A stretch of 64,000 nt of DNA from Olivibacter sp. XZL3 (GTDB lineage: Bacteria > Bacteroidota > Bacteroidia > Sphingobacteriales > Sphingobacteriaceae). This document shows positions 1-64,000 of this stretch, in pieces. Each line of letters starts with the position of its first letter. Position 1 is the stretch's first letter. The translations under genes were made by a program, and so were the position numbers. The notes below the pieces were generated by a model. It did not search any database, had not been told where the DNA came from, and saw only the letters and a list, made by a program, of their open reading frames with translations. The DNA lies in assembly GCF_004368405.1 (NCBI RefSeq), contig NZ_SBJH01000004.1, forward strand, positions 186,001 to 250,000, given 5' to 3'.

Positions 1-692
1 CCGTAACGCGAAGTACGAACTTCGAGCTGGCCATTTGCCCGATCATAAGTATTCAACTGGTATTGCGGGAGCTTGGCATTATAGTCCCACATACCTGTCC
101 GTTTAGCAAACCAAATTAAACTGTCGTTTGGCGCTACAAACGGTTCGATCGCCTTCAAGCTCGCCGGTTCAGGTGTCAAAGCCGTGCCTGTGCCCCCGTT
201 ACGATGGATGAGATGTAACTTTGGAATTCCTACCCCTTTAGAAACCACCAAATACTGTCCGTCTCTCGTCCAACTCAGTCCCTCCATATATTCATCGGTC
301 GCTTTTGTGACCTGCTTATATTGGCCGGTTGCCAGCGTTAATATCCATACATTTTCGGCGCCATCGCGATCGGAAATAAAGGCAATTGCCTTACCATCAG
401 GACTATACCGGGGTTGTATATCCATCGCAAGCCCCTCGGTCAACTGCCTTGCTTCGCCACCAGAAATAGGCAGCTCATAGAGATCACCTAACATGGAAAA
501 GACCAATTTTTTTCCATCAGGCGATACATCAAGGGCCATCCAAGTGCCTTCGTCGGTATCGATCGCTACCGACTGAGAGCCCACTAAGGGCAAATCGTTG
601 GCTTCTTGCGCCATCACCGCCCCTATCAGACTTAAAAAGACTAAAAATGCCACACCAAAAGGCATCATTCCGTTTTTATAATTTCCCATCAT
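1..692 (-). CDS. TolB-type beta-propeller / amidohydrolase-family protein, N-terminal part
   Basis: The gene runs off the left edge, leaving about 230 residues. They begin with a signal peptide (hydrophobic stretch ending AVMA|QE near residue 28). PD40/TolB-type repeats follow, each with the SPDG signature (VSPDGKKLVF, YSPDGKAIAF), then TRDGQYLVVSK. This N-terminal layout, with TDEGTWM ahead of the first blade, is usual for exported amidohydrolases that carry a TolB propeller before a metal-dependent hydrolase barrel. The barrel would lie outside the window, so the catalytic part is inferred. The start is the first of two adjacent ATGs, 5 bp after the stop of the lipoprotein gene, so it is the fourth gene of the SusC-SusD operon. 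It could also be a pure propeller protein. A hydrolase here would suggest a peptide-like or amide-containing substrate rather than a plain glycan. Confidence 0.7.
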   Translation of the reverse strand, partial: MMGNYKNGMMPFGVAFLVFLSLIGAVMAQEANDLPLVGSQSVAIDTDEGTWMALDVSPDGKKLVFSMLGDLYELPISGGEARQLTEGLAMDIQPRYSPDGKAIAFISDRDGAENVWILTLATGQYKQVTKATDEYMEGLSWTRDGQYLVVSKGVGIPKLHLIHRNGGTGTALTPEPASLKAIEPFVAPNDSLIWFAKRTGMWDYNAKLPQYQLNTYDRANGQLEVRTSRY

Positions 693-697
693 TCATA

Positions 698-1636
698 TTA
701 AGGTTGGAACATAATATCAAAAACACAATTGTTGTCGGTACCGACTTCCTTTATTCGAATATATCCTTTCTTTCCTTCCGTTGTCATAAAAGCGTATACG
801 CCATTAACCGCTAATGCTGCAGAAGACTGCGTAACCGCGTTGCTTGCGGTACCTGCACTTGGTATCGCATTGACCGTAGTGCTCGTAGCATTGTGAAGCT
901 GCAAGGTAACATAAGAGTTTTGCAAATAAGCGGGAATATCCGAACCGGGCGTATACAATCTCTGTGAAAAGAAGGTATTCCGTCCAGCAGGACTTACCAA
1001 AGAAGTTATTTCGCCAGCCGCTAAGTACAGATCCATCTGCTCATTTTCATTAGGTCGGTCGTACGATTCTCCGTCCAACAAAGAAAAATACGGTTTTTCC
1101 TTGGTCAGCGTCCTATCGAGAAACACACGCATAGGAAAAATATTCGCTGTAAAACTGCTATAATTGGCGCTAGGTGACACGTCGGACTGATTGGTTCCGG
1201 TTATCCGGAAAGCTACATTCTTTATTGATGCCGGATTTGTATCTCTATTTAACAAACGCAGATAGATTGCTGTCGCGCTGCTATTAGATTCAATAGTTAC
1301 CGAACCCGGCTCACCAATAATCTGAAAATCTACGCCTTCTACTGCGGTGGCCGGAATCACTTCATAGTATATATCCACCGGATCGTTGCGTTGTGGTCCT
1401 ACCAATTGGATCAGCACACTATCACGATCGCCCCTAATAGGAATCGCAGGGTTATCGCCTTTCAAACTGCTACCGCCAATAGTCGGCCCCATAGTTTTCA
1501 CCGTTGTCCCGGTAGCGGGATTGCTAAACTCCACCACCGTGGGGCCTTGATAACTGAGATCCCGTTCCTTTCTGCAGGCAGAACATAAAACGAAGAGTGA
1601 GCCTACTATAAAAATGTGGATGCAAATTCTTTTCAT
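698..1636 (-). CDS. SusE-position surface lipoprotein (DUF4843-like)
   Basis: This is a 312-residue lipoprotein. The signal peptide ends in a lipobox-like CSAC with the modified cysteine at 21. Residues about 30-170 look like a beta-sandwich of the DUF4843/Calx-beta type (VEGVDFQIIGE, then NVAFRITG). The C-terminal half (KPYFSLLDGES) resembles the small outer-membrane lipoproteins placed after SusD in many Bacteroidota loci. Such proteins usually bind substrate at the cell surface beside the SusCD transporter. It starts 10 bp after the SusD stop and ends 5 bp before the propeller gene, so the four genes are probably cotranscribed. I recognise the role from position and fold style, not from a named binding motif; the ligand is unknown. 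Confidence 0.65.
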   Translation of the reverse strand: MKRICIHIFIVGSLFVLCSACRKERDLSYQGPTVVEFSNPATGTTVKTMGPTIGGSSLKGDNPAIPIRGDRDSVLIQLVGPQRNDPVDIYYEVIPATAVEGVDFQIIGEPGSVTIESNSSATAIYLRLLNRDTNPASIKNVAFRITGTNQSDVSPSANYSSFTANIFPMRVFLDRTLTKEKPYFSLLDGESYDRPNENEQMDLYLAAGEITSLVSPAGRNTFFSQRLYTPGSDIPAYLQNSYVTLQLHNATSTTVNAIPSAGTASNAVTQSSAALAVNGVYAFMTTEGKKGYIRIKEVGTDNNCVFDIMFQP

Positions 1637-1646
1637 AATAATACGT

Positions 1647-3092
1647 TTAATAACCTCTATTTTGAATTAAGTTACTGTTGATATCGATTTCGGACTGGGG
1701 TAACGGCGCCAGAATTCGGTAATCAGAAAAAGGGATCGGCACGATGGTCTCTTTTGAAATATCTATTCCCAACCGTGTAAGATCAAAAAAGCGTTGCCCT
1801 TCAAAAGCCAATTCAAGGCGCCGCTCCCGGCGAATAGCTGTCAACAAATCTGCCCCTTGCGGCGTGATAGCCGCCAGTCCCGCGCGCGTGCGAATACGAT
1901 TCAGGTCTTCCTGGGCCTCCTGAACACGTCCTAACTGAGCCTGTGCCTCCGCCCTGTTGAGATAGACCTCAGAGATACGGATCACAGGTACATTATCCCA
2001 ACCAAAAATACCTTTACTGCCAGAGAACTTGTCGGTTTGAATCACCTGTTCACCATTTGAACGGGTATAAGGCACTACCAGTTCCCGACGAATATCACCC
2101 TGCTCAAAAGCTGATAAAAAATTACTTGCTATCACCACATCACCCCATCCCAGGAATTGGCTTCCATTTCGCTCTTGCTGATAAAATGCCTGAATGGTAT
2201 TGTTATTGCTCGTTTGCGGCACTTCGTTGATTGACGCAAACTGCACTTCAAATACCGATTCGGGATTGCTTGGCTCGGTCCACATATTTAAGTAAGAAGC
2301 CGCATCCGGTTGGAAAAGCCCTACCCCCTCATCAATCGCCAAATCGGCTTGCTCGACGGCGGCATCCCATTTAGCGGCTCCCCAGTATAAATATAAACGC
2401 GAAAGTAAAGCATGCGCCGCCGCTTTTGTTCCATAAAAAGGCGCTCCTGCCCTCCCGTTTACATCCGGTTGTTGAAAATAACGGATTGCTTCCGACAGAT
2501 CCTGTTCCACCAAACTATACCCCGCTGCAACCGTTGCCCTTTCAGGATAAGTGATTTTTGTCAAGTCGTCCACAGCCTCCGTCAAAAGCGGCACACCCAA
2601 ATCGGCATTCCCTTGTATATAATTAGGATTATAGGCATAGGTTTTCAACAAATCGAAGTAAACCAACGCCCGTAAAAAATACGCCTGTGCTTTGAAAGAG
2701 GCCTTCTCTGCATCGGTTCCATCACCTACAGCATCAGCCTTTTCGATGATTAGGTTAGCCGCATTGATCGCCGAATACGCCGGTGTCCAAATATTCAGGT
2801 GGGAACCCGGGTTGTTCACATCGTACCCCACACCTCGCCCGCTTTGCGTTGCTGCTTGCACTAATCGCACATTATCAGCCAATAATTCAGGATAAACGAC
2901 CATAGCCAATCCGTAATAGGTGTTTATCCTAAGTTTTGCATAGGCACCGTTAATCGCTGCCTCCATACCAAGCACCGTATTGATAGCCTGATCTGACTCC
3001 ACGTATGTCCGTGGCTCAACATCCAGCATTCCCTTACAGCCTGTAAGCGACAAAGCGAGTGCCACCGATATATAGTTCAGTATTTTCTTCAT
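1647..3092 (-). CDS. RagB/SusD family nutrient-uptake lipoprotein
   Basis: SusD proteins form the surface lid of a SusC transporter and hand over the ligand. This one has 481 residues with a lipobox LTGC (Cys19). The N-terminal SusD signature is present (MLDVEPRTYVESDQAI), as are TPR-like helices (AQAYFLRALVYFDLLKTYAYN) and the C-terminal block RRERRLELAFEGQRFFDLTRLG followed by IPQSEIDINSNLIQNRGY-type endings. Its start lies 19 bp downstream of the SusC stop. It is somewhat short for the family but complete. The substrate cannot be read from the sequence; the neighbouring TolB-propeller protein and MocR regulator argue against assuming a simple polysaccharide. Confidence 0.93.
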   Translation of the reverse strand: MKKILNYISVALALSLTGCKGMLDVEPRTYVESDQAINTVLGMEAAINGAYAKLRINTYYGLAMVVYPELLADNVRLVQAATQSGRGVGYDVNNPGSHLNIWTPAYSAINAANLIIEKADAVGDGTDAEKASFKAQAYFLRALVYFDLLKTYAYNPNYIQGNADLGVPLLTEAVDDLTKITYPERATVAAGYSLVEQDLSEAIRYFQQPDVNGRAGAPFYGTKAAAHALLSRLYLYWGAAKWDAAVEQADLAIDEGVGLFQPDAASYLNMWTEPSNPESVFEVQFASINEVPQTSNNNTIQAFYQQERNGSQFLGWGDVVIASNFLSAFEQGDIRRELVVPYTRSNGEQVIQTDKFSGSKGIFGWDNVPVIRISEVYLNRAEAQAQLGRVQEAQEDLNRIRTRAGLAAITPQGADLLTAIRRERRLELAFEGQRFFDLTRLGIDISKETIVPIPFSDYRILAPLPQSEIDINSNLIQNRGY

Positions 3093-3111
3093 GTTTTCCA
3101 GATTAAGTCAA

Positions 3112-6100
3112 TTAAAAACCCAATTGTATTCCCAGTGTGTAGGATTTTCCTTGTGGCGCCAGTCCCATATTGTAACCACCCGCCGTAAATTCAGGATCTA
3201 AGCCCGTATAGTTCGTGCCTGTCCACAGGTTATACCCCTGCACGTACAGCCTTGCGCGGCCCAATCCGGTTCTTTGCAGCCAACTGGCTGGAAAGGTGTA
3301 ACCGACGGTCACCGTCTTTAAACGAATATAAGAGGCATCTGAAAAAAAGCGATCAGACCCCGCTCCGGTAGAACCAAAAATCGGACTGGAGGTGCCCGGA
3401 AAGGTGGCGCCCGGCGAAATACGTGGCACGCCGGTCACCTCGCCAGGTGCTGTCCATCTATTCAAAATAGAGGCATCTTGATTGTAAGGATAACGAAAAT
3501 CGCTTAAGAGCCAGCCGGTAGGCTGATCCTGTTGTACGGTTCCTACCTGGAACTGGAAAAAGGCACTCAATTCAAATCCTTTGTAGGAGAAAGTATTTGT
3601 GATACCGCCGTAATAGTCGGGAATTAAATTACTACCGATGCCAAAGCGTCTGTCCGCAGCTACCGGCACGTAGGTAATTTGGTCATTTGCATCATACCAC
3701 ATAGGTCGGCCGTCCGCCGGGTTAACACCCGCCCATTTCACCAAATATTGCGTTCCCAAAGCCTTCCCTACCCATAAATTATTAGCAGGCAAATCCTGAC
3801 TATCATTAATAAGCGACAAAACCTTATTATCCAAAAAAGTAAAATTGATATCGGTACTCCATTTAAAAGCTCCTGTCAGGTTCACCGTATTCAAACCAAT
3901 CTCCAGCCCACGATTTTCCAGTGAGCCCACGTTTTCGGCGATAGTCGTGAAACCTGAGGTATTGGGCAAGGGCCGATTTAAAAGTAAGTCTTTTGTGGTG
4001 CGAATAAAGTAATCAAGGGTACCGCTAATACGCCCCTTGAATAAGCCATAATCCAAGCCGATATTTTTTGTAACATTCCGTTCCCAACCTAGATTCGCGT
4101 TACCAAGTTGAAAGAAACTGACGCCCGCAGCACCGTTATATGACGCCTCTGGAGAAGTCGAAAATAAGGATAAGGCCGGGTAATAAGAACCTGCACCCGA
4201 TGTATTCACCATAAGTTCGCTGTTACCTGTTTCACCATAACTCGCCCGAAGTTTTAACTCGGAAAAAACAGGTACTGTTTCCATAAATGCTTCATCAACT
4301 AAACGCCATGCTGCGGAAACCGCCGGAAAGTAACCGAACACATTGTTTGCCCCAAAGCGCGACGAGCCATCCCGCCGCAAAGTAAACTGTGCGATATATT
4401 TATTTTTAAAAGTATAACCGATCCGGCCGAAAATGCCCGCAAGTTTAAATTGATCGTAGGTAGAAGTCACCATCACCGGCGTCGTGCCCGTCAACGTATT
4501 TCCAAAGGCGGGCGTGGCTACGCCATTGCCTTGCGAACCGTGTTTTGTAAACACCTCATTTCGGTAATTAAAGCCCAACAGAGCACTCAAGTTATGGTCT
4601 TCGTTAAAAACACGGTTGTAGGTAAGCGTTTGATCGGTCTGCCAATTGATCACCTTGGAATCATTAAAGTAGACAGACCCTCCTACCGCAGCCCCCGCGT
4701 TACTGCGTGGATCGTAGAAGCGTTCCTCATTGACGCCGCTATATTCCAATGAATAGGATGAGCGGAACTTCAAACCAGGCAAAATATCATAGTTCAATGC
4801 GAAGTTTCCGACTAATTGATTGGTAATCCCAAGATTCTTATTTTGGTCCGCTACCAAAAGTGGGTTATCCCAACCACGGAGGTTTGTATTATATGTACCG
4901 TCAGCGTTATATATTGGATCAATAGGAACACCCGATAGTCCTGTAATGAAAATATTGTAAAGTTGAAAGGAAGGGATATCCGAAGAACGCTGACGCACAG
5001 TACTTAAGTTAATCCTTGTCTCAATGGACACCTTCTCCGAAAGTTCGGCGTCTAAATTAGATCTAAAAGTTCCTCGCTGAAAGTCATAGCCAATAAAGTG
5101 ATATTTGGTATCGTTAAATGCACCGCCCAGATAATAACGAACCTTGTCTGTTCCACCGTTTACGGCTAATTCGTAATTTTGTATAGCTCCATTGCGTGTA
5201 ACCGCGTCTACCCAATCGTAAGTAGGCGCATTTTCCGCTAGGCCGTTAGTTAAATCGGCGTTATAGGCCGCTGTAAGGTCTCCCGAATTAAGTGCCCCCT
5301 CGCGCGTTAAGGCTACCCATTGCGGCCCGGTCAGCAAGTCAGGCTTTTTCAGAATCTGGCTCGTTCCGGTATAGGCATTTAGGTCAAAGCGCGGTTTGCC
5401 CGATTTACCGCGCTTGGTCGTAATTATAATAACCCCGTTTCCGGCCTGTGCACCGTACACAGAAGCCGCAGCAGCATCCTTAAGGATATCGATGGATTCA
5501 ATGTCGTTTGCATTGATACCACTCAACGGATTGGAAGAAGCCAAATTCACTGAACGAACTGCGGGGTTGATCTGCACCCCGTCTACAATATACAGGGGTT
5601 GATTCCCCGCGTTAACCGATCCTACGCCCCTGATCCGAACCTCGGAAGCACCCCCGGGTAAACCATTGTTCGCATTGACTTGCACTCCGGCAGCGCGTCC
5701 TTGCATCGCTTTGTCCAAACTAACCGAAGGTAAGTTTTCGATACTAGCGCCTTTCACAGAAGCGATTGCGCCGGAGACTTCACCGCGGCGCTGGGTACCA
5801 TACCCTACCACCACTACCTCGTTCAGTCCTACATCTGCGTCCTGCATTTCAATGTCCAACTGGTTGCTCTCCGGAATTGGCACTTCCTTGCTTACTAAAC
5901 CTACGGAAGACAAAATGAGGGCTTTAGCATCAGGAGAAACCCGTAAAACGAACTTACCGTCACCATCCGTTGTTACCCCGCCCGTCGTCTCCTTTACACG
6001 GACGGAAACCCCGGGTAGCGGTTCCTTCGATACCATTGATCGCACCGTGCCGTAAAGGCTACGTTCCGTCTGCGCATAAGAAACATGCATGCACAAGCAG

Positions 6101-6135
6101 GCCACTAACAGCCATAAAAATTTGTTTTTATACAT
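3112..6135 (-). CDS. SusC/RagA family TonB-linked outer-membrane transporter
   Basis: The protein has 1007 residues from the ATG at 6135. An upstream in-frame Met at 6183 would put 16 polar residues before the signal peptide and is less likely. The signal peptide ends SYAQ near 22. A carboxypeptidase-regulatory-like domain (about 25-100) follows, then the TonB-box region LNEVVVVGYGTQ (about 104-115), the plug with PLYIVDG and IESIDILKDAAAASVYG, and a 22-strand barrel ending in the usual aromatic strand (SYTLGIQLGF). It would import a large ligand captured by the SusD partner (1647-3092). It is the first gene of a four-gene operon divergent from a MocR regulator. A TAATTTTG -7-like box lies at 6324-6317 on this strand, without a clear -33 element. 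Confidence 0.95.
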   Translation of the reverse strand: MYKNKFLWLLVACLCMHVSYAQTERSLYGTVRSMVSKEPLPGVSVRVKETTGGVTTDGDGKFVLRVSPDAKALILSSVGLVSKEVPIPESNQLDIEMQDADVGLNEVVVVGYGTQRRGEVSGAIASVKGASIENLPSVSLDKAMQGRAAGVQVNANNGLPGGASEVRIRGVGSVNAGNQPLYIVDGVQINPAVRSVNLASSNPLSGINANDIESIDILKDAAAASVYGAQAGNGVIIITTKRGKSGKPRFDLNAYTGTSQILKKPDLLTGPQWVALTREGALNSGDLTAAYNADLTNGLAENAPTYDWVDAVTRNGAIQNYELAVNGGTDKVRYYLGGAFNDTKYHFIGYDFQRGTFRSNLDAELSEKVSIETRINLSTVRQRSSDIPSFQLYNIFITGLSGVPIDPIYNADGTYNTNLRGWDNPLLVADQNKNLGITNQLVGNFALNYDILPGLKFRSSYSLEYSGVNEERFYDPRSNAGAAVGGSVYFNDSKVINWQTDQTLTYNRVFNEDHNLSALLGFNYRNEVFTKHGSQGNGVATPAFGNTLTGTTPVMVTSTYDQFKLAGIFGRIGYTFKNKYIAQFTLRRDGSSRFGANNVFGYFPAVSAAWRLVDEAFMETVPVFSELKLRASYGETGNSELMVNTSGAGSYYPALSLFSTSPEASYNGAAGVSFFQLGNANLGWERNVTKNIGLDYGLFKGRISGTLDYFIRTTKDLLLNRPLPNTSGFTTIAENVGSLENRGLEIGLNTVNLTGAFKWSTDINFTFLDNKVLSLINDSQDLPANNLWVGKALGTQYLVKWAGVNPADGRPMWYDANDQITYVPVAADRRFGIGSNLIPDYYGGITNTFSYKGFELSAFFQFQVGTVQQDQPTGWLLSDFRYPYNQDASILNRWTAPGEVTGVPRISPGATFPGTSSPIFGSTGAGSDRFFSDASYIRLKTVTVGYTFPASWLQRTGLGRARLYVQGYNLWTGTNYTGLDPEFTAGGYNMGLAPQGKSYTLGIQLGF

Positions 6136-6349
6136 AAGCCTTAGATATTTAGGTGATTTATTAAACGAATACAACCCACGCATTCATCATCCGCTCATTA
6201 TGAATCAGAAAATCCAACATTGAACAACGAAACAGCACTTTTTTTATAGTTTTCAATATTTTTCATCAAATTTTAAAATAGAACAAACGAAAAATCGATT
6301 TTTTTGTAGATTTACCCAAAATTATAAGAGAAACAAACTCCTTTAGGCA

Positions 6350-6381
6350 TCCAGTTTTTTTAAACACAACGGTCCAGTTTT
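6350..6381 (+). promoter_or_regulatory. 9-bp direct repeat before the MocR gene (candidate operator)
   Basis: TCCAGTTTT occurs twice, at 6350-6358 and 6373-6381, 23 bp apart, and the second copy ends 16 bp before the regulator ATG. Some characterised MocR-family regulators such as GabR bind direct repeats near their own promoters, so this is a candidate autoregulatory site. It could also affect the divergent susC promoter. Confidence 0.5.
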
Positions 6382-6397
6382 AAAAAATAGCAAATTG

Positions 6398-7870
6398 ATG
6401 TTACCATTTAGACAACTTATCCCAATAGACCGTACGGCCGACACTGCTTTATACCAACAAATTGCTACAGGCGTAATTGATGCGATTCAAAAAGGCATTA
6501 TTGAAAGCGGTGCTCGCCTTCCAGGCACACGCACCTTGGCAAAAACGTTAAATGTTCATCGTAAGACCATCATTTCCGCTTACGACGAACTTTACGCACA
6601 AGCTTGGGTGGATATCAATCCGCGGAAAGGCGTAATTGTAGCCAACACACTTCCTGACTTACAGCCTAAGCCCTGGATAAACGAGCAACAGCCGGCAACG
6701 GAAGATCACTTTTCCGACGTTGTACACTTTACAACACGCGTGCATACTGGCAATCGAATTGTATTAAACGACGGCTATCCGGACATACGTCTTTTTCCAC
6801 ACGAGTTAATTACCCGCGAATACCGCTTTTCATTGCGACAAAAGGCATTGCAATCTATGGAAGACCCCTTATTGCCCTGGGGAGCATTCTCGCTGCGAAA
6901 CACCTTGGTCGGTTATTTACAAAAAACCCGTGGCATAAATACCCGCCTCGACGAGGTGATGGTAACCAATGGCGCACAGATGGGCATCTATCTGGCAGCA
7001 AAATGCCTCGTGAATCCCGGCGCACATGTGATTGTTGGCACCCCGGGCTATCACTTGGCGGACGAGGTATTCAAACATGCCGGAGCTCAGTTGCATCAGG
7101 TAAAAATCGATGAAGAAGGTATGGATGTAGACGCCGTAGAACAGTTGTGCAAAATGCATGCGATACGGATCGTCTACTGTATTCCGCACCACCACTACCC
7201 TACTACCGTAGCATTAAGTGCTTCCCGACGCAACAAATTGTTTCAACTAGCCCGCACATACCGTTTTACTATTATCGAAGACGATTACGATTATGATTTT
7301 CAATACGACGACTCGGCCTATCTACCTTTATATAGCCAGGCACAGGGAATAGATATTGTTTATGTTGGATCCTTTTCCAAGGTGATATCGCCTTATCTAC
7401 GTGTTGGCTTTATGATCGCCAGTGCAACGCTCATTAAAAAAGCCTATAGGCTCCGGCGATTAATTAATATCATGGGTGACGAGATTATGGAAAACACCTT
7501 GGCTACATTAATCAATAACGGCGAACTATCACGGCATATCAAAAAGGCAACCAAAATCTATCGCGAGCGGAGGGATTATCTTATTCATCAATTAAAAGAA
7601 AAATTAGGAAATCAGCTTGCAATAAATACCCCTAACGGAAATATGGCACTTTGGATTGGCTTTCGCACCCCCTTTTCACTGGATCACGCCACCGCACTAG
7701 CCAGTTACAAAGGTATCAATATGAATGGCATGGCTCTTACTTTCCAACATCAACAACAAGGTATGCGTCTCGGCTTTGCTTCACTTAACAAAGAGGAAAT
7801 AGATGAAGTGGTAGCGCTACTAAAGCAGGCTGTCCTTACATACCCCCTACAGAAAATCAGTGCACCATAG
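6398..7870 (+). CDS. MocR/PdxR-type regulator (GntR wHTH fused to aminotransferase fold)
   Basis: The 490-residue protein has a GntR-type winged helix at about 10-80 (ALYQQIATGVIDAIQKG, then LPGTRTLAKTLNVHRKT) and a fold-type I aminotransferase domain from about 120 on. The PLP-binding lysine is probably K328 in GSFSKVISP. EDDYDYDF supplies the aspartate that contacts the PLP ring, and PGYHLADEVF matches the family. These regulators sense PLP with an amine or amino-acid ligand and act as repressors or activators. I chose the ATG at 6398; a TTG directly before it is in frame. It diverges from the SusCD-lipoprotein-propeller operon and is its likely controller. This fits an amine, amino-sugar or peptide substrate, but that is inference. 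Confidence 0.9.
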   Translation: MLPFRQLIPIDRTADTALYQQIATGVIDAIQKGIIESGARLPGTRTLAKTLNVHRKTIISAYDELYAQAWVDINPRKGVIVANTLPDLQPKPWINEQQPATEDHFSDVVHFTTRVHTGNRIVLNDGYPDIRLFPHELITREYRFSLRQKALQSMEDPLLPWGAFSLRNTLVGYLQKTRGINTRLDEVMVTNGAQMGIYLAAKCLVNPGAHVIVGTPGYHLADEVFKHAGAQLHQVKIDEEGMDVDAVEQLCKMHAIRIVYCIPHHHYPTTVALSASRRNKLFQLARTYRFTIIEDDYDYDFQYDDSAYLPLYSQAQGIDIVYVGSFSKVISPYLRVGFMIASATLIKKAYRLRRLINIMGDEIMENTLATLINNGELSRHIKKATKIYRERRDYLIHQLKEKLGNQLAINTPNGNMALWIGFRTPFSLDHATALASYKGINMNGMALTFQHQQQGMRLGFASLNKEEIDEVVALLKQAVLTYPLQKISAP

Positions 7871-7975
7871 ACTGGTAATAAAGCCACGCCAAGCTTTCCC
7901 ATTAAACGCCATTTCAACTTAGTGCTATAAGAATCATAGAACCCACAGGTCTAATATTTTTTTTTACAATAAAAC

Positions 7976-8005
7976 TTGCTGATTTATAATATTTAGCTAT
8001 ATTTG
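7976..8005 (+). promoter_or_regulatory. Bacteroidota sigma-A promoter for the MFS-isomerase-susCD operon
   Basis: TTG at 7976-7978, a 19-bp spacer, then TATATTTG at 7998-8005 match the Bacteroidota consensus (TTTG near -33, TAnnTTTG near -7). Transcription would start near 8011, directly at the palindrome described below. Confidence 0.7.
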
Positions 8006-8012
8006 TATCAAC

Positions 8013-8037
8013 AAACTTAACGCACTAAGATAAGTTT
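8013..8037 (+). promoter_or_regulatory. Palindromic operator overlapping the predicted transcription start
   Basis: The arms AAACTTA (8013-8019) and TAAGTTT (8031-8037) form a perfect 7-bp inverted repeat with an 11-bp centre. Within it lies TTAACGCACTAAG (8017-8029), itself a small CTTA-N6-TAAG palindrome and present again, inverted, at 9481-9493. A position just past the -7 box suits a repressor site. Which regulator binds is unknown; the GntR protein at 21342-22097 is one candidate. Confidence 0.55.
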
Positions 8038-8060
8038 GCCAATGCTAACCAAAACAAGTT

Positions 8061-8177
8061 ATGAAGTATAAAGAATATCCTATTGGCATGGTGGCAGGCC
8101 TGGATCCTTTCAACCGCGGTTTGTTTAAACGGTATCCGCAGTACATAAAAGAAGTTAATACCTATTCATTATTATGA
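8061..8177 (+). CDS. Short 38-codon ORF in the operon leader, hypothetical
   Basis: An ATG-to-TGA frame of 38 codons lies between the promoter and the MFS gene and ends 19 bp before the MFS start. The peptide starts MKYKEYPIGMVAGLDPFN and ends EVNTYSLL. Its composition looks protein-like rather than random, but I recognise no family. It could be a small leader protein, a remnant of a lost gene, or chance. No clear ribosome binding site is visible. Confidence 0.3.
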   Translation: MKYKEYPIGMVAGLDPFNRGLFKRYPQYIKEVNTYSLL

Positions 8178-8196
8178 ACCCTATAATCGCCGCCTT

Positions 8197-9429
8197 ATGC
8201 TAACCCGTAATATCCGTTGGATCATTGTAAGCTTGGTGTTTATCGCAACAGGCCTCAATTTTCTCGACCGTCAGATACTATCTATTACCATCATTAAGAT
8301 CCAGAAAGAGTTCAATATATCCGATATTCAATATGGATGGGTGAATACCAGCTTCTTGGTCAGCTACGCCTTGATGTTCACCGTGGGCGGCCGATTAATA
8401 GAAAAATTCGGTGGCAAAAAGGGCTTGGCAGTAGCCGTCGGCGTCTGGTCCCTTGCCAGTGCCCTACATGGATTTATGACGCACTTTTCGCACCTGGTCG
8501 CTTCGCGCTTTCTACTCGGTTTCGGCGAAGGAGCGTGCTTCCCGGGAGCCGCCAAAACCGTGAATGAGCTGTTTGCAAAAAAAGAACGTGCCCTAGCAAA
8601 TGGCATTGCGATCGGCGGCTCGGCGATCGGGGCAGTGATTGCACCTGTCCTCACCATTTGGCTATCTAATGCTTACGGATGGCGATGGTGCTTTATTATA
8701 GCCGGATTAATAGGGCTCGTTTGGCTCGTAATTTGGCTTCTTGTGCAGTGGCCTAAAAAAGAAACCTTGCCGGAAGTGGCAAAACTGCCAACGACCGTAA
8801 AAACATTGCCATTCTCTCAGATATTTAAAAACCGGTCTGCATTGCTCATCTTGCTTATCCGCTTTCTGCTAGATCCTGTATTCTATTTTTTTATGTTCTG
8901 GATCCCCAAATATCTCAACGAAACCAAGCAAGTTTCCTTTGATGACATCGGGCGCTTTTTATGGATACCGTTCTTAGCCCTCGGCTTCTCCAATATACTA
9001 GGAGGCTATTTGTCGGACAGACTGATTAAGAAGAAATACTCGGTTAATAAGGCTAGGAAGACGATTATGGGATTTGCCGCACTATTGACCATGTCGGCCA
9101 TGCTGGTACCGCTTGCAACAAATCTAAACGAGGCCATTGTACTGATGTCGATACTCTTATTTGCACATGGATTTTGGATTACCAATTACATCACAGCCAT
9201 TTCAGACATCTTTGAAGACACAGCGACATCCACGATCGTAGGGCTTTCTGGCACTGCGGGTGCTATTTCAGGCCTCATCGTTAACCCACTCATCGGATTG
9301 GTGGTTCAACAGTACACATACACGCCTTTATGGTTACTGTGCGGCCTTATGTATCCGATAGCCTTTATAATCGTCGCATTTTGCATCGATCTTAAACCAC
9401 GAGCACCGAAGTTCTCAACGCTCAATTAA
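8197..9429 (+). CDS. MFS transporter, ACS/hexuronate-type
   Basis: This is a 410-residue inner-membrane carrier with twelve predicted helices. The first helix carries NFLDRQILS, the motif seen in anion:cation symporters of the ExuT/GarP type. The loop GGRLIEKFGGKKG matches the MFS signature after helix 2, and GFGEGACFPGAAKTVNELF after helix 4 is typical of the ACS family. Members move hexuronates, aldonates or related sugar acids with protons. It is the first full gene after the promoter at 7976-8005, with a 93-bp gap to the isomerase gene that contains a second copy of the operator motif. It probably takes up the monomer released by the periplasmic enzymes of this operon; whether that is a sugar acid or a neutral sugar is open. 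Confidence 0.85.
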   Translation: MLTRNIRWIIVSLVFIATGLNFLDRQILSITIIKIQKEFNISDIQYGWVNTSFLVSYALMFTVGGRLIEKFGGKKGLAVAVGVWSLASALHGFMTHFSHLVASRFLLGFGEGACFPGAAKTVNELFAKKERALANGIAIGGSAIGAVIAPVLTIWLSNAYGWRWCFIIAGLIGLVWLVIWLLVQWPKKETLPEVAKLPTTVKTLPFSQIFKNRSALLILLIRFLLDPVFYFFMFWIPKYLNETKQVSFDDIGRFLWIPFLALGFSNILGGYLSDRLIKKKYSVNKARKTIMGFAALLTMSAMLVPLATNLNEAIVLMSILLFAHGFWITNYITAISDIFEDTATSTIVGLSGTAGAISGLIVNPLIGLVVQQYTYTPLWLLCGLMYPIAFIIVAFCIDLKPRAPKFSTLN

Positions 9430-9480
9430 ACCAGATAAAAAATTCAATAGGAACAACGTACAAGTATTGCAAAAAAACAA

Positions 9481-9493
9481 CTTAGTGCGTTAA
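9481..9493 (-). promoter_or_regulatory. Second, inverted copy of the 13-bp motif TTAACGCACTAAG
   Basis: CTTAGTGCGTTAA at 9481-9493 is the exact reverse complement of 8017-8029. It lies 29 bp before the isomerase start. The outer palindrome arms of the first site are not repeated. A shared repressor with two operators flanking the MFS gene, possibly looping, is one explanation. Confidence 0.5.
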
Positions 9494-9522
9494 CTGAAAA
9501 TATAAACTAGTAACAAAAGCGA

Positions 9523-10974
9523 ATGAAAAACTTTAACAGAAGAGAAAAAACACGACCGAGAATAGGCGTATTTGGCGTTGGCTACGCAAAATACTGGCCG
9601 CAATTTGAGGGTCTCTATCAACAGATGCTTGATAAGCAAGCGGTATTCATCGAAAAAGTAAAAACGTACGACATTGAGCTCTTTGAGTTCGGCATGGTAG
9701 ATGACGTGATGGGCGCCTATGCCCTAGTGCCGAAACTCCAGGCAGGGAACCTTGATCTTATTTTCTGTGATATGCTCACCTATGCCACCTCCAGTACTTT
9801 TGGCGCTATTATAAGAGCATTAGATATCCCTATGGTTTTGGTAGCGCTCCAACCGGACAAGGCGCTCGACTACGGTAGGGCTTCAACGCATCAACAACTT
9901 TACAACGATGACATCTGTTCCTTGCCGGAGTTCACGGGCGTAGCCGTTCGCATGGGAAAGAAAGCCCCAGATGTCATTATCGGTACATTACATGACGATC
10001 CCGCCGCCGAAGAAGAAATAAAGAAATACTGCGATATCGCCCGTGTATTGCACGACCTCAAAACAGCACGTATTGGCCATATCGGCCATCCCATAGAAGC
10101 GATGTTGGATATGCATTCGGATGCAACCATGTTAACGGCCCACTTCGGCCTCCACATTGTGCAGTGCGAAGCACATGAGATTGTCAATAAATATAATGAA
10201 GTTTCGTCGGCTGCTGTCGACTACGAAAAAGACAAGATCCTCGGTTTCTTCGATACACCGGACCCGGTGTCGGATCCCATCTCCGAAAAACTGCGCGACA
10301 CAGACCTGGAGGTTGCTGCACGTGTATCCGTCGCCTTGCACACCTTCGTCCGGGAGAAAAACTTGACGGGATTGGCTTATTATTACGAAGGTGAAGAAAA
10401 CAGCTTAACCCGGCAGGTGATGACCAACCTAATCGTAGGCAACTCGTTGCTCACCGGTGCCGGCTTTCCGATGTGCGGCGAGTCGGATCTGAAATGCTGC
10501 ATCGCTATGCTGATTATGGAACGCTTGGGGATAGGCGGTAGCTTCGCCGAATTCCACCCGGTCGACTTCCAGGAGAACTTTGTACTTGTTGGCCATGACG
10601 GTCCGCACAACATTTCCATAGCAGAAGGCCAACCGGTGCTGCGAAGCTTGAAAAAGTACCATGGAAAACCCGGCTTTGGTGCCGGCGTCGAATTTAAAAT
10701 AAAGGAGGGTCCGATCACCATGCTAAGTATTACTTCAACTTATGAAGGAAAAATAAAATTTGTCATAGCAGAAGGAATGTCTGTAGAAGGCCCCATTCCT
10801 CCCACCGGTAACACCAATACGCGGGGCTATTTTAAACCAGATGTACGAACCTTTTTAAAAAAATGGGTAAAAGAGGGGCCAACGCATCACTTTGCCCTTG
10901 GCATTGGACATCACGCACAGACGTTAAAAAAAATAGGGGAATATTTAGCGATCGAAGCAGTGATCGTCGAATAA
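9523..10974 (+). CDS. L-arabinose/L-fucose isomerase superfamily protein (AraA-like)
   Basis: This is a 483-residue cytoplasmic protein without a signal peptide. The N-terminal half (PRIGVFGVGYAKYWPQFEG, DLIFCDMLTYATSS) follows the substrate-binding fold of ketol isomerases. The C-terminal half carries the metal site. By eye against AraA, the ligands would be E320 (CGESD), E343 (AEFHPVDF), H358 (VLVGHDGPH) and H455 or H456 (THHFALGIGHH). It would convert an aldose to a ketose using Mn2+. It sits between the MFS carrier and susC, 40 bp upstream of susC, so it probably acts on the imported monomer. It is shorter than classical AraA (about 500 residues) and diverges in several loops, so the sugar cannot be named. 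No kinase or epimerase gene is next to it. Confidence 0.78.
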   Translation: MKNFNRREKTRPRIGVFGVGYAKYWPQFEGLYQQMLDKQAVFIEKVKTYDIELFEFGMVDDVMGAYALVPKLQAGNLDLIFCDMLTYATSSTFGAIIRALDIPMVLVALQPDKALDYGRASTHQQLYNDDICSLPEFTGVAVRMGKKAPDVIIGTLHDDPAAEEEIKKYCDIARVLHDLKTARIGHIGHPIEAMLDMHSDATMLTAHFGLHIVQCEAHEIVNKYNEVSSAAVDYEKDKILGFFDTPDPVSDPISEKLRDTDLEVAARVSVALHTFVREKNLTGLAYYYEGEENSLTRQVMTNLIVGNSLLTGAGFPMCGESDLKCCIAMLIMERLGIGGSFAEFHPVDFQENFVLVGHDGPHNISIAEGQPVLRSLKKYHGKPGFGAGVEFKIKEGPITMLSITSTYEGKIKFVIAEGMSVEGPIPPTGNTNTRGYFKPDVRTFLKKWVKEGPTHHFALGIGHHAQTLKKIGEYLAIEAVIVE

Positions 10975-11014
10975 CACAGGCTATCTATAAATTATAAATC
11001 TAACCAAATAATTT

Positions 11015-14000
11015 ATGAAATCTTTTATTAAACTCAAGCTTGTCTACCTGCTGATCTTCTTATTTATAAATAAGATCAGTTTAGGGCAGACGCAAATCAG
11101 GGGAAGGGTTGTCTCATTAGAAGACGGACAAGCCTTAGCAGGTGTGAGTATTACCGTTAAAGGGGGCAACACCTCTACAAAAACCGGTGAAAACGGTCAG
11201 TTCGTCATTGCAGCGACTAGTGGCGCCAGTCTCGTTTTCACCTATGTCGGCTTTGAGCGTCGGGAAGTGCTGGTGCGCGATGAAAACAACCTGACGGTCA
11301 GTTTGACACCAACTTCACAAATGCTCGAAGATGTCGTAGTAGTGGGCTACGGCACGCAACGAAAGCGCGACTTAACAGGTTCCATTGTAAATTTGTCAGG
11401 AAGGGACTTAATACCAACGCCGGCGGCTAGTTTCGACCAATTGATGCAGGGCAGAGTGGCCGGCGCGCAAATCACACAAACCACCGGCTCCCCAGGGGGA
11501 AACGTTAATGTGGTTATACGCGGTATCAACTCAATCACCGGAGGTAATCAGCCGCTATACGTGATTGACGGCTTTGCCATTGGCGCCGGCGGCAGCGGAT
11601 CGGACGCGTCGAGTTTTAACGGAAACTCTTACTCTTCCAGCGGTATGGCCAACAATACCGTATCAAAGATTAATCCGCTCAGCACCATCAACCCTTCAGA
11701 CATCGAGTCGATCGAAATCTTAAAAGATGCTTCGGCTACGGCTATCTATGGTTCCCGGGGCGCAAACGGTGTGGTTATCATTACGACCAAGCGAGGCAGG
11801 AAAGGGCAATCGAGCATACAGGTGGAAGCTTCTGGCGGCTTGCAGCAGGTAGCTAATAAGCTGGATATGATGAATGCCCAGGAGTTCGCTCAGTTTGTGG
11901 CGGAGGGACGCGATAATGCCTGGGTTTTAGCCGGTGGAAACGCAAGCGATCCGAACGAGGCTCGAAATACCGCCACCATCGTCAAACCCGAATTTCGCAA
12001 CCCTAGCGCCCTTACTACCAATACCGATTGGCAGGACGTTATTTTCAGAACCGCTCCCGTGCAAAACTACCTATTCTCTACCAGCGGTGGCCAGCAGGTC
12101 GTCTACAACATCTCCGGAGGTTACTTCGATCAACAAGGTATCATCAAGGGATCGGATTTCAAGCGTTTCAATCTACGAAGTAACCTAGACGTGGATCTGA
12201 CGGAGAAGCTAAAGCTGGGTGTCTCTATCGCCGGCTCTCATTCTTATGGCGATTTCGCCAGAGCCGAGGGTCACCTAGGTCAACGAGGCTTGATTGCTAC
12301 GGCATTAGCAAACTCCCCAGCCCTGCCGGTTTATAATTCCGACGGAACTTACACGTCGGAGCTTTTAGACCCTTACGGTGTGCCTGTTGAAAATCCCTTA
12401 CTCGTCATTGACGAATTTAGCGACAAGCGCTATAATACGCAGATTTTCAACAACAATTACCTCGAATATAAAATAAACGACGATCTCTCAATTAGAACTT
12501 CCATCGGCATCAATTATAATTCCGGTAACACGAAATTGTGGAAGTCGTCCGAGATTGGCCAATGGGGTGTTAAAACCAGTCCTGCGACGGCAGGCGTCAA
12601 TCAACAGACGTCCATCAATTGGTTGAACGAAAATACGATTACCTATAACAAGCAACTTAATGAACGACACCGTATCAATGCCGTTGCGGGTTTTTCGGCT
12701 CAAAAAGACCGATTTGAAATCTTGCAGGCCGGTGCTACAGACTTTCCTACTGATTATATCCATTACATTGGCGGTGGAAATGTTAATGCCGGCAATAACT
12801 ACATCTCCGAATGGGCTATGCTCTCCATGTTTGGAAGGATTAACTATACTTTTGCTGACAAATGGCTGTTTACCGGAACAGTACGCCGCGATGGAAGTTC
12901 TCGCTTTGGTGCCAACAACCGTTGGGGAACCTTTCCTTCTGCCTCGGTTGGATACCGATTGTCTGAAGAGGCCTTCATGAAAAACCAACAAGTGATCAAT
13001 GACCTGAAGCTGCGGGTGAGCTATGGTGAATCGGGTAATAACCTCATTGGCAATTACGCTCACATCGGCTTACTGGGTACTACCTCTTATGTAAACAACG
13101 GCGCACCTATTCTAGGGATTGTGCCAGCAGGGCTTGCTAATGCCGAGTTGACTTGGGAACGCTCGCAGCAAACAAACTTAGGTTTGGATATCGCTTTCTG
13201 GAACAGTCGACTGAATCTCAGTGTCGATCTTTATCGCAACCTGAAGAAAGACCTGTTGCTCAACAACGCCTTACCGGCCATTTCCGGCTTCCTTACCGCC
13301 ACCCAAAACATCGGTGAACTGGAAAATAAGGGATTGGAAATCGCTTTAAATACGGAAAATATCCGTAGCGACAATTTCTCCTGGACTACTAATTTCAACA
13401 TCAGCTTTAATAAGAATAAGGTATTGAAATTAAGCACGACAGGTTCGCGTATCAGCAATTCAACCTATCAAATTACGGAAGTAGGCAAACCTATTTCTAG
13501 CTTTTTCTTGTTAAACGCTATCGGCGTATTTAGAGATTGGGATGAGGTTAACTCCTCGCCTTTGGTTACACCCAATACACAACCGGGCGACGTAAAGTTT
13601 GAAGATGTAAACGGCGATGGCCGTATAAGTGACGACGACAAAACTATTGTTGGCAACCCTATGCCCGATTATACTTTCGGATTCAATAATACGGTTCGAT
13701 ATAAAAACCTGACCTTAAACGTCTCGGTGGTGGGCAGCCAGGGCCAGGAGGTTTATTTTCAGGGAGGTGAAATTTTATTGAACAGCGCGGGCGTACAAAA
13801 TCAGCTGGCTTTGGTAAATGATCGTTGGCGCTCGCCGGAACAGCCAGGAGCCGGTTTAGTGCCTAGAGCTATTCGAAGTGACTATGCTCGCGGACAACAG
13901 TTTAGCTCGCGTTACTTATTTGACGGTTCTTTCGTTCGGATCAAAAACATCAACCTGGCCTACCGCTTGCCGCAACGTTTGCTTAACAAATTAAATATCC

Positions 14001-14173
14001 CCGGTTTAACTGTATACGGGGATATTGCAAACGCTTTCACCTTTACCGACTACCCTTCCTACGATCCGGAGGTGAGTTCTACCGGCGATAACATAGCGGC
14101 AAGCGGCGTCGATTATTTCGGCTATCCGTTGGCGCGTACTTTCACACTAGGGATTCGTGCCACTTTAAAATAA
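11015..14173 (+). CDS. SusC/RagA family TonB-linked outer-membrane transporter
   Basis: The protein has 1052 residues: signal peptide to about 24 (ISLGQ), carboxypeptidase-regulatory-like domain about 26-100, TonB-box region LEDVVVVGYGTQ about 104-115, and plug with PLYVIDGFAIG and IESIEILKDASATAIYG. A serine- and glycine-rich plug insertion (GAGGSGSDASSF) is present. The barrel ends ARTFTLGIRATLK. A late DVNGDGRISDDDK block is the usual calcium-binding-like loop of this family. It lies third in a plus-strand operon after the MFS and isomerase genes, with susD 130 bp downstream. It imports the glycan worked on by the 844-residue protein, SGNH esterase and GH3 enzyme of the same operon. Confidence 0.95.
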   Translation: MKSFIKLKLVYLLIFLFINKISLGQTQIRGRVVSLEDGQALAGVSITVKGGNTSTKTGENGQFVIAATSGASLVFTYVGFERREVLVRDENNLTVSLTPTSQMLEDVVVVGYGTQRKRDLTGSIVNLSGRDLIPTPAASFDQLMQGRVAGAQITQTTGSPGGNVNVVIRGINSITGGNQPLYVIDGFAIGAGGSGSDASSFNGNSYSSSGMANNTVSKINPLSTINPSDIESIEILKDASATAIYGSRGANGVVIITTKRGRKGQSSIQVEASGGLQQVANKLDMMNAQEFAQFVAEGRDNAWVLAGGNASDPNEARNTATIVKPEFRNPSALTTNTDWQDVIFRTAPVQNYLFSTSGGQQVVYNISGGYFDQQGIIKGSDFKRFNLRSNLDVDLTEKLKLGVSIAGSHSYGDFARAEGHLGQRGLIATALANSPALPVYNSDGTYTSELLDPYGVPVENPLLVIDEFSDKRYNTQIFNNNYLEYKINDDLSIRTSIGINYNSGNTKLWKSSEIGQWGVKTSPATAGVNQQTSINWLNENTITYNKQLNERHRINAVAGFSAQKDRFEILQAGATDFPTDYIHYIGGGNVNAGNNYISEWAMLSMFGRINYTFADKWLFTGTVRRDGSSRFGANNRWGTFPSASVGYRLSEEAFMKNQQVINDLKLRVSYGESGNNLIGNYAHIGLLGTTSYVNNGAPILGIVPAGLANAELTWERSQQTNLGLDIAFWNSRLNLSVDLYRNLKKDLLLNNALPAISGFLTATQNIGELENKGLEIALNTENIRSDNFSWTTNFNISFNKNKVLKLSTTGSRISNSTYQITEVGKPISSFFLLNAIGVFRDWDEVNSSPLVTPNTQPGDVKFEDVNGDGRISDDDKTIVGNPMPDYTFGFNNTVRYKNLTLNVSVVGSQGQEVYFQGGEILLNSAGVQNQLALVNDRWRSPEQPGAGLVPRAIRSDYARGQQFSSRYLFDGSFVRIKNINLAYRLPQRLLNKLNIPGLTVYGDIANAFTFTDYPSYDPEVSSTGDNIAASGVDYFGYPLARTFTLGIRATLK

Positions 14174-14271
14174 ACGATGCGATTTTACCTTTATAAACAA
14201 TATTATGAACCGTCCACGTTTAAAATTCATTTTTATCACACAGGGGAATGTAAATTTTTAACATGGTAAGC

Positions 14272-14288
14272 TCCATCTGACCGATGGA
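14272..14288 (+). other. Inverted repeat between susC and susD
   Basis: TCCATC (14272-14277) and GATGGA (14283-14288) form a 6-bp stem with a 5-base loop, 15 bp before the susD start. It sits in a 130-bp susC-susD gap, wide compared with 19-35 bp for the other pairs here. No U-run follows, so it is not a typical terminator. It might protect or attenuate the susD message. Confidence 0.3.
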
Positions 14289-14303
14289 TTAAATTATTTA
14301 CAT

Positions 14304-15728
14304 ATGAAAAAGTACTGTTTAAGCATCTGCACCGTTTGCCTATTAGCAATAAGTGCCTGTAGCAATTTTTTGGAACTGGAACCCGATAACCAGATCAATC
14401 AGAACAATTTCTATAAAACGGAAGAAGATTTTGAAACGTCGATGGTAGGTATTTACGCCACTTTAAGAAACTTATACGCGCGCGATATTTTTTTCATTAC
14501 GGAATTAACAACCGACAATACAGAAATTTCCATTCCAACATCGTCTCTTGCGGAAGTGGAATTTGATGAAATGACTATCACCGCAACCAATACCATTGTC
14601 CAAAGCGCCTGGAACAGTGCCCTTTTTACGGTTGCACGATGTAATGTACTCTTGAACCGCATTCAGGAGGCTTCCATCAATGAGGAAGCTAAAAACAGGA
14701 TATCGGCAGAAGCGCGGTTTATGCGTGCCTTAAGTTACTTCTTCCTAGTGCAGGCTTTTGGAAACGCTCCCGTTACCGATGCCGAGTTTGAAAGTCCGTC
14801 GCAGGTTTTCTCGACCGACATTACCTTAAGGCCCAGTGAAGAGGTATATCAACTCATCATCAACGACCTAGTCACAGCCGAAAGCCAGATACCAAACACC
14901 TTAAACGCCAATAAAGGCGAAGCTTCCATTGGCGCTATCAAAACCTTATTAGGGAAGGTATATCTTGCGCATCACGACTATACAGAAGCCGCAGCCAAAT
15001 TAAAAGAAGTTATCGATTTAGGTCATTACAGTCTGGTAGACGATTACAAAAGTCTCTTTCAGCCTGGCAACGAAAATCTGGCGGAATCTATTTTTGAGTT
15101 TAAATTCACTTCAGGGGTTAATCTGGGAAACACTTATTCCTCCCTCTTTACGCCTGCTATTATCGGTTTATTGCCCGACAGGCAGTCTGGATCAGGCCGT
15201 ATCAACCCAACGCTAAGCATCATACAGGCCTATGAACCGGGTGATGTACGCAAAGCGGCATCCGTAGGGGATTCCATCCTTTCGGATGTCGGCATGGTTT
15301 ATAGCAGATATGGCCTCAAATTCGTAGATATGACTACCAATAATCCACTCGACGGCGCCGCTAATTTCACGGTATTGCGCTATGCCGATGTCTTGCTTAT
15401 GTATGCCGAAGCACTGAACGAGCTCGGTGCTGCTGACGTCTTCACCTATCTTAATCTGGTGCGATCGCGAGCCCATTTGACGGCCTTGCAAGAAACTGGA
15501 CAGGAGGCGCTGCGCAGTGCCATAGCGCAGGAAAGACGTGTCGAATTTCTCTTTGAGGCACAGCGTTGGTTCGATTTGAAACGTACAGGCAAAGCGCAGG
15601 AAGTGGTTAACGCTTATTATGCCGAAAAAGGCTTACGTTTTTCGGTAGAGGACCATGAATTGTTGATGCCGATTCCGCGGCGCGAAATTGAAATAAATCC
15701 TAACTTACAACAGAATCCAGGTTATTGA
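14304..15728 (+). CDS. RagB/SusD family nutrient-uptake lipoprotein
   Basis: This is a 474-residue lipoprotein with lipobox ISAC (Cys19), followed by the SusD signature SNFLELEPDNQINQNNFYKTEEDFETSM split over residues 20-48. Helical repeats around AEARFMRALSYFFLVQAFGNAP and the C-terminal RRVEFLFEAQRWFDLKRTG block are complete, and the end IPRREIEINPNLQQNPGY is standard. It partners the SusC at 11015-14173. Its stop lies 17 bp before the start of the 844-residue secreted protein, so the two are likely cotranscribed. Confidence 0.94.
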   Translation: MKKYCLSICTVCLLAISACSNFLELEPDNQINQNNFYKTEEDFETSMVGIYATLRNLYARDIFFITELTTDNTEISIPTSSLAEVEFDEMTITATNTIVQSAWNSALFTVARCNVLLNRIQEASINEEAKNRISAEARFMRALSYFFLVQAFGNAPVTDAEFESPSQVFSTDITLRPSEEVYQLIINDLVTAESQIPNTLNANKGEASIGAIKTLLGKVYLAHHDYTEAAAKLKEVIDLGHYSLVDDYKSLFQPGNENLAESIFEFKFTSGVNLGNTYSSLFTPAIIGLLPDRQSGSGRINPTLSIIQAYEPGDVRKAASVGDSILSDVGMVYSRYGLKFVDMTTNNPLDGAANFTVLRYADVLLMYAEALNELGAADVFTYLNLVRSRAHLTALQETGQEALRSAIAQERRVEFLFEAQRWFDLKRTGKAQEVVNAYYAEKGLRFSVEDHELLMPIPRREIEINPNLQQNPGY

Positions 15729-15745
15729 TCTAACTAAAAGCAGGT

Positions 15746-18280
15746 ATGATGTATACGAAAAATAGATGTCGAATGCTGCTGGCTTGGTGTTTTATGCTGA
15801 CATTAAATTGGACTCAGGCGTTCGCACAAATAACAACGAGCCTAACAGGGAAACGCTTCGCTAACATCACATTAGAAGCCTCTCTGAAGCCTTTTAAGCA
15901 AAAAGACAACAAGTACTATCAAATGGTGGCAACCGAACTGTTTACGCAGTGGCAATCTCTTTTGCGCCATACAGATACGGTTTCGGTATTGCTATGGGTG
16001 GCCGACGGCTCCGAAATACTCAACTACCAAGGTAAGTCGGATCAGTCCCTGGAATGGGCTAAATACATCGGCAATCCGAACACAGATCGCCCTGTCGGTT
16101 CCGGCCCGAAAGAGCTCTCGCTCCACGAACGGGCCTACCTTTATCAGGGGGCCCCGCCTAATTTCACCTATGGCGATCTTAAGCAAATTGTAAACACCCT
16201 CAAGGAAGTAGGAAAGCATCTCACAGGCAAGCCAATACGTATCGGTGCTACGTTCGACCCTGGGCCTGAATTTGCGAAATCACCCTTTAAATACGAGAAA
16301 CATCCGGAAATCCTCGAGGGCAGCGCCATGGGCCATAAAAGCTTTGTCTATAGTTACGCCACTTTAAAGGCCGACAAGCAGAGCTATGCCGGCTATCCGG
16401 AAGGTATACCGGCCAACACACCTTTCGGCACTTTCTTTGGCCGACAAAGTCAGCACTTTTTACGCGACCTGGGCTTCGACTATATTTGGTTCAGCAATGG
16501 GTTCGGCTTCGGCATGGAGCCTTGGTCGTCAACCGGCGTTATTTTCACTGGTACCGGTTTCAACAGCGACAAGCTTGCTGACACCAAAGCAAAGATTATT
16601 AACTTTTGGAAACTTTTCCGGCAAGAGTGCCCCAACTTCCGCATCGAAACCCGGGGCACCAATCTCTCTACCGGTATTGATTTGGCGAAAGACGGTGTGG
16701 ATTTAAGAACCATCTATAAAGGAGGCTTTAATATACTGCCCCCACCCAACTCGCCATGGGCTGCCCTCGATGGCGATTTCGGACTGGAATTGGTTGGTTA
16801 TATGTCGCGCATGGCTGAGCTGCCGGGCGACCACTATATTTTTAGATATTATACGCACGACCCTTGGTGGTTAAACAGCCCTTGGCTGGATCGTTACGGC
16901 CGCGAACCGCATGACATTTACCTACCGATGAGTGTGAGCCGTATCGATGCAGAGGGAAACATCGCTTTGCCAACCCATTTGAATTTTCTGACAGTGGATG
17001 ACTCGTTTGGCAATATGCCGACACAGGTGCCCGACGAAGTGACGCCTCACATCCTAAAAGCCCGTTATGATAGCCCAGATGCGCCTGGCCCACTCGTGTG
17101 GATATATCCTTTTGAGGAGTATCATCATTGGGCCAATCAGCAAAAGAACCTGGAAGAGATCTACTATGGCGACTGGTTTATTCGCCAGGCTATCAATAAT
17201 GGTCTGCCCTTAAACACCGTTATCAGTAGTCGTTCTTTCTCTTCTGTAAAACGTGAAAAACCAGGGCTCTTCGATCAATCTGTTCTGATCAGCATCGTAC
17301 CCGATCCCGGCTCTGACTATGAAAAGGCGCTAATCAACCATGTTCAACAGGGAGGAAAAGTCGTTATTTATGGCCCTGTTAACAGGGCAAGCGACCGCTT
17401 TCTGGACTTGCTGAATTTGGAGAAGGTCGACCCTCTGGACGGCGAATTTCAAATAAGCAGAGCCTTCGTTAACGACCATTTAATGCAAGCTTATCCCAAT
17501 AAAATCCGTCATCAGGCCCTCTTTTCGGGAGCGGGTATCAGCAGCAAAGTAAAAGATGTCCATGATACATCCACAAAAGTATATGCACAGTTTAAGCAAG
17601 GTAATGCCAGTAGAGATGTGGTGATTGCAAGAGCACTGCCGACCTGGAAAGGGGGCGCCGTCGCCTATATCAGCGGCACCAATTCGAGTCACTTTTCGGG
17701 CGGGCGACTTCTAAATCCGGACAACCCGAATGAGTACTTCATCGGTCCACTCTATATGCGTTATATCCTTCAAGCCTTCGGAATTGACATCAATTTCGAG
17801 AAAGCGGATCCAGCAATCAAAAGTCCGGTACTAGGCATCTCCAGAAACCGAAACGCCTACTTTTTTTCCGGTTATGCGCCCAACACCACCGTAAAACACC
17901 TGTTTAAGCTTCCACAAGGGGCACCTCTACTAAACGGTTACGATACCGAGTTGATCAATGGCAGCAGCAGTTATATATTCCCAACCGCCTCACATCGGGA
18001 ATGCCGTGTATTTATTGAACAACAAGACGGCATTGTCTCCTCTAAAGAAATGCATTCGGGGGAACTAGGTATTAGCAGACGCTTAAAGGTCAGCGGACTA
18101 AAAAATGCCACGGTACGGATATATCCGCCGGATACCACAAAAGATAGCGCCATCCATTTTTATCTGAACAGCGATTATCCTTGGAAAGAAGGTAAAATAC
18201 CTTTTAAAAAAGGCGATCAGAAATTCGGACATCACTACGTCGTTGAACATATTAGCGGAGATCTCGTGGTCTCCTGGTGA
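15746..18280 (+). CDS. Large exported protein of unknown family, candidate glycosidase
   Basis: The protein has 844 residues with a signal peptide ending QAFA|Q near 27. I do not recognise a CAZy family. The first 400 residues look like a TIM-barrel hydrolase: RFANITLEASLKPF (about 38-50), SVLLWVADGSEIL (80-92), IGATFDPGPEF (167-176), FDYIWFSNGFGFGMEPW (244-260), FRIETRGTN (299-306) and a tryptophan-rich HDPWWLNSPW (371-380). Conserved-looking acidic residues D87, E90, D171, E175, E258 and E301 are catalytic candidates. Around 515-555 a flavodoxin-like stretch (VLISIVPDPGSDYEKA, QQGGKVVIYGP) resembles the trimerisation or GATase-like domain of GH42-type enzymes. It lies 17 bp after susD and 13 bp before an SGNH esterase, so a glycan-active role is likely. 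Confidence 0.6.
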   Translation: MMYTKNRCRMLLAWCFMLTLNWTQAFAQITTSLTGKRFANITLEASLKPFKQKDNKYYQMVATELFTQWQSLLRHTDTVSVLLWVADGSEILNYQGKSDQSLEWAKYIGNPNTDRPVGSGPKELSLHERAYLYQGAPPNFTYGDLKQIVNTLKEVGKHLTGKPIRIGATFDPGPEFAKSPFKYEKHPEILEGSAMGHKSFVYSYATLKADKQSYAGYPEGIPANTPFGTFFGRQSQHFLRDLGFDYIWFSNGFGFGMEPWSSTGVIFTGTGFNSDKLADTKAKIINFWKLFRQECPNFRIETRGTNLSTGIDLAKDGVDLRTIYKGGFNILPPPNSPWAALDGDFGLELVGYMSRMAELPGDHYIFRYYTHDPWWLNSPWLDRYGREPHDIYLPMSVSRIDAEGNIALPTHLNFLTVDDSFGNMPTQVPDEVTPHILKARYDSPDAPGPLVWIYPFEEYHHWANQQKNLEEIYYGDWFIRQAINNGLPLNTVISSRSFSSVKREKPGLFDQSVLISIVPDPGSDYEKALINHVQQGGKVVIYGPVNRASDRFLDLLNLEKVDPLDGEFQISRAFVNDHLMQAYPNKIRHQALFSGAGISSKVKDVHDTSTKVYAQFKQGNASRDVVIARALPTWKGGAVAYISGTNSSHFSGGRLLNPDNPNEYFIGPLYMRYILQAFGIDINFEKADPAIKSPVLGISRNRNAYFFSGYAPNTTVKHLFKLPQGAPLLNGYDTELINGSSSYIFPTASHRECRVFIEQQDGIVSSKEMHSGELGISRRLKVSGLKNATVRIYPPDTTKDSAIHFYLNSDYPWKEGKIPFKKGDQKFGHHYVVEHISGDLVVSW

Positions 18281-18293
18281 CATTATATATTTT

Positions 18294-19007
18294 ATGAAAA
18301 CAGCAAGATATATCGTCTACAGCTTATTTCTGTTTAGTGTGAGCTGGGCTCAAGAAACAGACCGCATCTCTCCGGTCGGCTATCTCGATTCGGTTAAGCA
18401 CATGCTCCACGCCAAATTCCCGAAAAACCGAACTATTAACCTCGTGTTTCACGGTCATTCTGTCCCTTCCGGATACTGGGCCAACTCTGAAGTACATACC
18501 TTGCAGTCTTATCCATATCTCTTATTAAAAAAGCTCAAAGCGCAATATCCCTATGCAGTAATTAATGTTATCCTTACTTCTATCGGAGGAGAGTGGGCCG
18601 AAAAAGGAGAAAAACGCTTTGCTACAGACGTGCTGCCGCATAAGCCCGACGTGCTCTTTATCGACTATGCCCTGAACGACATGGGGGTGGGCTTGGCGCG
18701 GTCTAAAATTGCATGGAGCAAAATGATCGAAGCAGCAAAAGAAAAAGGCATCAAAGTAGTCCTCCTCACTCCTTCACCCGATCAACGACAAAACCTGATC
18801 GATCCAAACTGTCAGTTGGCCCAGCATGCGCAGCAAATCCGCACTCTAGCACGGCAGTACCATATTGGCCTTGCCGATCCTTACCAGCGTTTTGTGCAGA
18901 TCGCAACGAAAGAGGACAGCTTAAAGGAGTATATGTCGCACGTTAATCACCCCAACGAAGCGGGGCATCAAGTGATTGCCGACGAACTGTTCAAATGGTT
19001 TCAATAA
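18294..19007 (+). CDS. Exported SGNH/GDSL-type hydrolase (probable carbohydrate esterase)
   Basis: From the ATG at 18294 the protein has 237 residues with a signal peptide ending SWAQ (about 20). A longer frame from 18243 would bury that signal peptide inside 17 extra residues. Block I is FHGHSVPSGYW with the nucleophile S56. Block III is DYALNDMG. Block V is NHPNEAGH, where the catalytic histidine is present but the usual Asp three residues before it is a His (SHVNHPN). Related exported SGNH enzymes with a VNHPN ending exist, so it is probably active. In a PUL such proteins remove acetyl or other acyl groups from glycans. It is 13 bp after the 844-residue protein and 17 bp before GH3. Confidence 0.8.
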   Translation: MKTARYIVYSLFLFSVSWAQETDRISPVGYLDSVKHMLHAKFPKNRTINLVFHGHSVPSGYWANSEVHTLQSYPYLLLKKLKAQYPYAVINVILTSIGGEWAEKGEKRFATDVLPHKPDVLFIDYALNDMGVGLARSKIAWSKMIEAAKEKGIKVVLLTPSPDQRQNLIDPNCQLAQHAQQIRTLARQYHIGLADPYQRFVQIATKEDSLKEYMSHVNHPNEAGHQVIADELFKWFQ

Positions 19008-19024
19008 ACAAGCAGCTTACATCC

Positions 19025-21337
19025 ATGAAAACGATCTTATATCCATTTTTCAGTATCGCTTTATCGATACTTTTAAGCCTCCAAGCCCAGGCACAAGCAC
19101 CTCTCCCGCAATTGGGACATGCTTCCACACAACAGGTCATCGATGCCATGACCAACGAAGAAAAAGCACTGATGGTAACTGGCGCGAAACGGCGAGAAGT
19201 AGTTCCTACGCCCTTGCCCGGCTATCCGCAAAAAAATATAGAGGGTGTTGGAGGTTACACCTACCCCTTCGTGCATCTCGGTATCCCTGCTGTTATGTTG
19301 TCCGACGGACCGGCAGGTTTGCGCATTGCACCCCGACGTTATGGAGACACCAGCTATTATTACTGCACGGCATTTCCGGTTGCCAATTTGGTCGCTTCCA
19401 GCTGGGATCCCGACGTTGCAAAGGCGATAGGAGAAGCCATGGGACAAGAAGCATTGGCCTACGGTGTCGATATATTATTGGCACCCGCATTAAACATACA
19501 CCGAAATCCACTGGGTGGCCGTAACTTCGAATATTACTCGGAAGACCCGCTTATATCCGGAACAATGGCTGCCGCTGCAATTAAAGGCATCCAGTCGCAA
19601 GGTGTGGGAACATCGGTAAAACATTTCGCTGCTAATAATCAAGAAACGAACCGACGCACCATTAATACTGTCCTCAGCGAACGCGCTTTACGGGAGATCT
19701 ACTTAAAAGGTTTTGAAATTGCAATAAAAGAAGGGAAACCCTGGACGGTCATGTCGTCTTATAATAAAATCAATGGCTGCTATACTTCGCAAAGCACGGA
19801 GCTATTGGAAGATCTCCTGCGCAAAGAATGGGGATTTGACGGCTTTGTACTGAGCGACTGGTATGGCGGTGATAATGCCGTTGCGCAAATGAAAGCCGGA
19901 AACGACCTGTTGATGCCGGGTTTAGCCGCTTGGTCAAACAGCATTGACAGCGCCTTAGAAAACGGTGCCTTAGCTGCTGAAGAAGTTGACCGCAATATTC
20001 ACCGCATCCTGGATGTAATCCAACTCACACCCACTTTTAAAAATCACCCGGTTACCAATAAACCCGATCTGAAGAAACATGCGGAACTGGCTAGGGAGGC
20101 TGCCGCCGAATCATTGGTATTACTTAAAAACCAAGGCGCTACTTTGCCTCTTGCCAGCAGACAGAAAACGGCGCTATTTGGCAACTATTCTTATAAACTG
20201 ATGGTGGGAGGCACAGGAAGTGGTATGGTTAACAATGCTTATAGCGTCTCCCTGGCACAGGGACTCCAAACAGCGGGTTTCGTAGTGGATGAAGATTTGG
20301 CAAACCAATATTTGAGCTATCTGGAGAAAGGCAAAAGAAAACTCGACAAACGTGACAGCTTAATCACCGCCATGCCAAAACTGGACAGTATTTTAAGCGA
20401 ACTACCAATAAGTACGCAGCAGATACGTAAACAAGCGGCGGCAAGCGATGTGGCGATCATTTCCATCATGCGGGTGTTCGGCGAAGGGGGTGACCGTAGA
20501 CGCAACGATTTTTATCTAACAACTGCAGAACAAGACTTGATCACTCGCGTTTCAACGGCCTTTCACGAAAGAGGAAAAAAGGTGGTAGTCGTACTGAATA
20601 TCGGTGGCGTTATAGAAACCGCTAGTTGGCGAAACGAAGTGGACGCCATTCTTTTGGCTTGGCAGCCGGGACAGGAAGGAGGGCATGCTCTAGCCGATAT
20701 TATTAGTGGTCGGATCAACCCCTCCGGCAAACTTACCACAACTTTCCCCTTACACTACGAAGACGTACCTTCCGCTGCTAACTTCCCGGGCACGCCCATG
20801 GAAAACCCGTCGGAGGTGATATACGAAGAAGGTATCTATGTAGGCTATCGTTATTATGACAGTTATCAAGTGCCAACTGCCTATCCTTTTGGTCATGGTC
20901 TCTCTTACACCCGGTTTGCCTATGATAAACCGAAACTTAGCGCAAAGAGCTTCACTGATACCCTTCAAGTGTCCATCTCTCTTAAAAATAAGGGGACAGT
21001 GGCAGGCCGGGAAGTAGTACAGGTTTACCTTCGGGCACCAGGGAAAAGTATGCACAAACCTACTAAAGAATTGAAAGCCTTTGCCAAAACTAACTTACTG
21101 GCGCCCGGTGAAACACAACAAGTGAATATTCAGCTTGGTCCGTCCGCCCTAGCTTCCTTTGACAGTCAAACAAGCGCCTGGGAAGTTGAAGCAGGACAGT
21201 ATGAGCTGTATTTCGGCAGTTCCAGCCAAGACATTAGGGCAAAAGTGGCATTTAACGTACCGAAAGCTTTTACGGTGCAACGCGTTAAAAAGCTGTTGGC
21301 ACCGCGCACTGAAATAGCCGAATGGACAGGAAAATAA
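19025..21337 (+). CDS. Glycoside hydrolase family 3, exported beta-glycosidase
   Basis: The protein has 770 residues from the ATG at 19025, with a signal peptide ending AQAQA (about 24). A start at 18995 would overlap the esterase gene and delay the signal peptide. The GH3 N-terminal barrel shows SDGPAGLR, SVKHFAANNQE and the nucleophile D278 in VLSDWYGG. The second domain has RVFGEGGDR with E486 as probable acid/base, and a fibronectin III-like domain ends the protein (GREVVQVYLRAPG, LKAFAKTNLLAPGE). Family members release terminal beta-linked glucose, xylose or arabinofuranose; the specificity here is not readable. It closes the plus-strand operon and ends 4 bp from the convergent GntR gene. 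Confidence 0.93.
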   Translation: MKTILYPFFSIALSILLSLQAQAQAPLPQLGHASTQQVIDAMTNEEKALMVTGAKRREVVPTPLPGYPQKNIEGVGGYTYPFVHLGIPAVMLSDGPAGLRIAPRRYGDTSYYYCTAFPVANLVASSWDPDVAKAIGEAMGQEALAYGVDILLAPALNIHRNPLGGRNFEYYSEDPLISGTMAAAAIKGIQSQGVGTSVKHFAANNQETNRRTINTVLSERALREIYLKGFEIAIKEGKPWTVMSSYNKINGCYTSQSTELLEDLLRKEWGFDGFVLSDWYGGDNAVAQMKAGNDLLMPGLAAWSNSIDSALENGALAAEEVDRNIHRILDVIQLTPTFKNHPVTNKPDLKKHAELAREAAAESLVLLKNQGATLPLASRQKTALFGNYSYKLMVGGTGSGMVNNAYSVSLAQGLQTAGFVVDEDLANQYLSYLEKGKRKLDKRDSLITAMPKLDSILSELPISTQQIRKQAAASDVAIISIMRVFGEGGDRRRNDFYLTTAEQDLITRVSTAFHERGKKVVVVLNIGGVIETASWRNEVDAILLAWQPGQEGGHALADIISGRINPSGKLTTTFPLHYEDVPSAANFPGTPMENPSEVIYEEGIYVGYRYYDSYQVPTAYPFGHGLSYTRFAYDKPKLSAKSFTDTLQVSISLKNKGTVAGREVVQVYLRAPGKSMHKPTKELKAFAKTNLLAPGETQQVNIQLGPSALASFDSQTSAWEVEAGQYELYFGSSSQDIRAKVAFNVPKAFTVQRVKKLLAPRTEIAEWTGK

Positions 21338-21341
21338 TGGA

Positions 21342-22097
21342 TTACTTTATTGAAGGCTCGTACTGTGGATGTGCCACCACCGCAAATTTATACTTATCGC
21401 CCCGGTAATAGGACTGCTCGATTTCGATTACCTCTTCTGTGGGTGTTAGTACTACACCGTCTAAAGCAAATACCGCGATCGGTGTATCCACCTCAAAATT
21501 GTTGTGGCTGTCTTTAGGATGCAGAATATCGGCGCTTAAAGTTTGCTTAATATCATTAATTTTTAATTTATAATGATCTTCATATGTTTTAAAATAAGAA
21601 ACGTCCGTAGATAATCGATCGATCTTTGGGCATAGTTGCAGAGAAATATAACGAACCTCGTCTTTTAACACATCATCATCGGCATATCGGAGCAGATGAA
21701 TCTTCAATACAGGTCCTTGAATAATATAATGCTTACCCATAATAGCAGAAGAAACGCCTTCCTTCAGGATCGTTTTCTCCAAAAGCACGTTTCTGGGGGT
21801 GAAGCCCTCTACTTTGAGGCCTTCATTAAAACCTCTACGGGTTGCATCAATAGAACCCAAGGTACGCAAGAGCTGATGACCGGAAGTGCGGTTCAGCACA
21901 AAGGTGCCTTTTCCTTTTATTCTCCGCGCCCACCCTTTGGATTCAATCTCGAGCAGACTTTTACGGGCAGTCGTATTGCTGATTTGATATATTTTGATCA
22001 GCTCATTTTCGGAAGGAACCTTATCACCCGGCAACAGTTCGCCCGATATAATTTTTTCGATAATCTCCTCACTTATGGCGATAAATTTGGGCTTCAT
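21342..22097 (-). CDS. GntR-family (HutC/UTRA) transcriptional regulator
   Basis: The 251-residue protein has a winged helix at 5-70 (IISGELLPGDKVPSENELI, ISNTTARKSLLEIESKGWARR, then KGKGTFV) and a C-terminal UTRA-like effector domain ending IEIEQSYYRGDKYKFAVVA. UTRA domains bind small molecules such as sugar phosphates and release the repressor from DNA. It lies between the GH3 gene (convergent) and the GH140-like gene (divergent), so it probably controls that gene and perhaps the long operon. The divergent promoter at 22178-22207 contains TTTAGTGTAA, loosely like the TTAGTGCGTTAA motif near the MFS gene, but the spacing differs. Confidence 0.88.
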   Translation of the reverse strand: MKPKFIAISEEIIEKIISGELLPGDKVPSENELIKIYQISNTTARKSLLEIESKGWARRIKGKGTFVLNRTSGHQLLRTLGSIDATRRGFNEGLKVEGFTPRNVLLEKTILKEGVSSAIMGKHYIIQGPVLKIHLLRYADDDVLKDEVRYISLQLCPKIDRLSTDVSYFKTYEDHYKLKINDIKQTLSADILHPKDSHNNFEVDTPIAVFALDGVVLTPTEEVIEIEQSYYRGDKYKFAVVAHPQYEPSIK

Positions 22098-22177
22098 TGA
22101 TCAAATACCGATTCTTAAACATCTATTAATTATGCGAATATAGACATTTTCATATAAAACGTTACAGCTAGCGCAAC

Positions 22178-22207
22178 TTGCAGGCTGATTGAATTTATTT
22201 ACTTTAG
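22178..22207 (+). promoter_or_regulatory. Promoter for the GH140-like gene
   Basis: TTG at 22178-22180, a 19-bp spacer and TACTTTAG at 22200-22207 fit the Bacteroidota promoter with one mismatch in the -7 box. The likely start of transcription near 22213 leaves a 20-base leader to the ATG at 22233 or 155 bases to the ATG at 22368. Confidence 0.5.
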
Positions 22208-22367
22208 TGTAACCAGATCTAAAAATAACACCATGAACAGTCAATATATAATAAAGGGATTTACGTCATTAACATCCAGCAATCCCTTCACCGTTTTTTC
22301 AACGGAGAAATACGCCGTTGATTTCCCCTTGCTTTACACCGAACGGAAGCGCTTAACAGCGGCCGTC

Positions 22368-23810
22368 ATGCAACAAACCGTAACTTGTACCATACTTTTC
22401 CTATTGCTATTTATCTATCCGAAAAGTGCCTTCAATCAATTGCATGTGAGTCCTGGTACAAACTATATCCAGCAGGCAGACAGTCCTTTTTTATGGCTAG
22501 GCGACACTGCCTGGGAGCTCTTTCATACGTTGAGCATAGAGGATGCCAGCTACTATCTACAAACCCGCGCAGCACAGGGCTTCACGGTTATTCAAGCGGT
22601 CATTTTATCGGAACATGATGGCCTTAAGTCTCCTAACTTTTATGGCGACCTGCCCTTTAAGAACCTGCAACCCGAGCAACCCAATGAACGATACTTTAAA
22701 CATATCGATGAGGTGATTGATCAAGCGGCCCGGTTAGGCCTTCAAGTAGCTTTATTGCCGACATGGGGCGACAAAGTTTTATCCAATCGGCCCGGAGCGG
22801 GGCCCGTGATTTTTACTGAAGCCAACGCTTATCACTATGGCAAGTTTCTCGGTAGGCGCTACCGCAATAAGCCCATCATCTGGATGCTAGGAGGCGATCG
22901 CAACGTAAGCAATCTAGAGGTAAAAGCAATTTGGGATGCAATGGCTAGGGGTTTACAAGCCGGTGACGAAGGAAAACATCCTATAACCTACCATCCTGCG
23001 GGCGAGTCGACCTCCGCCCTTTGGTTTCATAATGCGTCGTGGCTTGCCTTTAACAGCTATCAAAGCGGGCACGCTAAGCGGTTTTTCCCCGTCTATCAAA
23101 TGGCTGCGAAACATTTACTGCTACAACCCCTTAAACCCTTCATTGAGGCAGAACCCGCTTACGAAGGTATCCCGATACGGTTTTGGGAATTTATAGATTG
23201 GAACAACCCGCAGCGAGTTCCCTCAGCTGTTCTGGACGAGAATAAATGTCTTGCCGATACATCGTATTTTAAATATGGCTATTTCACGGATTACGATGTC
23301 CGTGTACAAGCTTACTGGAACTTTCTATCCGGAGCCTGTGGTTATACTTATGGCAACAACGCCATCTGGCAATTTTTTGAGCATAAAGGCTTTTTCCAAA
23401 TCCCCTGCTTAAGTGACTGGAAAACCGCTTTACATAGTCCCGGAGCGAACGGTGTCAAACACCTAAAAAAGCTCTTCCTGGCGCGCAATTTCGCCAAGCT
23501 GACACCTGATCAATCGCTCATCTTTGGATCAGCGGGTAAGGACAGCACCTATATCTGTGGAGCCGTCGCAAATGACCACAGTTTCGCCTTGGTTTACGCC
23601 GCTTTAGGACAAGCCTTTCACGTAGATCTCAACAAAGTCAAGGGGACGGTTCAAGCCTATTGGTACCATCCAAAAAATGGCACAACCCATTTTATTGCTT
23701 CTTATCCTGATCGTGCCATCACCCTTTTTACGCCGCCAACGAATGGCAACGGCAATGATTGGTTATTGGTGTTAGATAGTGAAGAGGCTGATCTGCCGGC
23801 GATCGTATAA
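22368..23810 (+). CDS. GH140-like exported glycosidase (DUF4038 type)
   Basis: From the ATG at 22368 the protein has 480 residues and starts with a signal peptide (FLLLFIYPKSAFNQ). An upstream ATG at 22233 in the same frame adds 45 residues before it and would give a shorter leader from the predicted promoter, so the start is uncertain. The DUF4038 barrel begins FLWLGDTAWELFHTLS (41-56). Catalytic candidates are D177 in WMLGGDRN and E262 in FIEAEPAYEG, in the positions proposed for GH140 apiosidases. A C-terminal DUF-type beta domain ends the protein. GH140 is known from rhamnogalacturonan-II breakdown, but DUF4038 proteins are broader than that, so the sugar is uncertain. The GntR gene is divergent and a terminator follows. 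Confidence 0.8.
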   Translation: MQQTVTCTILFLLLFIYPKSAFNQLHVSPGTNYIQQADSPFLWLGDTAWELFHTLSIEDASYYLQTRAAQGFTVIQAVILSEHDGLKSPNFYGDLPFKNLQPEQPNERYFKHIDEVIDQAARLGLQVALLPTWGDKVLSNRPGAGPVIFTEANAYHYGKFLGRRYRNKPIIWMLGGDRNVSNLEVKAIWDAMARGLQAGDEGKHPITYHPAGESTSALWFHNASWLAFNSYQSGHAKRFFPVYQMAAKHLLLQPLKPFIEAEPAYEGIPIRFWEFIDWNNPQRVPSAVLDENKCLADTSYFKYGYFTDYDVRVQAYWNFLSGACGYTYGNNAIWQFFEHKGFFQIPCLSDWKTALHSPGANGVKHLKKLFLARNFAKLTPDQSLIFGSAGKDSTYICGAVANDHSFALVYAALGQAFHVDLNKVKGTVQAYWYHPKNGTTHFIASYPDRAITLFTPPTNGNGNDWLLVLDSEEADLPAIV

Positions 23811-23829
23811 GATGCTCTACATCGGTTAT

Positions 23830-23866
23830 AATACAGCTATCGACAAAAGCTGTCGGTAGCCGTATT
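23830..23866. terminator. Bidirectional hairpin terminator between GH140-like gene and proC
   Basis: The arms 23830-23845 and 23851-23866 pair over 16 positions with one mismatch and one G-U pair around a 5-base loop. It sits between the two convergent stop codons, and A/T runs flank the stem. Confidence 0.7.
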
Positions 23867-23867
23867 A

Positions 23868-24683
23868 CTATACATGATCAAACTCCCTTCCCAATGCTGC
23901 GGCACGGTGAAAAGCAGCATAGGCGGCTTCTTTGATAAGTTCTTTGACATTATTCTCTTCCATCGAATCCAGTGCAGCCTGAGTTGTCCCGCCTTTAGAA
24001 GCCACCCGTTGTATCCAGTCCTGCGGCGTCAAGTTGTAATTGTTAATAAGCTCAATGGCGCCCGCAAAGGTCTGACCCACCAGCAGTCTGGCATCTTTTG
24101 ATGAAAAGCCCATTTTCTGAGCTGCCTCAATCATCGATTCCATGAAATAAAAAATATAAGCCGGGCCACTGCCGGAAATGCCTGTAGACGCGTCCACCGC
24201 CCGCTCCGACTTGAGTCCAATGGACCGCCCTGTCGTGTTCAACAACATCTCCACAGTCGACAGCTCCAATCGGGACACCCCAGCGGCCGCTGTGAAAGAG
24301 GTCATACCCAGCCCGACCAATGCGGGCAGGTTCGGCATAGCACGTACAACTTTATCTGTACCAAGCCCCATCGCCAGGCTTTCCAGCGTTACGCCCGCCA
24401 TGATGGAAATAAAAACTTGTTCGGTATTTACCAGCGGGCGCATACTTTCCATCAAATCCGCCGCATGTAGCGGCTTTACCGCGAGAAAAACAAGATCCGC
24501 TTTCGGTATACAGGATGCTATATCGTCATAAACTTCAAAGAGTCCTGTTGCAGCCAGCCGCTCCCGCTTATCTTCATTTCTGTCTACAATCATTAAATCC
24601 CCTGCTTTTAGAAAATTAGATTTCGCCATGGCTTCAGCATAAGTGAAGCCCATATTCCCCCCACCAATTACAAGTATCTTCAT
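23868..24683 (-). CDS. proC: Pyrroline-5-carboxylate reductase
   Basis: The enzyme reduces 1-pyrroline-5-carboxylate to proline with NAD(P)H, the last step of proline synthesis, in the cytoplasm. From the ATG at 24683 it has 271 residues, normal for ProC. An upstream Met at 24752 would add 23 residues with no fold. The Rossmann motif VIGGGNMGFTYAEAM opens the protein. MPNLPALVGLGMT and the C-terminal dimer signature SGSGPAYIFYFMESMIEAAQKMG with the KGGTTQAAL helix are intact. It is a single gene between a convergent terminator and a divergent intergenic region of about 400 bp; I see no operon partner. Confidence 0.95.
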   Translation of the reverse strand: MKILVIGGGNMGFTYAEAMAKSNFLKAGDLMIVDRNEDKRERLAATGLFEVYDDIASCIPKADLVFLAVKPLHAADLMESMRPLVNTEQVFISIMAGVTLESLAMGLGTDKVVRAMPNLPALVGLGMTSFTAAAGVSRLELSTVEMLLNTTGRSIGLKSERAVDASTGISGSGPAYIFYFMESMIEAAQKMGFSSKDARLLVGQTFAGAIELINNYNLTPQDWIQRVASKGGTTQAALDSMEENNVKELIKEAAYAAFHRAAALGREFDHV

Positions 24684-25090
24684 GTTTATTCTGTTTACAT
24701 GCCGAGATCCATTTCTCGACAAATAGTACGTCCGATACGCCGCAAGCATCATGCAGCCATGCCAATTTTTGTCAAATTGTACGTCCCCGCCCGATTCTAT
24801 AGGCAGGCTGATCTTTTAATCGAACCTTAAATGGTGCCTATCTCCCCTCAATCCCGTAAATACGTTGCGACTGTAAATTTGGCAGCAGCCAATTCGGAAT
24901 TGACAAGAATGTAAATATGGCAGAATAATTGATTATCGTTCTCGTTTTTTGTATTATAAAAATATAATAAACAATCAAGTTATACTTGAATTCGTTTTTT
25001 TACCCTTTTTTCTTGACATTCCAACGCTATCTTCCTATTTTGTGCCCCCTCAAGACAGTTTCACTTAGCAAAATCAAAAGAATTTATTGC
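24684..25090. other. Divergent intergenic region between proC and the symporter gene
   Basis: About 400 bp without a convincing gene. It holds two short palindromes, CAATTT-N5-AAATTG (24763-24779) and CAATTC-G-GAATTG (24890-24902). A near-identical direct repeat, AAATnGTACGTCC, occurs at 24721-24733 and 24775-24787. TATACTTG at 24981-24988 resembles a -7 box on the plus strand but has no -33 element at the right distance. Their roles are unknown. Confidence 0.4.
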
Positions 25091-26689
25091 ATGAAGTTAT
25101 TCAAAACAGCCTTTTCCTTTTTACTAATTATAAATTCTTCTATCTATTCAGCTTTCGGCCAAAACAAAGGCATCGATAAACAGATCGACGCTTGGTTTAG
25201 CCCTATTGCCGACTGGTGGGAACAAGTCGTTTTTGTAGAAATACCGTTTTCAGACACCGTCTCCATCCCCTTGGTGCTCATTTTACTCATATGCGGCGCC
25301 GCTTTCTTTACCATCTATTTTAGGTTTGTCAATTTGCACCGAATTCCTATCGCATTAAAAGCCGTCCGAGGCGCTTATGACCATTTTGAGGTGGGATCCA
25401 CTGGCGACTCGAAAAAAAAGGAGGATCAAGACGCCGCTGGAGAGCTCACGCATTTCCAAGCACTCACCACGGCGGTCTCGGGCACAGTTGGCTTAGGGAA
25501 TATTGCCGGTGTTGCCGTTGCGATCGCCATTGGTGGTCCGGGCGCCACCTTTTGGATGATCATTTCCGGTCTGTTAGGAATGACCACTAAATTTGTAGAA
25601 TGTACGTTGGGTGTAAAGTATCGGGACGTCGATGCAGCAGGCAGAACCTATGGGGGTCCGATGTACTATTTAACCAAGGGATTGAAAGAAATCGGCGCTG
25701 GCAAATTCGGTAAATTTTTAGCCGTTGTATTTGCCGTGATGGGTGTGGGCGCCTCTTTAGGTGGAGGCAACGCCCTTCAATCCAACCAAGCGATCGCCCA
25801 GCTCACGAATACCTTGGGCGTAGAAGGAGGTTTCGTAAAAACCTTATTCGGAGTGGCACTAGCCCTTATGGTAGGCTTAGTTATTATTGGCGGTATCAAA
25901 CGGATCGGTAAACTGACCGAAAAACTGGTTCCATTGATGGCAGTCGTATACATATTAGGTTGCCTAACAGTTGTCGGTTATCATTACAGCTATATCGGTG
26001 AAGCTTTCGGCCTGATCATCAATCAGGCTTTTAGTCCTGCGGCCGGCCTTGGGGGATTTGTAGGTGTTCTAATTACTGGCTTTCGGAGAGCGTGCTTCTC
26101 GAATGAGGCCGGTATCGGTTCGGCCGCTATTGCGCATTCGGCCGTTCGCACGCGTTATCCCGCTAGCGAAGGCTTGGTCGCCTTGCTCGAACCCTTTATT
26201 GATACCGTTGTTGTTTGTACCCTAACCGCACTCACCATTATCTTTTTCAATAGCAGCGGTGCGTTTACGTATGGACAACAAGATGCCTTGGGAAATGTGA
26301 TTATCGAAGCCACGGGTGAGACCGCAGGCGGCGTAAAACTCACAAGCATGGCCTTCGAAGACGTCATCCCACATTTTTCCATCGTACTGACCGTTGCTAT
26401 TTTTCTATTTGCCTTCTCTACGATGCTATCTTGGTCTTATTATGGCATTCAATCTTGGAAATTTTTATTTGGCCGATCAAAATGGGCAGATCTCAGTTAC
26501 AAAATTCTTTTCTTGGTCTTCATCATAATCGGCGCCGCAGCAACGCTCGACTCCGTTATTAAATTCTCCGACGCAATGATTTTAGCCATGGCCTTTCCCA
26601 ACATGATTGGTTTATTCTTATTGGCGCCTAAGGCAAAACAGGAACTAAAGCGTTACATAAAGGCCATCCAGCAACATGGCGTTCGCTAG
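25091..26689 (+). CDS. Sodium:alanine/glycine symporter (AGCS family)
   Basis: This is a 532-residue inner-membrane transporter from the ATG at 25091. A longer frame from 24986 has a hydrophobic but unlikely extension. The start gives a signal-like first segment (TAFSFLLIINSSIYSAFGQ), then a soluble stretch and about ten membrane helices. AGCS signatures are present: FQALTTAVSGTVGLGNIAGVA split by a short loop, GGPGATFWMIISG, YGGPMYYL, and the late FRRACFSNEAGIGSAAIAHSA. The family imports alanine or glycine with Na+. The N-terminal exported segment is common in Bacteroidota members. It converges with the universal stress gene, 15 bp apart. Confidence 0.92.
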   Translation: MKLFKTAFSFLLIINSSIYSAFGQNKGIDKQIDAWFSPIADWWEQVVFVEIPFSDTVSIPLVLILLICGAAFFTIYFRFVNLHRIPIALKAVRGAYDHFEVGSTGDSKKKEDQDAAGELTHFQALTTAVSGTVGLGNIAGVAVAIAIGGPGATFWMIISGLLGMTTKFVECTLGVKYRDVDAAGRTYGGPMYYLTKGLKEIGAGKFGKFLAVVFAVMGVGASLGGGNALQSNQAIAQLTNTLGVEGGFVKTLFGVALALMVGLVIIGGIKRIGKLTEKLVPLMAVVYILGCLTVVGYHYSYIGEAFGLIINQAFSPAAGLGGFVGVLITGFRRACFSNEAGIGSAAIAHSAVRTRYPASEGLVALLEPFIDTVVVCTLTALTIIFFNSSGAFTYGQQDALGNVIIEATGETAGGVKLTSMAFEDVIPHFSIVLTVAIFLFAFSTMLSWSYYGIQSWKFLFGRSKWADLSYKILFLVFIIIGAAATLDSVIKFSDAMILAMAFPNMIGLFLLAPKAKQELKRYIKAIQQHGVR

Positions 26690-26704
26690 GTGAATACCAG
26701 GCAT

Positions 26705-27508
26705 TTATTTCGCAGGCATCACCAAAATCGGTAGCTGTTTGTAAATCGCTGCCCCTTCGGCAGGTGTAGCGGCAAACAAGTGATCAAAGAAATGATATTT
26801 ACGGTTTGCGATCGCAACAACACCCTGCTGCCCTTCCGCTAATAGCTCGTAGATTAGTGCTTCGGCCTGCTCGTCCTTACCGCTTTTATAAACAGTTATT
26901 GCTGATCCGACGCGGGAATACACCGCATCTGCAAATAAAGCGTCAGTGGCCTCGTCTGCCAAGGGCGGTAAGCCGTCGGCGCTCACATGCAAAATAGACA
27001 ACTTTACCTTTAACCGTTCACTAAAATGAACGAGCTCATTCAAAACCTTTAGGTTGATATACCTTATATCAGTGATATACAGAATGTTTTTTATTCCCTC
27101 AAAGGTAACCCGCTCGGGTATTAATAAAATGGGACAGCTTACTGAATCAACAATTTCCCGGACCTTATTGCCGAATAAAAAACCAGTGGTATTACTCCCT
27201 TCGGTAGCTCCCATCAGAATGAGATCTATATGCTGGTCTTTAACCAAAGCCCGTGTAGCCTCTCCAAAATTACCCTTTTCGACTAAGCTGGTTATGATGG
27301 GCTTGTAATCAAAAGGCGTAATAAGGTATTCGAGCTCATCCCTTAACTTTTCTATATCAAATAAGACTTCCGCATAGTTCGAAGCCTTTTCATCTAGGAT
27401 ATACGACAGCGTTATATTCGATTTCAGCTGTTGTGCTGACCGCAATGCGTATTGCAAAACGTTATCTTTTCTGTTCGATACGTCGACCATCAGTAATATA
27501 TTCTTCAT
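26705..27508 (-). CDS. Tandem universal stress protein (UspA family)
   Basis: The protein has 267 residues with two Usp-like halves. The first (1-145) opens MKNILLMVDVS and carries an ATP-loop-like MGATEGSNTTGFLFG followed by SVSCPILLIPE. The second (about 148-267) is more degenerate: it begins NILYITDIRY and ends LPILVMPAK without the glycine loop. Usp proteins respond to starvation, redox or membrane stress in the cytoplasm. I chose the ATG at 27508; a GTG lies one codon upstream. A TAAATTTG -7 box at 27569-27562 and a TGAT-N4-ATCA palindrome at 27614-27627 lie upstream on this strand. The P-type ATPase gene ends 160 bp upstream in the same direction. Confidence 0.88.
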   Translation of the reverse strand: MKNILLMVDVSNRKDNVLQYALRSAQQLKSNITLSYILDEKASNYAEVLFDIEKLRDELEYLITPFDYKPIITSLVEKGNFGEATRALVKDQHIDLILMGATEGSNTTGFLFGNKVREIVDSVSCPILLIPERVTFEGIKNILYITDIRYINLKVLNELVHFSERLKVKLSILHVSADGLPPLADEATDALFADAVYSRVGSAITVYKSGKDEQAEALIYELLAEGQQGVVAIANRKYHFFDHLFAATPAEGAAIYKQLPILVMPAK

Positions 27509-27561
27509 CACCTATTTATATTTACCTTCTCCGTTGATGCCTACCATTAAGCTTGACAAAC

Positions 27562-27627
27562 CAAATTTACGTACTTTCAAGTTCCTTTTAACTGATTTAG
27601 ATAACCCTTTCTAATGATCGTGATCAT
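27562..27627 (-). promoter_or_regulatory. Candidate Fnr/Crp-type promoter of the universal stress gene
   Basis: ATGATCGTGATCAT at 27614-27627 is a perfect palindrome of the TGAT-N4-ATCA type, close to the Fnr consensus TTGAT-N4-ATCAA. TAAATTTG at 27569-27562 matches the -7 box. The palindrome centre would lie roughly 60-65 bp before the start of transcription, a usual class I activator position. No Crp/Fnr gene adjoins it. Confidence 0.45.
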
Positions 27628-27667
27628 AATTTGTGCGTCACTGCTATTTACCCAGTCACCGGCCCTA

Positions 27668-30205
27668 TTAAATGGCCAGCATCTTTCGCCTCTTAAACCA
27701 TTTGACAAGCTCATACCATATAACACTTAAACAGCCAACCAGCGTGCTAGTTGAAAGCTGACGCATAGAAAGTGGTTCAAAACCAAAAAAGTTCCTCAAC
27801 GGCGCTATTGTCAGAAACAATACGAGCATAAATACAGTAACAAAAATTATCAACGGGATAAGCACATTCTTATACCTGAGCACCTCAAAAAGCGAATAAT
27901 AAAAAGAACGGTTAACCAATGTCAAAGCAATATTAGCCGTAATTAATGTAAGAAACACCATCGTGCGAACCACAGCTTCCCCTTGCCCCGTATAAACACC
28001 GCTCCAATATACAGCTAACACGCCCACTGTAATAGCTAGCCCTTGCACGATGCTGGTACCTAGCTCTCTCCACGTAAAGAAGGTCTCACTTAGCGGACGT
28101 GGTCTTTTATCCATGATATTCGGTTCGACGGGTTCATTTTCATATACAATAGAGCAAGTAGGCCCCATAACCAGCTCTAAAAATATAACGTGTACCGGAG
28201 AAAAAACATGAGGATACATCCAACCAAGTACCAGCGGTATGAAGACGACCAAAATGATCGGTATATGGATTGAAATAATATATTGGATCGCCTTTTTCAG
28301 ATTGGTATAAATTTTACGGCCCATGGTTACCGCAGTAAGCATTTTCGAAAGGTCGTCTTCCAGCAAGATTAAAGACGCCGCTTCTTTTGCCATTTCCGAT
28401 CCCTTTTTCCCCATCGCGATGCCGATATGAGCCGCCCTTAAAGCGGGCCCATCGTTAACACCATCGCCCACCATTCCAACAACCTCTCCGCTCATTTTTA
28501 ACACGTCCATTACTTTCAATTTCGCGGTTGGGAACATGCGGCTAAAAATTTGGTTTTCCATCACCGCTTTCGTTAAAGCGGGCTCCTCCAGCTGCAACAG
28601 CGCTGCCCCTTCAATGTGCTGATCCCTACCATAAAAATCGATTTCTTCTGCAATAGCCGATGTGGTTACCGCATTATCACCCGTTACAATCTTAACCTTG
28701 ATCCCCGCCCGATAGAACTGTTTGAGCACTGCTTTGATGTTCTTCTTGGGAGGATCATAAAAGGCCACTAAGCCAACAAATTCAAACGACAAAGACACTT
28801 GGTTTTCGGGAAATTCAGCTTGCGAAAAATTGGAGTGCCCGACTCCTAGTAGCCGGTACCCTTTTGTTGCTAAGGTATGGATGGCGGCTTCAAGGCGGTC
28901 TTTATCATCCTTACTGAAGTTTGAAACAGCGTAAAAGGCTTCCGGCGCACCTTTCGCAGCAACTATCCGCTCTCCGTGTCCATTTTCAAAAACATGCGTC
29001 ATCATAGGCGGTGTTCCTCCTAAAGGATATTCATACACCATGTGGAACAGCGGCCGTTCATCCAAATCGCACAACCTTTCATATGCTTGATGAAGCGCTT
29101 GTTCCATCGGATCAAAAGGGGCCACTTCACTGGCCCACATTGCCGTACGCAATACAGACTGAGCGGCCTTATCCAAGCCCTGCTCGCCGATATGATAAAA
29201 TTCATCCTCACTCCATGCATAGATACTGACCAAACTCATTTTATTCTCCGTCAGCGTACCCGTCTTGTCCGTGCATATCACCGTGGCGCTTCCCAAAGCC
29301 TCTACGGTCTTCATCTGCTTAACCAGTACACCATCCTTCATAAGGCGCCATGCCCCCAAAGCCATAAATGTGGTAAACGCAACCGGAATCTCCTCCGGTA
29401 AAATACTCATGGCCAAGGTCAAAGCCTTGAGCAGACTATCCAAAACAGCAAAGGATTCGGCATAATTGATTGCCCAAACAATCAGAAATACCAATGTACC
29501 CGCATAAGCCATTTTCGTCACAAAGTTCCTTAATTGGATCTCAAGAGGCGTCTTTTCAACTACTATATCGGCAATACTCTTTCCTATTTTTGCAAGCTCC
29601 GTCTTCTGTCCTATGGCTGTAACGGCAGCCACTGCCGAACCGCTTACCACACTCGTTCCCTGGAAAATACGAATATCATTTTTAGCTTCGTTCTTGGAAA
29701 CTGCTAATGATTCGCCTGTAAGAATTGATTCATTCACCGCGAAGTCATGGCTAGCTAACACACGGGCATCGGCAGCAATGGTGTCTCCCTCCTCTACCAC
29801 CAGGTAATCGCCGCGTACGAGGTCTTTACTGTTGATCATTTCAAGGTTGCCCGAACGGATTACTTTGCTCATTGGTGCTGTGATCTGTCGTAGCTTGGCG
29901 ATCGCATTTCTGCTCCTCGTGTCCTGAAAAATCGAAATGACTGCAATAAGCACAATAGATACCGCTAAAAAAATGGCCTCCGCCTTTTCGCCACTGACAA
30001 AATAAATAGCCGATGCGGATAACAGCAGGAGTACCATTGGTTCTTTAACCAGTTGAAGCACCATAAAAAAGAGGCCTCCCTCCTTTTTAGCTTCGACGAG
30101 GTTCTCTCCTCCGCTACGCCGCTGCCGGGCTACTTCTGCAGGCGTTAAGCCCTTATAACCGTAGCGCGCAGCATCGGATCCTGACTGACTATTCATCTTG
30201 CTCAT
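27668..30205 (-). CDS. P-type cation-transporting ATPase (P2-like)
   Basis: The 845-residue membrane pump has an N-terminal cation ATPase domain (GYKGLTPAEVARQRRSGGENLV, about 16-37), the actuator loop ILTGES (161-166), the transmembrane motif PEEIP (270-274), phosphorylation D313 in CTDKTGTLTE, and the hinge motif VGDGVNDGPALRAAHIGIAMG. This domain order is that of Ca2+-type P2 pumps, which export cations at the cost of ATP. The helix-4 motif is PEEIP rather than the PEGLP of SERCA/PMCA pumps, so the ion is uncertain. The C-terminal helices end the protein without an extra domain. It is cotranscribed or nearly so with the downstream stress protein and divergent from the alcohol dehydrogenase gene. 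Confidence 0.9.
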   Translation of the reverse strand: MSKMNSQSGSDAARYGYKGLTPAEVARQRRSGGENLVEAKKEGGLFFMVLQLVKEPMVLLLLSASAIYFVSGEKAEAIFLAVSIVLIAVISIFQDTRSRNAIAKLRQITAPMSKVIRSGNLEMINSKDLVRGDYLVVEEGDTIAADARVLASHDFAVNESILTGESLAVSKNEAKNDIRIFQGTSVVSGSAVAAVTAIGQKTELAKIGKSIADIVVEKTPLEIQLRNFVTKMAYAGTLVFLIVWAINYAESFAVLDSLLKALTLAMSILPEEIPVAFTTFMALGAWRLMKDGVLVKQMKTVEALGSATVICTDKTGTLTENKMSLVSIYAWSEDEFYHIGEQGLDKAAQSVLRTAMWASEVAPFDPMEQALHQAYERLCDLDERPLFHMVYEYPLGGTPPMMTHVFENGHGERIVAAKGAPEAFYAVSNFSKDDKDRLEAAIHTLATKGYRLLGVGHSNFSQAEFPENQVSLSFEFVGLVAFYDPPKKNIKAVLKQFYRAGIKVKIVTGDNAVTTSAIAEEIDFYGRDQHIEGAALLQLEEPALTKAVMENQIFSRMFPTAKLKVMDVLKMSGEVVGMVGDGVNDGPALRAAHIGIAMGKKGSEMAKEAASLILLEDDLSKMLTAVTMGRKIYTNLKKAIQYIISIHIPIILVVFIPLVLGWMYPHVFSPVHVIFLELVMGPTCSIVYENEPVEPNIMDKRPRPLSETFFTWRELGTSIVQGLAITVGVLAVYWSGVYTGQGEAVVRTMVFLTLITANIALTLVNRSFYYSLFEVLRYKNVLIPLIIFVTVFMLVLFLTIAPLRNFFGFEPLSMRQLSTSTLVGCLSVIWYELVKWFKRRKMLAI

Positions 30206-30454
30206 TATTCGACCATAAAACCGGCAACCTTATGTTCGCCCTTCTTTCAACTTAAATTTAAAAAGTCAACCTTTGTATAACCCCTAGAAAACGAATAAGT
30301 TCACCAACAGGACGATAAGTAATAGAACCAGCTTGTACAAGCAGTTATCAAGTAGGAAACGCTTTGTGACGACAATCATTTATAAGCTTGAGCGCGATCA
30401 TGTCCGACCTCTATGCAGCCACCTACCTTTGGGTACAGACAAAAACAAAAGGCT

Positions 30455-31489
30455 ATGATACCAAAAACAATGAAAGCAGCCGTTCTACATGCGTTCGGAG
30501 AACCGCTACAAATAGAAGAAGTACCGGTAAAGCGCCCCAGGGAGAACCAAATTCTAGTGAAAGTCGTCACCTGCGGCGTGTGCCACACCGATTTGCATGC
30601 CTGTGAAGGCGACTGGCCCGTAAAACCAAAATTACCTTTAATTCCGGGACACGAAGCCGTAGGCTATGTAGTTGAGTTGGGACCATCCGTAACAAACGTA
30701 AAAGAAGGCGACATTGTAGGCGTGCCTTGGTTGTTCAGTGCCTGCGGCTATTGTGAGTATTGCATAAGCGGTTGGGAAACACTTTGTGAAAGTCAGCAAA
30801 ACGGCGGCTACAGCGTCGACGGCGGCTATGCTGAATACGTCGTGGCCGACGCACGTTATGTAGCCCGTTTTCCGGCAGGCGTCAACTTTTTGGAAGTCGC
30901 CCCTATCACTTGCGCCGGCGTTACCGTATATAAAGGTTTAAAAGAGACAGACACCAAACCCGGCGAATGGGTAGCGATTTCGGGTGTGGGCGGGTTAGGC
31001 CACCTTGCCGTTCAATATGCCAAAGCCATGGGCTTGCATGTAGCAGCTATTGATGTGGCAGAGGATAAACTGGCATTGGCAAAATCATTGGGAGCCGATC
31101 TTACTGTCAACGCGAAAGAAACAAATCCAGGCGCTTATCTAAAACAAGAAACAGGAGGAATGCATGGTGTCCTAGTAACCGCTGTTTCGCCTATTGCATT
31201 CAAACAAGGTATGGAAGCACTGCGCAGAAAAGGCACCATCTCACTGAACGGGCTTCCTCCGGGCAGTTTTGATCTACCCATTTTCGACACCGTCCTCAAT
31301 CGGTATACGGTGAGAGGGTCTATTGTAGGTACGAGAAAAGACATGCAAGAAGCGATTAGTTTTGCGGTAGAAGGCAAAGTAAAAGCATCCGTCCACGCAG
31401 GCCGATTAGAGGACATCAACCAGATTTTTGATGATATGAAAAAAGGTCGAATTGAAGGCCGGGTTGTATTAGAAATAGGTACCGCCTAA
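30455..31489 (+). CDS. Zinc-dependent alcohol dehydrogenase (AdhP-like)
   Basis: The 344-residue MDR-family enzyme interconverts alcohols and aldehydes with NAD(H). The catalytic zinc site is visible as [15 protein letters not shown] and GHEAVG. The structural zinc cysteines lie in [15 protein letters not shown], and the Rossmann motif is [17 protein letters not shown]. The C-terminal GRVVLEIG end matches the AdhP group. I prefer the ATG at 30455, with one at 30470 as alternative; the frame upstream to 30413 lacks a fold. TACCTTTG at 30424-30431 resembles a -7 box but has no -33 partner. TGTGA-N6-TCATT at 30365-30380 resembles half a Crp site. A strong terminator follows at 31535. Confidence 0.93.
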
Positions 31490-31534
31490 CCTTGTCTTTC
31501 CATTCCGAGACACATTTTTTTGCACAACAATAAC

Positions 31535-31561
31535 TTCGGAAACCCGATGCGGGTTTCCGAA
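31535..31561. terminator. Bidirectional hairpin terminator after adh and GH97
   Basis: TTCGGAAACCCG (31535-31546) and CGGGTTTCCGAA (31550-31561) are perfectly complementary over 12 bp with a 3-base loop, between the convergent adh and GH97 stop codons. Confidence 0.8.
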
Positions 31562-31575
31562 GCAGTGAAGTCGTT

Positions 31576-33564
31576 TTATTCAACTAAGGTTAATTGCATC
31601 ACGGCACCTCCTCCCGCTGCCAGGTGAAGATCCAATTTACTCGCGCTGTTAACGGTTAACGTTTCAGCTATATAACTGGAAGCATCATGCGGCTGGCTTA
31701 AATCGTCCCGAAATAACTTTAACTGATAATTTTTATTTACCGGTAAAAAGGAGAAATCCACTGTCAGCTGCCGTTTCGCCCAATTCGTACTCAGACCTAC
31801 AAACCAATCGTCATTTTTCCGCTTCGCTAGCACAAGGTATTCGCCCAACCTACCTTGCAAGGCCTTTGTTTCATCAAAAACCGTGGGCACATCCGAAAGA
31901 AACTCCAAAACATCCGGATACTTTTCATACTCGTCGGGCGAGTCGCTTAACATGGCCAAGGGCTGATCAAAAAGAACAAACAAAGACAATTCATGACAAC
32001 GTGTCCCCATAGTGGAGGGCAATCCAGGATCCACTGGTTTGAAAACTTCTTTCGTCGCATTGCGCATAGAGCCAGGTGTATAATCTAAGGGACCGGCTAA
32101 CATCCGGATATAGGGTATCAATAAATGATAGTCCGGATCAGACGTATAATCCCATTTGGAACATTCCTCACCCCTAACGGCTTCATAGTTCAACACATGA
32201 GGATATTTGCGTTGCCAGCCCGAAGGTTTTGTACAGCCATGAAAGTTCACCAGCAGCTGCCGTGCTGCTGCCGCTCGGGCAATCCTTTCCATTGAACGCA
32301 TGGCGAGTTGATCATCTCTGTCGAAAAAATCCACTTTCACGCCTACCGCTCCCAACGACTTAATAAAATCAAGATTGCCTTCCAGATCATCCAATAAGGT
32401 AGTGGCTACACACCACAAAAACACGTTCACATTTCGCGATCTTGCATGCTTAATTACCGCCTTTATATCCACTTGTGGATTACCTTTTTTTAAATCGTAG
32501 ACATTAGACCAGCCCGCATCAACCATCATGTACTCCAAGCGATTGCGGGCAGCAAAGTCCACATAATAGGTATAGAGCGCTGTATTCCGGTTATCCATAC
32601 CGGAAGGGATCGATCCGCCGGTCAGAATAGCGTCGTGCCACCACTCCCATGCAGCCTTTCCCGGTTTAACCCAACTGTAATCTTTTCCCCTGTCCGGGTC
32701 TTCATTTAAAAGGTAGACTAAATGGTTGCTGAGCAAAGACGTTTCGTCCGTCGTCGCCATAATCACTCGCCAAGGGAAAGCACGGGTTCCAGCGGTTCGG
32801 GCTATAAAAGGCTTTCTCTCCTTTACTACCGACACGAAGTTCCCCCAACTACCCAACTCCGTCTGTGCCGGGTAGGCTGCCCATAAGCCTTTTACTCTTA
32901 CTGGCCCCAGTTGCAGGTACATGCCCGGATAATCAAAAACAGCCGCTTCGGCGATGACGGTTTTCAACTTCTTTTGCTCATCCAGAAAGAGGGCCGGCGT
33001 TAGCGAGTGTTTGCCAGCCGCAATACTGTCTAGTGTCGTGTACTTCTCATACGGCACCTCCCAAGACGTAAAGTTCTCCACCATGGGCAGTACAGCGCCA
33101 CTTTTTCGATCAAGGGCAAAATGAGCAATTTCATTGACTATCTCCAAAGAGTCCTGCTTGGACGTTACAAAACGATAAGCTACCCCTTCGTTATAAGCCC
33201 GCAACATCAAGGTATAATCGCCTTGAAAGAAAAGGGTAAGCGCGTTGAAGTCGTCCGTAATACGGGCCGATTGCCCATAAAGCGGTTTAACTTCTTCCCT
33301 GCTTTCAAATGTCTTTTGCTTTAAAAGCTTCGGTTTACGACCCAACGTCTCATCCGCTAGCTCCAAACCTATTGCAGACGAACGAATAACTGGCAAACCG
33401 TCGTATTGAACGCTTAAACGGAGGCTATCACTTATCTCCACGCGGACACGTTGTTTTCCGTCGGGCGATTGCAGTTCCAACTCTTCGGCTTTTGTATAGC
33501 TGCTAAAGGCCGACAAAGCAAATAAGAACATATAAGGTAGAAAAACAGGTTTATTGATTCGCAT
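31576..33564 (-). CDS. GH97 glycoside hydrolase, probable retaining alpha-galactosidase
   Basis: From the ATG at 33564 the protein has 662 residues with a signal peptide (FLFALSAFSSYTKAEE, to about 26). The start overlaps the last 14 bp of susD, suggesting coupled translation; longer frames run into the susD sequence. The GH97 N-terminal beta-sandwich is followed by the barrel (PGKAAWEWWHDAIL, MVDAGWSNVY). D412 in VGVKVDFFDRDDQ occupies the nucleophile position of retaining members such as the BtGal97b alpha-galactosidase, rather than the glutamates used by inverting SusB. E461 in NYEAVRGEE is the likely acid/base. It would release galactose in the periplasm. Together with GH36 and galM in the same regulon this supports alpha-galactosides as substrate. 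Confidence 0.9.
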   Translation of the reverse strand: MRINKPVFLPYMFLFALSAFSSYTKAEELELQSPDGKQRVRVEISDSLRLSVQYDGLPVIRSSAIGLELADETLGRKPKLLKQKTFESREEVKPLYGQSARITDDFNALTLFFQGDYTLMLRAYNEGVAYRFVTSKQDSLEIVNEIAHFALDRKSGAVLPMVENFTSWEVPYEKYTTLDSIAAGKHSLTPALFLDEQKKLKTVIAEAAVFDYPGMYLQLGPVRVKGLWAAYPAQTELGSWGNFVSVVKERKPFIARTAGTRAFPWRVIMATTDETSLLSNHLVYLLNEDPDRGKDYSWVKPGKAAWEWWHDAILTGGSIPSGMDNRNTALYTYYVDFAARNRLEYMMVDAGWSNVYDLKKGNPQVDIKAVIKHARSRNVNVFLWCVATTLLDDLEGNLDFIKSLGAVGVKVDFFDRDDQLAMRSMERIARAAAARQLLVNFHGCTKPSGWQRKYPHVLNYEAVRGEECSKWDYTSDPDYHLLIPYIRMLAGPLDYTPGSMRNATKEVFKPVDPGLPSTMGTRCHELSLFVLFDQPLAMLSDSPDEYEKYPDVLEFLSDVPTVFDETKALQGRLGEYLVLAKRKNDDWFVGLSTNWAKRQLTVDFSFLPVNKNYQLKLFRDDLSQPHDASSYIAETLTVNSASKLDLHLAAGGGAVMQLTLVE

Positions 33565-35095
33565 AGCCTGGGTTCTGATCGTTTTCGCTGATATCTTCAT
33601 TTTGTCTGATTTCTTGTAAAGGGATCGGGTAGTACCGATGGTACGACTGAATGGTATTTGATTGCTGCGCCCAACGGTTCCGAGCCGGAACATGGGTTGT
33701 CAGCATGCCGGTACGATTGAGGTCCATACGCCTCAAGCCTTCAAAACACAGTTCACGCATCCGCTCATCCAATATGTTTGTTCGAAACTCCGCTTGCGAC
33801 ATTCCGCCCTGCCAATGGGCCTCCGGCGGCAAGTTACCGCCCCATGCTCTTTGACGCACCGTCGTATTAACAATATTAACCGCCTCAGCAGTACGCCCCA
33901 ATTCATTTAACACTTCTGCATAACACAGTAGCACATCTGCATAACGGAGGTAAAAAATATTTTTTCCCGAATTCCAGAAACTGAGCGTCCCATCTGTCCG
34001 CGGATCTTCGTATTTTTTCACGTGCGGATCGAGCTCATCGCCTCCCCAGCCGGGTTGCAGCGGTGTGGGCACTCCCCTGTATGTAAAATCGTAGCGAATA
34101 CTCTCCGATCTCCGCAGGTCGCCCGCTTCCCAAATGCCACCCGCACTTCGGTCCGCGTAACAATATGGCGTTGGCACCAACAGGTCGTAGCCGCCAAAAT
34201 ACGCGTATTGGTCTACCAAGGCTACTGCCCGCGAGCCAGTCTGCCATTGACATTGATTATTATCCGGCCAAACATTATTGAACTGAAATTCGTAGAGCGA
34301 CTCGTTTGTGTTTGGATACGCCGGGCTCCATAGGTCGGCATAATTGGCTACTAAACTATATACGCCACTATTAACTACTGCTTCAAAATGTTCCAAAGCT
34401 TTTCCATAATCCCGCACGCCGGATTCTTCCGGCGCATATAGGTATACCTTTCCGAGCAGTGCCTCTGCAGCCCCTTTGGTTGCCCTCCGTTTGTCACTTT
34501 GTGTAATGGGCAAATAGGCGATAGCATGCTCCAGGTCCTGAATGATGTAACTGTAAACAGCCTCCTGTGGCTGCCTAGCGGTACCCAGTTCATCAAAGCG
34601 ATCCACATCGATAATGGGCACGTCTCCCCAGTATTGAACCATCTCAAAAGTTAAGGCTGCCCGAATAAAACTCGCTTCGCCTAGTAAAATATTTTTTCGA
34701 TTGGGATCCTGTTCGTTAAACTGTAAGGACGAAATCACCCTTGCCGCCGCTGCAATAACCGGCCATCGACTATCCCATTGCTCAGCCAAGGCGTTATTAC
34801 TCGGCGACAAGAAACCGTTATAGCGGTCTAGGCCGGCTTGGCTGGCATCTGTCAGCACTTGATAGGCGCCTTGTTGCACTTCGTCGGTACCCAATAAAAA
34901 GACGAAACCTCCCCGATCTTTCCGCGTATTCCGCCAACTCGTATAGAGGCCCAACACCAACGGTTCAATATTGTCGAGCTCACTAAAAACCTGTTCTTCT
35001 GTCAGGGCCGTTTGCGGCTCTTGCTCTAAAAAGTTGCTGCATGAAGAAATAATCAGGATCAGCAACAAGAGACTATATTTGATAACTGTTTTCAT
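33551..35095 (-). CDS. RagB/SusD family nutrient-uptake lipoprotein
   Basis: The 514-residue lipoprotein has lipobox ISSC (Cys19) followed by SNFLEQEPQTALTEEQVF. Helical repeats include GEASFIRAALTFEMVQYWGDVP, and the C-terminal block is MRELCFEGLRRMDLNRTG with the ending IPLQEIRQNEDISENDQNPGY. It is the partner of the SusC at 35131-38175, 35 bp upstream, and its 3' end overlaps the GH97 start. The ligand is probably the alpha-galactoside handled by GH97. Confidence 0.94.
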   Translation of the reverse strand: MKTVIKYSLLLLILIISSCSNFLEQEPQTALTEEQVFSELDNIEPLVLGLYTSWRNTRKDRGGFVFLLGTDEVQQGAYQVLTDASQAGLDRYNGFLSPSNNALAEQWDSRWPVIAAAARVISSLQFNEQDPNRKNILLGEASFIRAALTFEMVQYWGDVPIIDVDRFDELGTARQPQEAVYSYIIQDLEHAIAYLPITQSDKRRATKGAAEALLGKVYLYAPEESGVRDYGKALEHFEAVVNSGVYSLVANYADLWSPAYPNTNESLYEFQFNNVWPDNNQCQWQTGSRAVALVDQYAYFGGYDLLVPTPYCYADRSAGGIWEAGDLRRSESIRYDFTYRGVPTPLQPGWGGDELDPHVKKYEDPRTDGTLSFWNSGKNIFYLRYADVLLCYAEVLNELGRTAEAVNIVNTTVRQRAWGGNLPPEAHWQGGMSQAEFRTNILDERMRELCFEGLRRMDLNRTGMLTTHVPARNRWAQQSNTIQSYHRYYPIPLQEIRQNEDISENDQNPGYANQ

Positions 35096-35130
35096 CTTTT
35101 GGTTCTTTAATATACGATCTGTTCAGCGAT

Positions 35131-38100
35131 TTAGAGCCCGATGTTTAGTCCAAAAACAAACATGCGAGCCATCGGATAGTCGTCTCCTCCAGTTGGATCG
35201 TAGCCTTTGTAATCGGTTATGGTGAACAAATTGCTTGCGGTAGTATATATGCGCAGATTATTAAGCTTATAGCGTTGCGCAAGGGATGTGTTAAAAGTGT
35301 AGGAAAGTGTCAGTGCGTTTAATCTTAGAAAAGAAGCATCCTGTACGCTCCAATTTGTATCGCCGGCGCCGTAGCGGCCGCCACCGAAAAAGGCCCTCGG
35401 AATATTGGTATTGGTGTGCTCCGGCGTCCATCGATCATTCATGTCTTCATGCGAAGCATACATACCACTTCCGCCCATCAAGCCTTCATAGAGGTAACTT
35501 AACGCTTTGGCACCATAATTATAACTGAATACTGCATTTACGCTCCAACCCTTATAGGCTAAATCGGTAGAAAAACCGCCATAAAATTTAGGATCTTTAT
35601 TTCCCACCACAAATCGATCGTTTTCATCAATGATGCCATTGCCATCGCGGTCCAACGGAAGAATATCACCCGGCCTAACGGTCCTTCCTCCGAAGTCCAT
35701 GCCCGCAAGACGCTCCATATCTTCTACTTGGGCAATCTTATCGAATTGATAAACAAATATATTATTGAGTGACTCGCCCAAAAACAGGTTCCCTTCCCGC
35801 TGAATTTCCACGCCGGTGAAACCGCCACGGTTGTAAATCGCCGTCACATCACCGTATAGCTTCGTGATTTTATTTTTATAGGAAGAGATATTGACACTAA
35901 AATTCCATTTCAGCTCTCCTTCCCTCAAAATAGCGGCATTAGCGACAAACTCTAGTCCTTTGTTCTGCAAAGCCCCCACATTGGCGATGGTATTTGAAAA
36001 GCCCGACGTCAGCGATAAAGTGCGCTGCATTAGCAAATCGTCGTTATTTATATGGAAATAATCGAAACTAAAGGAAAAGCGGTCGTTTAGTAGAGCGGCA
36101 TCTAAACCTATATTCAGCTGTTTCTGCTTTTCCCATTTTAAATCTTCATTTCCCAAACGCCCGTCTGACACATAGGTCACCGAATTATTGGAGTAAACCG
36201 GCCGGTACAAGGAACGAAAGGCAAAGTCGGGAATGTTTTGATTGCCTGCAATACCATAACCGCCACGCAGCTTTAGAAGATTGACTACTTCTTTATTGAA
36301 GAAAACTTCTTCTGCGATATTCCAAGCCAAAGCCAAAGAGGGGAATAAGCCCCATTTGTTGTTCGGGCCGAAGCGTGACGAACCATCATATCTTGCTGTT
36401 AACGTCGCATAGTATTTATTCGCGTAATTGTAGTTAACCCGACCGATGTAACTCATTAACGAGTACGTTGTAAAGTCAGAGCCTAGCTCGAAACGGTCTC
36501 TCAAAAAAGCACCACTTAAATATTTATAGGAAAAATCATCAGTTGCAAAACCTAAGGCATTTACCTGATTATAATTATAATTTTGCTTTGAAACACTCAT
36601 ACTGAGGAGTGCAGAGAGGTTATGCTTCTCCTGAAAACTTTTGTCATAAGTGATCGCATTATCCCATTGCCAATATAAAGTCTCATCTTTGCGGTGATTG
36701 GCAGTCCCTTCTGTTGAGTTACGCAAAGATTCGCCGAGATCTTTGGGTGTATACCAGTAAGTCTGTTGGTTGCGGAGGTCTACGGATAAGTTTGTCCGGA
36801 TATTCAGGCCTTGAATTGGTTGAATGTTGATATAGTTGTTGGTCATTACCCTGTTCAAAAAGTTGTTTCCGTCGATACGTAAGCTCCTTATCGGGTTGTA
36901 AAGATCCGTCGATTCCACATTCGCCCAACGCAAATAATTCATCTGATCATTAATGGCGAGCAAAGGATTCGCATTGGCAGCAATGTTAAAGACCCCATCA
37001 GCCAATAGCCCTTCTTCGGTTCGGGTAACTGATGTGTTTGTTCCAACTTTAAGCCATGGCTTTATCTGCTGATCGATATTGACCTGCCCGCCATAACGTT
37101 TGTAGCTTGAATTTTTCACCAGACCCAGTTGATCGGTAAAGTTCAAGCCCAGGTACACAGAACCGGTTTCACCTCCCTTCGAAAAGTTCAAACTATGATT
37201 TTGTTGCTTCCCTGTGCGGGTTATCTCTTCCAACCAATTATAACTGCGTCCCGAACGGTAAGTCTCGAATTCGTAATCGGCGAAAGCTTCTGATCCGTCT
37301 GCTAATAGCTGATCAATATAAGCTTGGCGGTCGGCACCTGGGTTGTTATCCATATATTGGTTAGCGAAGGCGTCCAAGCGAAGGTTAAAGATGTCCTGTG
37401 CACCCATGTAGGGTATCATTTTACTAAACTCCTGCACGCCATACCAGCCATTATAATTTATCTGCCCTTCCCCTTGCCCTTTCTTGGTAGTAATCACAAT
37501 CACACCATTGGCGCCGCGCGAACCATATAAGGCCGTTGCTGAGGCATCTTTTAAGATGTCTATACTGGAGATATCGTCTGGGTTAATGGTATTAACGGCA
37601 TCTTCAATGATCAACCCATCCACTACATAGATCGGATTGCCGCCATATTGAATGGAATTGTTTCCACGCACGCGGATGCTGGCATTGCCACCCGGACGCG
37701 GATTACTTTGAATAAGCACACCGGGCAAGCGGCCCTCCATAGCTTGATTCACCCCAGTAACCGGTAATTCTGCGAGTTTCTTGCTATCAATACGTGTCAC
37801 TGCTCCCGTCAGGTCGCCCTTTTTAATACTGGCGCCCACAATTACGATTTCGTCTAATTGATTGGATGTGGGCGACAAGCTAACATCAACGAGTGCTTCC
37901 CTCGGGATAAATTCGCGACTATCATAGCCTACAGCAGTAAATACAATCCGCGCTCCGGCGGAGACACTTAGGTTAAACAGTCCGTTTTCGTCAGTACTGG
38001 TACCATTCGAAGTCCCCCTTTCGAGGATACTCACCCCCGAAATGGCTTCTCCGGTGTTCTTGTCCGTCACCCTGCCTTTAAGTTGCATGACCTGCTGCGC

Positions 38101-38175
38101 CCATACGGTTTGCACACCAAGTTGCCCGATAAACAATAGGAAAAAAGCGAGGATATAACTAATTTTTGGCCTCAT
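35131..38175 (-). CDS. SusC/RagA family TonB-linked outer-membrane transporter
   Basis: This 1014-residue transporter has a signal peptide ending TVWAQ (about 27), a carboxypeptidase-regulatory-like domain to about 100, and a TonB-box region LDEIVIVGASIKKGDLTG (about 108-124). The box lacks the GYGTQ element seen in other pairs here and so marks a separate subgroup. The plug holds PIYVVDGLIIED and ISSIDILKDASATALYG, and the barrel ends MARMFVFGLNIGL. It heads the susC-susD-GH97 operon and is preceded by AraC-type operator site B with a -7-like box at 38236-38229. Confidence 0.95.
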   Translation of the reverse strand: MRPKISYILAFFLLFIGQLGVQTVWAQQVMQLKGRVTDKNTGEAISGVSILERGTSNGTSTDENGLFNLSVSAGARIVFTAVGYDSREFIPREALVDVSLSPTSNQLDEIVIVGASIKKGDLTGAVTRIDSKKLAELPVTGVNQAMEGRLPGVLIQSNPRPGGNASIRVRGNNSIQYGGNPIYVVDGLIIEDAVNTINPDDISSIDILKDASATALYGSRGANGVIVITTKKGQGEGQINYNGWYGVQEFSKMIPYMGAQDIFNLRLDAFANQYMDNNPGADRQAYIDQLLADGSEAFADYEFETYRSGRSYNWLEEITRTGKQQNHSLNFSKGGETGSVYLGLNFTDQLGLVKNSSYKRYGGQVNIDQQIKPWLKVGTNTSVTRTEEGLLADGVFNIAANANPLLAINDQMNYLRWANVESTDLYNPIRSLRIDGNNFLNRVMTNNYINIQPIQGLNIRTNLSVDLRNQQTYWYTPKDLGESLRNSTEGTANHRKDETLYWQWDNAITYDKSFQEKHNLSALLSMSVSKQNYNYNQVNALGFATDDFSYKYLSGAFLRDRFELGSDFTTYSLMSYIGRVNYNYANKYYATLTARYDGSSRFGPNNKWGLFPSLALAWNIAEEVFFNKEVVNLLKLRGGYGIAGNQNIPDFAFRSLYRPVYSNNSVTYVSDGRLGNEDLKWEKQKQLNIGLDAALLNDRFSFSFDYFHINNDDLLMQRTLSLTSGFSNTIANVGALQNKGLEFVANAAILREGELKWNFSVNISSYKNKITKLYGDVTAIYNRGGFTGVEIQREGNLFLGESLNNIFVYQFDKIAQVEDMERLAGMDFGGRTVRPGDILPLDRDGNGIIDENDRFVVGNKDPKFYGGFSTDLAYKGWSVNAVFSYNYGAKALSYLYEGLMGGSGMYASHEDMNDRWTPEHTNTNIPRAFFGGGRYGAGDTNWSVQDASFLRLNALTLSYTFNTSLAQRYKLNNLRIYTTASNLFTITDYKGYDPTGGDDYPMARMFVFGLNIGL

Positions 38176-38228
38176 AGATTAGCGTTTGGTTAAAATTTAG
38201 CGTTCAATTAGGTCTTTAATAATAAGGG

Positions 38229-38284
38229 TAAATTTAGGTCGGCTGCCTGCCATTGAAAATGGACTAACATAATAAAAGGATGGA
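38229..38284 (-). promoter_or_regulatory. Regulon site B: TCCAT-N16-TCCAT plus -7 box before susC
   Basis: On the minus strand TCCAT occurs at 38284-38280 and 38263-38259, 21 bp apart. After 22 bp follows TAAATTTA (38236-38229), one base off the TAnnTTTG -7 consensus. The layout equals sites A, C, D and E. The susC start is 53 bp further on. Confidence 0.75.
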
Positions 38285-38329
38285 TAATCTTATGAATACC
38301 CATTCTTTTACTGCACGATATTCGATTTA

Positions 38330-40129
38330 TTACCAGCCCGGATTTTGCACAAGTAACCGTGCCCTGTCGATTTCACTTTGCGGTATGGGAAACAAGTAGT
38401 AATTGGGATGAAAGACCCGGCTCTCAAATGCGGTGCGTTGATAAAACTCGATATCCATCAGACTATTTCCCGCTGCAACGTTCAAGCCATAAAAAGGTCC
38501 TCTATCAGTTTCCATCGATATTTTCCACCGTCTGGTATCAAAGTAACGCAGCGTTTCAAAAGCCAGTTCCACACGTCTTTCCCTCCTAATCTTTTCACGC
38601 ATTACCTCTTGGCCTAACCCGGGTTCAATGCCTGGAATACCGGCCCGTTCCCTGATGAGGTTCAGGTACCTTAAAATATCCGGATTACCGGGATCATATT
38701 CGTTCAGCGCTTCTACATAATTGAGGTATACTTCTCCCAGACGAATCATCACATAGGGCCTTCTAACCTCTCTACCGATACGTGGATTTGCGTTTGGATG
38801 TACGAACTTCCGTACCATATAACCCGTTTTCGAGTAATTGTATTGACCCTCCATACCGTTATTACCGTACCGATGCATCTCAATTACCCGGTCGCCCTCT
38901 TCTCGGTTGATCCACAAGGATCCGCTGTATACGATCGAGGCATAAAAGCGTGGTTCGCGGTTCACGAACATATTATAGGTCCCCGCTAAGGTATAAGCGT
39001 CCGCTTCGTCGGAAAAGCCACTTTCTACATAACCCGACCCCGCTTCGTCTATTGATTTTCCATTCGCCATAAAGTAGGCATCTACCTGTTGCTGCGTTGC
39101 CCCCATGGCCGACCATCCGCCGGCAAAGCGAGGGGTATTCATTACATCCCATTCGCCGTAGTTCCAATCAGGCCGCATAAATATCTGCTCTACATTGAAT
39201 GGCACAATAAAAGCATTTTGGTAAGATAACATGGGATTTAACGAACCGTCCGCGTTGTACTCTCTATAGAGATCGAAGGCATTCAGGTCGATTACTGCTT
39301 TAGCGGCTTCCGCCGCTAATCGCCATTTTTCTATATCGTAGGACTGGTTATACAATACCGTTCCGTCCTGATTAGTAAAATTGGCAAAATCTGTGTTGCC
39401 ATTATTAAGCGGGCTGGCTGCATATAAAAGTAACCGCGCTTTCGCCGCCAAACACATGGCGCTGGTTGCCCTTCCCAAATCAGCGGCCGCATTGGCATGT
39501 CTCAAGGGCAATACGCTTGCCGCTTCATCAAACTCGCTCGCAATATAAGCCACGCACTCATCGTAAGGACTCCGTTCCAATTGTGCTTCCTCCATCGGGA
39601 TATCCGGTGGAATAATATCCCGTACGATCACCATGGGCCCGTATTGCCGCAAGATGCAGAAATAGAACCAGGCTCGTAAAAAACGGGCTTCGGCAGCATA
39701 TTGCTGGATGAGCTGCTGCCCATTGGGTAAACGGAGAATCTCCTCGTTCTCCCCAATATGTTCAATAAAATAAGTAGCAGAACGGATGCCGCGGTAATAG
39801 CCCGACCAAAACTCTGCGAGATTTGAATTGGCATCCCACATACCGATATTCATAAAGTGGGATGCGTGCCCATCCCAGTTATAGGTCATATCCGCTTCAT
39901 CAGCCGCACCTACCCAAGGGCTACCCGATGCCTGGTTGCCTTCGGTACGGATATTGGCATAGATATTAGCCAAATATTGCTCCGATTCGTACCTCCGTTT
40001 AAATACTTCTTCAATGGTTATGCGATCATCCGGTACCTGATCAAAAAAGTCTTGCTGACAGGCACTTATACATACGCCACCAAAAAGAAGCGTCAGAAAG
40101 AGATATTTATATTCTATTAAGCGTATCAT
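38330..40129 (-). CDS. RagB/SusD family nutrient-uptake lipoprotein, long form
   Basis: At 599 residues this is the longest SusD in the window. The lipobox is ISAC (Cys24), followed by QQDFFDQVPDDRITIEEVFKRRYESEQYLANIY across residues 25-57. Helices include AEARFLRAWFYFCILRQYGP. An extended middle region (about 290-420) with MFVNREPRFYASIVYSG and KTGYMVRKFVHPNAN is typical of the longer subgroup. The C-terminal RRERRVELAFETLRYFDTRRW block is intact. It partners the SusC at 40149-43196, 19 bp upstream. The next operon (site B) begins in the 154 bp after its stop; no clear terminator is visible between them. Confidence 0.93.
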   Translation of the reverse strand: MIRLIEYKYLFLTLLFGGVCISACQQDFFDQVPDDRITIEEVFKRRYESEQYLANIYANIRTEGNQASGSPWVGAADEADMTYNWDGHASHFMNIGMWDANSNLAEFWSGYYRGIRSATYFIEHIGENEEILRLPNGQQLIQQYAAEARFLRAWFYFCILRQYGPMVIVRDIIPPDIPMEEAQLERSPYDECVAYIASEFDEAASVLPLRHANAAADLGRATSAMCLAAKARLLLYAASPLNNGNTDFANFTNQDGTVLYNQSYDIEKWRLAAEAAKAVIDLNAFDLYREYNADGSLNPMLSYQNAFIVPFNVEQIFMRPDWNYGEWDVMNTPRFAGGWSAMGATQQQVDAYFMANGKSIDEAGSGYVESGFSDEADAYTLAGTYNMFVNREPRFYASIVYSGSLWINREEGDRVIEMHRYGNNGMEGQYNYSKTGYMVRKFVHPNANPRIGREVRRPYVMIRLGEVYLNYVEALNEYDPGNPDILRYLNLIRERAGIPGIEPGLGQEVMREKIRRERRVELAFETLRYFDTRRWKISMETDRGPFYGLNVAAGNSLMDIEFYQRTAFESRVFHPNYYLFPIPQSEIDRARLLVQNPGW

Positions 40130-40148
40130 ATGGTTTTATTAGTCGATG

Positions 40149-43100
40149 TTAAAAATTGACTTGCACTCCTAAGCTATAGGTTTTTAATTGCGGGTAAGTG
40201 GTTCCATTCCCATTTTCGATCTCTACATCCCATAGATCGAATTTACTGAATGTCAACAGATTAAAACCCTGAAAAAAAACGGTGGCATTCTTTAGCCCTA
40301 AGCGCTTGCTGAAGTTTTCATTTAGCGTATAACCGATGTCCAAGGTTTTCAACCGTAAGAAGCTCATATCCTGAATCCACCAAGAGCTAGTACGGTAATT
40401 CATGTTTTCATCCCCAAAGGTCAGTCTGGGATATAGCGGATCTGACACCGGACTATCCTCCGTCCAACGATCTTCAATAGCGGTTAATAGATTACCGCTG
40501 GAAACGCCTTGTGTAAAAGGTGTAAATCCTTGTCCATTGGTTACGATGTCTACATTGCCCGTACCCTGAAAAAAAGCGGCAAAGGAAAAACGTTTGTAAC
40601 TAAAGCCTAAACGCAAGCCGTAAACCAATTCCGGGATAGATCCATAGCCTATCGGCGCTTCATCATTGGCATCGATCAGCCCATCGTTGTTAAGGTCCCG
40701 GTATTTAATGTCTCCCGGCATTGTATTCCCGATCTGGGTAGCTGAGCCGGCAATTTCCTCCGCTGACGTAAAGAGCCCTTCAGCAATTAATCCAAAACGC
40801 TGACCAATGCGCTGCCCTTTCCGTTCCCGCCAAGGATAGTTCCAAGGTGGTAGATCGTCTTCAATCACTTTGTTGCGATTAAAGGTTACTGTACCCTGAA
40901 TATTCACCGTAAAATCTTGTGAAAGCTTCCCGTTGTAAGTCATGGAAGCATCCAAACCTCTATTCTCCGTTATCCCTAAATTACCATAGGGATTGTTGTA
41001 CAAACCAAAATAATAAGGAATTGCCGACCGTCTTAAGAAAGAGCCTTCACGCCTTTCATGGAAAAGATCAAACTGCACATTCAAATCGCCTTTTAAGACG
41101 TTTAGGTCGATCCCCAGATTGGTCTTCAGCGCCTTCTCCCAGGTTACATCTACTGCGTATTCGTCTATATCAATACCGCCTATGCTATTACCATATTGTT
41201 CGCCAAAAGTATAGCCACCGGCTCCTCCTCCAACAGTGGCAACATAAGCAAAACGCCTACCACCAATATCTGCGTTTCCCACCGTTCCTCTGGAGAAACG
41301 GATCTTCCCCAGCGGTATAGCACTTTTCAACGACTCAAAGAAAGGTTCTTCCGAAAACACCCAGCCCAAGCCTAGAGAAGGAAAAAAGCCGTAACGATTA
41401 CTTGGCAAGAAATTCTCGGACCCGTTATAACCAAAATTCAACTCTACCAAATACCGATTAGCGTAGTCGTAAGTCGTTCTTCCAGCGATCCCCCGATAAC
41501 GAAAAGGAAGCGAGTTAATCAAATCACCTGATTGGCTGTCGACGTAATCGCTTTGGTTAAACAAAATCATACCCGTTACATTATGATCGCCAAAACTGCG
41601 GTTATAATTAACGGCGGCTTCCGTATAAAAACGTCGGTTATTCTCCAGCTCACCACGTGAAAAGCCGAGATAGTTGCTTCCCACCCGTGTTTGATCAAAG
41701 GTCAAGTTTCCCTGCTCATCCCGTCCTGTAGCATAATAAGTGTCGGGATTTTTTCTTCTCAGCGCGGCATTTTGGTTGTAGTAGTCAAAAGCAAACATCC
41801 CATAAGCAGACAGACCGGAGGTGATAAAACTAAAATCCTGTGTAACTCGGATATTGGAGTTTACCCGATTCCGGGTACGGCTGTTATAACCGGATTGGGT
41901 AAGCATTAAATAACCATTCCCTCCTCTTAAATCAGCCAAGTAACCATTCGAGTACACTAAAGGAAACAAATTGGGTGGCGTTTCCATGCTTTTGGAAAAA
42001 ATTTCATTGGTTCCATAACCGGGATAGGTTCCATCCAAAATATAGCCCTGCACGCCGACGTCTACCTTTGTTGTCCCGGTAGCCTGTAAGGCAACGTTAC
42101 TGGTAAAGTTATAGCGATCGACCCCAATGCGCGAGTCGTAATTTTCCAATTCATCTCTCTTAAGCAAGCCTACCTCACTGTAGTATGCACCGGAAACATA
42201 GAAATTCGCGCGTTCACTACCACCTGTCAGATTTATATTTAGCCGTCTATTTCTACCAAAGTCATTGAATAAGGCCTCATTCCAATTTACATTCGGATAA
42301 ATATCAGGGTCGGTGCCATTCCTTGTTTGCCGAATAGCGTTTTCGCTATAAATCGGATTCCGGCCTCGGGTGGTGTTCGCTTCATTTGCCAACTGCATGA
42401 ACATAGGTGCGTCAACTAATTCCGGAATTTTTGTCAATTGAGTGGCGCCCTCGTTATAGCCGATCACCACATTGGTTTTTTGCACTTTTCCTTTTCGTGT
42501 ATTAATGAGCACTACGCCGTTGGCGCCACGCACGCCATAAACTGCCGTTGCTGAGGCGTCTTTCAAAATAGAAAAGCTTTCGATATCTTCCGGATCAACG
42601 TCTTCCATCGGTCGTTCCACGCCGTCTACCAATACCAAAGGATTACTGGAGCCCAAACTCGACCGACCTCGAATCCATAAATTAGCGTTATCATAACCTG
42701 GTTCTCCGCTTCGTTGTACGCCTACAATACCCGATAAACGTCCCGCTAGCACAGTCGACAGGTTCCGCACCGGCGTTTTTAACTCCGTAGGCCTTACGGT
42801 AGACTGTGCGCCAATACTGGAAATCTTCCGTTGCACACCAAATCCTACTACCACCACCTCCTCCAAACTACCCTCCTCAGGCTGTAAGGTGATATTCAAA
42901 GTGGTAGCCCCGTTAACAAAAATTTCACGAGGGAGATAGCCAACGTAAGACACTTGAAAAATAGCGTTTTCAAGAACATCAATCACGTATCTCCCCTGTT
43001 CGTTCGTAGTGGTTCCTAGATTCGCCGCATCTTTCACGCGTATAGAAGCTCCCGAAATGGCCGTCCCCGCACTATCCCGAACGGTTCCCGTAACCGTTAT

Positions 43101-43196
43101 CGTTTCTTGGGCACACACATTTGTCATCAAAAGCAAATGGCTGATCAAGACAATGAAAAAACACCTCACGGTCTTAACAGAACAAGAATTCATCAT
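40149..43196 (-). CDS. SusC/RagA family TonB-linked outer-membrane transporter
   Basis: The 1015-residue protein has a signal peptide ending TNVCAQ (about 30), the regulatory-like domain to about 107, a TonB-box region LEEVVVVGFGVQRK (about 111-124), and the plug with PLVLVDGVERPMEDVDP and FSILKDASATAVYGVRG. The barrel ends LKTYSLGVQVNF. It differs clearly in plug and barrel from the neighbouring SusC at 35131-38175, so the two pairs are not a recent duplication and may take different oligosaccharides. Its promoter carries AraC-type site A, and a perfect terminator separates it from the GH36 gene upstream. Confidence 0.95.
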   Translation of the reverse strand: MMNSCSVKTVRCFFIVLISHLLLMTNVCAQETITVTGTVRDSAGTAISGASIRVKDAANLGTTTNEQGRYVIDVLENAIFQVSYVGYLPREIFVNGATTLNITLQPEEGSLEEVVVVGFGVQRKISSIGAQSTVRPTELKTPVRNLSTVLAGRLSGIVGVQRSGEPGYDNANLWIRGRSSLGSSNPLVLVDGVERPMEDVDPEDIESFSILKDASATAVYGVRGANGVVLINTRKGKVQKTNVVIGYNEGATQLTKIPELVDAPMFMQLANEANTTRGRNPIYSENAIRQTRNGTDPDIYPNVNWNEALFNDFGRNRRLNINLTGGSERANFYVSGAYYSEVGLLKRDELENYDSRIGVDRYNFTSNVALQATGTTKVDVGVQGYILDGTYPGYGTNEIFSKSMETPPNLFPLVYSNGYLADLRGGNGYLMLTQSGYNSRTRNRVNSNIRVTQDFSFITSGLSAYGMFAFDYYNQNAALRRKNPDTYYATGRDEQGNLTFDQTRVGSNYLGFSRGELENNRRFYTEAAVNYNRSFGDHNVTGMILFNQSDYVDSQSGDLINSLPFRYRGIAGRTTYDYANRYLVELNFGYNGSENFLPSNRYGFFPSLGLGWVFSEEPFFESLKSAIPLGKIRFSRGTVGNADIGGRRFAYVATVGGGAGGYTFGEQYGNSIGGIDIDEYAVDVTWEKALKTNLGIDLNVLKGDLNVQFDLFHERREGSFLRRSAIPYYFGLYNNPYGNLGITENRGLDASMTYNGKLSQDFTVNIQGTVTFNRNKVIEDDLPPWNYPWRERKGQRIGQRFGLIAEGLFTSAEEIAGSATQIGNTMPGDIKYRDLNNDGLIDANDEAPIGYGSIPELVYGLRLGFSYKRFSFAAFFQGTGNVDIVTNGQGFTPFTQGVSSGNLLTAIEDRWTEDSPVSDPLYPRLTFGDENMNYRTSSWWIQDMSFLRLKTLDIGYTLNENFSKRLGLKNATVFFQGFNLLTFSKFDLWDVEIENGNGTTYPQLKTYSLGVQVNF

Positions 43197-43262
43197 TAAT
43201 TTATGGTTTAAAGGTTATGAAATCAGTTAAGCTTATTATTAGTTAAGTACCCGGTACGAGAA

Positions 43263-43318
43263 CAAAATTAGGGCATAGCCTAGCTGCAAAAAATGGACGA
43301 ATATTATAAAAAGATGGA
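43263..43318 (-). promoter_or_regulatory. Regulon site A: TCCAT-N16-TCCAT plus -7 box before susC
   Basis: On the minus strand TCCAT lies at 43318-43314 and 43297-43293, 21 bp apart. After 22 bp comes TAATTTTG (43270-43263), a perfect TAnnTTTG. The proximal half-site continues as TCCATTTTTTG and takes the place of the -33 element. susC starts 66 bp downstream. Confidence 0.8.
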
Positions 43319-43442
43319 TTATTGTACGAATATTGCGCGGCTTGAGACGCTTAATAAGTACACAGACTGGCGATTGTCAAAACGCAGCAAAATTGATTTT
43401 TAAATGATTACAGACGAAATTAAGCTATAATAAAAAGATAAT

Positions 43443-43480
43443 CCCGATAAGGAATGAAAAACTGTTCATTCCTTATCGGG
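43443..43480. terminator. Perfect 16-bp hairpin terminator after GH36
   Basis: CCCGATAAGGAATGAA (43443-43458) and its exact complement at 43465-43480 enclose a 6-base loop, 26 bp after the GH36 stop. It closes the DUF5107-galM-GH36 operon before the next promoter. Confidence 0.8.
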
Positions 43481-43506
43481 GTACTAATCTGTATAATTAA
43501 GTACTA

Positions 43507-45714
43507 TTACCTACTTTCCGATATTTTCAGAACAACGCTGGTTCGGTTAGTACTTAACTGCGGATTAAATCCGACTTTCATGAGGAAATCGCCGGAGTAT
43601 ACCGCTTGACTATTGATGGGCGACTGTTTTTGACCGTATAAATTGATTTCTTCTAAACGGTATTGTTTCTGGGGATCTAAACCTTGCAATTTAATAGGCA
43701 TCAGGGAACCTTTATTCTGCCGATAGTTTACTTGGTAATTGAACATCACCCCTTCGCTTTTATCTTCGTTCACATAGCAAATAGACGCGTAATCTTCGGA
43801 TTTTGGATCTGCCAGGCGATATTGGTCGCCCCGCCAGATAATAGGCTTCAGCTGGTTATAGTTTTTTATCGCTTCCTGGCAAAATGCTAACTCTTCTTCA
43901 GGCAATTCGCTCACAACAATATCGAACCCCAATTTACCCATCATCGCGACATCGACCTTAAACTTCATGGATTGCTTTCCCCAGTCTGTTACGTGGTTGG
44001 CACTAGCGATAGCGGGATAGAAGTAAGAGTACTCATATTGCATAAATATCCGCTCAAGCGGATCCGTATTATCGCTCGGCCAATATTCGGTAAAATAGGC
44101 GAGTGAGCCATAATCAACCCGACCGCCTCCGCCTGAACAAAGCATCATGGGGACCTTCGGGTATTTTTTACGGAACTTCGCTAACACTTTATACAAGCCA
44201 CGCACATAATCGACATAAAAATTACCCTGTTCTTTTAAATAAGGCGAATGTGCATTGTAAATCACGGCATTGCAATCCCATTTCACATAGGCCAATCCGG
44301 GATTCTTTACAAAGAGGTCATCAAGCGTTTTAAAGACGACGTCCTGTACTTCAGGATTTGACAAATCCAGCACTAATTGGTTCCGGAAATAATACTCCGG
44401 ACGATCGGCCTGCTTTACTACCCAATTTGGATGCTTTTCGTATAATTCGCTTTTAGGACTAACCATTTCAGGTTCCACCCAAATACCAAATTTCACTTCA
44501 TTACGCGACGCTTCCCTTACTAAGGAAATTAATCCATTGGGCAGTTTTTCTTTATTCTCTTCCCAATCACCCAAAGCGGATGTATCGGCATTGCGCGGGT
44601 ATTTATTGCCAAACCAGCCATCGTCCAATAAAAAGAGATCAACGCCCAATTTTTTGGTATCTTTCAATAGTGCGAACAGCTTATGCTCGTTAAAATCAAA
44701 ATAGGTTGCCTCCCAATTATTCAACAGTGTCAATCGATCGCCCTGGCCGTCCAGCAATTTATAGTTCCGCGCCCAATTATGTAAGTTTCTACTCGCTTTC
44801 CCCATCCCCTCATTCGAAAGGGTATATAAGAACTTGGGAGTAATGAAGTCCTCTTGGGCTTTCAGCACATAGGTGCTGGCATAATTATTCATGCCCGCCA
44901 GTATGCGTAAATTATCCTGTGGATCAAGTTCAAAGTCGATCTTAAAGTTACCGCTCCATTCGAGTCCGCCCAGTAAGACAGTGCCCTCATTTTCGCTAGA
45001 TGGTCGTCCTATAGAGAGCATGAAAGCAGAAGGCTGAAACAGGTTGGCCCGTGTGCCCAATTTGCTATCGATCGTCTTTATGCCATGGGTAAGCTTCGTT
45101 TCTTCAGCTTGCATTTCGGTGATCCAATCGCCGTGATAGTGCCTTAACCAAAAATCGTCCGCCTTCAAACTTAAATTCGCAGAGGCATATTTCGTAAGTT
45201 CCACCCGCCCCTTCTCTTGGTGCCGGATAACCGCCCATTGCTCAATAAGGTCTTCTGCCGAATACATGCGATAATACAGACTTACTTCAAATGGATACAC
45301 CGCGTCTTTTAAATCTACTTGTAATTCGGTAATGTTCTTGTCTATAGGCCGCTGTTCGTGCCGCACATACTTCAAATCGAGGGATTGATTACCATCCGCA
45401 TGGATCACGCTGATCGCCGGCTCCAATAAATTGCGCGCCCCCGATCCGGTGTAAGCTGCAGCATACATGCCGGTATAGTCTCCCGTTTGTTTATACATAC
45501 CTCGCAACAATTTGTATTCTTGTTGGTCACGAAGTTTTGGCCCTAAATAAGACATATTGAAATCCTTGTTCTCCTCCACTTGCAACACCAATGCCTGATG
45601 TTGGGTTTCCAGAACGATCTGCGCCTCCGTCTTCAGTTTCAACTCCTGTTGCTGTGCATACAGCGATGTACATCCAAAGGTGATAACGAATAATAGCATG
45701 AAAGCCTTCATCAT
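43507..45714 (-). CDS. GH36 alpha-galactosidase, exported
   Basis: The enzyme removes terminal alpha-linked galactose by a retaining mechanism. From the ATG at 45714 it has 735 residues and a signal peptide (MLLFVITFGCTSLYAQ). A Met at 45756 would add 14 residues and cannot be excluded. GH36 features appear in order: N-terminal beta-sandwich (to about 320), LLNNWEATYFDF, LFLLDDGWFG, GIWVEPEMVSP, nucleophile D480 in YVKWDCNAVI, and acid/base D548 in YWPSDNTDP after the CSGGGGRVDYG loop. It is the last gene of an operon with DUF5107-TPR and galM, and a strong terminator follows. Cleavage in the periplasm would supply galactose for the porter at 51247-52569. Confidence 0.95.
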   Translation of the reverse strand: MMKAFMLLFVITFGCTSLYAQQQELKLKTEAQIVLETQHQALVLQVEENKDFNMSYLGPKLRDQQEYKLLRGMYKQTGDYTGMYAAAYTGSGARNLLEPAISVIHADGNQSLDLKYVRHEQRPIDKNITELQVDLKDAVYPFEVSLYYRMYSAEDLIEQWAVIRHQEKGRVELTKYASANLSLKADDFWLRHYHGDWITEMQAEETKLTHGIKTIDSKLGTRANLFQPSAFMLSIGRPSSENEGTVLLGGLEWSGNFKIDFELDPQDNLRILAGMNNYASTYVLKAQEDFITPKFLYTLSNEGMGKASRNLHNWARNYKLLDGQGDRLTLLNNWEATYFDFNEHKLFALLKDTKKLGVDLFLLDDGWFGNKYPRNADTSALGDWEENKEKLPNGLISLVREASRNEVKFGIWVEPEMVSPKSELYEKHPNWVVKQADRPEYYFRNQLVLDLSNPEVQDVVFKTLDDLFVKNPGLAYVKWDCNAVIYNAHSPYLKEQGNFYVDYVRGLYKVLAKFRKKYPKVPMMLCSGGGGRVDYGSLAYFTEYWPSDNTDPLERIFMQYEYSYFYPAIASANHVTDWGKQSMKFKVDVAMMGKLGFDIVVSELPEEELAFCQEAIKNYNQLKPIIWRGDQYRLADPKSEDYASICYVNEDKSEGVMFNYQVNYRQNKGSLMPIKLQGLDPQKQYRLEEINLYGQKQSPINSQAVYSGDFLMKVGFNPQLSTNRTSVVLKISESR

Positions 45715-45830
45715 TATAGGTTGGTAAAATTTCCGGTTTACATTTAATAGTTTCATTGGTTAATTCATTTATGGAGACCGCTTAAATGGTTTTACAGATC
45801 GCCAAAATAGTAAAAAATCATGGCTGCCCC

Positions 45831-46787
45831 TTAAAAATTGGTGAAGCGGTAACAGATCTGTTGTTCATATAATTCATTTGGGTTTAATACCGTTGAAGGA
45901 AAAGCCGGCTGGTTGGGAGCGTCCGGATAATGTTGTGGCTCTAGGCATATGCCCTGAAAAGGTTGAAAGGCGCCAGCCAGAAAATTACCGAAATACACTT
46001 GCATACCCGGCTGCGTCCCACTTATTTCGAGCTGCCGGCCACTCTTCTGCTCCCTTAATTTAGCCATCAAACGCAGCTCCTGCAGAGATCCAAAAGCATA
46101 ATTCACGGTAACCACTTCTTCCATCACTTCCTTCACCAATGCCTCTTTTCGGAGATCAAACAAAGTGTTTTCCACCGAGCGGATTTCTCCTGTAGGGATG
46201 AAATGCGTGTCCATAGGCGTATATTGATCGGCGTAAATCTGTAAAGAATGCTCACCGGCCGTACCCTTGGCCGCTAAATTAAAATAACTATGATTGGAAA
46301 GATTGACAATGGTAGCCGCCTGGGAGGTAGCTTGATAAGTGATCCACAATTCATCCTCCTCTCCAAGTGCATAAACCAGGTTGACGGAAAGCGTTCCGGG
46401 GAACCCTTCCTCATTCGCTGGGCTACTATATTGTAATGTAACGCGTTGCTTAGAATATTCCAGTACCTGCCACAATTTTCGATTAAATCCAGAAAAGCCA
46501 CCATGCAGATGGTTATGGCCATCATGCTCGTTGACAGCTAACTGAATTTCCTTACCCTGCAAGTTAAATCGACCGTTTTTTATGCGATTGGCGTATCGAC
46601 CAAGGGTGGCGCCAATATAATGGTTGTCCTGCCTGTAATCTTCCAGGTTGGGATAAGATAACACCACGTTTGCAAAATGACCGCTCCTGTCCGCCACGTT
46701 TATGCCAGTGATGGTAGCCCCAAAATTACTGACGGCCACGCGCATGCCTCTTCTGTTTACTAGTACGTATTGCTTAATTCCACTCAT
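45831..46787 (-). CDS. galM: Aldose 1-epimerase (galactose mutarotase)
   Basis: The 318-residue protein interconverts the alpha and beta anomers of galactose or related aldoses. It has no signal peptide, so it acts in the cytoplasm. The catalytic histidine is in NLSNHSYFNL and the catalytic glutamate in GICLEPQHYPDAPN; substrate-binding GRYANRIKNGRF and HNHLHGGFSGF are intact. Its start overlaps the stop of the DUF5107-TPR gene by 4 bp (46784-46787), so the two are probably translated in a coupled way. GH36 follows after 116 bp with no terminator between. The pairing with two alpha-galactosidases points to galactose as the sugar. Confidence 0.92.
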   Translation of the reverse strand: MSGIKQYVLVNRRGMRVAVSNFGATITGINVADRSGHFANVVLSYPNLEDYRQDNHYIGATLGRYANRIKNGRFNLQGKEIQLAVNEHDGHNHLHGGFSGFNRKLWQVLEYSKQRVTLQYSSPANEEGFPGTLSVNLVYALGEEDELWITYQATSQAATIVNLSNHSYFNLAAKGTAGEHSLQIYADQYTPMDTHFIPTGEIRSVENTLFDLRKEALVKEVMEEVVTVNYAFGSLQELRLMAKLREQKSGRQLEISGTQPGMQVYFGNFLAGAFQPFQGICLEPQHYPDAPNQPAFPSTVLNPNELYEQQICYRFTNF

Positions 46788-49700
46788 AACTGAATTTCAA
46801 GCTCTTGTAAAAAAGGGATCATCCGAAGATGCACAAAAGCCCCCAAATGGCTGTTATTGAATGCCAATACTTCGTTCAAGCGATCAACAGCTTCCTCGTA
46901 CCGGCCAAAACCCAATGCTGCTAAGCCGACCATATAGTGGCAATGGATCCGATTTTTCCATGATAAGTCTTGATCGAAAACCAATAAATCTGGTAAAGAC
47001 ACCGCCATATAATCAATGTGGATCACATCTTCCATATGGGCGAAACCAAAATCGTATAAGCGCTGGAATATTTGCCCGGCCCGTGCGGGTTGCCTGAGCT
47101 TTGACCAAGCCAAACCTTGATAAAAAATCTTGTCGGGCTGCGGATCATTATAAAAAATGGCCTGCACAGGTTCCGAATCACCTTGAGTTGCTAACTCAAA
47201 ATAATGCTTGGCTTTGCCGCTATTTCCCATTCGTTCATAGGTGAGGCCCAATAGATAATGGATATCATTCTCCGGAGCATTCGGCAGTTTCCCTTCTCCC
47301 AAATGATGCGGATAGCTCTCCAAAGCGTGAAGCAAGTGCAAGGCTCTTAAATAATCCGCTTGCATCAAGGACTCTTTTGCCAATTCCTGTCCGGCCAATA
47401 AATACTGATTGGTAACCTTCCCCTCGCCTCCTTCCCAGGGATGAAACTTATGCCGTGCGAGAAGATCAAAAGCTTCGGCGAAGCTGCCTTGTAGATTCAA
47501 TAAAGTGATTTTTTCGAGATAGAGATCATCCCGCTCAGCCAGCAAATCAGGATATTGATTGAGCAGCGCCAACCTTGTTTCAGGCGTCACCTGCTGCAAC
47601 TTATAGAGTTGATCTAGCTCCATGAGCACCCGGGCGTCTGATTTATCCAAGTAAAAGGCTTCTTCCATGGTCCGCATCGCTTTTGCAAAATCCTTTTGTT
47701 GATTATAGTAGGCCAGCGCTAGGTTACGTTTAACGGTTGGGAATGTAGGATCCAAGGATGCCGCAGTCTCCCAAGCCTCAATAGCACGCTGATGCACTCG
47801 TTTATCATACCAATAATTCCCAACATAATAGTAGGCTCTCGCGTCCGAAGGGCGACGCTGTACGGCCTGCTGCAAGGCCAACATATCCTCGATCCGATTC
47901 GGAAAACAATAATCCGGCGAACAGCTATTGGCTATATGAAAATATTTATCGGCTTCTTCCCGCTGACCCGCAAGGTCAGCGATATACCCCAAATGATAGT
48001 AAAGCAAGGGCGTAATATTTCCATTGCATTCATCCTTTAAAAAATTCAGCAAAACGCTAGCTTCCTGATAACAACCAGCCTCCACATAGTCCAAAGCGTA
48101 TTCAATACCGGTAGCCACCTTATCTTGAATGAAGGAAAGTAAATAATTCTTGTTGTTTTCTGCAATAAGCTGCTCGGCCAGTTCCAAGTTCATTAGGTAT
48201 CTTTCGAACTGAGCACCATAATTGAAGGCATCGTCGAACAAAATTTCCTCGGCCAGTAATAAACCATCCCGGTACCACCCCAACTTGCGCAGGATAATCA
48301 GCTTGAGGTGCAACGCTTGCCCGCTTTGCGCATTACGTGTCAAGGAGGCGTTGATGTGCTCCAATGCTAATGCATACTGGCTGCGCAGCACATCAATCCG
48401 GGCCAACATCAAATAGGCACTGTCTTTCCATGCGGCGCTCCAAACCGCTTTATAAAAGTATTCGTAGGCCTCTTTTACAAGCCCTTTTAGCTTAAGGGTC
48501 AATCCTAAATTATACAGCACTTCGCTATCATATGGATTGGTATTACGCATAAAAAGGCGCTCCAAAGCGCTTCGGAAATGCGTTTCTGCCTGATCGAAAA
48601 CACCTCTTCTCAACCACCACAAACCCAAGGCATTATTGTTTCGGATATCGCCTTTGTCCCTTTTCAGCGCTTCCCGATAATAGGCAGTCGGATCAAAAGT
48701 AGCATGGCGATATTGTTCCAGGTGTAAACCGTGAAGGTAAAGCTCTTCGGTACTCGCTATTTCCTGTGGTAGTGGCGCCGGTGTAGCGGGTGGCGGCAGT
48801 TCTTTTTCCTGTAGCTCCTGAGGCTGATAATCGATTAGTAAACGACCCTCTCTATCCCAAACGGAGAGCACATACTCATGTAAACGGGCGTTCGCAGCGT
48901 TCGGCATTTCATGTAAGAAAACCGAGGTGGGCGACAATGTCAAGCTTTTCTTATAGTAAGTCTGTCCGCCTTTCGTCAGTTCGATCGTGGCATCTTCAAA
49001 AATACCGGTGGCATAGATTCCCATACTTAAAAGCTGTTCATCTCGCAGATCCAAGTGAACGGCAACGTCTTTGTTTGCGTTTTTCACCACCCCGATTTTA
49101 CTATAGGGCATAAAATATTGCACGAACGACTTATTTTCGTTGGGCTGCAACCAAGAAAAATCCGGTTGATTATCAGTATATGCTCCCGTCATCAATTCAA
49201 TATAAGGTCCATCTTCATCGGTGAGATTGCGATCCCAAGCCTGTCCGAAATCGCCATTCCCCCAAGTCCACTGCTTTTTTCCAGGTACCGTATAATGATT
49301 GGCTACATGTAACATACCGGCCTCGCTATCATGCTCATAGCCTCCCATGAAATCATATTGCGATCCTACCGCCATAAAAGAGGTAGGCACCGGAATGTTC
49401 TTATAGCGCGAGATATCTGTTCCCGGAGAATAATCCATTTTATAATAAGTACCCTTGGCAATCGGAAAGGAAGATACATCGCGCTTTCCATGGTCGAATA
49501 CCGCATGCACGTCGGGCGGAAAAACAGATTGATAATGCTCGTTTACCTTCACCGCAGGATTTGCCCACCATAAAAAGGTTTGCGGAAAGAAAGTTCTGTT
49601 GGATAACCGTGCAGTTATTTCCAAATAAGCTTTGTCAGGATACAAGGTAAAACCCGCCATTCCCTTGGTTCGGAACATGATTTCAACCTCATTTACCCAT

Positions 49701-50140
49701 ACCGTCTTCGCTCCATCAGGACGCTCTTCGATGTGATATTCCACCGGGAGGTAGGTACTTGGACGATGGTGTTGCGGCCAGTTAAATTCAATGCCTCCCG
49801 ATATCCATGGACCTGTTAAACCAACCAAAGCCGGTTTTATGACCTGATTATAATAGACAAAATGTCGTTTTTTGACTTTATCATAAGCCATCTGCACCCT
49901 TCCTCCCAACTCCGGCAGAATCATAATCTTCAGGAAACTGTTTTCTATAAATACCGCCTTGTATATCCGATCTTCCTTCTGATCAAAAATCTTTTCTATG
50001 ACCGGATGCGGGTAAACTACACCACTACTTCCCTGATATACCCTTTTTTCAAGAAACATTGGATTTTTTTCCGGTTTTCCAATCGGATAAGTGGGTATAT
50101 TGATTGCTTCAGTCCAAATAGTTACTTCTGATGTATGCAT
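46784..50140 (-). CDS. DUF5107 domain protein with long TPR array
   Basis: The 1118-residue protein has no signal peptide. Residues about 40-420 form a DUF5107-type beta-sandwich, related in fold to mutarotases (ILPELGGRVQMAYDKVKKRHFVYYN split at 76-101, GPWISGGIEFNWPQHHRPSTY, WWANPAVKVNEHYQSVFPPD). From about 460 to the end it is a TPR superhelix (for example YYREALKRDKGDIRNNNALGLW and AIEAWETAASLDPTFPTVKRNLALAYYN, read in two parts). It precedes galM with a 4-bp overlap and shares a promoter (site C) with the AraC-type operator. A function in processing an imported galactoside in the cytoplasm, or scaffolding, is plausible from position. I know no assigned reaction that fits with certainty. 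Confidence 0.85.
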   Translation of the reverse strand: MHTSEVTIWTEAINIPTYPIGKPEKNPMFLEKRVYQGSSGVVYPHPVIEKIFDQKEDRIYKAVFIENSFLKIMILPELGGRVQMAYDKVKKRHFVYYNQVIKPALVGLTGPWISGGIEFNWPQHHRPSTYLPVEYHIEERPDGAKTVWVNEVEIMFRTKGMAGFTLYPDKAYLEITARLSNRTFFPQTFLWWANPAVKVNEHYQSVFPPDVHAVFDHGKRDVSSFPIAKGTYYKMDYSPGTDISRYKNIPVPTSFMAVGSQYDFMGGYEHDSEAGMLHVANHYTVPGKKQWTWGNGDFGQAWDRNLTDEDGPYIELMTGAYTDNQPDFSWLQPNENKSFVQYFMPYSKIGVVKNANKDVAVHLDLRDEQLLSMGIYATGIFEDATIELTKGGQTYYKKSLTLSPTSVFLHEMPNAANARLHEYVLSVWDREGRLLIDYQPQELQEKELPPPATPAPLPQEIASTEELYLHGLHLEQYRHATFDPTAYYREALKRDKGDIRNNNALGLWWLRRGVFDQAETHFRSALERLFMRNTNPYDSEVLYNLGLTLKLKGLVKEAYEYFYKAVWSAAWKDSAYLMLARIDVLRSQYALALEHINASLTRNAQSGQALHLKLIILRKLGWYRDGLLLAEEILFDDAFNYGAQFERYLMNLELAEQLIAENNKNYLLSFIQDKVATGIEYALDYVEAGCYQEASVLLNFLKDECNGNITPLLYYHLGYIADLAGQREEADKYFHIANSCSPDYCFPNRIEDMLALQQAVQRRPSDARAYYYVGNYWYDKRVHQRAIEAWETAASLDPTFPTVKRNLALAYYNQQKDFAKAMRTMEEAFYLDKSDARVLMELDQLYKLQQVTPETRLALLNQYPDLLAERDDLYLEKITLLNLQGSFAEAFDLLARHKFHPWEGGEGKVTNQYLLAGQELAKESLMQADYLRALHLLHALESYPHHLGEGKLPNAPENDIHYLLGLTYERMGNSGKAKHYFELATQGDSEPVQAIFYNDPQPDKIFYQGLAWSKLRQPARAGQIFQRLYDFGFAHMEDVIHIDYMAVSLPDLLVFDQDLSWKNRIHCHYMVGLAALGFGRYEEAVDRLNEVLAFNNSHLGAFVHLRMIPFLQELEIQL

Positions 50141-50162
50141 AAGTCTTTAAAGGTTTACAAAG

Positions 50163-50217
50163 CAAAAATAGCTTTTGTTCTAGCCGTCAAAATGGAGAAA
50201 TCATTTTAAACAATGGA
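50163..50217 (-). promoter_or_regulatory. Regulon site C between DUF5107 operon and araC-type gene
   Basis: On the minus strand TCCAT lies at 50217-50213 and 50196-50192, 21 bp apart. After 21 bp follows TATTTTTG (50170-50163), a perfect -7 box, 22 bp before the DUF5107 start. The regulator gene starts 33 bp away in the other direction, so binding here may also affect its own expression. Confidence 0.8.
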
Positions 50218-50250
50218 TTATTTTCCTATATTGGCACCAAACTAACCAGT

Positions 50251-51159
50251 ATGATTAAGAAAAAAGAGGGTTTTGAAGGGGAACGGGCCATCATTCTTCC
50301 GCCGAAGATTATTGAACAATACCGGAGCCAATTGCTTACGGAAGCATTTTACGTTACTGATATTGGCTTTTATCCGAAAGCGAGGTATCATTATCGGGAT
50401 CGACCATCGGGGGCAGACGAACATATCCTGATCCACTGTATAGAAGGAAAAGGTACGGCGCAAGTTGATGGCCATGAAATAATCGTGGCGCCTAACGATT
50501 ATTTAATAATTCCTGCGGGCAAAAGACACCTATACCGAGCAGATCCCGATTATCCATGGACGATTTATTGGGTTCATTTTCAAGGCCAGCAAGCCGGTGT
50601 TATCTGTGAACGATTATATGATAAAATGCTTTCTCGAAAAAACAGCATCATGTACAATGAAAAACATCTTTTTTTATTTAACAAAATTTACAATACACTT
50701 CAGCAGGGCTACAGCAGAGAAAACATGGAATTTATTGCCTTAAGCTTTCCTTACTACTTAAGTGGTTATCTATTAAATGAACGTTTCAATCATCACCTCG
50801 ATGAACAGGCCGAAGACCTTACCGAACAGGCCATCGGTTTTCTTAAAAGTCGCATTTCGACACCGACTACGCTCAAAGACATAGCCGAACATGTCCACCT
50901 ATCGGTTTCCCACTTTTCGAGCATTTTCCATAAAAAGACCGGCTATTCGCCGATTGAATATTTCAACCACCTCAAAATTCAGAAAGCCTGCCAGCTATTG
51001 CAATTCACGAACCAACGTATTTTCGAAATAGCATTGGCTATTGGGATTAACGATCCCTATTATTTTTCGCGCCTTTTTCGAGCGCACATGGGTATATCGC
51101 CTAAAAACTATCGTAGTAGGTGGTCGTTATCTCCACAAAATAAAACGGATGAACCATAA
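50251..51159 (+). CDS. AraC-family transcriptional regulator of the galactoside PUL
   Basis: The 302-residue protein has an N-terminal cupin sugar-binding domain (about 35-120: ADEHILIHCIEGKGTAQVDG read over 50-70, then PAGKRHLYRADPDYPWTIYWVHF). A C-terminal pair of helix-turn-helix motifs (about 190-290) follows: LKDIAEHVHLSVSHFSSIFHKKTG, read in two parts, and IALAIGINDPYYFSRLFRAHMG. Proteins of this kind bind direct repeats about two helical turns apart and activate catabolic promoters with a sugar effector. Such repeats with a 21-bp period (TCCAT) lie before five transcription units nearby, and one site is 33 bp before this gene, on the divergent side. I infer it controls that set; the effector may be galactose. 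Confidence 0.9.
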   Translation: MIKKKEGFEGERAIILPPKIIEQYRSQLLTEAFYVTDIGFYPKARYHYRDRPSGADEHILIHCIEGKGTAQVDGHEIIVAPNDYLIIPAGKRHLYRADPDYPWTIYWVHFQGQQAGVICERLYDKMLSRKNSIMYNEKHLFLFNKIYNTLQQGYSRENMEFIALSFPYYLSGYLLNERFNHHLDEQAEDLTEQAIGFLKSRISTPTTLKDIAEHVHLSVSHFSSIFHKKTGYSPIEYFNHLKIQKACQLLQFTNQRIFEIALAIGINDPYYFSRLFRAHMGISPKNYRSRWSLSPQNKTDEP

Positions 51160-51164
51160 GAAAA

Positions 51165-51219
51165 TCCATGCTAAACCTATTTTATTCCATTTTTGAAGAG
51201 GCAGGAATTACTAGCTTAG
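51165..51219 (+). promoter_or_regulatory. Regulon site D before the sugar porter gene
   Basis: TCCAT lies at 51165-51169 and 51186-51190 on the plus strand, 21 bp apart. After 21 bp follows TAGCTTAG (51212-51219), one mismatch from TAnnTTTG, 27 bp before the porter start. It is on the strand opposite to sites A, B, C and E, but in the same orientation relative to its gene. Confidence 0.75.
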
Positions 51220-51246
51220 CCTATTCGAAAATAGACCTTATTCATC

Positions 51247-52569
51247 ATGAACAATTCTTATCGTCACACCGTGTTAATCAGTTTGGTTGCAGCGCTTGGT
51301 GGACTCCTATTTGGCTTTGATATCGCCATTTTTTCGGGCACCATCCCCTTTATTCAACCTTATTTTAAATTAGACGCCGCCTCGCTTGGCTGGATAGCCA
51401 GCAGCCTTTATATTGGCTGTATGCTTGGGGCGCTGTTTACCGGATGGATAAGCGAACGAATAGGCAGAAAAAGACCGTTGATAGGCGCCGCACTGCTGTT
51501 TGCCTTCTCTTCTCTTATGATGGGCTTGGCAACAAGCGCCTCATCATTAACCCTTTGGCGTATTGTGGCCGGCATAGGCGTCGGCGGGGCGTCGGTCCTC
51601 TCACCCTTATATATTGCCGAAGTCAGCCCTGCAGCAATGCGGGGCAAAATGGTATCCATCAATCAGCTTGCCATTGTAATCGGTATCTTACTGGCTTACC
51701 TTTCCAATTATTTTCTGGCACCTATAGCGAGCAACTGGCGCTGGATGTTCGCCAGTGGCGCGGCCCCGGCGATTTTATTTTTCATGGGCGTTTTCCTTAT
51801 TCCCGAAAGTCCGCGGTGGCTCTTAACCAAAGGTTACCGGCAAAAGGGTGAAGAGGTGCTTAAAGCGCTGCTGGCACCTGAAGAGGCTGCCAAAGAAATC
51901 GCTTTGATCAGTCGACACAAACAAAATCCATCCCGGAGACCTGCTTTTGGAAGTCTTTTGCAAAAGGGAATCTTTCCTTTATTGATAATAGGTATACTGG
52001 TTGCTGTTTTTCAGCAAATCTCAGGAGCCAATGCCGTATTATTTTATGCGCCCCTCATATTTGAAAGAACGGGCATGAATGTGAATGATCAGCTCTTCCA
52101 ACAGGTATTGATCGGGGGCATCAATCTGTCGTTCACCTTAATTGCGATGCAGCTGGTAGATAAAATCGGACGAAAAAAGCTTATGCTATTCGGAGCGGGT
52201 ATGATGGCGTGTCTATTAGCATTAATCGCTTATGCCTTCATGAAAGAACTGTTTGGCGGGTACTTATTAAGCCTATTGGTATTGGCTTTCATCGCTACTT
52301 ACGCCGCCACCTTGGCTCCTGTAACCTGGGTACTAATTGCCGAGATTTTTCCCACAAAAGTTAGGGAACTAGCCATTTCAGTGTCATCCACCATGTTATG
52401 GGTCGCTTGCTTCAGTTTGACCTACGCCTTCCCCGTCATGATCGATCGCTTTTCTGCCAGCCAGACATTTTTGGTCTTTGCCGGTATATGCCTGGTGTAC
52501 TTCCTGTTTTTATATTTCTTTGTACCCGAAACTAAAGGGAAGAGCTTGGATGAGGAAATCGCGTTTTAA
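51247..52569 (+). CDS. MFS sugar porter (XylE/GalP type)
   Basis: This is a 440-residue inner-membrane sugar:proton symporter with twelve helices. Family signatures are present: GGLLFGFDIAIFSG in helix 1, GWISERIGRKRPL, RIVAGIGVGGASVLSPLYIAE in helix 4 to 5 (read with a gap), PESPRWLLTKG, QQISGANAVLFYAP in helix 7, and PETKGKSLDE at the C-terminus. QQISG-type helix 7 sequences occur in porters for xylose, galactose and glucose. Site D lies in its promoter, so it is under the same inferred AraC control as the alpha-galactosidases; galactose is the likely cargo. Its 3' end overlaps the convergent GH95 gene by 38 bp. Confidence 0.92.
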   Translation: MNNSYRHTVLISLVAALGGLLFGFDIAIFSGTIPFIQPYFKLDAASLGWIASSLYIGCMLGALFTGWISERIGRKRPLIGAALLFAFSSLMMGLATSASSLTLWRIVAGIGVGGASVLSPLYIAEVSPAAMRGKMVSINQLAIVIGILLAYLSNYFLAPIASNWRWMFASGAAPAILFFMGVFLIPESPRWLLTKGYRQKGEEVLKALLAPEEAAKEIALISRHKQNPSRRPAFGSLLQKGIFPLLIIGILVAVFQQISGANAVLFYAPLIFERTGMNVNDQLFQQVLIGGINLSFTLIAMQLVDKIGRKKLMLFGAGMMACLLALIAYAFMKELFGGYLLSLLVLAFIATYAATLAPVTWVLIAEIFPTKVRELAISVSSTMLWVACFSLTYAFPVMIDRFSASQTFLVFAGICLVYFLFLYFFVPETKGKSLDEEIAF

Positions 52570-54892
52570 CCGTCTTTATTTCGCCATTTACTTTGAGTTT
52601 AACCTGTTGACTAACCGGCGAAAGCAACTCGTAATGGTTTACTTTCCCATCTTCCCATCGCATATTGACGGTTATATTGTTTCGGGCCTTCATTCCTTTG
52701 ATCTCCCCGAAAGGCTCCCAAACCGTCGGTATCGCGGGAAGAAGCTCAATATAATCCTCGTGGCTTTGCAACAGCATTTCCGCTATACCCGCAGTCGCTC
52801 CAAAATTTCCGTCAATCTGAAAAGGAGGGCCTGCCGACCACATATTCGGATACACACCACCGCCTGAACCATAATTAATATCAGTGCGAAGCGTTGGTTT
52901 AAGCAACTCTCTTAAAAGCTTAAACGACCGCTCGCCGTCAAGTAACCTGGCCCAGAATAACAATTTATAAGCAATGGTCCAACTCGGTCCATCGTCTCCC
53001 CTCGCCTCCAACGATTTTTTACTTGCTTCCGCTAACTCCGGTGTTCGTATCGGTGTAATGAGGGTAGCCGGATAAAGCCCATATAAATGCGAAATATGGC
53101 GATGCTGTAGATCCGTTTCTTTATAATCTTCCATCCATTCCATCAGTCGGCCGTCAGAAGCGATTTGACCGATGGGAGGAATCCTTTTTAATGTATGCTG
53201 AAGTTCGCTCACCCATGCAGTGTCAACCCGCAAGGTTTGCGCTGCTTCAATCACCTTCGTAAATAGTTCACGAATTATTTGGTTGTCAATGGTGGGGCCG
53301 GCACAAATGCTTGCAGTCTTTCCATTGGGCAGATAGAACGTGTTTTCGGGTGAAGAAGATGGCGAGCTTACCAAAAAGCCAGTTTTTGGATCTTCCACCA
53401 ACATACTGTTATAAAACTGGGCAGACCCTTTCATCACCGGATAAATTTCTGCCAGATATGTGGTGTCTTTTGTAAAGGCATAGTGCTCCCAAAGGTTATT
53501 GCATAACCAGCCAGATCCGACTTTAGTCGCCCCCCAGGAAGCACTTTCTCCGGGTTCCGTAAATCCCCAGATATTGGTAATCACATGTGCTACCCAACCA
53601 TCGGCATTGTAATATGCTTTAGCTGTACGTTCGCCTGGCTTTACGAGGCCTTTCACCAAATCCGCCAGAGGCAGATTCAGCTCTGATAGATTAGCTACTT
53701 CTAAAGGCCAATGATTCATTTGCACATTCACATCCAGATGGTAATCGCCGTTCCAAGGGGTCTGGATTTGGTTTGCCCACAGGCCCTGCAGGTTGGGTGG
53801 CAGCAAGCCAACACGCGTGCTGCTGATACTTAGATAACGACCAAATTGAAAGAATAAAGCCGGTAAACCGGGATCTTCTTTAGGATGCGCATAAAAATCA
53901 GCTAGGCGCTTATCGGTAGTGAAACGCGCAGCGGTGCCTTCACCTAAATTGATTGATAAGCGATTAAACAATTGCTGATACCTTTCCGTGTGCGCCTTAC
54001 GTTCCGCCATATAGCTTTTCTGCAAGGCTCCATTAAGCAAGCGATCAACGTCGCCTCTATAATCAGCGCCCTTATAATCCGTTCCGATTGACACGATGAT
54101 CACGACTTCCGAAGCATCTTCGATCAACAGTTTATTAGCAGAGGCACGGAGCGTCCCATCCGTCAGCACAGGCTTTACTTTCGCCAAGTACCGCATACCT
54201 TCCTCAGCGGTACCGCTCGCCAAGATGCCCGACAAGGCCAACACATCATCTATTACCTCGCTATGGCCGCGCTCGGGACGGTCGATTGCCAGCTCCAAAT
54301 GGATACTGTGGGGCTTGTCGGCACTTAACCTGATCAAGCACACATCACCGGCAAAGCTGGTAAAATACTCACGGCTATACTGTACGCCATTTAATATATA
54401 GCTTGTCGTGGCTACCGCCTTTTCCAATGATAACCTTCTTTCATAGTCGCGTGCATCGGCGATTGCTGCACCTTCAGCATAGCGGTGCTTTAGCCGTAAG
54501 TTGCCCAACATTTGGAAACAGCCAAAAGGCACATCCGTTGAACCTGCTCCCAAACAGACAAAATCCTTATCTATCAATGTCTGCGCTTCATCGTTTTTAC
54601 CTTCGTTGATCAGCTTCCGAATTTCAGGCAAACGTTTATGCGCGCGGTAGTTATTCGCATCCTGTGGAGCTCCAGACCATAAGGTAATATCATTCAGCAC
54701 AATCAATTCCTCTTCAATCCCGCCATCGGACGTCATCCCCAGCCGTCCATTGCCCAGAGGCAGGGTCTCCTCCCACTGTGCAGCAGGGCGATCAAAAAAG
54801 ATATCTAAATCGTTATTCTGGCCATTTCCTCTGAACGGAGTGGCTATACAAAAAACGACCATAAAAAAGGCAGGAAATAGAATTCGTTCCAT
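52532..54892 (-). CDS. GH95 alpha-L-fucosidase / alpha-L-galactosidase family
   Basis: From the ATG at 54892 the protein has 786 residues with a signal peptide (PAFFMVVFCIATPFRGNGQ). The upstream frame to 54988 overlaps the promoter and is not likely translated. The GH95 N-terminal domain (LPLGNGRLGMTSDGG, LNDITLWSGAP) leads to an alpha-barrel: NLQGLWANQIQTPWNGDYH read in part, DVNVQMNHWPLE (387-398), acid E516 in SPSSSPENTF, and DGNFGATAGIAEML. The residue matching N421 of the bifidobacterial AfcA base site appears to be D387 (N423 is kept as N389). The enzyme would remove terminal alpha-L-fucose or L-galactose in the periplasm. Promoter site E suggests membership of the AraC regulon. Confidence 0.9.
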   Translation of the reverse strand: MERILFPAFFMVVFCIATPFRGNGQNNDLDIFFDRPAAQWEETLPLGNGRLGMTSDGGIEEELIVLNDITLWSGAPQDANNYRAHKRLPEIRKLINEGKNDEAQTLIDKDFVCLGAGSTDVPFGCFQMLGNLRLKHRYAEGAAIADARDYERRLSLEKAVATTSYILNGVQYSREYFTSFAGDVCLIRLSADKPHSIHLELAIDRPERGHSEVIDDVLALSGILASGTAEEGMRYLAKVKPVLTDGTLRASANKLLIEDASEVVIIVSIGTDYKGADYRGDVDRLLNGALQKSYMAERKAHTERYQQLFNRLSINLGEGTAARFTTDKRLADFYAHPKEDPGLPALFFQFGRYLSISSTRVGLLPPNLQGLWANQIQTPWNGDYHLDVNVQMNHWPLEVANLSELNLPLADLVKGLVKPGERTAKAYYNADGWVAHVITNIWGFTEPGESASWGATKVGSGWLCNNLWEHYAFTKDTTYLAEIYPVMKGSAQFYNSMLVEDPKTGFLVSSPSSSPENTFYLPNGKTASICAGPTIDNQIIRELFTKVIEAAQTLRVDTAWVSELQHTLKRIPPIGQIASDGRLMEWMEDYKETDLQHRHISHLYGLYPATLITPIRTPELAEASKKSLEARGDDGPSWTIAYKLLFWARLLDGERSFKLLRELLKPTLRTDINYGSGGGVYPNMWSAGPPFQIDGNFGATAGIAEMLLQSHEDYIELLPAIPTVWEPFGEIKGMKARNNITVNMRWEDGKVNHYELLSPVSQQVKLKVNGEIKTVKTRFPHPSSSL

Positions 54893-55269
54893 TGTTCTTA
54901 GGTTTAACGATGTATGACACAAGATTCGTAAACAAGCAAAATTACGGGTGTCCATCGTTAAAAAAATAGTCATTCTTTGGAATAGCATGGATTATTATCT
55001 GGCAAGGCACTGCCTACTGTCTTCTGCACTTGCACCCAAAAATGCCAATAGCTCATTCCCAATTTTCGCAAACTTTTTCAATCACAGTCGGGCACCATTC
55101 CCAAAGGCATACTATACCCGCCCGAAAAGAACACTTCAGCAAATCTCTTCAAACCATTCTTTTCAACCAGCGTTATTTAACCAGATATTTCCTTCACCAA
55201 GAACATAAAGCAAAAAAAGCACTGCTTATTTAAAAAAAATCAGTAAATTTCTACTTTAATAGCAAATAA
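54893..55269. other. Intergenic region between GH95 and the cNMP-PlsC gene
   Basis: About 377 bp with no convincing gene; short frames here lack a recognisable fold or start signal. The GH95 side holds promoter site E (54937-54991). On the other side a T/A-rich stretch with TACTTTAA at 55253-55260 lies just before the TTG start of the fusion gene, weakly like a -7 box. I see no terminator or repeat. Confidence 0.5.
54937..54991 (-). promoter_or_regulatory. Regulon site E (degenerate) before GH95
   Basis: On the minus strand the distal half TCCAT is exact (54991-54987), while the proximal half at 54970-54966 reads ACTAT, three of five bases matching, in an A-rich context like site A. The period is again 21 bp. 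After 21 bp comes a perfect TAATTTTG (54944-54937), 44 bp before the GH95 start. The shared geometry makes chance unlikely. Confidence 0.6.
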
Positions 55270-57225
55270 TTGACTGACTTAACGCACTTACAACAGCAAT
55301 TTCCCGAGGGAGAGGTCATCGAGTTAAAAAAAGACACGCTCGTTTGCCATATACATAAAAAAATAGCGTATATCCACTGGCTCATTGCCGGAAGGGTATC
55401 CTTTTTTGTAGCATTAAACGAAAACGATCCCGAAATTGAAGTGTGTGACTTTGAAGGGGCCCTGTTACCTATTGGATGGAATGGGATGGACACGCCCAGT
55501 CGGCACACCAAGAATATTTCAGTTGCCTCCGAAAAAGCAAGTTTTTTCAGGGTGGCCATTAGCGGACATAGTGCTTTTTTAAATACGATCAAGGATGTAG
55601 CCTTACATCGCCATGTATGTAGAACCCAGTTTTCACTTTTGCAACGGGCATTACTCCATCAAAAGCGTGTATTACCGCAGCACCAGTTCACAGAACCCGC
55701 CCCGCGAAACAGCACCTATGACGCCATTGCACAGCACACCACGGCCATTATGGAGCTATTGAGGCGATCTCCCTTCTTCGAGTTCTTCGATGATCAAGAG
55801 CTTTTGCTGCTAGCTGGACAAGCCATAAGACGAGAATACAGCCCAACCAACATCGTGCTCGCACAAGATGAGTTTTCTGATGGTATTTACATTTTGATTG
55901 AAGGGTATATTAAGGTATATCGCGCGGATGGATCACAGATACTGACTCAATGGCCCATTGCTACCCAAGGTTTTATTTTCGGTTGGCCCCACATTATACA
56001 GGAGCGAGAGATCTGCACGGCACAGGCCGTCCGACAATCGTCGGTGTATTTTATACCTGAAACCTCTTTTCAAGCACTTTTCAAAACGAATCAGAAATTC
56101 AGCTTACGCTTTTTTAAGCGCTTGAATTGGCTCATCGATAACCACATCAATGCAGCCTTTATCCGTTATTTGAGCTTTTATTTCAACGCCAATCAGCTCA
56201 CCATCCAGTACCTTATCGAGAACTACCAAACGCAGATAAAAATATCCTCCAAGTTGCATCAAATTCCGCATTTGCTGAATCACCGCAGCACGAAACAGCT
56301 TGCCTTCAACATACTCGAACAATTGAATGAAAGCGGTACCTCCCGCGAACGCCGCATTGCTTCCATCTGCATGGATTTACTAGTGAAGGACCGGGAGGAG
56401 GCCGCCTATCTGCGTCAGTTGCAGCACATTTACGAAACGGTGGTGGATGCAGATCCGCAGACGGAGGCTGCCGCTATCCGCAAAGCATGTAGCGATGCAG
56501 TCCGGAAACTGTGTGCGTTTTTTTCTTATCAAATTGAAGGATGGGAATTACTTCCGGCAAAACCGGGACATATTTTCATCTACAACCATCTCATCAACCA
56601 CCCTTATTATACGCTGCCTAATAACTTTCAGATTACACTTGAATCGCATTTTATAAGCGCCATGATACTAGATGCCAAATACGGTGATCCCGGCATTCGA
56701 ACCGTTAGGATTGGGCGTTCGAAAGAATTTGCGCATCAGGATTACTATGAGAAACTAGGTTATATCAGTGTCTTTACGAAAGAATCCGATGTGACCGATT
56801 CGGCGAAACGTCAGCTCGCCAGAAGCCAATTTTTCGAATCGGCAAAGGCGCATTTACGCGCAGGCCAAAACATCATTGTCAGTCCGGAAGGAACCTCCTA
56901 TCGTACGGAAGATAGCATCCCCGGTGCCTTTAAGCCCGGTGCCTTTCAATTGGCGCTCGAAACAGATCCAGAGCCTATGATCGTACCGATCATTATGCTT
57001 CACTTTGATAAACGCATCCATGAAGCTAAGAAATATTGCCGCATATTGCCGCCTTTTCGCGTCAGCGAACATGCGCTGTTCAAAAAAGAAGAAAGTTTAC
57101 AGTCCTTTGTTGATCAGTATCGGCTGGCATTCAAACAACAAGTCGATGAAGCGAAACAGCTGTTAGGAATCAAGATGCCTTCCACCCTTTATCATACCAA
57201 AACATCCAACATATATGGAAAATAA
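55270..57225 (+). CDS. Fusion of two cNMP-binding domains with a PlsC-type acyltransferase
   Basis: The 651-residue protein starts with TTG at 55270; the codon before is a stop and the first in-frame ATG is at codon 73, so TTG is needed to cover the first domain. Residues about 5-115 are a degenerate cyclic-nucleotide-binding fold. A second, clearer copy follows at about 165-275 (NIVLAQDEFSDGIYILIEGYIKVY, read over 194-217). The region 280-425 is helical. Residues about 430-610 are PlsC-like with SPEGTSYRTED (538-548). NHLINHP (439-445) stands where NHX4D is expected, without the aspartate. The enzyme may acylate a lipid under ligand control. Its end overlaps the next SGNH gene by 11 bp. Confidence 0.75.
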   Translation: MTDLTHLQQQFPEGEVIELKKDTLVCHIHKKIAYIHWLIAGRVSFFVALNENDPEIEVCDFEGALLPIGWNGMDTPSRHTKNISVASEKASFFRVAISGHSAFLNTIKDVALHRHVCRTQFSLLQRALLHQKRVLPQHQFTEPAPRNSTYDAIAQHTTAIMELLRRSPFFEFFDDQELLLLAGQAIRREYSPTNIVLAQDEFSDGIYILIEGYIKVYRADGSQILTQWPIATQGFIFGWPHIIQEREICTAQAVRQSSVYFIPETSFQALFKTNQKFSLRFFKRLNWLIDNHINAAFIRYLSFYFNANQLTIQYLIENYQTQIKISSKLHQIPHLLNHRSTKQLAFNILEQLNESGTSRERRIASICMDLLVKDREEAAYLRQLQHIYETVVDADPQTEAAAIRKACSDAVRKLCAFFSYQIEGWELLPAKPGHIFIYNHLINHPYYTLPNNFQITLESHFISAMILDAKYGDPGIRTVRIGRSKEFAHQDYYEKLGYISVFTKESDVTDSAKRQLARSQFFESAKAHLRAGQNIIVSPEGTSYRTEDSIPGAFKPGAFQLALETDPEPMIVPIIMLHFDKRIHEAKKYCRILPPFRVSEHALFKKEESLQSFVDQYRLAFKQQVDEAKQLLGIKMPSTLYHTKTSNIYGK

Positions 57226-57826
57226 GCAAGAGACAGCACAATGGGAAGAGGAAATCGCAGTCATTAAGCAACGCATCAATGTGCTACCTGACCCGCAGAA
57301 ACACATTGCATTCTACGGGAGCTCATCCTTCCGCCTATGGACAACCATGGAGGCAGATCTTTATCCGCTCGAAACCATTAATATGGGTTTTGGCGGGTCT
57401 ACGTATAAAGACTGTATCCGGTATTTTGACGATCTATTCTCGACGTTAAGCCCAATGCGCCTGGTCTTATATGGTGGCGATAATGACATTGCCAATGGGG
57501 AAGATCCCGAAACAATCCGCTGCGATGTGCGACACCTCACGCAACAGATACGCAGCCGATTTCCCAATAAAGCCTTATCGGTGATCAGCATCAAACCGAG
57601 TCCGGCACGCACGCTCTTTCTCGATCGGATCCAACAGGCCAACCAAATGATCAAACAGCACCTGCAGGACATCGGCGGCGGCTACATCGACGTATATAGC
57701 GCTATGCTGGATGCAAACCGCTGCCCGAATAAAAAGCTCTTTACGGAAGACGAATTACACCTCAACGAAGCCGGCTACCAAGTTTGGGCCTCCCTGTTAA
57801 AAGAGCATCTCATGGCAGACAGTTAG
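57215..57826 (+). CDS. Cytoplasmic SGNH/GDSL-type hydrolase
   Basis: The 203-residue protein has no signal peptide. The SGNH blocks are complete: GSSS (35-38) with the nucleophile serine, GFGGST as block II, YGGDNDIANG as block III, and the Asp-His pair in DELHLNEAGY as block V. Such enzymes hydrolyse esters or thioesters, for example lysophospholipids or acylated sugars. The gene overlaps the end of the cNMP-PlsC fusion by 11 bp, so the two are probably translated together and may act on the same lipid or acyl metabolite, one making and one cleaving an ester. That link is inference from position only. Confidence 0.83.
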   Translation: MENKQETAQWEEEIAVIKQRINVLPDPQKHIAFYGSSSFRLWTTMEADLYPLETINMGFGGSTYKDCIRYFDDLFSTLSPMRLVLYGGDNDIANGEDPETIRCDVRHLTQQIRSRFPNKALSVISIKPSPARTLFLDRIQQANQMIKQHLQDIGGGYIDVYSAMLDANRCPNKKLFTEDELHLNEAGYQVWASLLKEHLMADS

Positions 57827-57960
57827 TTCGCAGAATCTTATTGGTTTATCACCGGTATATTCCTTATGTTTTTTTGCCCATCACAACACAAGGACTGCTA
57901 TCTTTAACCCCGAGAAAACAGTCGCCGAACATAGGGCGCAAAGAGACAAAGATAAATGAC

Positions 57961-58731
57961 ATGTATACCATAGACATTAACTGCGATATGGGCGAAGGCC
58001 TTGGTCCCAATAACGGATTCGATCTGGATACTGCCCTGATGGCTTATGTCTCGTCGGTCAACATAGCCTGTGCTTTTCATGCCGGAAGCCCTGCTATTAT
58101 GCAAAATACCGTACGAGCGGCTATCCAACGGGGTATAGCAATCGGCGCCCATCCTGGCTTTCCCGACAGAGAGCATTTTGGTCGACGAGCCTTACACTTA
58201 ACCGCAAAAGAGGTTTATCAGCTTACCCTCTATCAAATCGGCGCACTCGATGCCTTTGCACGTGCTGAACAGGCATCCCTACATCACGTAAAACCACATG
58301 GAGCCTTATACAACATGGCGGCGGCCAACTCGCACTTGGCGCTGGCAATTGCACAGGCTGTAGCCGATTTTAACCCCAAACTGATTTTATACGGTTTATC
58401 CGGTAGCCAATTGATTACCGCTGGCCAGCAAGTAGGACTTCCGGTAGCCCGTGAGGTGTTTGCCGACCGCACCTATCAGCCGGACGGTTCCTTGACCCCG
58501 CGCAACCAGCCTAACAGTATCATTCTGGAAGAGGAAACGGCCATTGACCAAGTTATTTCTATGGTACAAAACCAACAGGTAAGCGGCACAAATGGAACGC
58601 CGATAGCTATTACCGCAGAAACCCTCTGTATTCATGGCGACAGCGAACAAGCATTGCTATTCGCCAAAAGCATTTATGCCCGTTTCCAACAGATGGGTAT
58701 CCGGGTGCAGGCCATTACAGCGGATCGATAG
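57961..58731 (+). CDS. pxpA: 5-oxoprolinase subunit PxpA (LamB/YcsF family)
   Basis: The 256-residue protein matches PxpA, part of the ATP-dependent enzyme that opens 5-oxoproline (pyroglutamate) to glutamate. Family signatures are intact: DINCDMGEGLG at the N-terminus, NIACAFHAGSP, GAHPGFPDREHFGRR, HVKPHGALYN, EVFADRTYQPDGSLTPRN and ETLCIHGDS. The start at 57961 gives the normal length; an upstream frame from 57784 lies in the SGNH gene. PxpB and PxpC normally accompany it, but no such gene is in the window: the next gene downstream is a convergent xylanase. The partners may be elsewhere in the genome, or this copy may work without them. Confidence 0.92.
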   Translation: MYTIDINCDMGEGLGPNNGFDLDTALMAYVSSVNIACAFHAGSPAIMQNTVRAAIQRGIAIGAHPGFPDREHFGRRALHLTAKEVYQLTLYQIGALDAFARAEQASLHHVKPHGALYNMAAANSHLALAIAQAVADFNPKLILYGLSGSQLITAGQQVGLPVAREVFADRTYQPDGSLTPRNQPNSIILEEETAIDQVISMVQNQQVSGTNGTPIAITAETLCIHGDSEQALLFAKSIYARFQQMGIRVQAITADR

Positions 58732-58782
58732 TTTGTTGTAAAATTAGTATTTCGGCATCTTACCGGCTCGACTTCGGCTTTA

Positions 58783-58807
58783 GTCTGGATTCCTAGGCGA
58801 TTCAGAC
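58783..58807. terminator. Weak hairpin between pxpA and GH10
   Basis: GTCTGGAT (58783-58790) and ATTCAGAC (58800-58807) pair over 8 positions with one G-U pair and a 9-base loop, in the 86-bp gap between convergent genes. No clear U-run follows, so it is only a possible terminator. Confidence 0.35.
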
Positions 58808-58817
58808 TTCACAACAT

Positions 58818-59897
58818 TTACTCAAAAACTGCTATGATGCTATCATAAGCAGGTTTTCGCTGATAACTGGCATCAAACGGCAACGGCCAGTCCGGACGGT
58901 TATAGGTTCCGGGAATCCACGAGTCTCCGTCGGTTACATTCCAAGTCGTAATACCAAAGCGTTGATTCGTATTGATACCAGTAAACGTTTCGACGATATG
59001 ACCGTATTTCTGGGCCTGCTGTGCAGCCAATGTTTCGGTAAACACCAAGTCGGGATTATTGTCTGGATTCACGGCGATGTCCAACTCCGCTATATGAATC
59101 AGCAAACCCGTTTCAGTAGCCGTATTGGTGATCGCCGAAGCATGAAATTGATCTTCACGGTTTACACGCGTATGCATCTGCATACCGACGCCGTGAATCG
59201 GTACACCGGCATCCTTTAGTCCTTTCACAAGATTGATAATCGCATTTCTTTTAGTAGGACCATACTCATTACCGTAATCGTTATAAAACAGCAGCGCATC
59301 CGGATCTGCGTCATGCGCGTATTGGAAGGCCCGTGCTATATAATCAGGTCCGAGTTTGGTCAGCCATAGCGATGGTCTCATTCCTGTCCCTTCATTATTC
59401 AGCGCTTCATTTACCACATCCCAAGAGCCGATACGCCCCTTATAACGACTTACAACGGTTTGGATATGCGAGCGGAACAACTGCTCCCATGCAATAGAAT
59501 CTCCCTGAAAATTAATGATCCAGTCGGGCAAATTCTTGTACCATACCAACGTATGTCCATGCACACGCATGTTATGTTCATCGGCAAAATCCACGAGATA
59601 GTCTGCATCTGCCCAAGCGTAGGTATCCTGCTGCGGATGGATAAACCGGGTCTTCATGGCATTCTCTGGAGTTAAACTATTAAACTCCCTGACCACCAAT
59701 TGACGGTAATTGTTATTATTCTTAAGCAAACCCACATTCACGGCGGCACCAAAGGGAAAAGGCGACAAGTTTCGTAGACTGGTATCAAGGACAACGGGCT
59801 CCAGCGTATTTTCGTTGTCAGTAAGATTGGATTTGGTACAGGCCGTCAGCATGATCAGCCCGATCAATAATTGAATTGCTGTAGTCATAATAATCAT
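58818..59897 (-). CDS. GH10 endo-xylanase, lipoprotein
   Basis: The enzyme cleaves beta-1,4-xylan internally by a retaining mechanism. It has 359 residues with a lipobox LTAC (Cys20), so it is anchored to a membrane, probably at the cell surface. A second Met at 59888 is possible. GH10 motifs in order are FNSLTPENAMK, HGHTLVWYKNLPDW, acid/base E164 in SWDVVNEALNN, YNDYG, GVGMQMHTR and nucleophile E271 in HIAELDI. The C-terminal tryptophan block GITTWNVTDGDSWIPG is complete. It follows the GH2 gene by 18 bp on the same strand, as part of a susC-susD-GH2-GH10 operon, so xylan or a glucuronoxylan is the probable substrate. Confidence 0.95.
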   Translation of the reverse strand: MIIMTTAIQLLIGLIMLTACTKSNLTDNENTLEPVVLDTSLRNLSPFPFGAAVNVGLLKNNNNYRQLVVREFNSLTPENAMKTRFIHPQQDTYAWADADYLVDFADEHNMRVHGHTLVWYKNLPDWIINFQGDSIAWEQLFRSHIQTVVSRYKGRIGSWDVVNEALNNEGTGMRPSLWLTKLGPDYIARAFQYAHDADPDALLFYNDYGNEYGPTKRNAIINLVKGLKDAGVPIHGVGMQMHTRVNREDQFHASAITNTATETGLLIHIAELDIAVNPDNNPDLVFTETLAAQQAQKYGHIVETFTGINTNQRFGITTWNVTDGDSWIPGTYNRPDWPLPFDASYQRKPAYDSIIAVFE

Positions 59898-59915
59898 TTT
59901 AGGTTTATAAAATTG

Positions 59916-61739
59916 TTAGTGATATTTTTTGCGAATCCGGTCGTAGTAGGCTTTGAGGATATAGAAAGCCTTCTTTTTCTCGCCGCTCGAAGCGTATAAT
60001 CCTTTTCGATTCCAAAAATCCTGAAAGTATGGATGCTGGCGCCGAGGCGAGCGGAAATCGACCAACACCCAAGGGGTCATCCCCCTCAATCCCTTTATAC
60101 CAGAAAGGAAATCCAACTGATGAATATAGAGCGATTCTTGGTACTCTTCCGACCAACGCGTGTGCTCATCACCGTGAAACCCAGCTAACGCGTCTCCGCC
60201 GAATTCCGAAATAACAACCGGTTTATCATAGGCAATCTCCACCTGATATTTACGCAATTCCTCCGGCACCCCTCCCCAATACCATCCCCCATACTCGTTG
60301 AAACTAACCACATCCAATAATTCGCCCAGCGAATCGTTTACAATCACCTTGTACCCATCGCGATGTACTTCCAAGGCGGCCGATATCAGCCGGCTGTTAT
60401 CTTTGGATCGCGCTAACTTTGCCAAGCTGCTCATAAAGTTATAGCGGGCGCCGCTCAACGGTGTTTCATTGCCAACCGACCAAATGATAACGCTTGCACG
60501 ATTTTTATCGCGACTGACCAGATCGCTGAGCTGTTTAGCTGCGTTCTGGTAGGTTGCAACATTTTCCCACGAGATCGTCCAGTACACCGGTATTTCAGCC
60601 CACACCAGCAAGCCCATTTCATCGGCCAGACGGATCATTTTTTCATTATGCGGATAATGTGCCAAGCGTACATAATTGCACCCCATATCTTTAGCCCATT
60701 GCAAAAGCATGCGCATATCTCCTTCCGACCGCAATCGGCCGGGAATCAAAGGATTTTCGTCGTGTATCGATACACCGCGTAAAAAGAGCGATTGCCCATT
60801 TAACAAGATATCCTGCCCTTTGGTAACAATTGTACGGAATCCGATCCGATCGCGCAATTCCTCCTCAGCCGTTTTTATTTGCACATCGTATAGCTTCGGC
60901 ATATCGGGAGTCCAATAGTGGATCTTTTTAAGCGGATGACTAAAACTTGCCCGGCCCTGAGGATCCGTTTTTAAAGCCAGTTGTATCCCTGCTTCCGGAA
61001 TACTTAACGTAACTACCTCATTTACTATACTGTCTGCAAGTTGGATGTATCCTTCCAGTCGATTACCAGAGCCGGGTGCCAGCTGAATCTTATAATCCTG
61101 AATATAACCTGCGGGCAATGTTGCCAGGTATACATCGCGGGTAAGTCCACCATAATTCCACCAATCGGTATTAATGGTAGGAATCTCGTCCTGCGCCCGA
61201 TTGTTATCCACCTTCACCACCAGCGAATTCTCCCCATCCACCAGCTGCGACCCCACCTCAAACTGAAAAGGCGTAAAACCACCCTTGTGCATTCCTAACT
61301 TTTTTCCGTTGAGATACACATGCGCTTCATAATTAGCTGCTCCAAAATAAAGCAAGTATTTATTACCTGGTGTAAGATGCACGCTAAATTTTTTACGATA
61401 CCACACAGTCCCTTCATAGAGCGCCAATTTTTCCGCCTGGGAATTCCAATCGCCCGGCACCTGTAAAGAAGGCGAATCATCAAAACTATATTCAATAAGT
61501 TCCGTTTTATCCCGCTGCTTCCGATCATCATAAAAACCGCCCTTACCCGAAGCCGAGTTCTCAAACGGCTCATGGCGGTAATCGTAAAAACCCATCTCGT
61601 AGGGATCAATGATGTACTGCCAACTACCATTTAGACTTAACAGATTGCGACCAAGGATATGTTGGATCGGCTCCGACTGCCCTTTGACGGTAACGCTAGC
61701 CAATAAAAAAAGTACGACGAAAGCAATGTTTTTCAGCAT
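59916..61739 (-). CDS. GH2 beta-glucuronidase, exported
   Basis: The 607-residue protein has a signal peptide ending SVTVKG|Q (about 20). The GH2 sugar-binding domain comes first (to about 205: GTVWYRKKFSV, NYEAHVYLNGKKLG), then the immunoglobulin-like domain and the barrel from about 305. Acid/base E425 lies in IIWSVGNETPLS and nucleophile E512 in VVISEFGGDALAGFH. The NxK motif used by beta-glucuronidases to hold the carboxylate is visible as N577 and K579 in FWNRKGLY. It would release terminal beta-glucuronic acid in the periplasm. Xylan side chains normally carry alpha-linked (4-O-methyl)glucuronic acid, so the natural substrate with the adjacent GH10 is not obvious. Confidence 0.9.
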   Translation of the reverse strand: MLKNIAFVVLFLLASVTVKGQSEPIQHILGRNLLSLNGSWQYIIDPYEMGFYDYRHEPFENSASGKGGFYDDRKQRDKTELIEYSFDDSPSLQVPGDWNSQAEKLALYEGTVWYRKKFSVHLTPGNKYLLYFGAANYEAHVYLNGKKLGMHKGGFTPFQFEVGSQLVDGENSLVVKVDNNRAQDEIPTINTDWWNYGGLTRDVYLATLPAGYIQDYKIQLAPGSGNRLEGYIQLADSIVNEVVTLSIPEAGIQLALKTDPQGRASFSHPLKKIHYWTPDMPKLYDVQIKTAEEELRDRIGFRTIVTKGQDILLNGQSLFLRGVSIHDENPLIPGRLRSEGDMRMLLQWAKDMGCNYVRLAHYPHNEKMIRLADEMGLLVWAEIPVYWTISWENVATYQNAAKQLSDLVSRDKNRASVIIWSVGNETPLSGARYNFMSSLAKLARSKDNSRLISAALEVHRDGYKVIVNDSLGELLDVVSFNEYGGWYWGGVPEELRKYQVEIAYDKPVVISEFGGDALAGFHGDEHTRWSEEYQESLYIHQLDFLSGIKGLRGMTPWVLVDFRSPRRQHPYFQDFWNRKGLYASSGEKKKAFYILKAYYDRIRKKYH

Positions 61740-61770
61740 TATGGTTGTATTTAGGAGTGAGTACTACAAG

Positions 61771-63393
61771 TTAATTATAGCCCGGATTCTGTTGCATAGG
61801 CTTTCCGGTATTGGCATCAATCACATATTGCGGAATTGGCAGCAACACGTGATAATCCTGAATGTCTTGCGCCAGCGGATTGTACAAACGCGTACGTTCG
61901 ACCAGTTTGCCGGTCCGCACCAAGGTTTCCCGACGATGTTCTTCGGTAATTAGCTCACGCGAACGTTCATCCAGAATAAAATCAAGCGTTACCTCGCCTG
62001 CTGTTATTGCACGGGCATTGGCGCGTTGACGCACTTGATTGATCCAGACAGCTGCATCGGCCAGTTTCCCGAGCTTCATTTGTGCTTCGGCCAACAACAA
62101 ATAGGTTTCCGAAAGACGGAGATAGGCCTGATCCGCAAAAGAGTGCGTTGCATTCCACAAGTCAGGATCCGTATAGGTCCAATCCCATTTACGGGTGCTT
62201 GCCCATTGGTTGTTGTTCAAAGTCATGTTCACCTCATCCATTTGCGTTTCGATGACTTCCCCTTCATAGCCTGTATAGCTTTTACGAACAGCATATGGGC
62301 TAAAGCGATCGTCCTGCTCCTCGTAAATAGAAAAGGCCCAAGCCGTGATGGCCAAACGACCGATGCCACGACCGCCGTTTTCCGGTGTATAGGGCGCATA
62401 AGCACTGTAATTGGGAATCCAAGAGCGCCGCATGGAATTAGCTCTGGCGCCGAGGTAATCAATTACATCTGAATTAGGAAAAACCCATAACGCCTCGGTA
62501 TTCCCCTGAGAGGGCAAGATATTCCCGTTATAAAACTGATCCATAAAGGGCACCCCCGGTTCATTTTGCCGCATCCCATAACGGGTGGTAATCAATTTAT
62601 AATGCGTATTGTTCACAACTTTCAATGCTTCTTCCTCGGCCCGCGCAGGATCGTCCATCCACAGGTATATTTCAGCCAGATAGTGCTGTGCAATAACCCT
62701 CGGTAAAATCAGAACGTCGGTTGAAAAGTCAGGTAAATATTGCTCGGCAAACTGTAGGTCCTGAATAATCTGACTTTGAATTTCCGACACAGAATTTCGA
62801 TCCCAATCATTACGGTAATTCAGTCCGTCCACTTCTTCAATATTCAAAGGCACAGCGCCAAAGGTAAGCGCCAAATGTCTATAAGCCCATGCCCGGATCA
62901 ACCTCGCATGTGCAACAATCAAATTTCTGTTCGCCTCATTCGCTTCCACCGTTGCCCCTTCCCAATCGACCTGCGGATCAGCCGAGCGGGCGACGATCAT
63001 ATTTGCCGAGCTAATGGCCCGGTAAAGAATCAGAAACAATCCGTCCCGGCCTTCTGTATCCCGGTTAATCAATTGCATTTCGGCATTCAGATCAACCGTA
63101 TAGCGACTTAAGCCACGTGTCCAAGACAGTTCTGCATTAGCCCAACCATTGTCTACACCAATTTTCCAGATACAGGACAGTTCGGCCGACTGGATCATAT
63201 CTGCCCGTTCTTGTCGCGGAAAATCCAGCAAAGCATTGACAGCCATCCTGAATCCACTGTAGTTCACAAAGAGATTTTCCGAATAAATCGCATCTTTCGG
63301 CTTTTCTTTCAAAAATTCTGCTTCGTTACAAGCAGTCACAAGTAGGCAGCAGAACAGCAGGCCCGCGCCGTATATTTTTGTTATCGATTTCAT
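61771..63393 (-). CDS. RagB/SusD family nutrient-uptake lipoprotein
   Basis: From the ATG at 63393 the protein has 540 residues with lipobox VTAC (Cys22), followed by NEAEFLKEKPKDAIYSENLF. A Met at 63435 would add 14 mostly basic residues. Helices include AHARLIRAWAYRHLALTFGAVP, and the C-terminal block is LDERSRELITEEHRRETLVRTGK with the ending PIPQYVIDANTGKPMQQNPGY, each read with gaps. It is the partner of the truncated SusC ending at 63445. Below it on the same strand come GH2 and GH10, so it probably binds a xylan-like polysaccharide. Confidence 0.93.
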   Translation of the reverse strand: MKSITKIYGAGLLFCCLLVTACNEAEFLKEKPKDAIYSENLFVNYSGFRMAVNALLDFPRQERADMIQSAELSCIWKIGVDNGWANAELSWTRGLSRYTVDLNAEMQLINRDTEGRDGLFLILYRAISSANMIVARSADPQVDWEGATVEANEANRNLIVAHARLIRAWAYRHLALTFGAVPLNIEEVDGLNYRNDWDRNSVSEIQSQIIQDLQFAEQYLPDFSTDVLILPRVIAQHYLAEIYLWMDDPARAEEEALKVVNNTHYKLITTRYGMRQNEPGVPFMDQFYNGNILPSQGNTEALWVFPNSDVIDYLGARANSMRRSWIPNYSAYAPYTPENGGRGIGRLAITAWAFSIYEEQDDRFSPYAVRKSYTGYEGEVIETQMDEVNMTLNNNQWASTRKWDWTYTDPDLWNATHSFADQAYLRLSETYLLLAEAQMKLGKLADAAVWINQVRQRANARAITAGEVTLDFILDERSRELITEEHRRETLVRTGKLVERTRLYNPLAQDIQDYHVLLPIPQYVIDANTGKPMQQNPGYN

Positions 63394-63444
63394 CTGTCTG
63401 TTTTTTGGTCTTTTAGTTTTGCAGATCGCATTCATACACTCTTT

Positions 63445-64000
63445 TTATATCCCGAAACGTAATCCAAGGAGGTAGGCACGCGTTTGTGGAATAGCACGTT
63501 GGCTGCTCAACTCTGGATCGAGCCCCTCCCAATGGGTAATCGTCGTCAGATTTTTAGCATTGATAAACACCTCCAACTGATGCAAGCCAATACGCTTCAA
63601 CTGAGACGCTGAAAACTGATATTTCAAGGTCACATCATTTAGGCGGATAAAACTTGCATTGTTCTGTTTACCGAAATAAATGACACCAAAGGGATTCGAA
63701 TCATCTCTGTTCGCTGGAAAGGTATTAATCGGGTTTTCCGGCGTCCAAAAGCTACGATTTAACGTGCGCGTCCGACCATCAAAATAGCTATTCATCAACT
63801 CATTAAATTTGGTAACCCCCTGCACGGTCCGGATGAAAAAACTCAAGGAAAGGTTTTTATAACGAAAAGTGTTGGTAATGCCCGCAGTGAAAGAAGGCAC
63901 TGTTGAACCGATAATGTCCCGATCTGCCGCGCTAATCGTTCCATCGTTATTCACATCCTTCACCCGGACATCGCCCGGGTTAGCCGTAGGCTGCGCTGAG
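63445..64000 (-). CDS. SusC/RagA family transporter, C-terminal part
   Basis: Only the last 184 residues of a SusC lie in the window; the reading frame stays open to the right edge. The part seen begins SAQPTANPGDVRVKDVNNDG, a usual late extracellular loop with the calcium-like DVNNDGTISAADRD element. It continues with barrel strands (FRYKNLSLSFFIRTVQG, FIRLNDVTLKYQF) to the end RAYLLGLRFGI. The susD start is 51 bp downstream. The promoter and first part of this operon are outside the window. Confidence 0.92.
   Translation of the reverse strand, partial: SAQPTANPGDVRVKDVNNDGTISAADRDIIGSTVPSFTAGITNTFRYKNLSLSFFIRTVQGVTKFNELMNSYFDGRTRTLNRSFWTPENPINTFPANRDDSNPFGVIYFGKQNNASFIRLNDVTLKYQFSASQLKRIGLHQLEVFINAKNLTTITHWEGLDPELSSQRAIPQTRAYLLGLRFGI

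Follow-up and report, generated by a model that had tools for sequence, protein, structure and literature searches.

What reaction, if any, is carried out by the 844-residue protein encoded at positions 15746..18280 of a 64,000-nucleotide stretch of the Olivibacter sp. XZL3 genome (hereafter, the window)? A first-pass annotation had proposed that this ORF, which begins with ATG on the + strand and is called the target gene below, encodes an exported member of a new glycosidase family, located between susD and an SGNH esterase/GH3 pair. The ORF and its surroundings are as described there. The susD stop at 15728 is separated from the target ORF by 17 bp, and 13 bp lie between the target stop and the likely ATG (18294) of an SGNH/GDSL hydrolase gene (PF13472), which is followed by a GH3 gene (PF00933/PF01915). 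The ORF is real rather than a chance frame, given that a scan of genome contigs returned 104 pattern stretches, from which 96 relatives were confirmed and 80 were kept.

The genes around the target have the operon-like order MFS transporter, isomerase, SusC, SusD, target, SGNH hydrolase and GH3, all on the + strand. Their partners elsewhere were counted by tblastn (E 1e-10) around the 80 loci, some of which are cut by contig ends. The MFS transporter (8197..9429) best matches the NCBIfam D-galactonate transporter subfamily, below cut-off at 228 of 395 bits, and a similar gene is found at 49 of the 80 loci. It is followed by a sugar isomerase of the AraA/FucI superfamily (9523..10974) in which no signal was seen, and then by a SusC-type TonB-dependent receptor (11015..14173) and a SusD-type protein (14304..15728), both recognized by Pfam and each recurring at 59 loci. 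Downstream of the target are the SGNH/GDSL hydrolase, a possible esterase (18294..19007; 47/80 loci), and the GH3 enzyme (19025..21337; 5/80 loci), whose best NCBIfam match, to an alpha-L-arabinopyranosidase, is below cut-off (556 of 1300 bits). A GntR/UTRA regulator identified by Pfam is encoded on the − strand (21342..22097; 44/80 loci), and the PF13204 (apiosidase-like, GH140-type) enzyme encoded beyond it (22233..23810, + strand) possibly belongs to the same system as the target.

The synteny from the MFS gene through the isomerase and SusCD to the target recurs among the loci. Partners identified there by Pfam also include GH106 enzymes, the commonest catalogued glycosidase neighbours (36/80 loci), along with sulfatase-like proteins (19 loci) and BD-FAE-like esterases (9 loci). 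On other contigs of the window's genome, three open frames give seven GH106 matches. Given that the partner glycosidases vary by lineage, no single substrate emerges. Apiose was considered as the common sugar and set aside, since GH140-type genes occur at 6 of the 80 loci only.

Relatives of the target are 43–77% identical to the window protein in alignment A1, which comprises 45 of 78 sequences (the 49 kept at <86% identity, minus L005, L033, L037, L047 and L073, plus L071). By record title, most relatives are from Bacteroidota (Spirosoma, Larkinella, Dyadobacter, Pontibacter, Cyclobacterium, Pedobacter, Parabacteroides and others), and the others are MAGs titled Hydrogenedentota, Lentisphaerae, Armatimonadetes, Fimbriimonadaceae, Acidobacteriia, Phycisphaerales, Verrucomicrobia and Clostridiales. 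The distribution is patchy: with the window's genome counted, the target occurs in 2 of 60 relatives, in 13 of 399 genomes sampled from the window's taxonomic family and, at full length, in 1 of the 395 genomes of a phylum sample. Four members of this last sample match at E ≤0.1, where the sole full-length match is the window's own and the remaining three span 54–60 positions, two of them with internal stops. At two Clostridiales loci, a target judged by eye to be signal-less is placed after a PF00528 permease cluster and the isomerase; one of these homologues (L081) begins MYSFEYPKNMHVGR. A further homologue (L198:10544-13066), with 35% identity across 780 aligned positions, is encoded directly 3' of the same kind of isomerase, and its genome also carries a closer target copy (L074). 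Arenibacter palladensis has two target-family genes in tandem (L024, one matched at 8001-10466 and the other in the ORF after it). On a contig whose title is Verrucomicrobia (MAG) there is a partial target 68% identical to the window protein (L073:7493-9013), a copy that would reflect either transfer or a binning error.

The Pfam HMM search that had been recommended for this protein, and the sequence searches run alongside it, place it in no family. Pfam gave nothing above cut-off for the window protein (three sub-threshold matches at E ≤1), NCBIfam gave no match, and phmmer against the PDB found no relative at E ≤10, including among the solved members of GH164, GH5, GH153 and GHL10. A profile of 45 family sequences has a sole PDB match, which is unrelated (E 0.77). 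Across these 45 members, 14 Pfam families were matched in all. Weak matches to GLMA_2nd appear in 20 members at E ≤1 (best E 0.009), and the window protein scores 11.2 bits against its cut-off of 27.7; DUF4350 is matched in four members (best E 0.0095) and Baculo_FP_2nd in two (best E 0.00011), the latter being taken as chance. Membership in GH42 found no support: PF02449 is absent both at E ≤1 for the target and from the 14 families, and hhalign against seven GH42 proteins returned a probability of 1.6%. Membership in GH106, the family of the neighbouring alpha-L-rhamnosidases, was likewise unsupported (PF17132 absent for the target and the 45 members; hhalign against 17 neighbouring GH106-type proteins, probability 0.1%). 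No publication attributable to the family was found in the literature searched by titles and the starts of abstracts.

An export signal had been reported for the protein, and it is visible by eye at approximately residues 1–27 (15746..15826), with the cut probably after residue 27. Beyond this signal, an AlphaFold2 model built from A1 (pLDDT 90.5, pTM 0.92) predicts a TIM barrel (approximately residues 38–441; 15857..17068), a Rossmann/GATase-like domain (approximately 448–688; 17087..17809) and C-terminal beta domains (approximately 689–844; 17810..18277), all encoded on the + strand. The boundaries are estimates, taken for the barrel from DSSP and the ranges of fold matches, and the last ~80 residues fall beyond most of these matches. 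The predicted second domain, together with the weak GLMA_2nd matches, bears out an earlier impression of a GATase/trimerisation-like region near residues 515–555.

The architecture closest to the model is that of GH42/GH164-type glycosidases. Foldseek with the full model ranked GH42 4oif first (E 1.3e-17, TMq 0.43, 12% identity), followed by GH164, the GH5 trimer Op5Man5 and, lower, GH167, and the GH42 domain order of barrel, Rossmann-like domain and beta domain is found in the fold matches and in our single-chain model. Over the three-domain span, VIA-align matched the beta-1,2-glucosyltransferase 7x87 (Z 15.2, rmsd 6.2, 545 aligned) and GH42 5e9a (Z 14.7, rmsd 6.2, 532 aligned); over the barrel, it matched Cwp19 (Z 17.0, rmsd 4.9, 298 aligned) and PgaB (Z 15.9, rmsd 4.2, 296 aligned). 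Most near fold matches besides 7x87 are hydrolases. When predicted alone, the barrel is less certain (pLDDT 77.8). Cwp19 again leads its VIA matches (Z 16.0, rmsd 4.8, 304 aligned), among which glycosidase barrels are numerous and a single pyruvate kinase appears, and Foldseek places GH13 enzymes on top, with ene-reductases among the matches. No evidential weight is given to a family's failure to appear among VIA matches, and a viral fold library gave no useful match to the target. As judged from the predicted model, the fold matches are remote, and many different barrels score alike. Architecture cannot fix the family, since GH5 and GH164 members form GH42-type trimers with insignificant sequence similarity, according to PMC8233224, and these set a precedent for the fold outside GH42.

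Six acids (D87, E90, D171, E175, E258 and E301) had been singled out in the first-pass annotation, with E258 and E301 picked for mutation and taken here as the proposed catalytic pair. The first four proved to be invariant in all 77 homologues counted (77 of 81 rows, from the 80 loci plus the window, after L051, L054 and L067 were dropped for frame or stop breaks and L073 as partial). The other two vary: position 258 is Glu in 71 of the 77, Ser in four and Asp in two, and position 301 is Glu in 32 and Gln in 45. Conservation of this kind does not support the proposed pair. Among 78 sequences, 15 Asp, Glu and His residues are invariant (E44, D87, E90, D171, E175, H186, E188, D312, D372, D382, D418, E431, D476, H589 and E752), and a further three (H371, E348 and D390) are invariant in 77 and replaced in the 35% homologue. 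The invariant acids include D87 and E90 after barrel strand 2 (16004..16015), D171 and E175 after strand 3 (16256..16270), D372 after strand 7 (16859..16861) and D418 after strand 8 (16997..16999), all on the + strand. Judged from the alignment, these six would be better catalytic candidates than E258 and E301, and we infer that acid and base are to be sought among such invariant residues.

With loop, helix and strand segments set manually from DSSP, invariant positions in the 78 sequences account for 54 of the 217 beta-to-alpha loop positions, 4 of the 46 bottom-loop positions, 8 of the 103 helix positions and 8 of the 43 strand positions. The difference between the catalytic-face loops and the helices plus bottom loops (12/149) has a Fisher P of 2.7e-5. 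The structure prediction suggested as a check on the original proposal has returned a glycosidase-type fold in which invariant residues are concentrated on the barrel's catalytic face. The tryptophan-rich stretch mentioned in that proposal was also found, as THDPWWLNSPW at residues 370–380.

In clan GH-A enzymes, barrel strand 4 ends with Asn-Glu. Two glutamates, which we take to be the GH42 catalytic residues, are both invariant in the seven GH42 proteins aligned. In the target, strand 4 ends with S250-N251-G252 (16493..16501, + strand; invariant in 78/78 sequences, with the strand assigned from DSSP order) where GH42 has Asn-Glu, and strand 7 runs into Tyr-Thr-His-Asp with no Glu, both equivalences being drawn from strand order only. 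The predicted barrel thus appears to lack counterparts of both GH-A catalytic glutamates, in which case catalysis would need another set of acids.

This active-site arrangement would set the target apart from its nearest structural matches. The GH42 beta-galactosidases and alpha-L-arabinopyranosidase share with it the order barrel, Rossmann-like trimerisation domain, beta domain, but their glutamates are without apparent counterpart, profile homology is absent, and the target has extra C-terminal strands. The trimeric exo-beta-mannosidases Bs164 (GH164) and Op5Man5 (GH5) also share the GH42-type architecture, but the PDB profile search finds no sequence match to them, and Op5Man5 uses Glu on strands 4 and 7, according to PMC8233224, for which no counterpart is seen in the target. 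Cwp19 (GHL10) and PgaB (GH153) give the top VIA matches, for the barrel, and the fragments that matched consist of a barrel alone. PMC5765458 describes Cwp19 as lacking the strand-7 Glu, as the target appears to, and both proteins as having an important Asp at the GH42 acid/base place, whereas strand 4 of the target ends with Ser-Asn-Gly.

The isomerase encoded upstream is the only PF02952 match in the window's genome. Its residues E320, E343, H358 and H456, which align with the metal ligands of AraA, are invariant in all 11 sequences aligned. It is unlikely to be the cell's L-arabinose isomerase, since a strong PF11762 match of 230.7 bits is present elsewhere in the genome. In a tree of 67 isomerases, the 52 from target-family loci, including that of the window, are separated from 15 others with support of 100/99; one of the 15 (L132) is on a very long branch. 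At L013 and L080, open antisense frames of >500 codons span the isomerase gene, and the isomerase itself was located there by tblastn.

An isomerase gene lies within the fetched flank at 55 of the 80 loci. Whole-genome searches covered 24 of the 25 loci without a flank copy (L073 was left out), and 18 of these genomes carry the isomerase elsewhere at 60–85% identity. One of the other six has fragments only, at 36–44% identity, and five have none, and all six are MAGs by title. In the Pontibacter genome G449, the isomerase gene and the target share a contig and are ~15 kb apart, apparently as parts of a single extended cluster that also has GH5, GH140-type genes and two SusCD pairs. Among the 399 family-sample genomes, all 13 with the target fall within the 19 that have the isomerase at E ≤1e-150 (hypergeometric P 3e-20, with relatedness left out of account; 6 and 7 of 25 when counted by genus). 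Isomerases from the 24-genome and 399-genome searches are not in the tree, and their assignment to the clade is from identity only. Among the 394 other phylum-sample genomes, 16 have sister-type isomerases, none of them above 40% identity. The target is tied near-obligately to one clade of AraA/FucI-type isomerases. Six genomes of one genus (L181–L186) have the isomerase and MFS genes side by side without the target gene, which suggests that the pair can use free sugar alone and that the target is one release route; no SusCD genes were found in the 6–20 kb fetched around these pairs.

Clues to the identity of this sugar come from the sister isomerases. Six of their 15 loci (L118, L119, L124, L125, L126 and L127) have GH106 or GH78-type genes nearby and nine do not, where the GH78-type label reflects clustering with the one protein tested. 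One such run (L124:3066-17828) includes GH78-type genes, an AraA/FucI-type isomerase, RhaT, a RhaD-dehydrogenase fusion, a RhaI match and an FGGY kinase, with RhaT and the fusion above cut-off and the RhaI match below it (501.8 bits against 646.75). Going by these matches, the run is apparently an L-rhamnose operon that holds both the RhaI match and a second isomerase. A role as rhamnose isomerase is doubtful for the window isomerase, since the sister isomerase shares this gene run with the RhaI match. Given the rhamnose-linked neighbours, a 6-deoxyhexose is a reasonable first candidate, and our guess is that the released sugar is a 6-deoxyhexose or a close relative. The sugar may also be a different one, in view of the MFS type, the varied glycosidases that accompany the target and the lack of such neighbours at 9 of the 15 sister loci; transporters of this MFS type more often carry anionic sugars than deoxyhexoses.

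On balance, we judge it probable that the target is an exo-acting glycosidase from a family that is not in the libraries searched (Pfam, NCBIfam and the PDB) and that it feeds the importer-isomerase pair. The original proposal of a new glycosidase family is partly supported, by the SusCD operon, the predicted fold and the lack of a Pfam match above cut-off, an NCBIfam match or a PDB sequence match better than chance, but not in its choice of catalytic pair. Several other explanations draw on the same observations. The place of 7x87 among the closest three-domain matches, like the seeming absence of the canonical GH-A acid pair, would fit a glycan-acting barrel enzyme that is not a hydrolase, such as a transglycosylase, phosphorylase or lyase. 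We consider this unlikely, given that the export signal and the adjoining esterase-like, GH106 and sulfatase genes indicate breakdown, and that most other near fold matches are hydrolases. The apparent loss of the canonical glutamates could also mark a catalytically dead, sugar-binding GH42-like protein. This we hold to be very improbable, since so many catalytic-face positions are invariant, many of them acids, and signal-less Clostridiales versions are ill-suited to the role of a surface binder.

It is also quite unlikely, in our estimation, that the target is a distant member of an existing, possibly recent CAZy family for which Pfam and NCBIfam have no model. The comparison covered Pfam, NCBIfam and the PDB, and published GH families are numbered to at least 195. 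Against this, the 45-sequence profile finds no PDB match better than E 0.77, and the papers found on recent families concern galactosaminidases for GH191, beta-1,2-glucanases for GH192–GH194 and a sulfated mannan for GH195 (PMC13063451). The literature searched on GH190–GH195 yielded nothing on GH190.

If the target is indeed an exo-acting glycosidase, oligosaccharides would be imported by SusCD and trimmed by lineage-specific partners (GH106, GH3, GH140-type enzymes, esterases and sulfatases), and the exported target would then remove the terminal sugar from the trimmed oligosaccharides. Catalysis might rely on acids other than the clan pair, with D171/E175, D372, D87/E90 and D418 as candidates. 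The linked MFS transporter would carry the freed sugar into the cytosol, where the linked isomerase would turn it into a ketose. The two Clostridiales versions point to an exo mode, since they have no visible signal and are encoded downstream of a permease cluster and the isomerase, which fits action on imported oligosaccharides. Hydrolysis, the exo mode, the catalytic residues and the order of these steps are what we infer from the data presented herein.

A more specific proposal, which we offer only tentatively, is that the target represents a new glycosidase family of GH42 architecture and non-GH-A catalysis that is dedicated to a widespread, unrecognised sugar, which the linked MFS transporter and isomerase would import and isomerise, and that the partnership with the isomerase has been retained in several bacterial phyla. 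If our interpretation is true, it would add an enzyme family, spread across several phyla by record title, that is unnamed in the libraries searched, and a GH42-like fold without the clan glutamates would be a useful case for studying changes of mechanism in barrel glycosidases. It would also define a glycosidase-importer-isomerase unit for which a single isomerase assay could identify the sugar.
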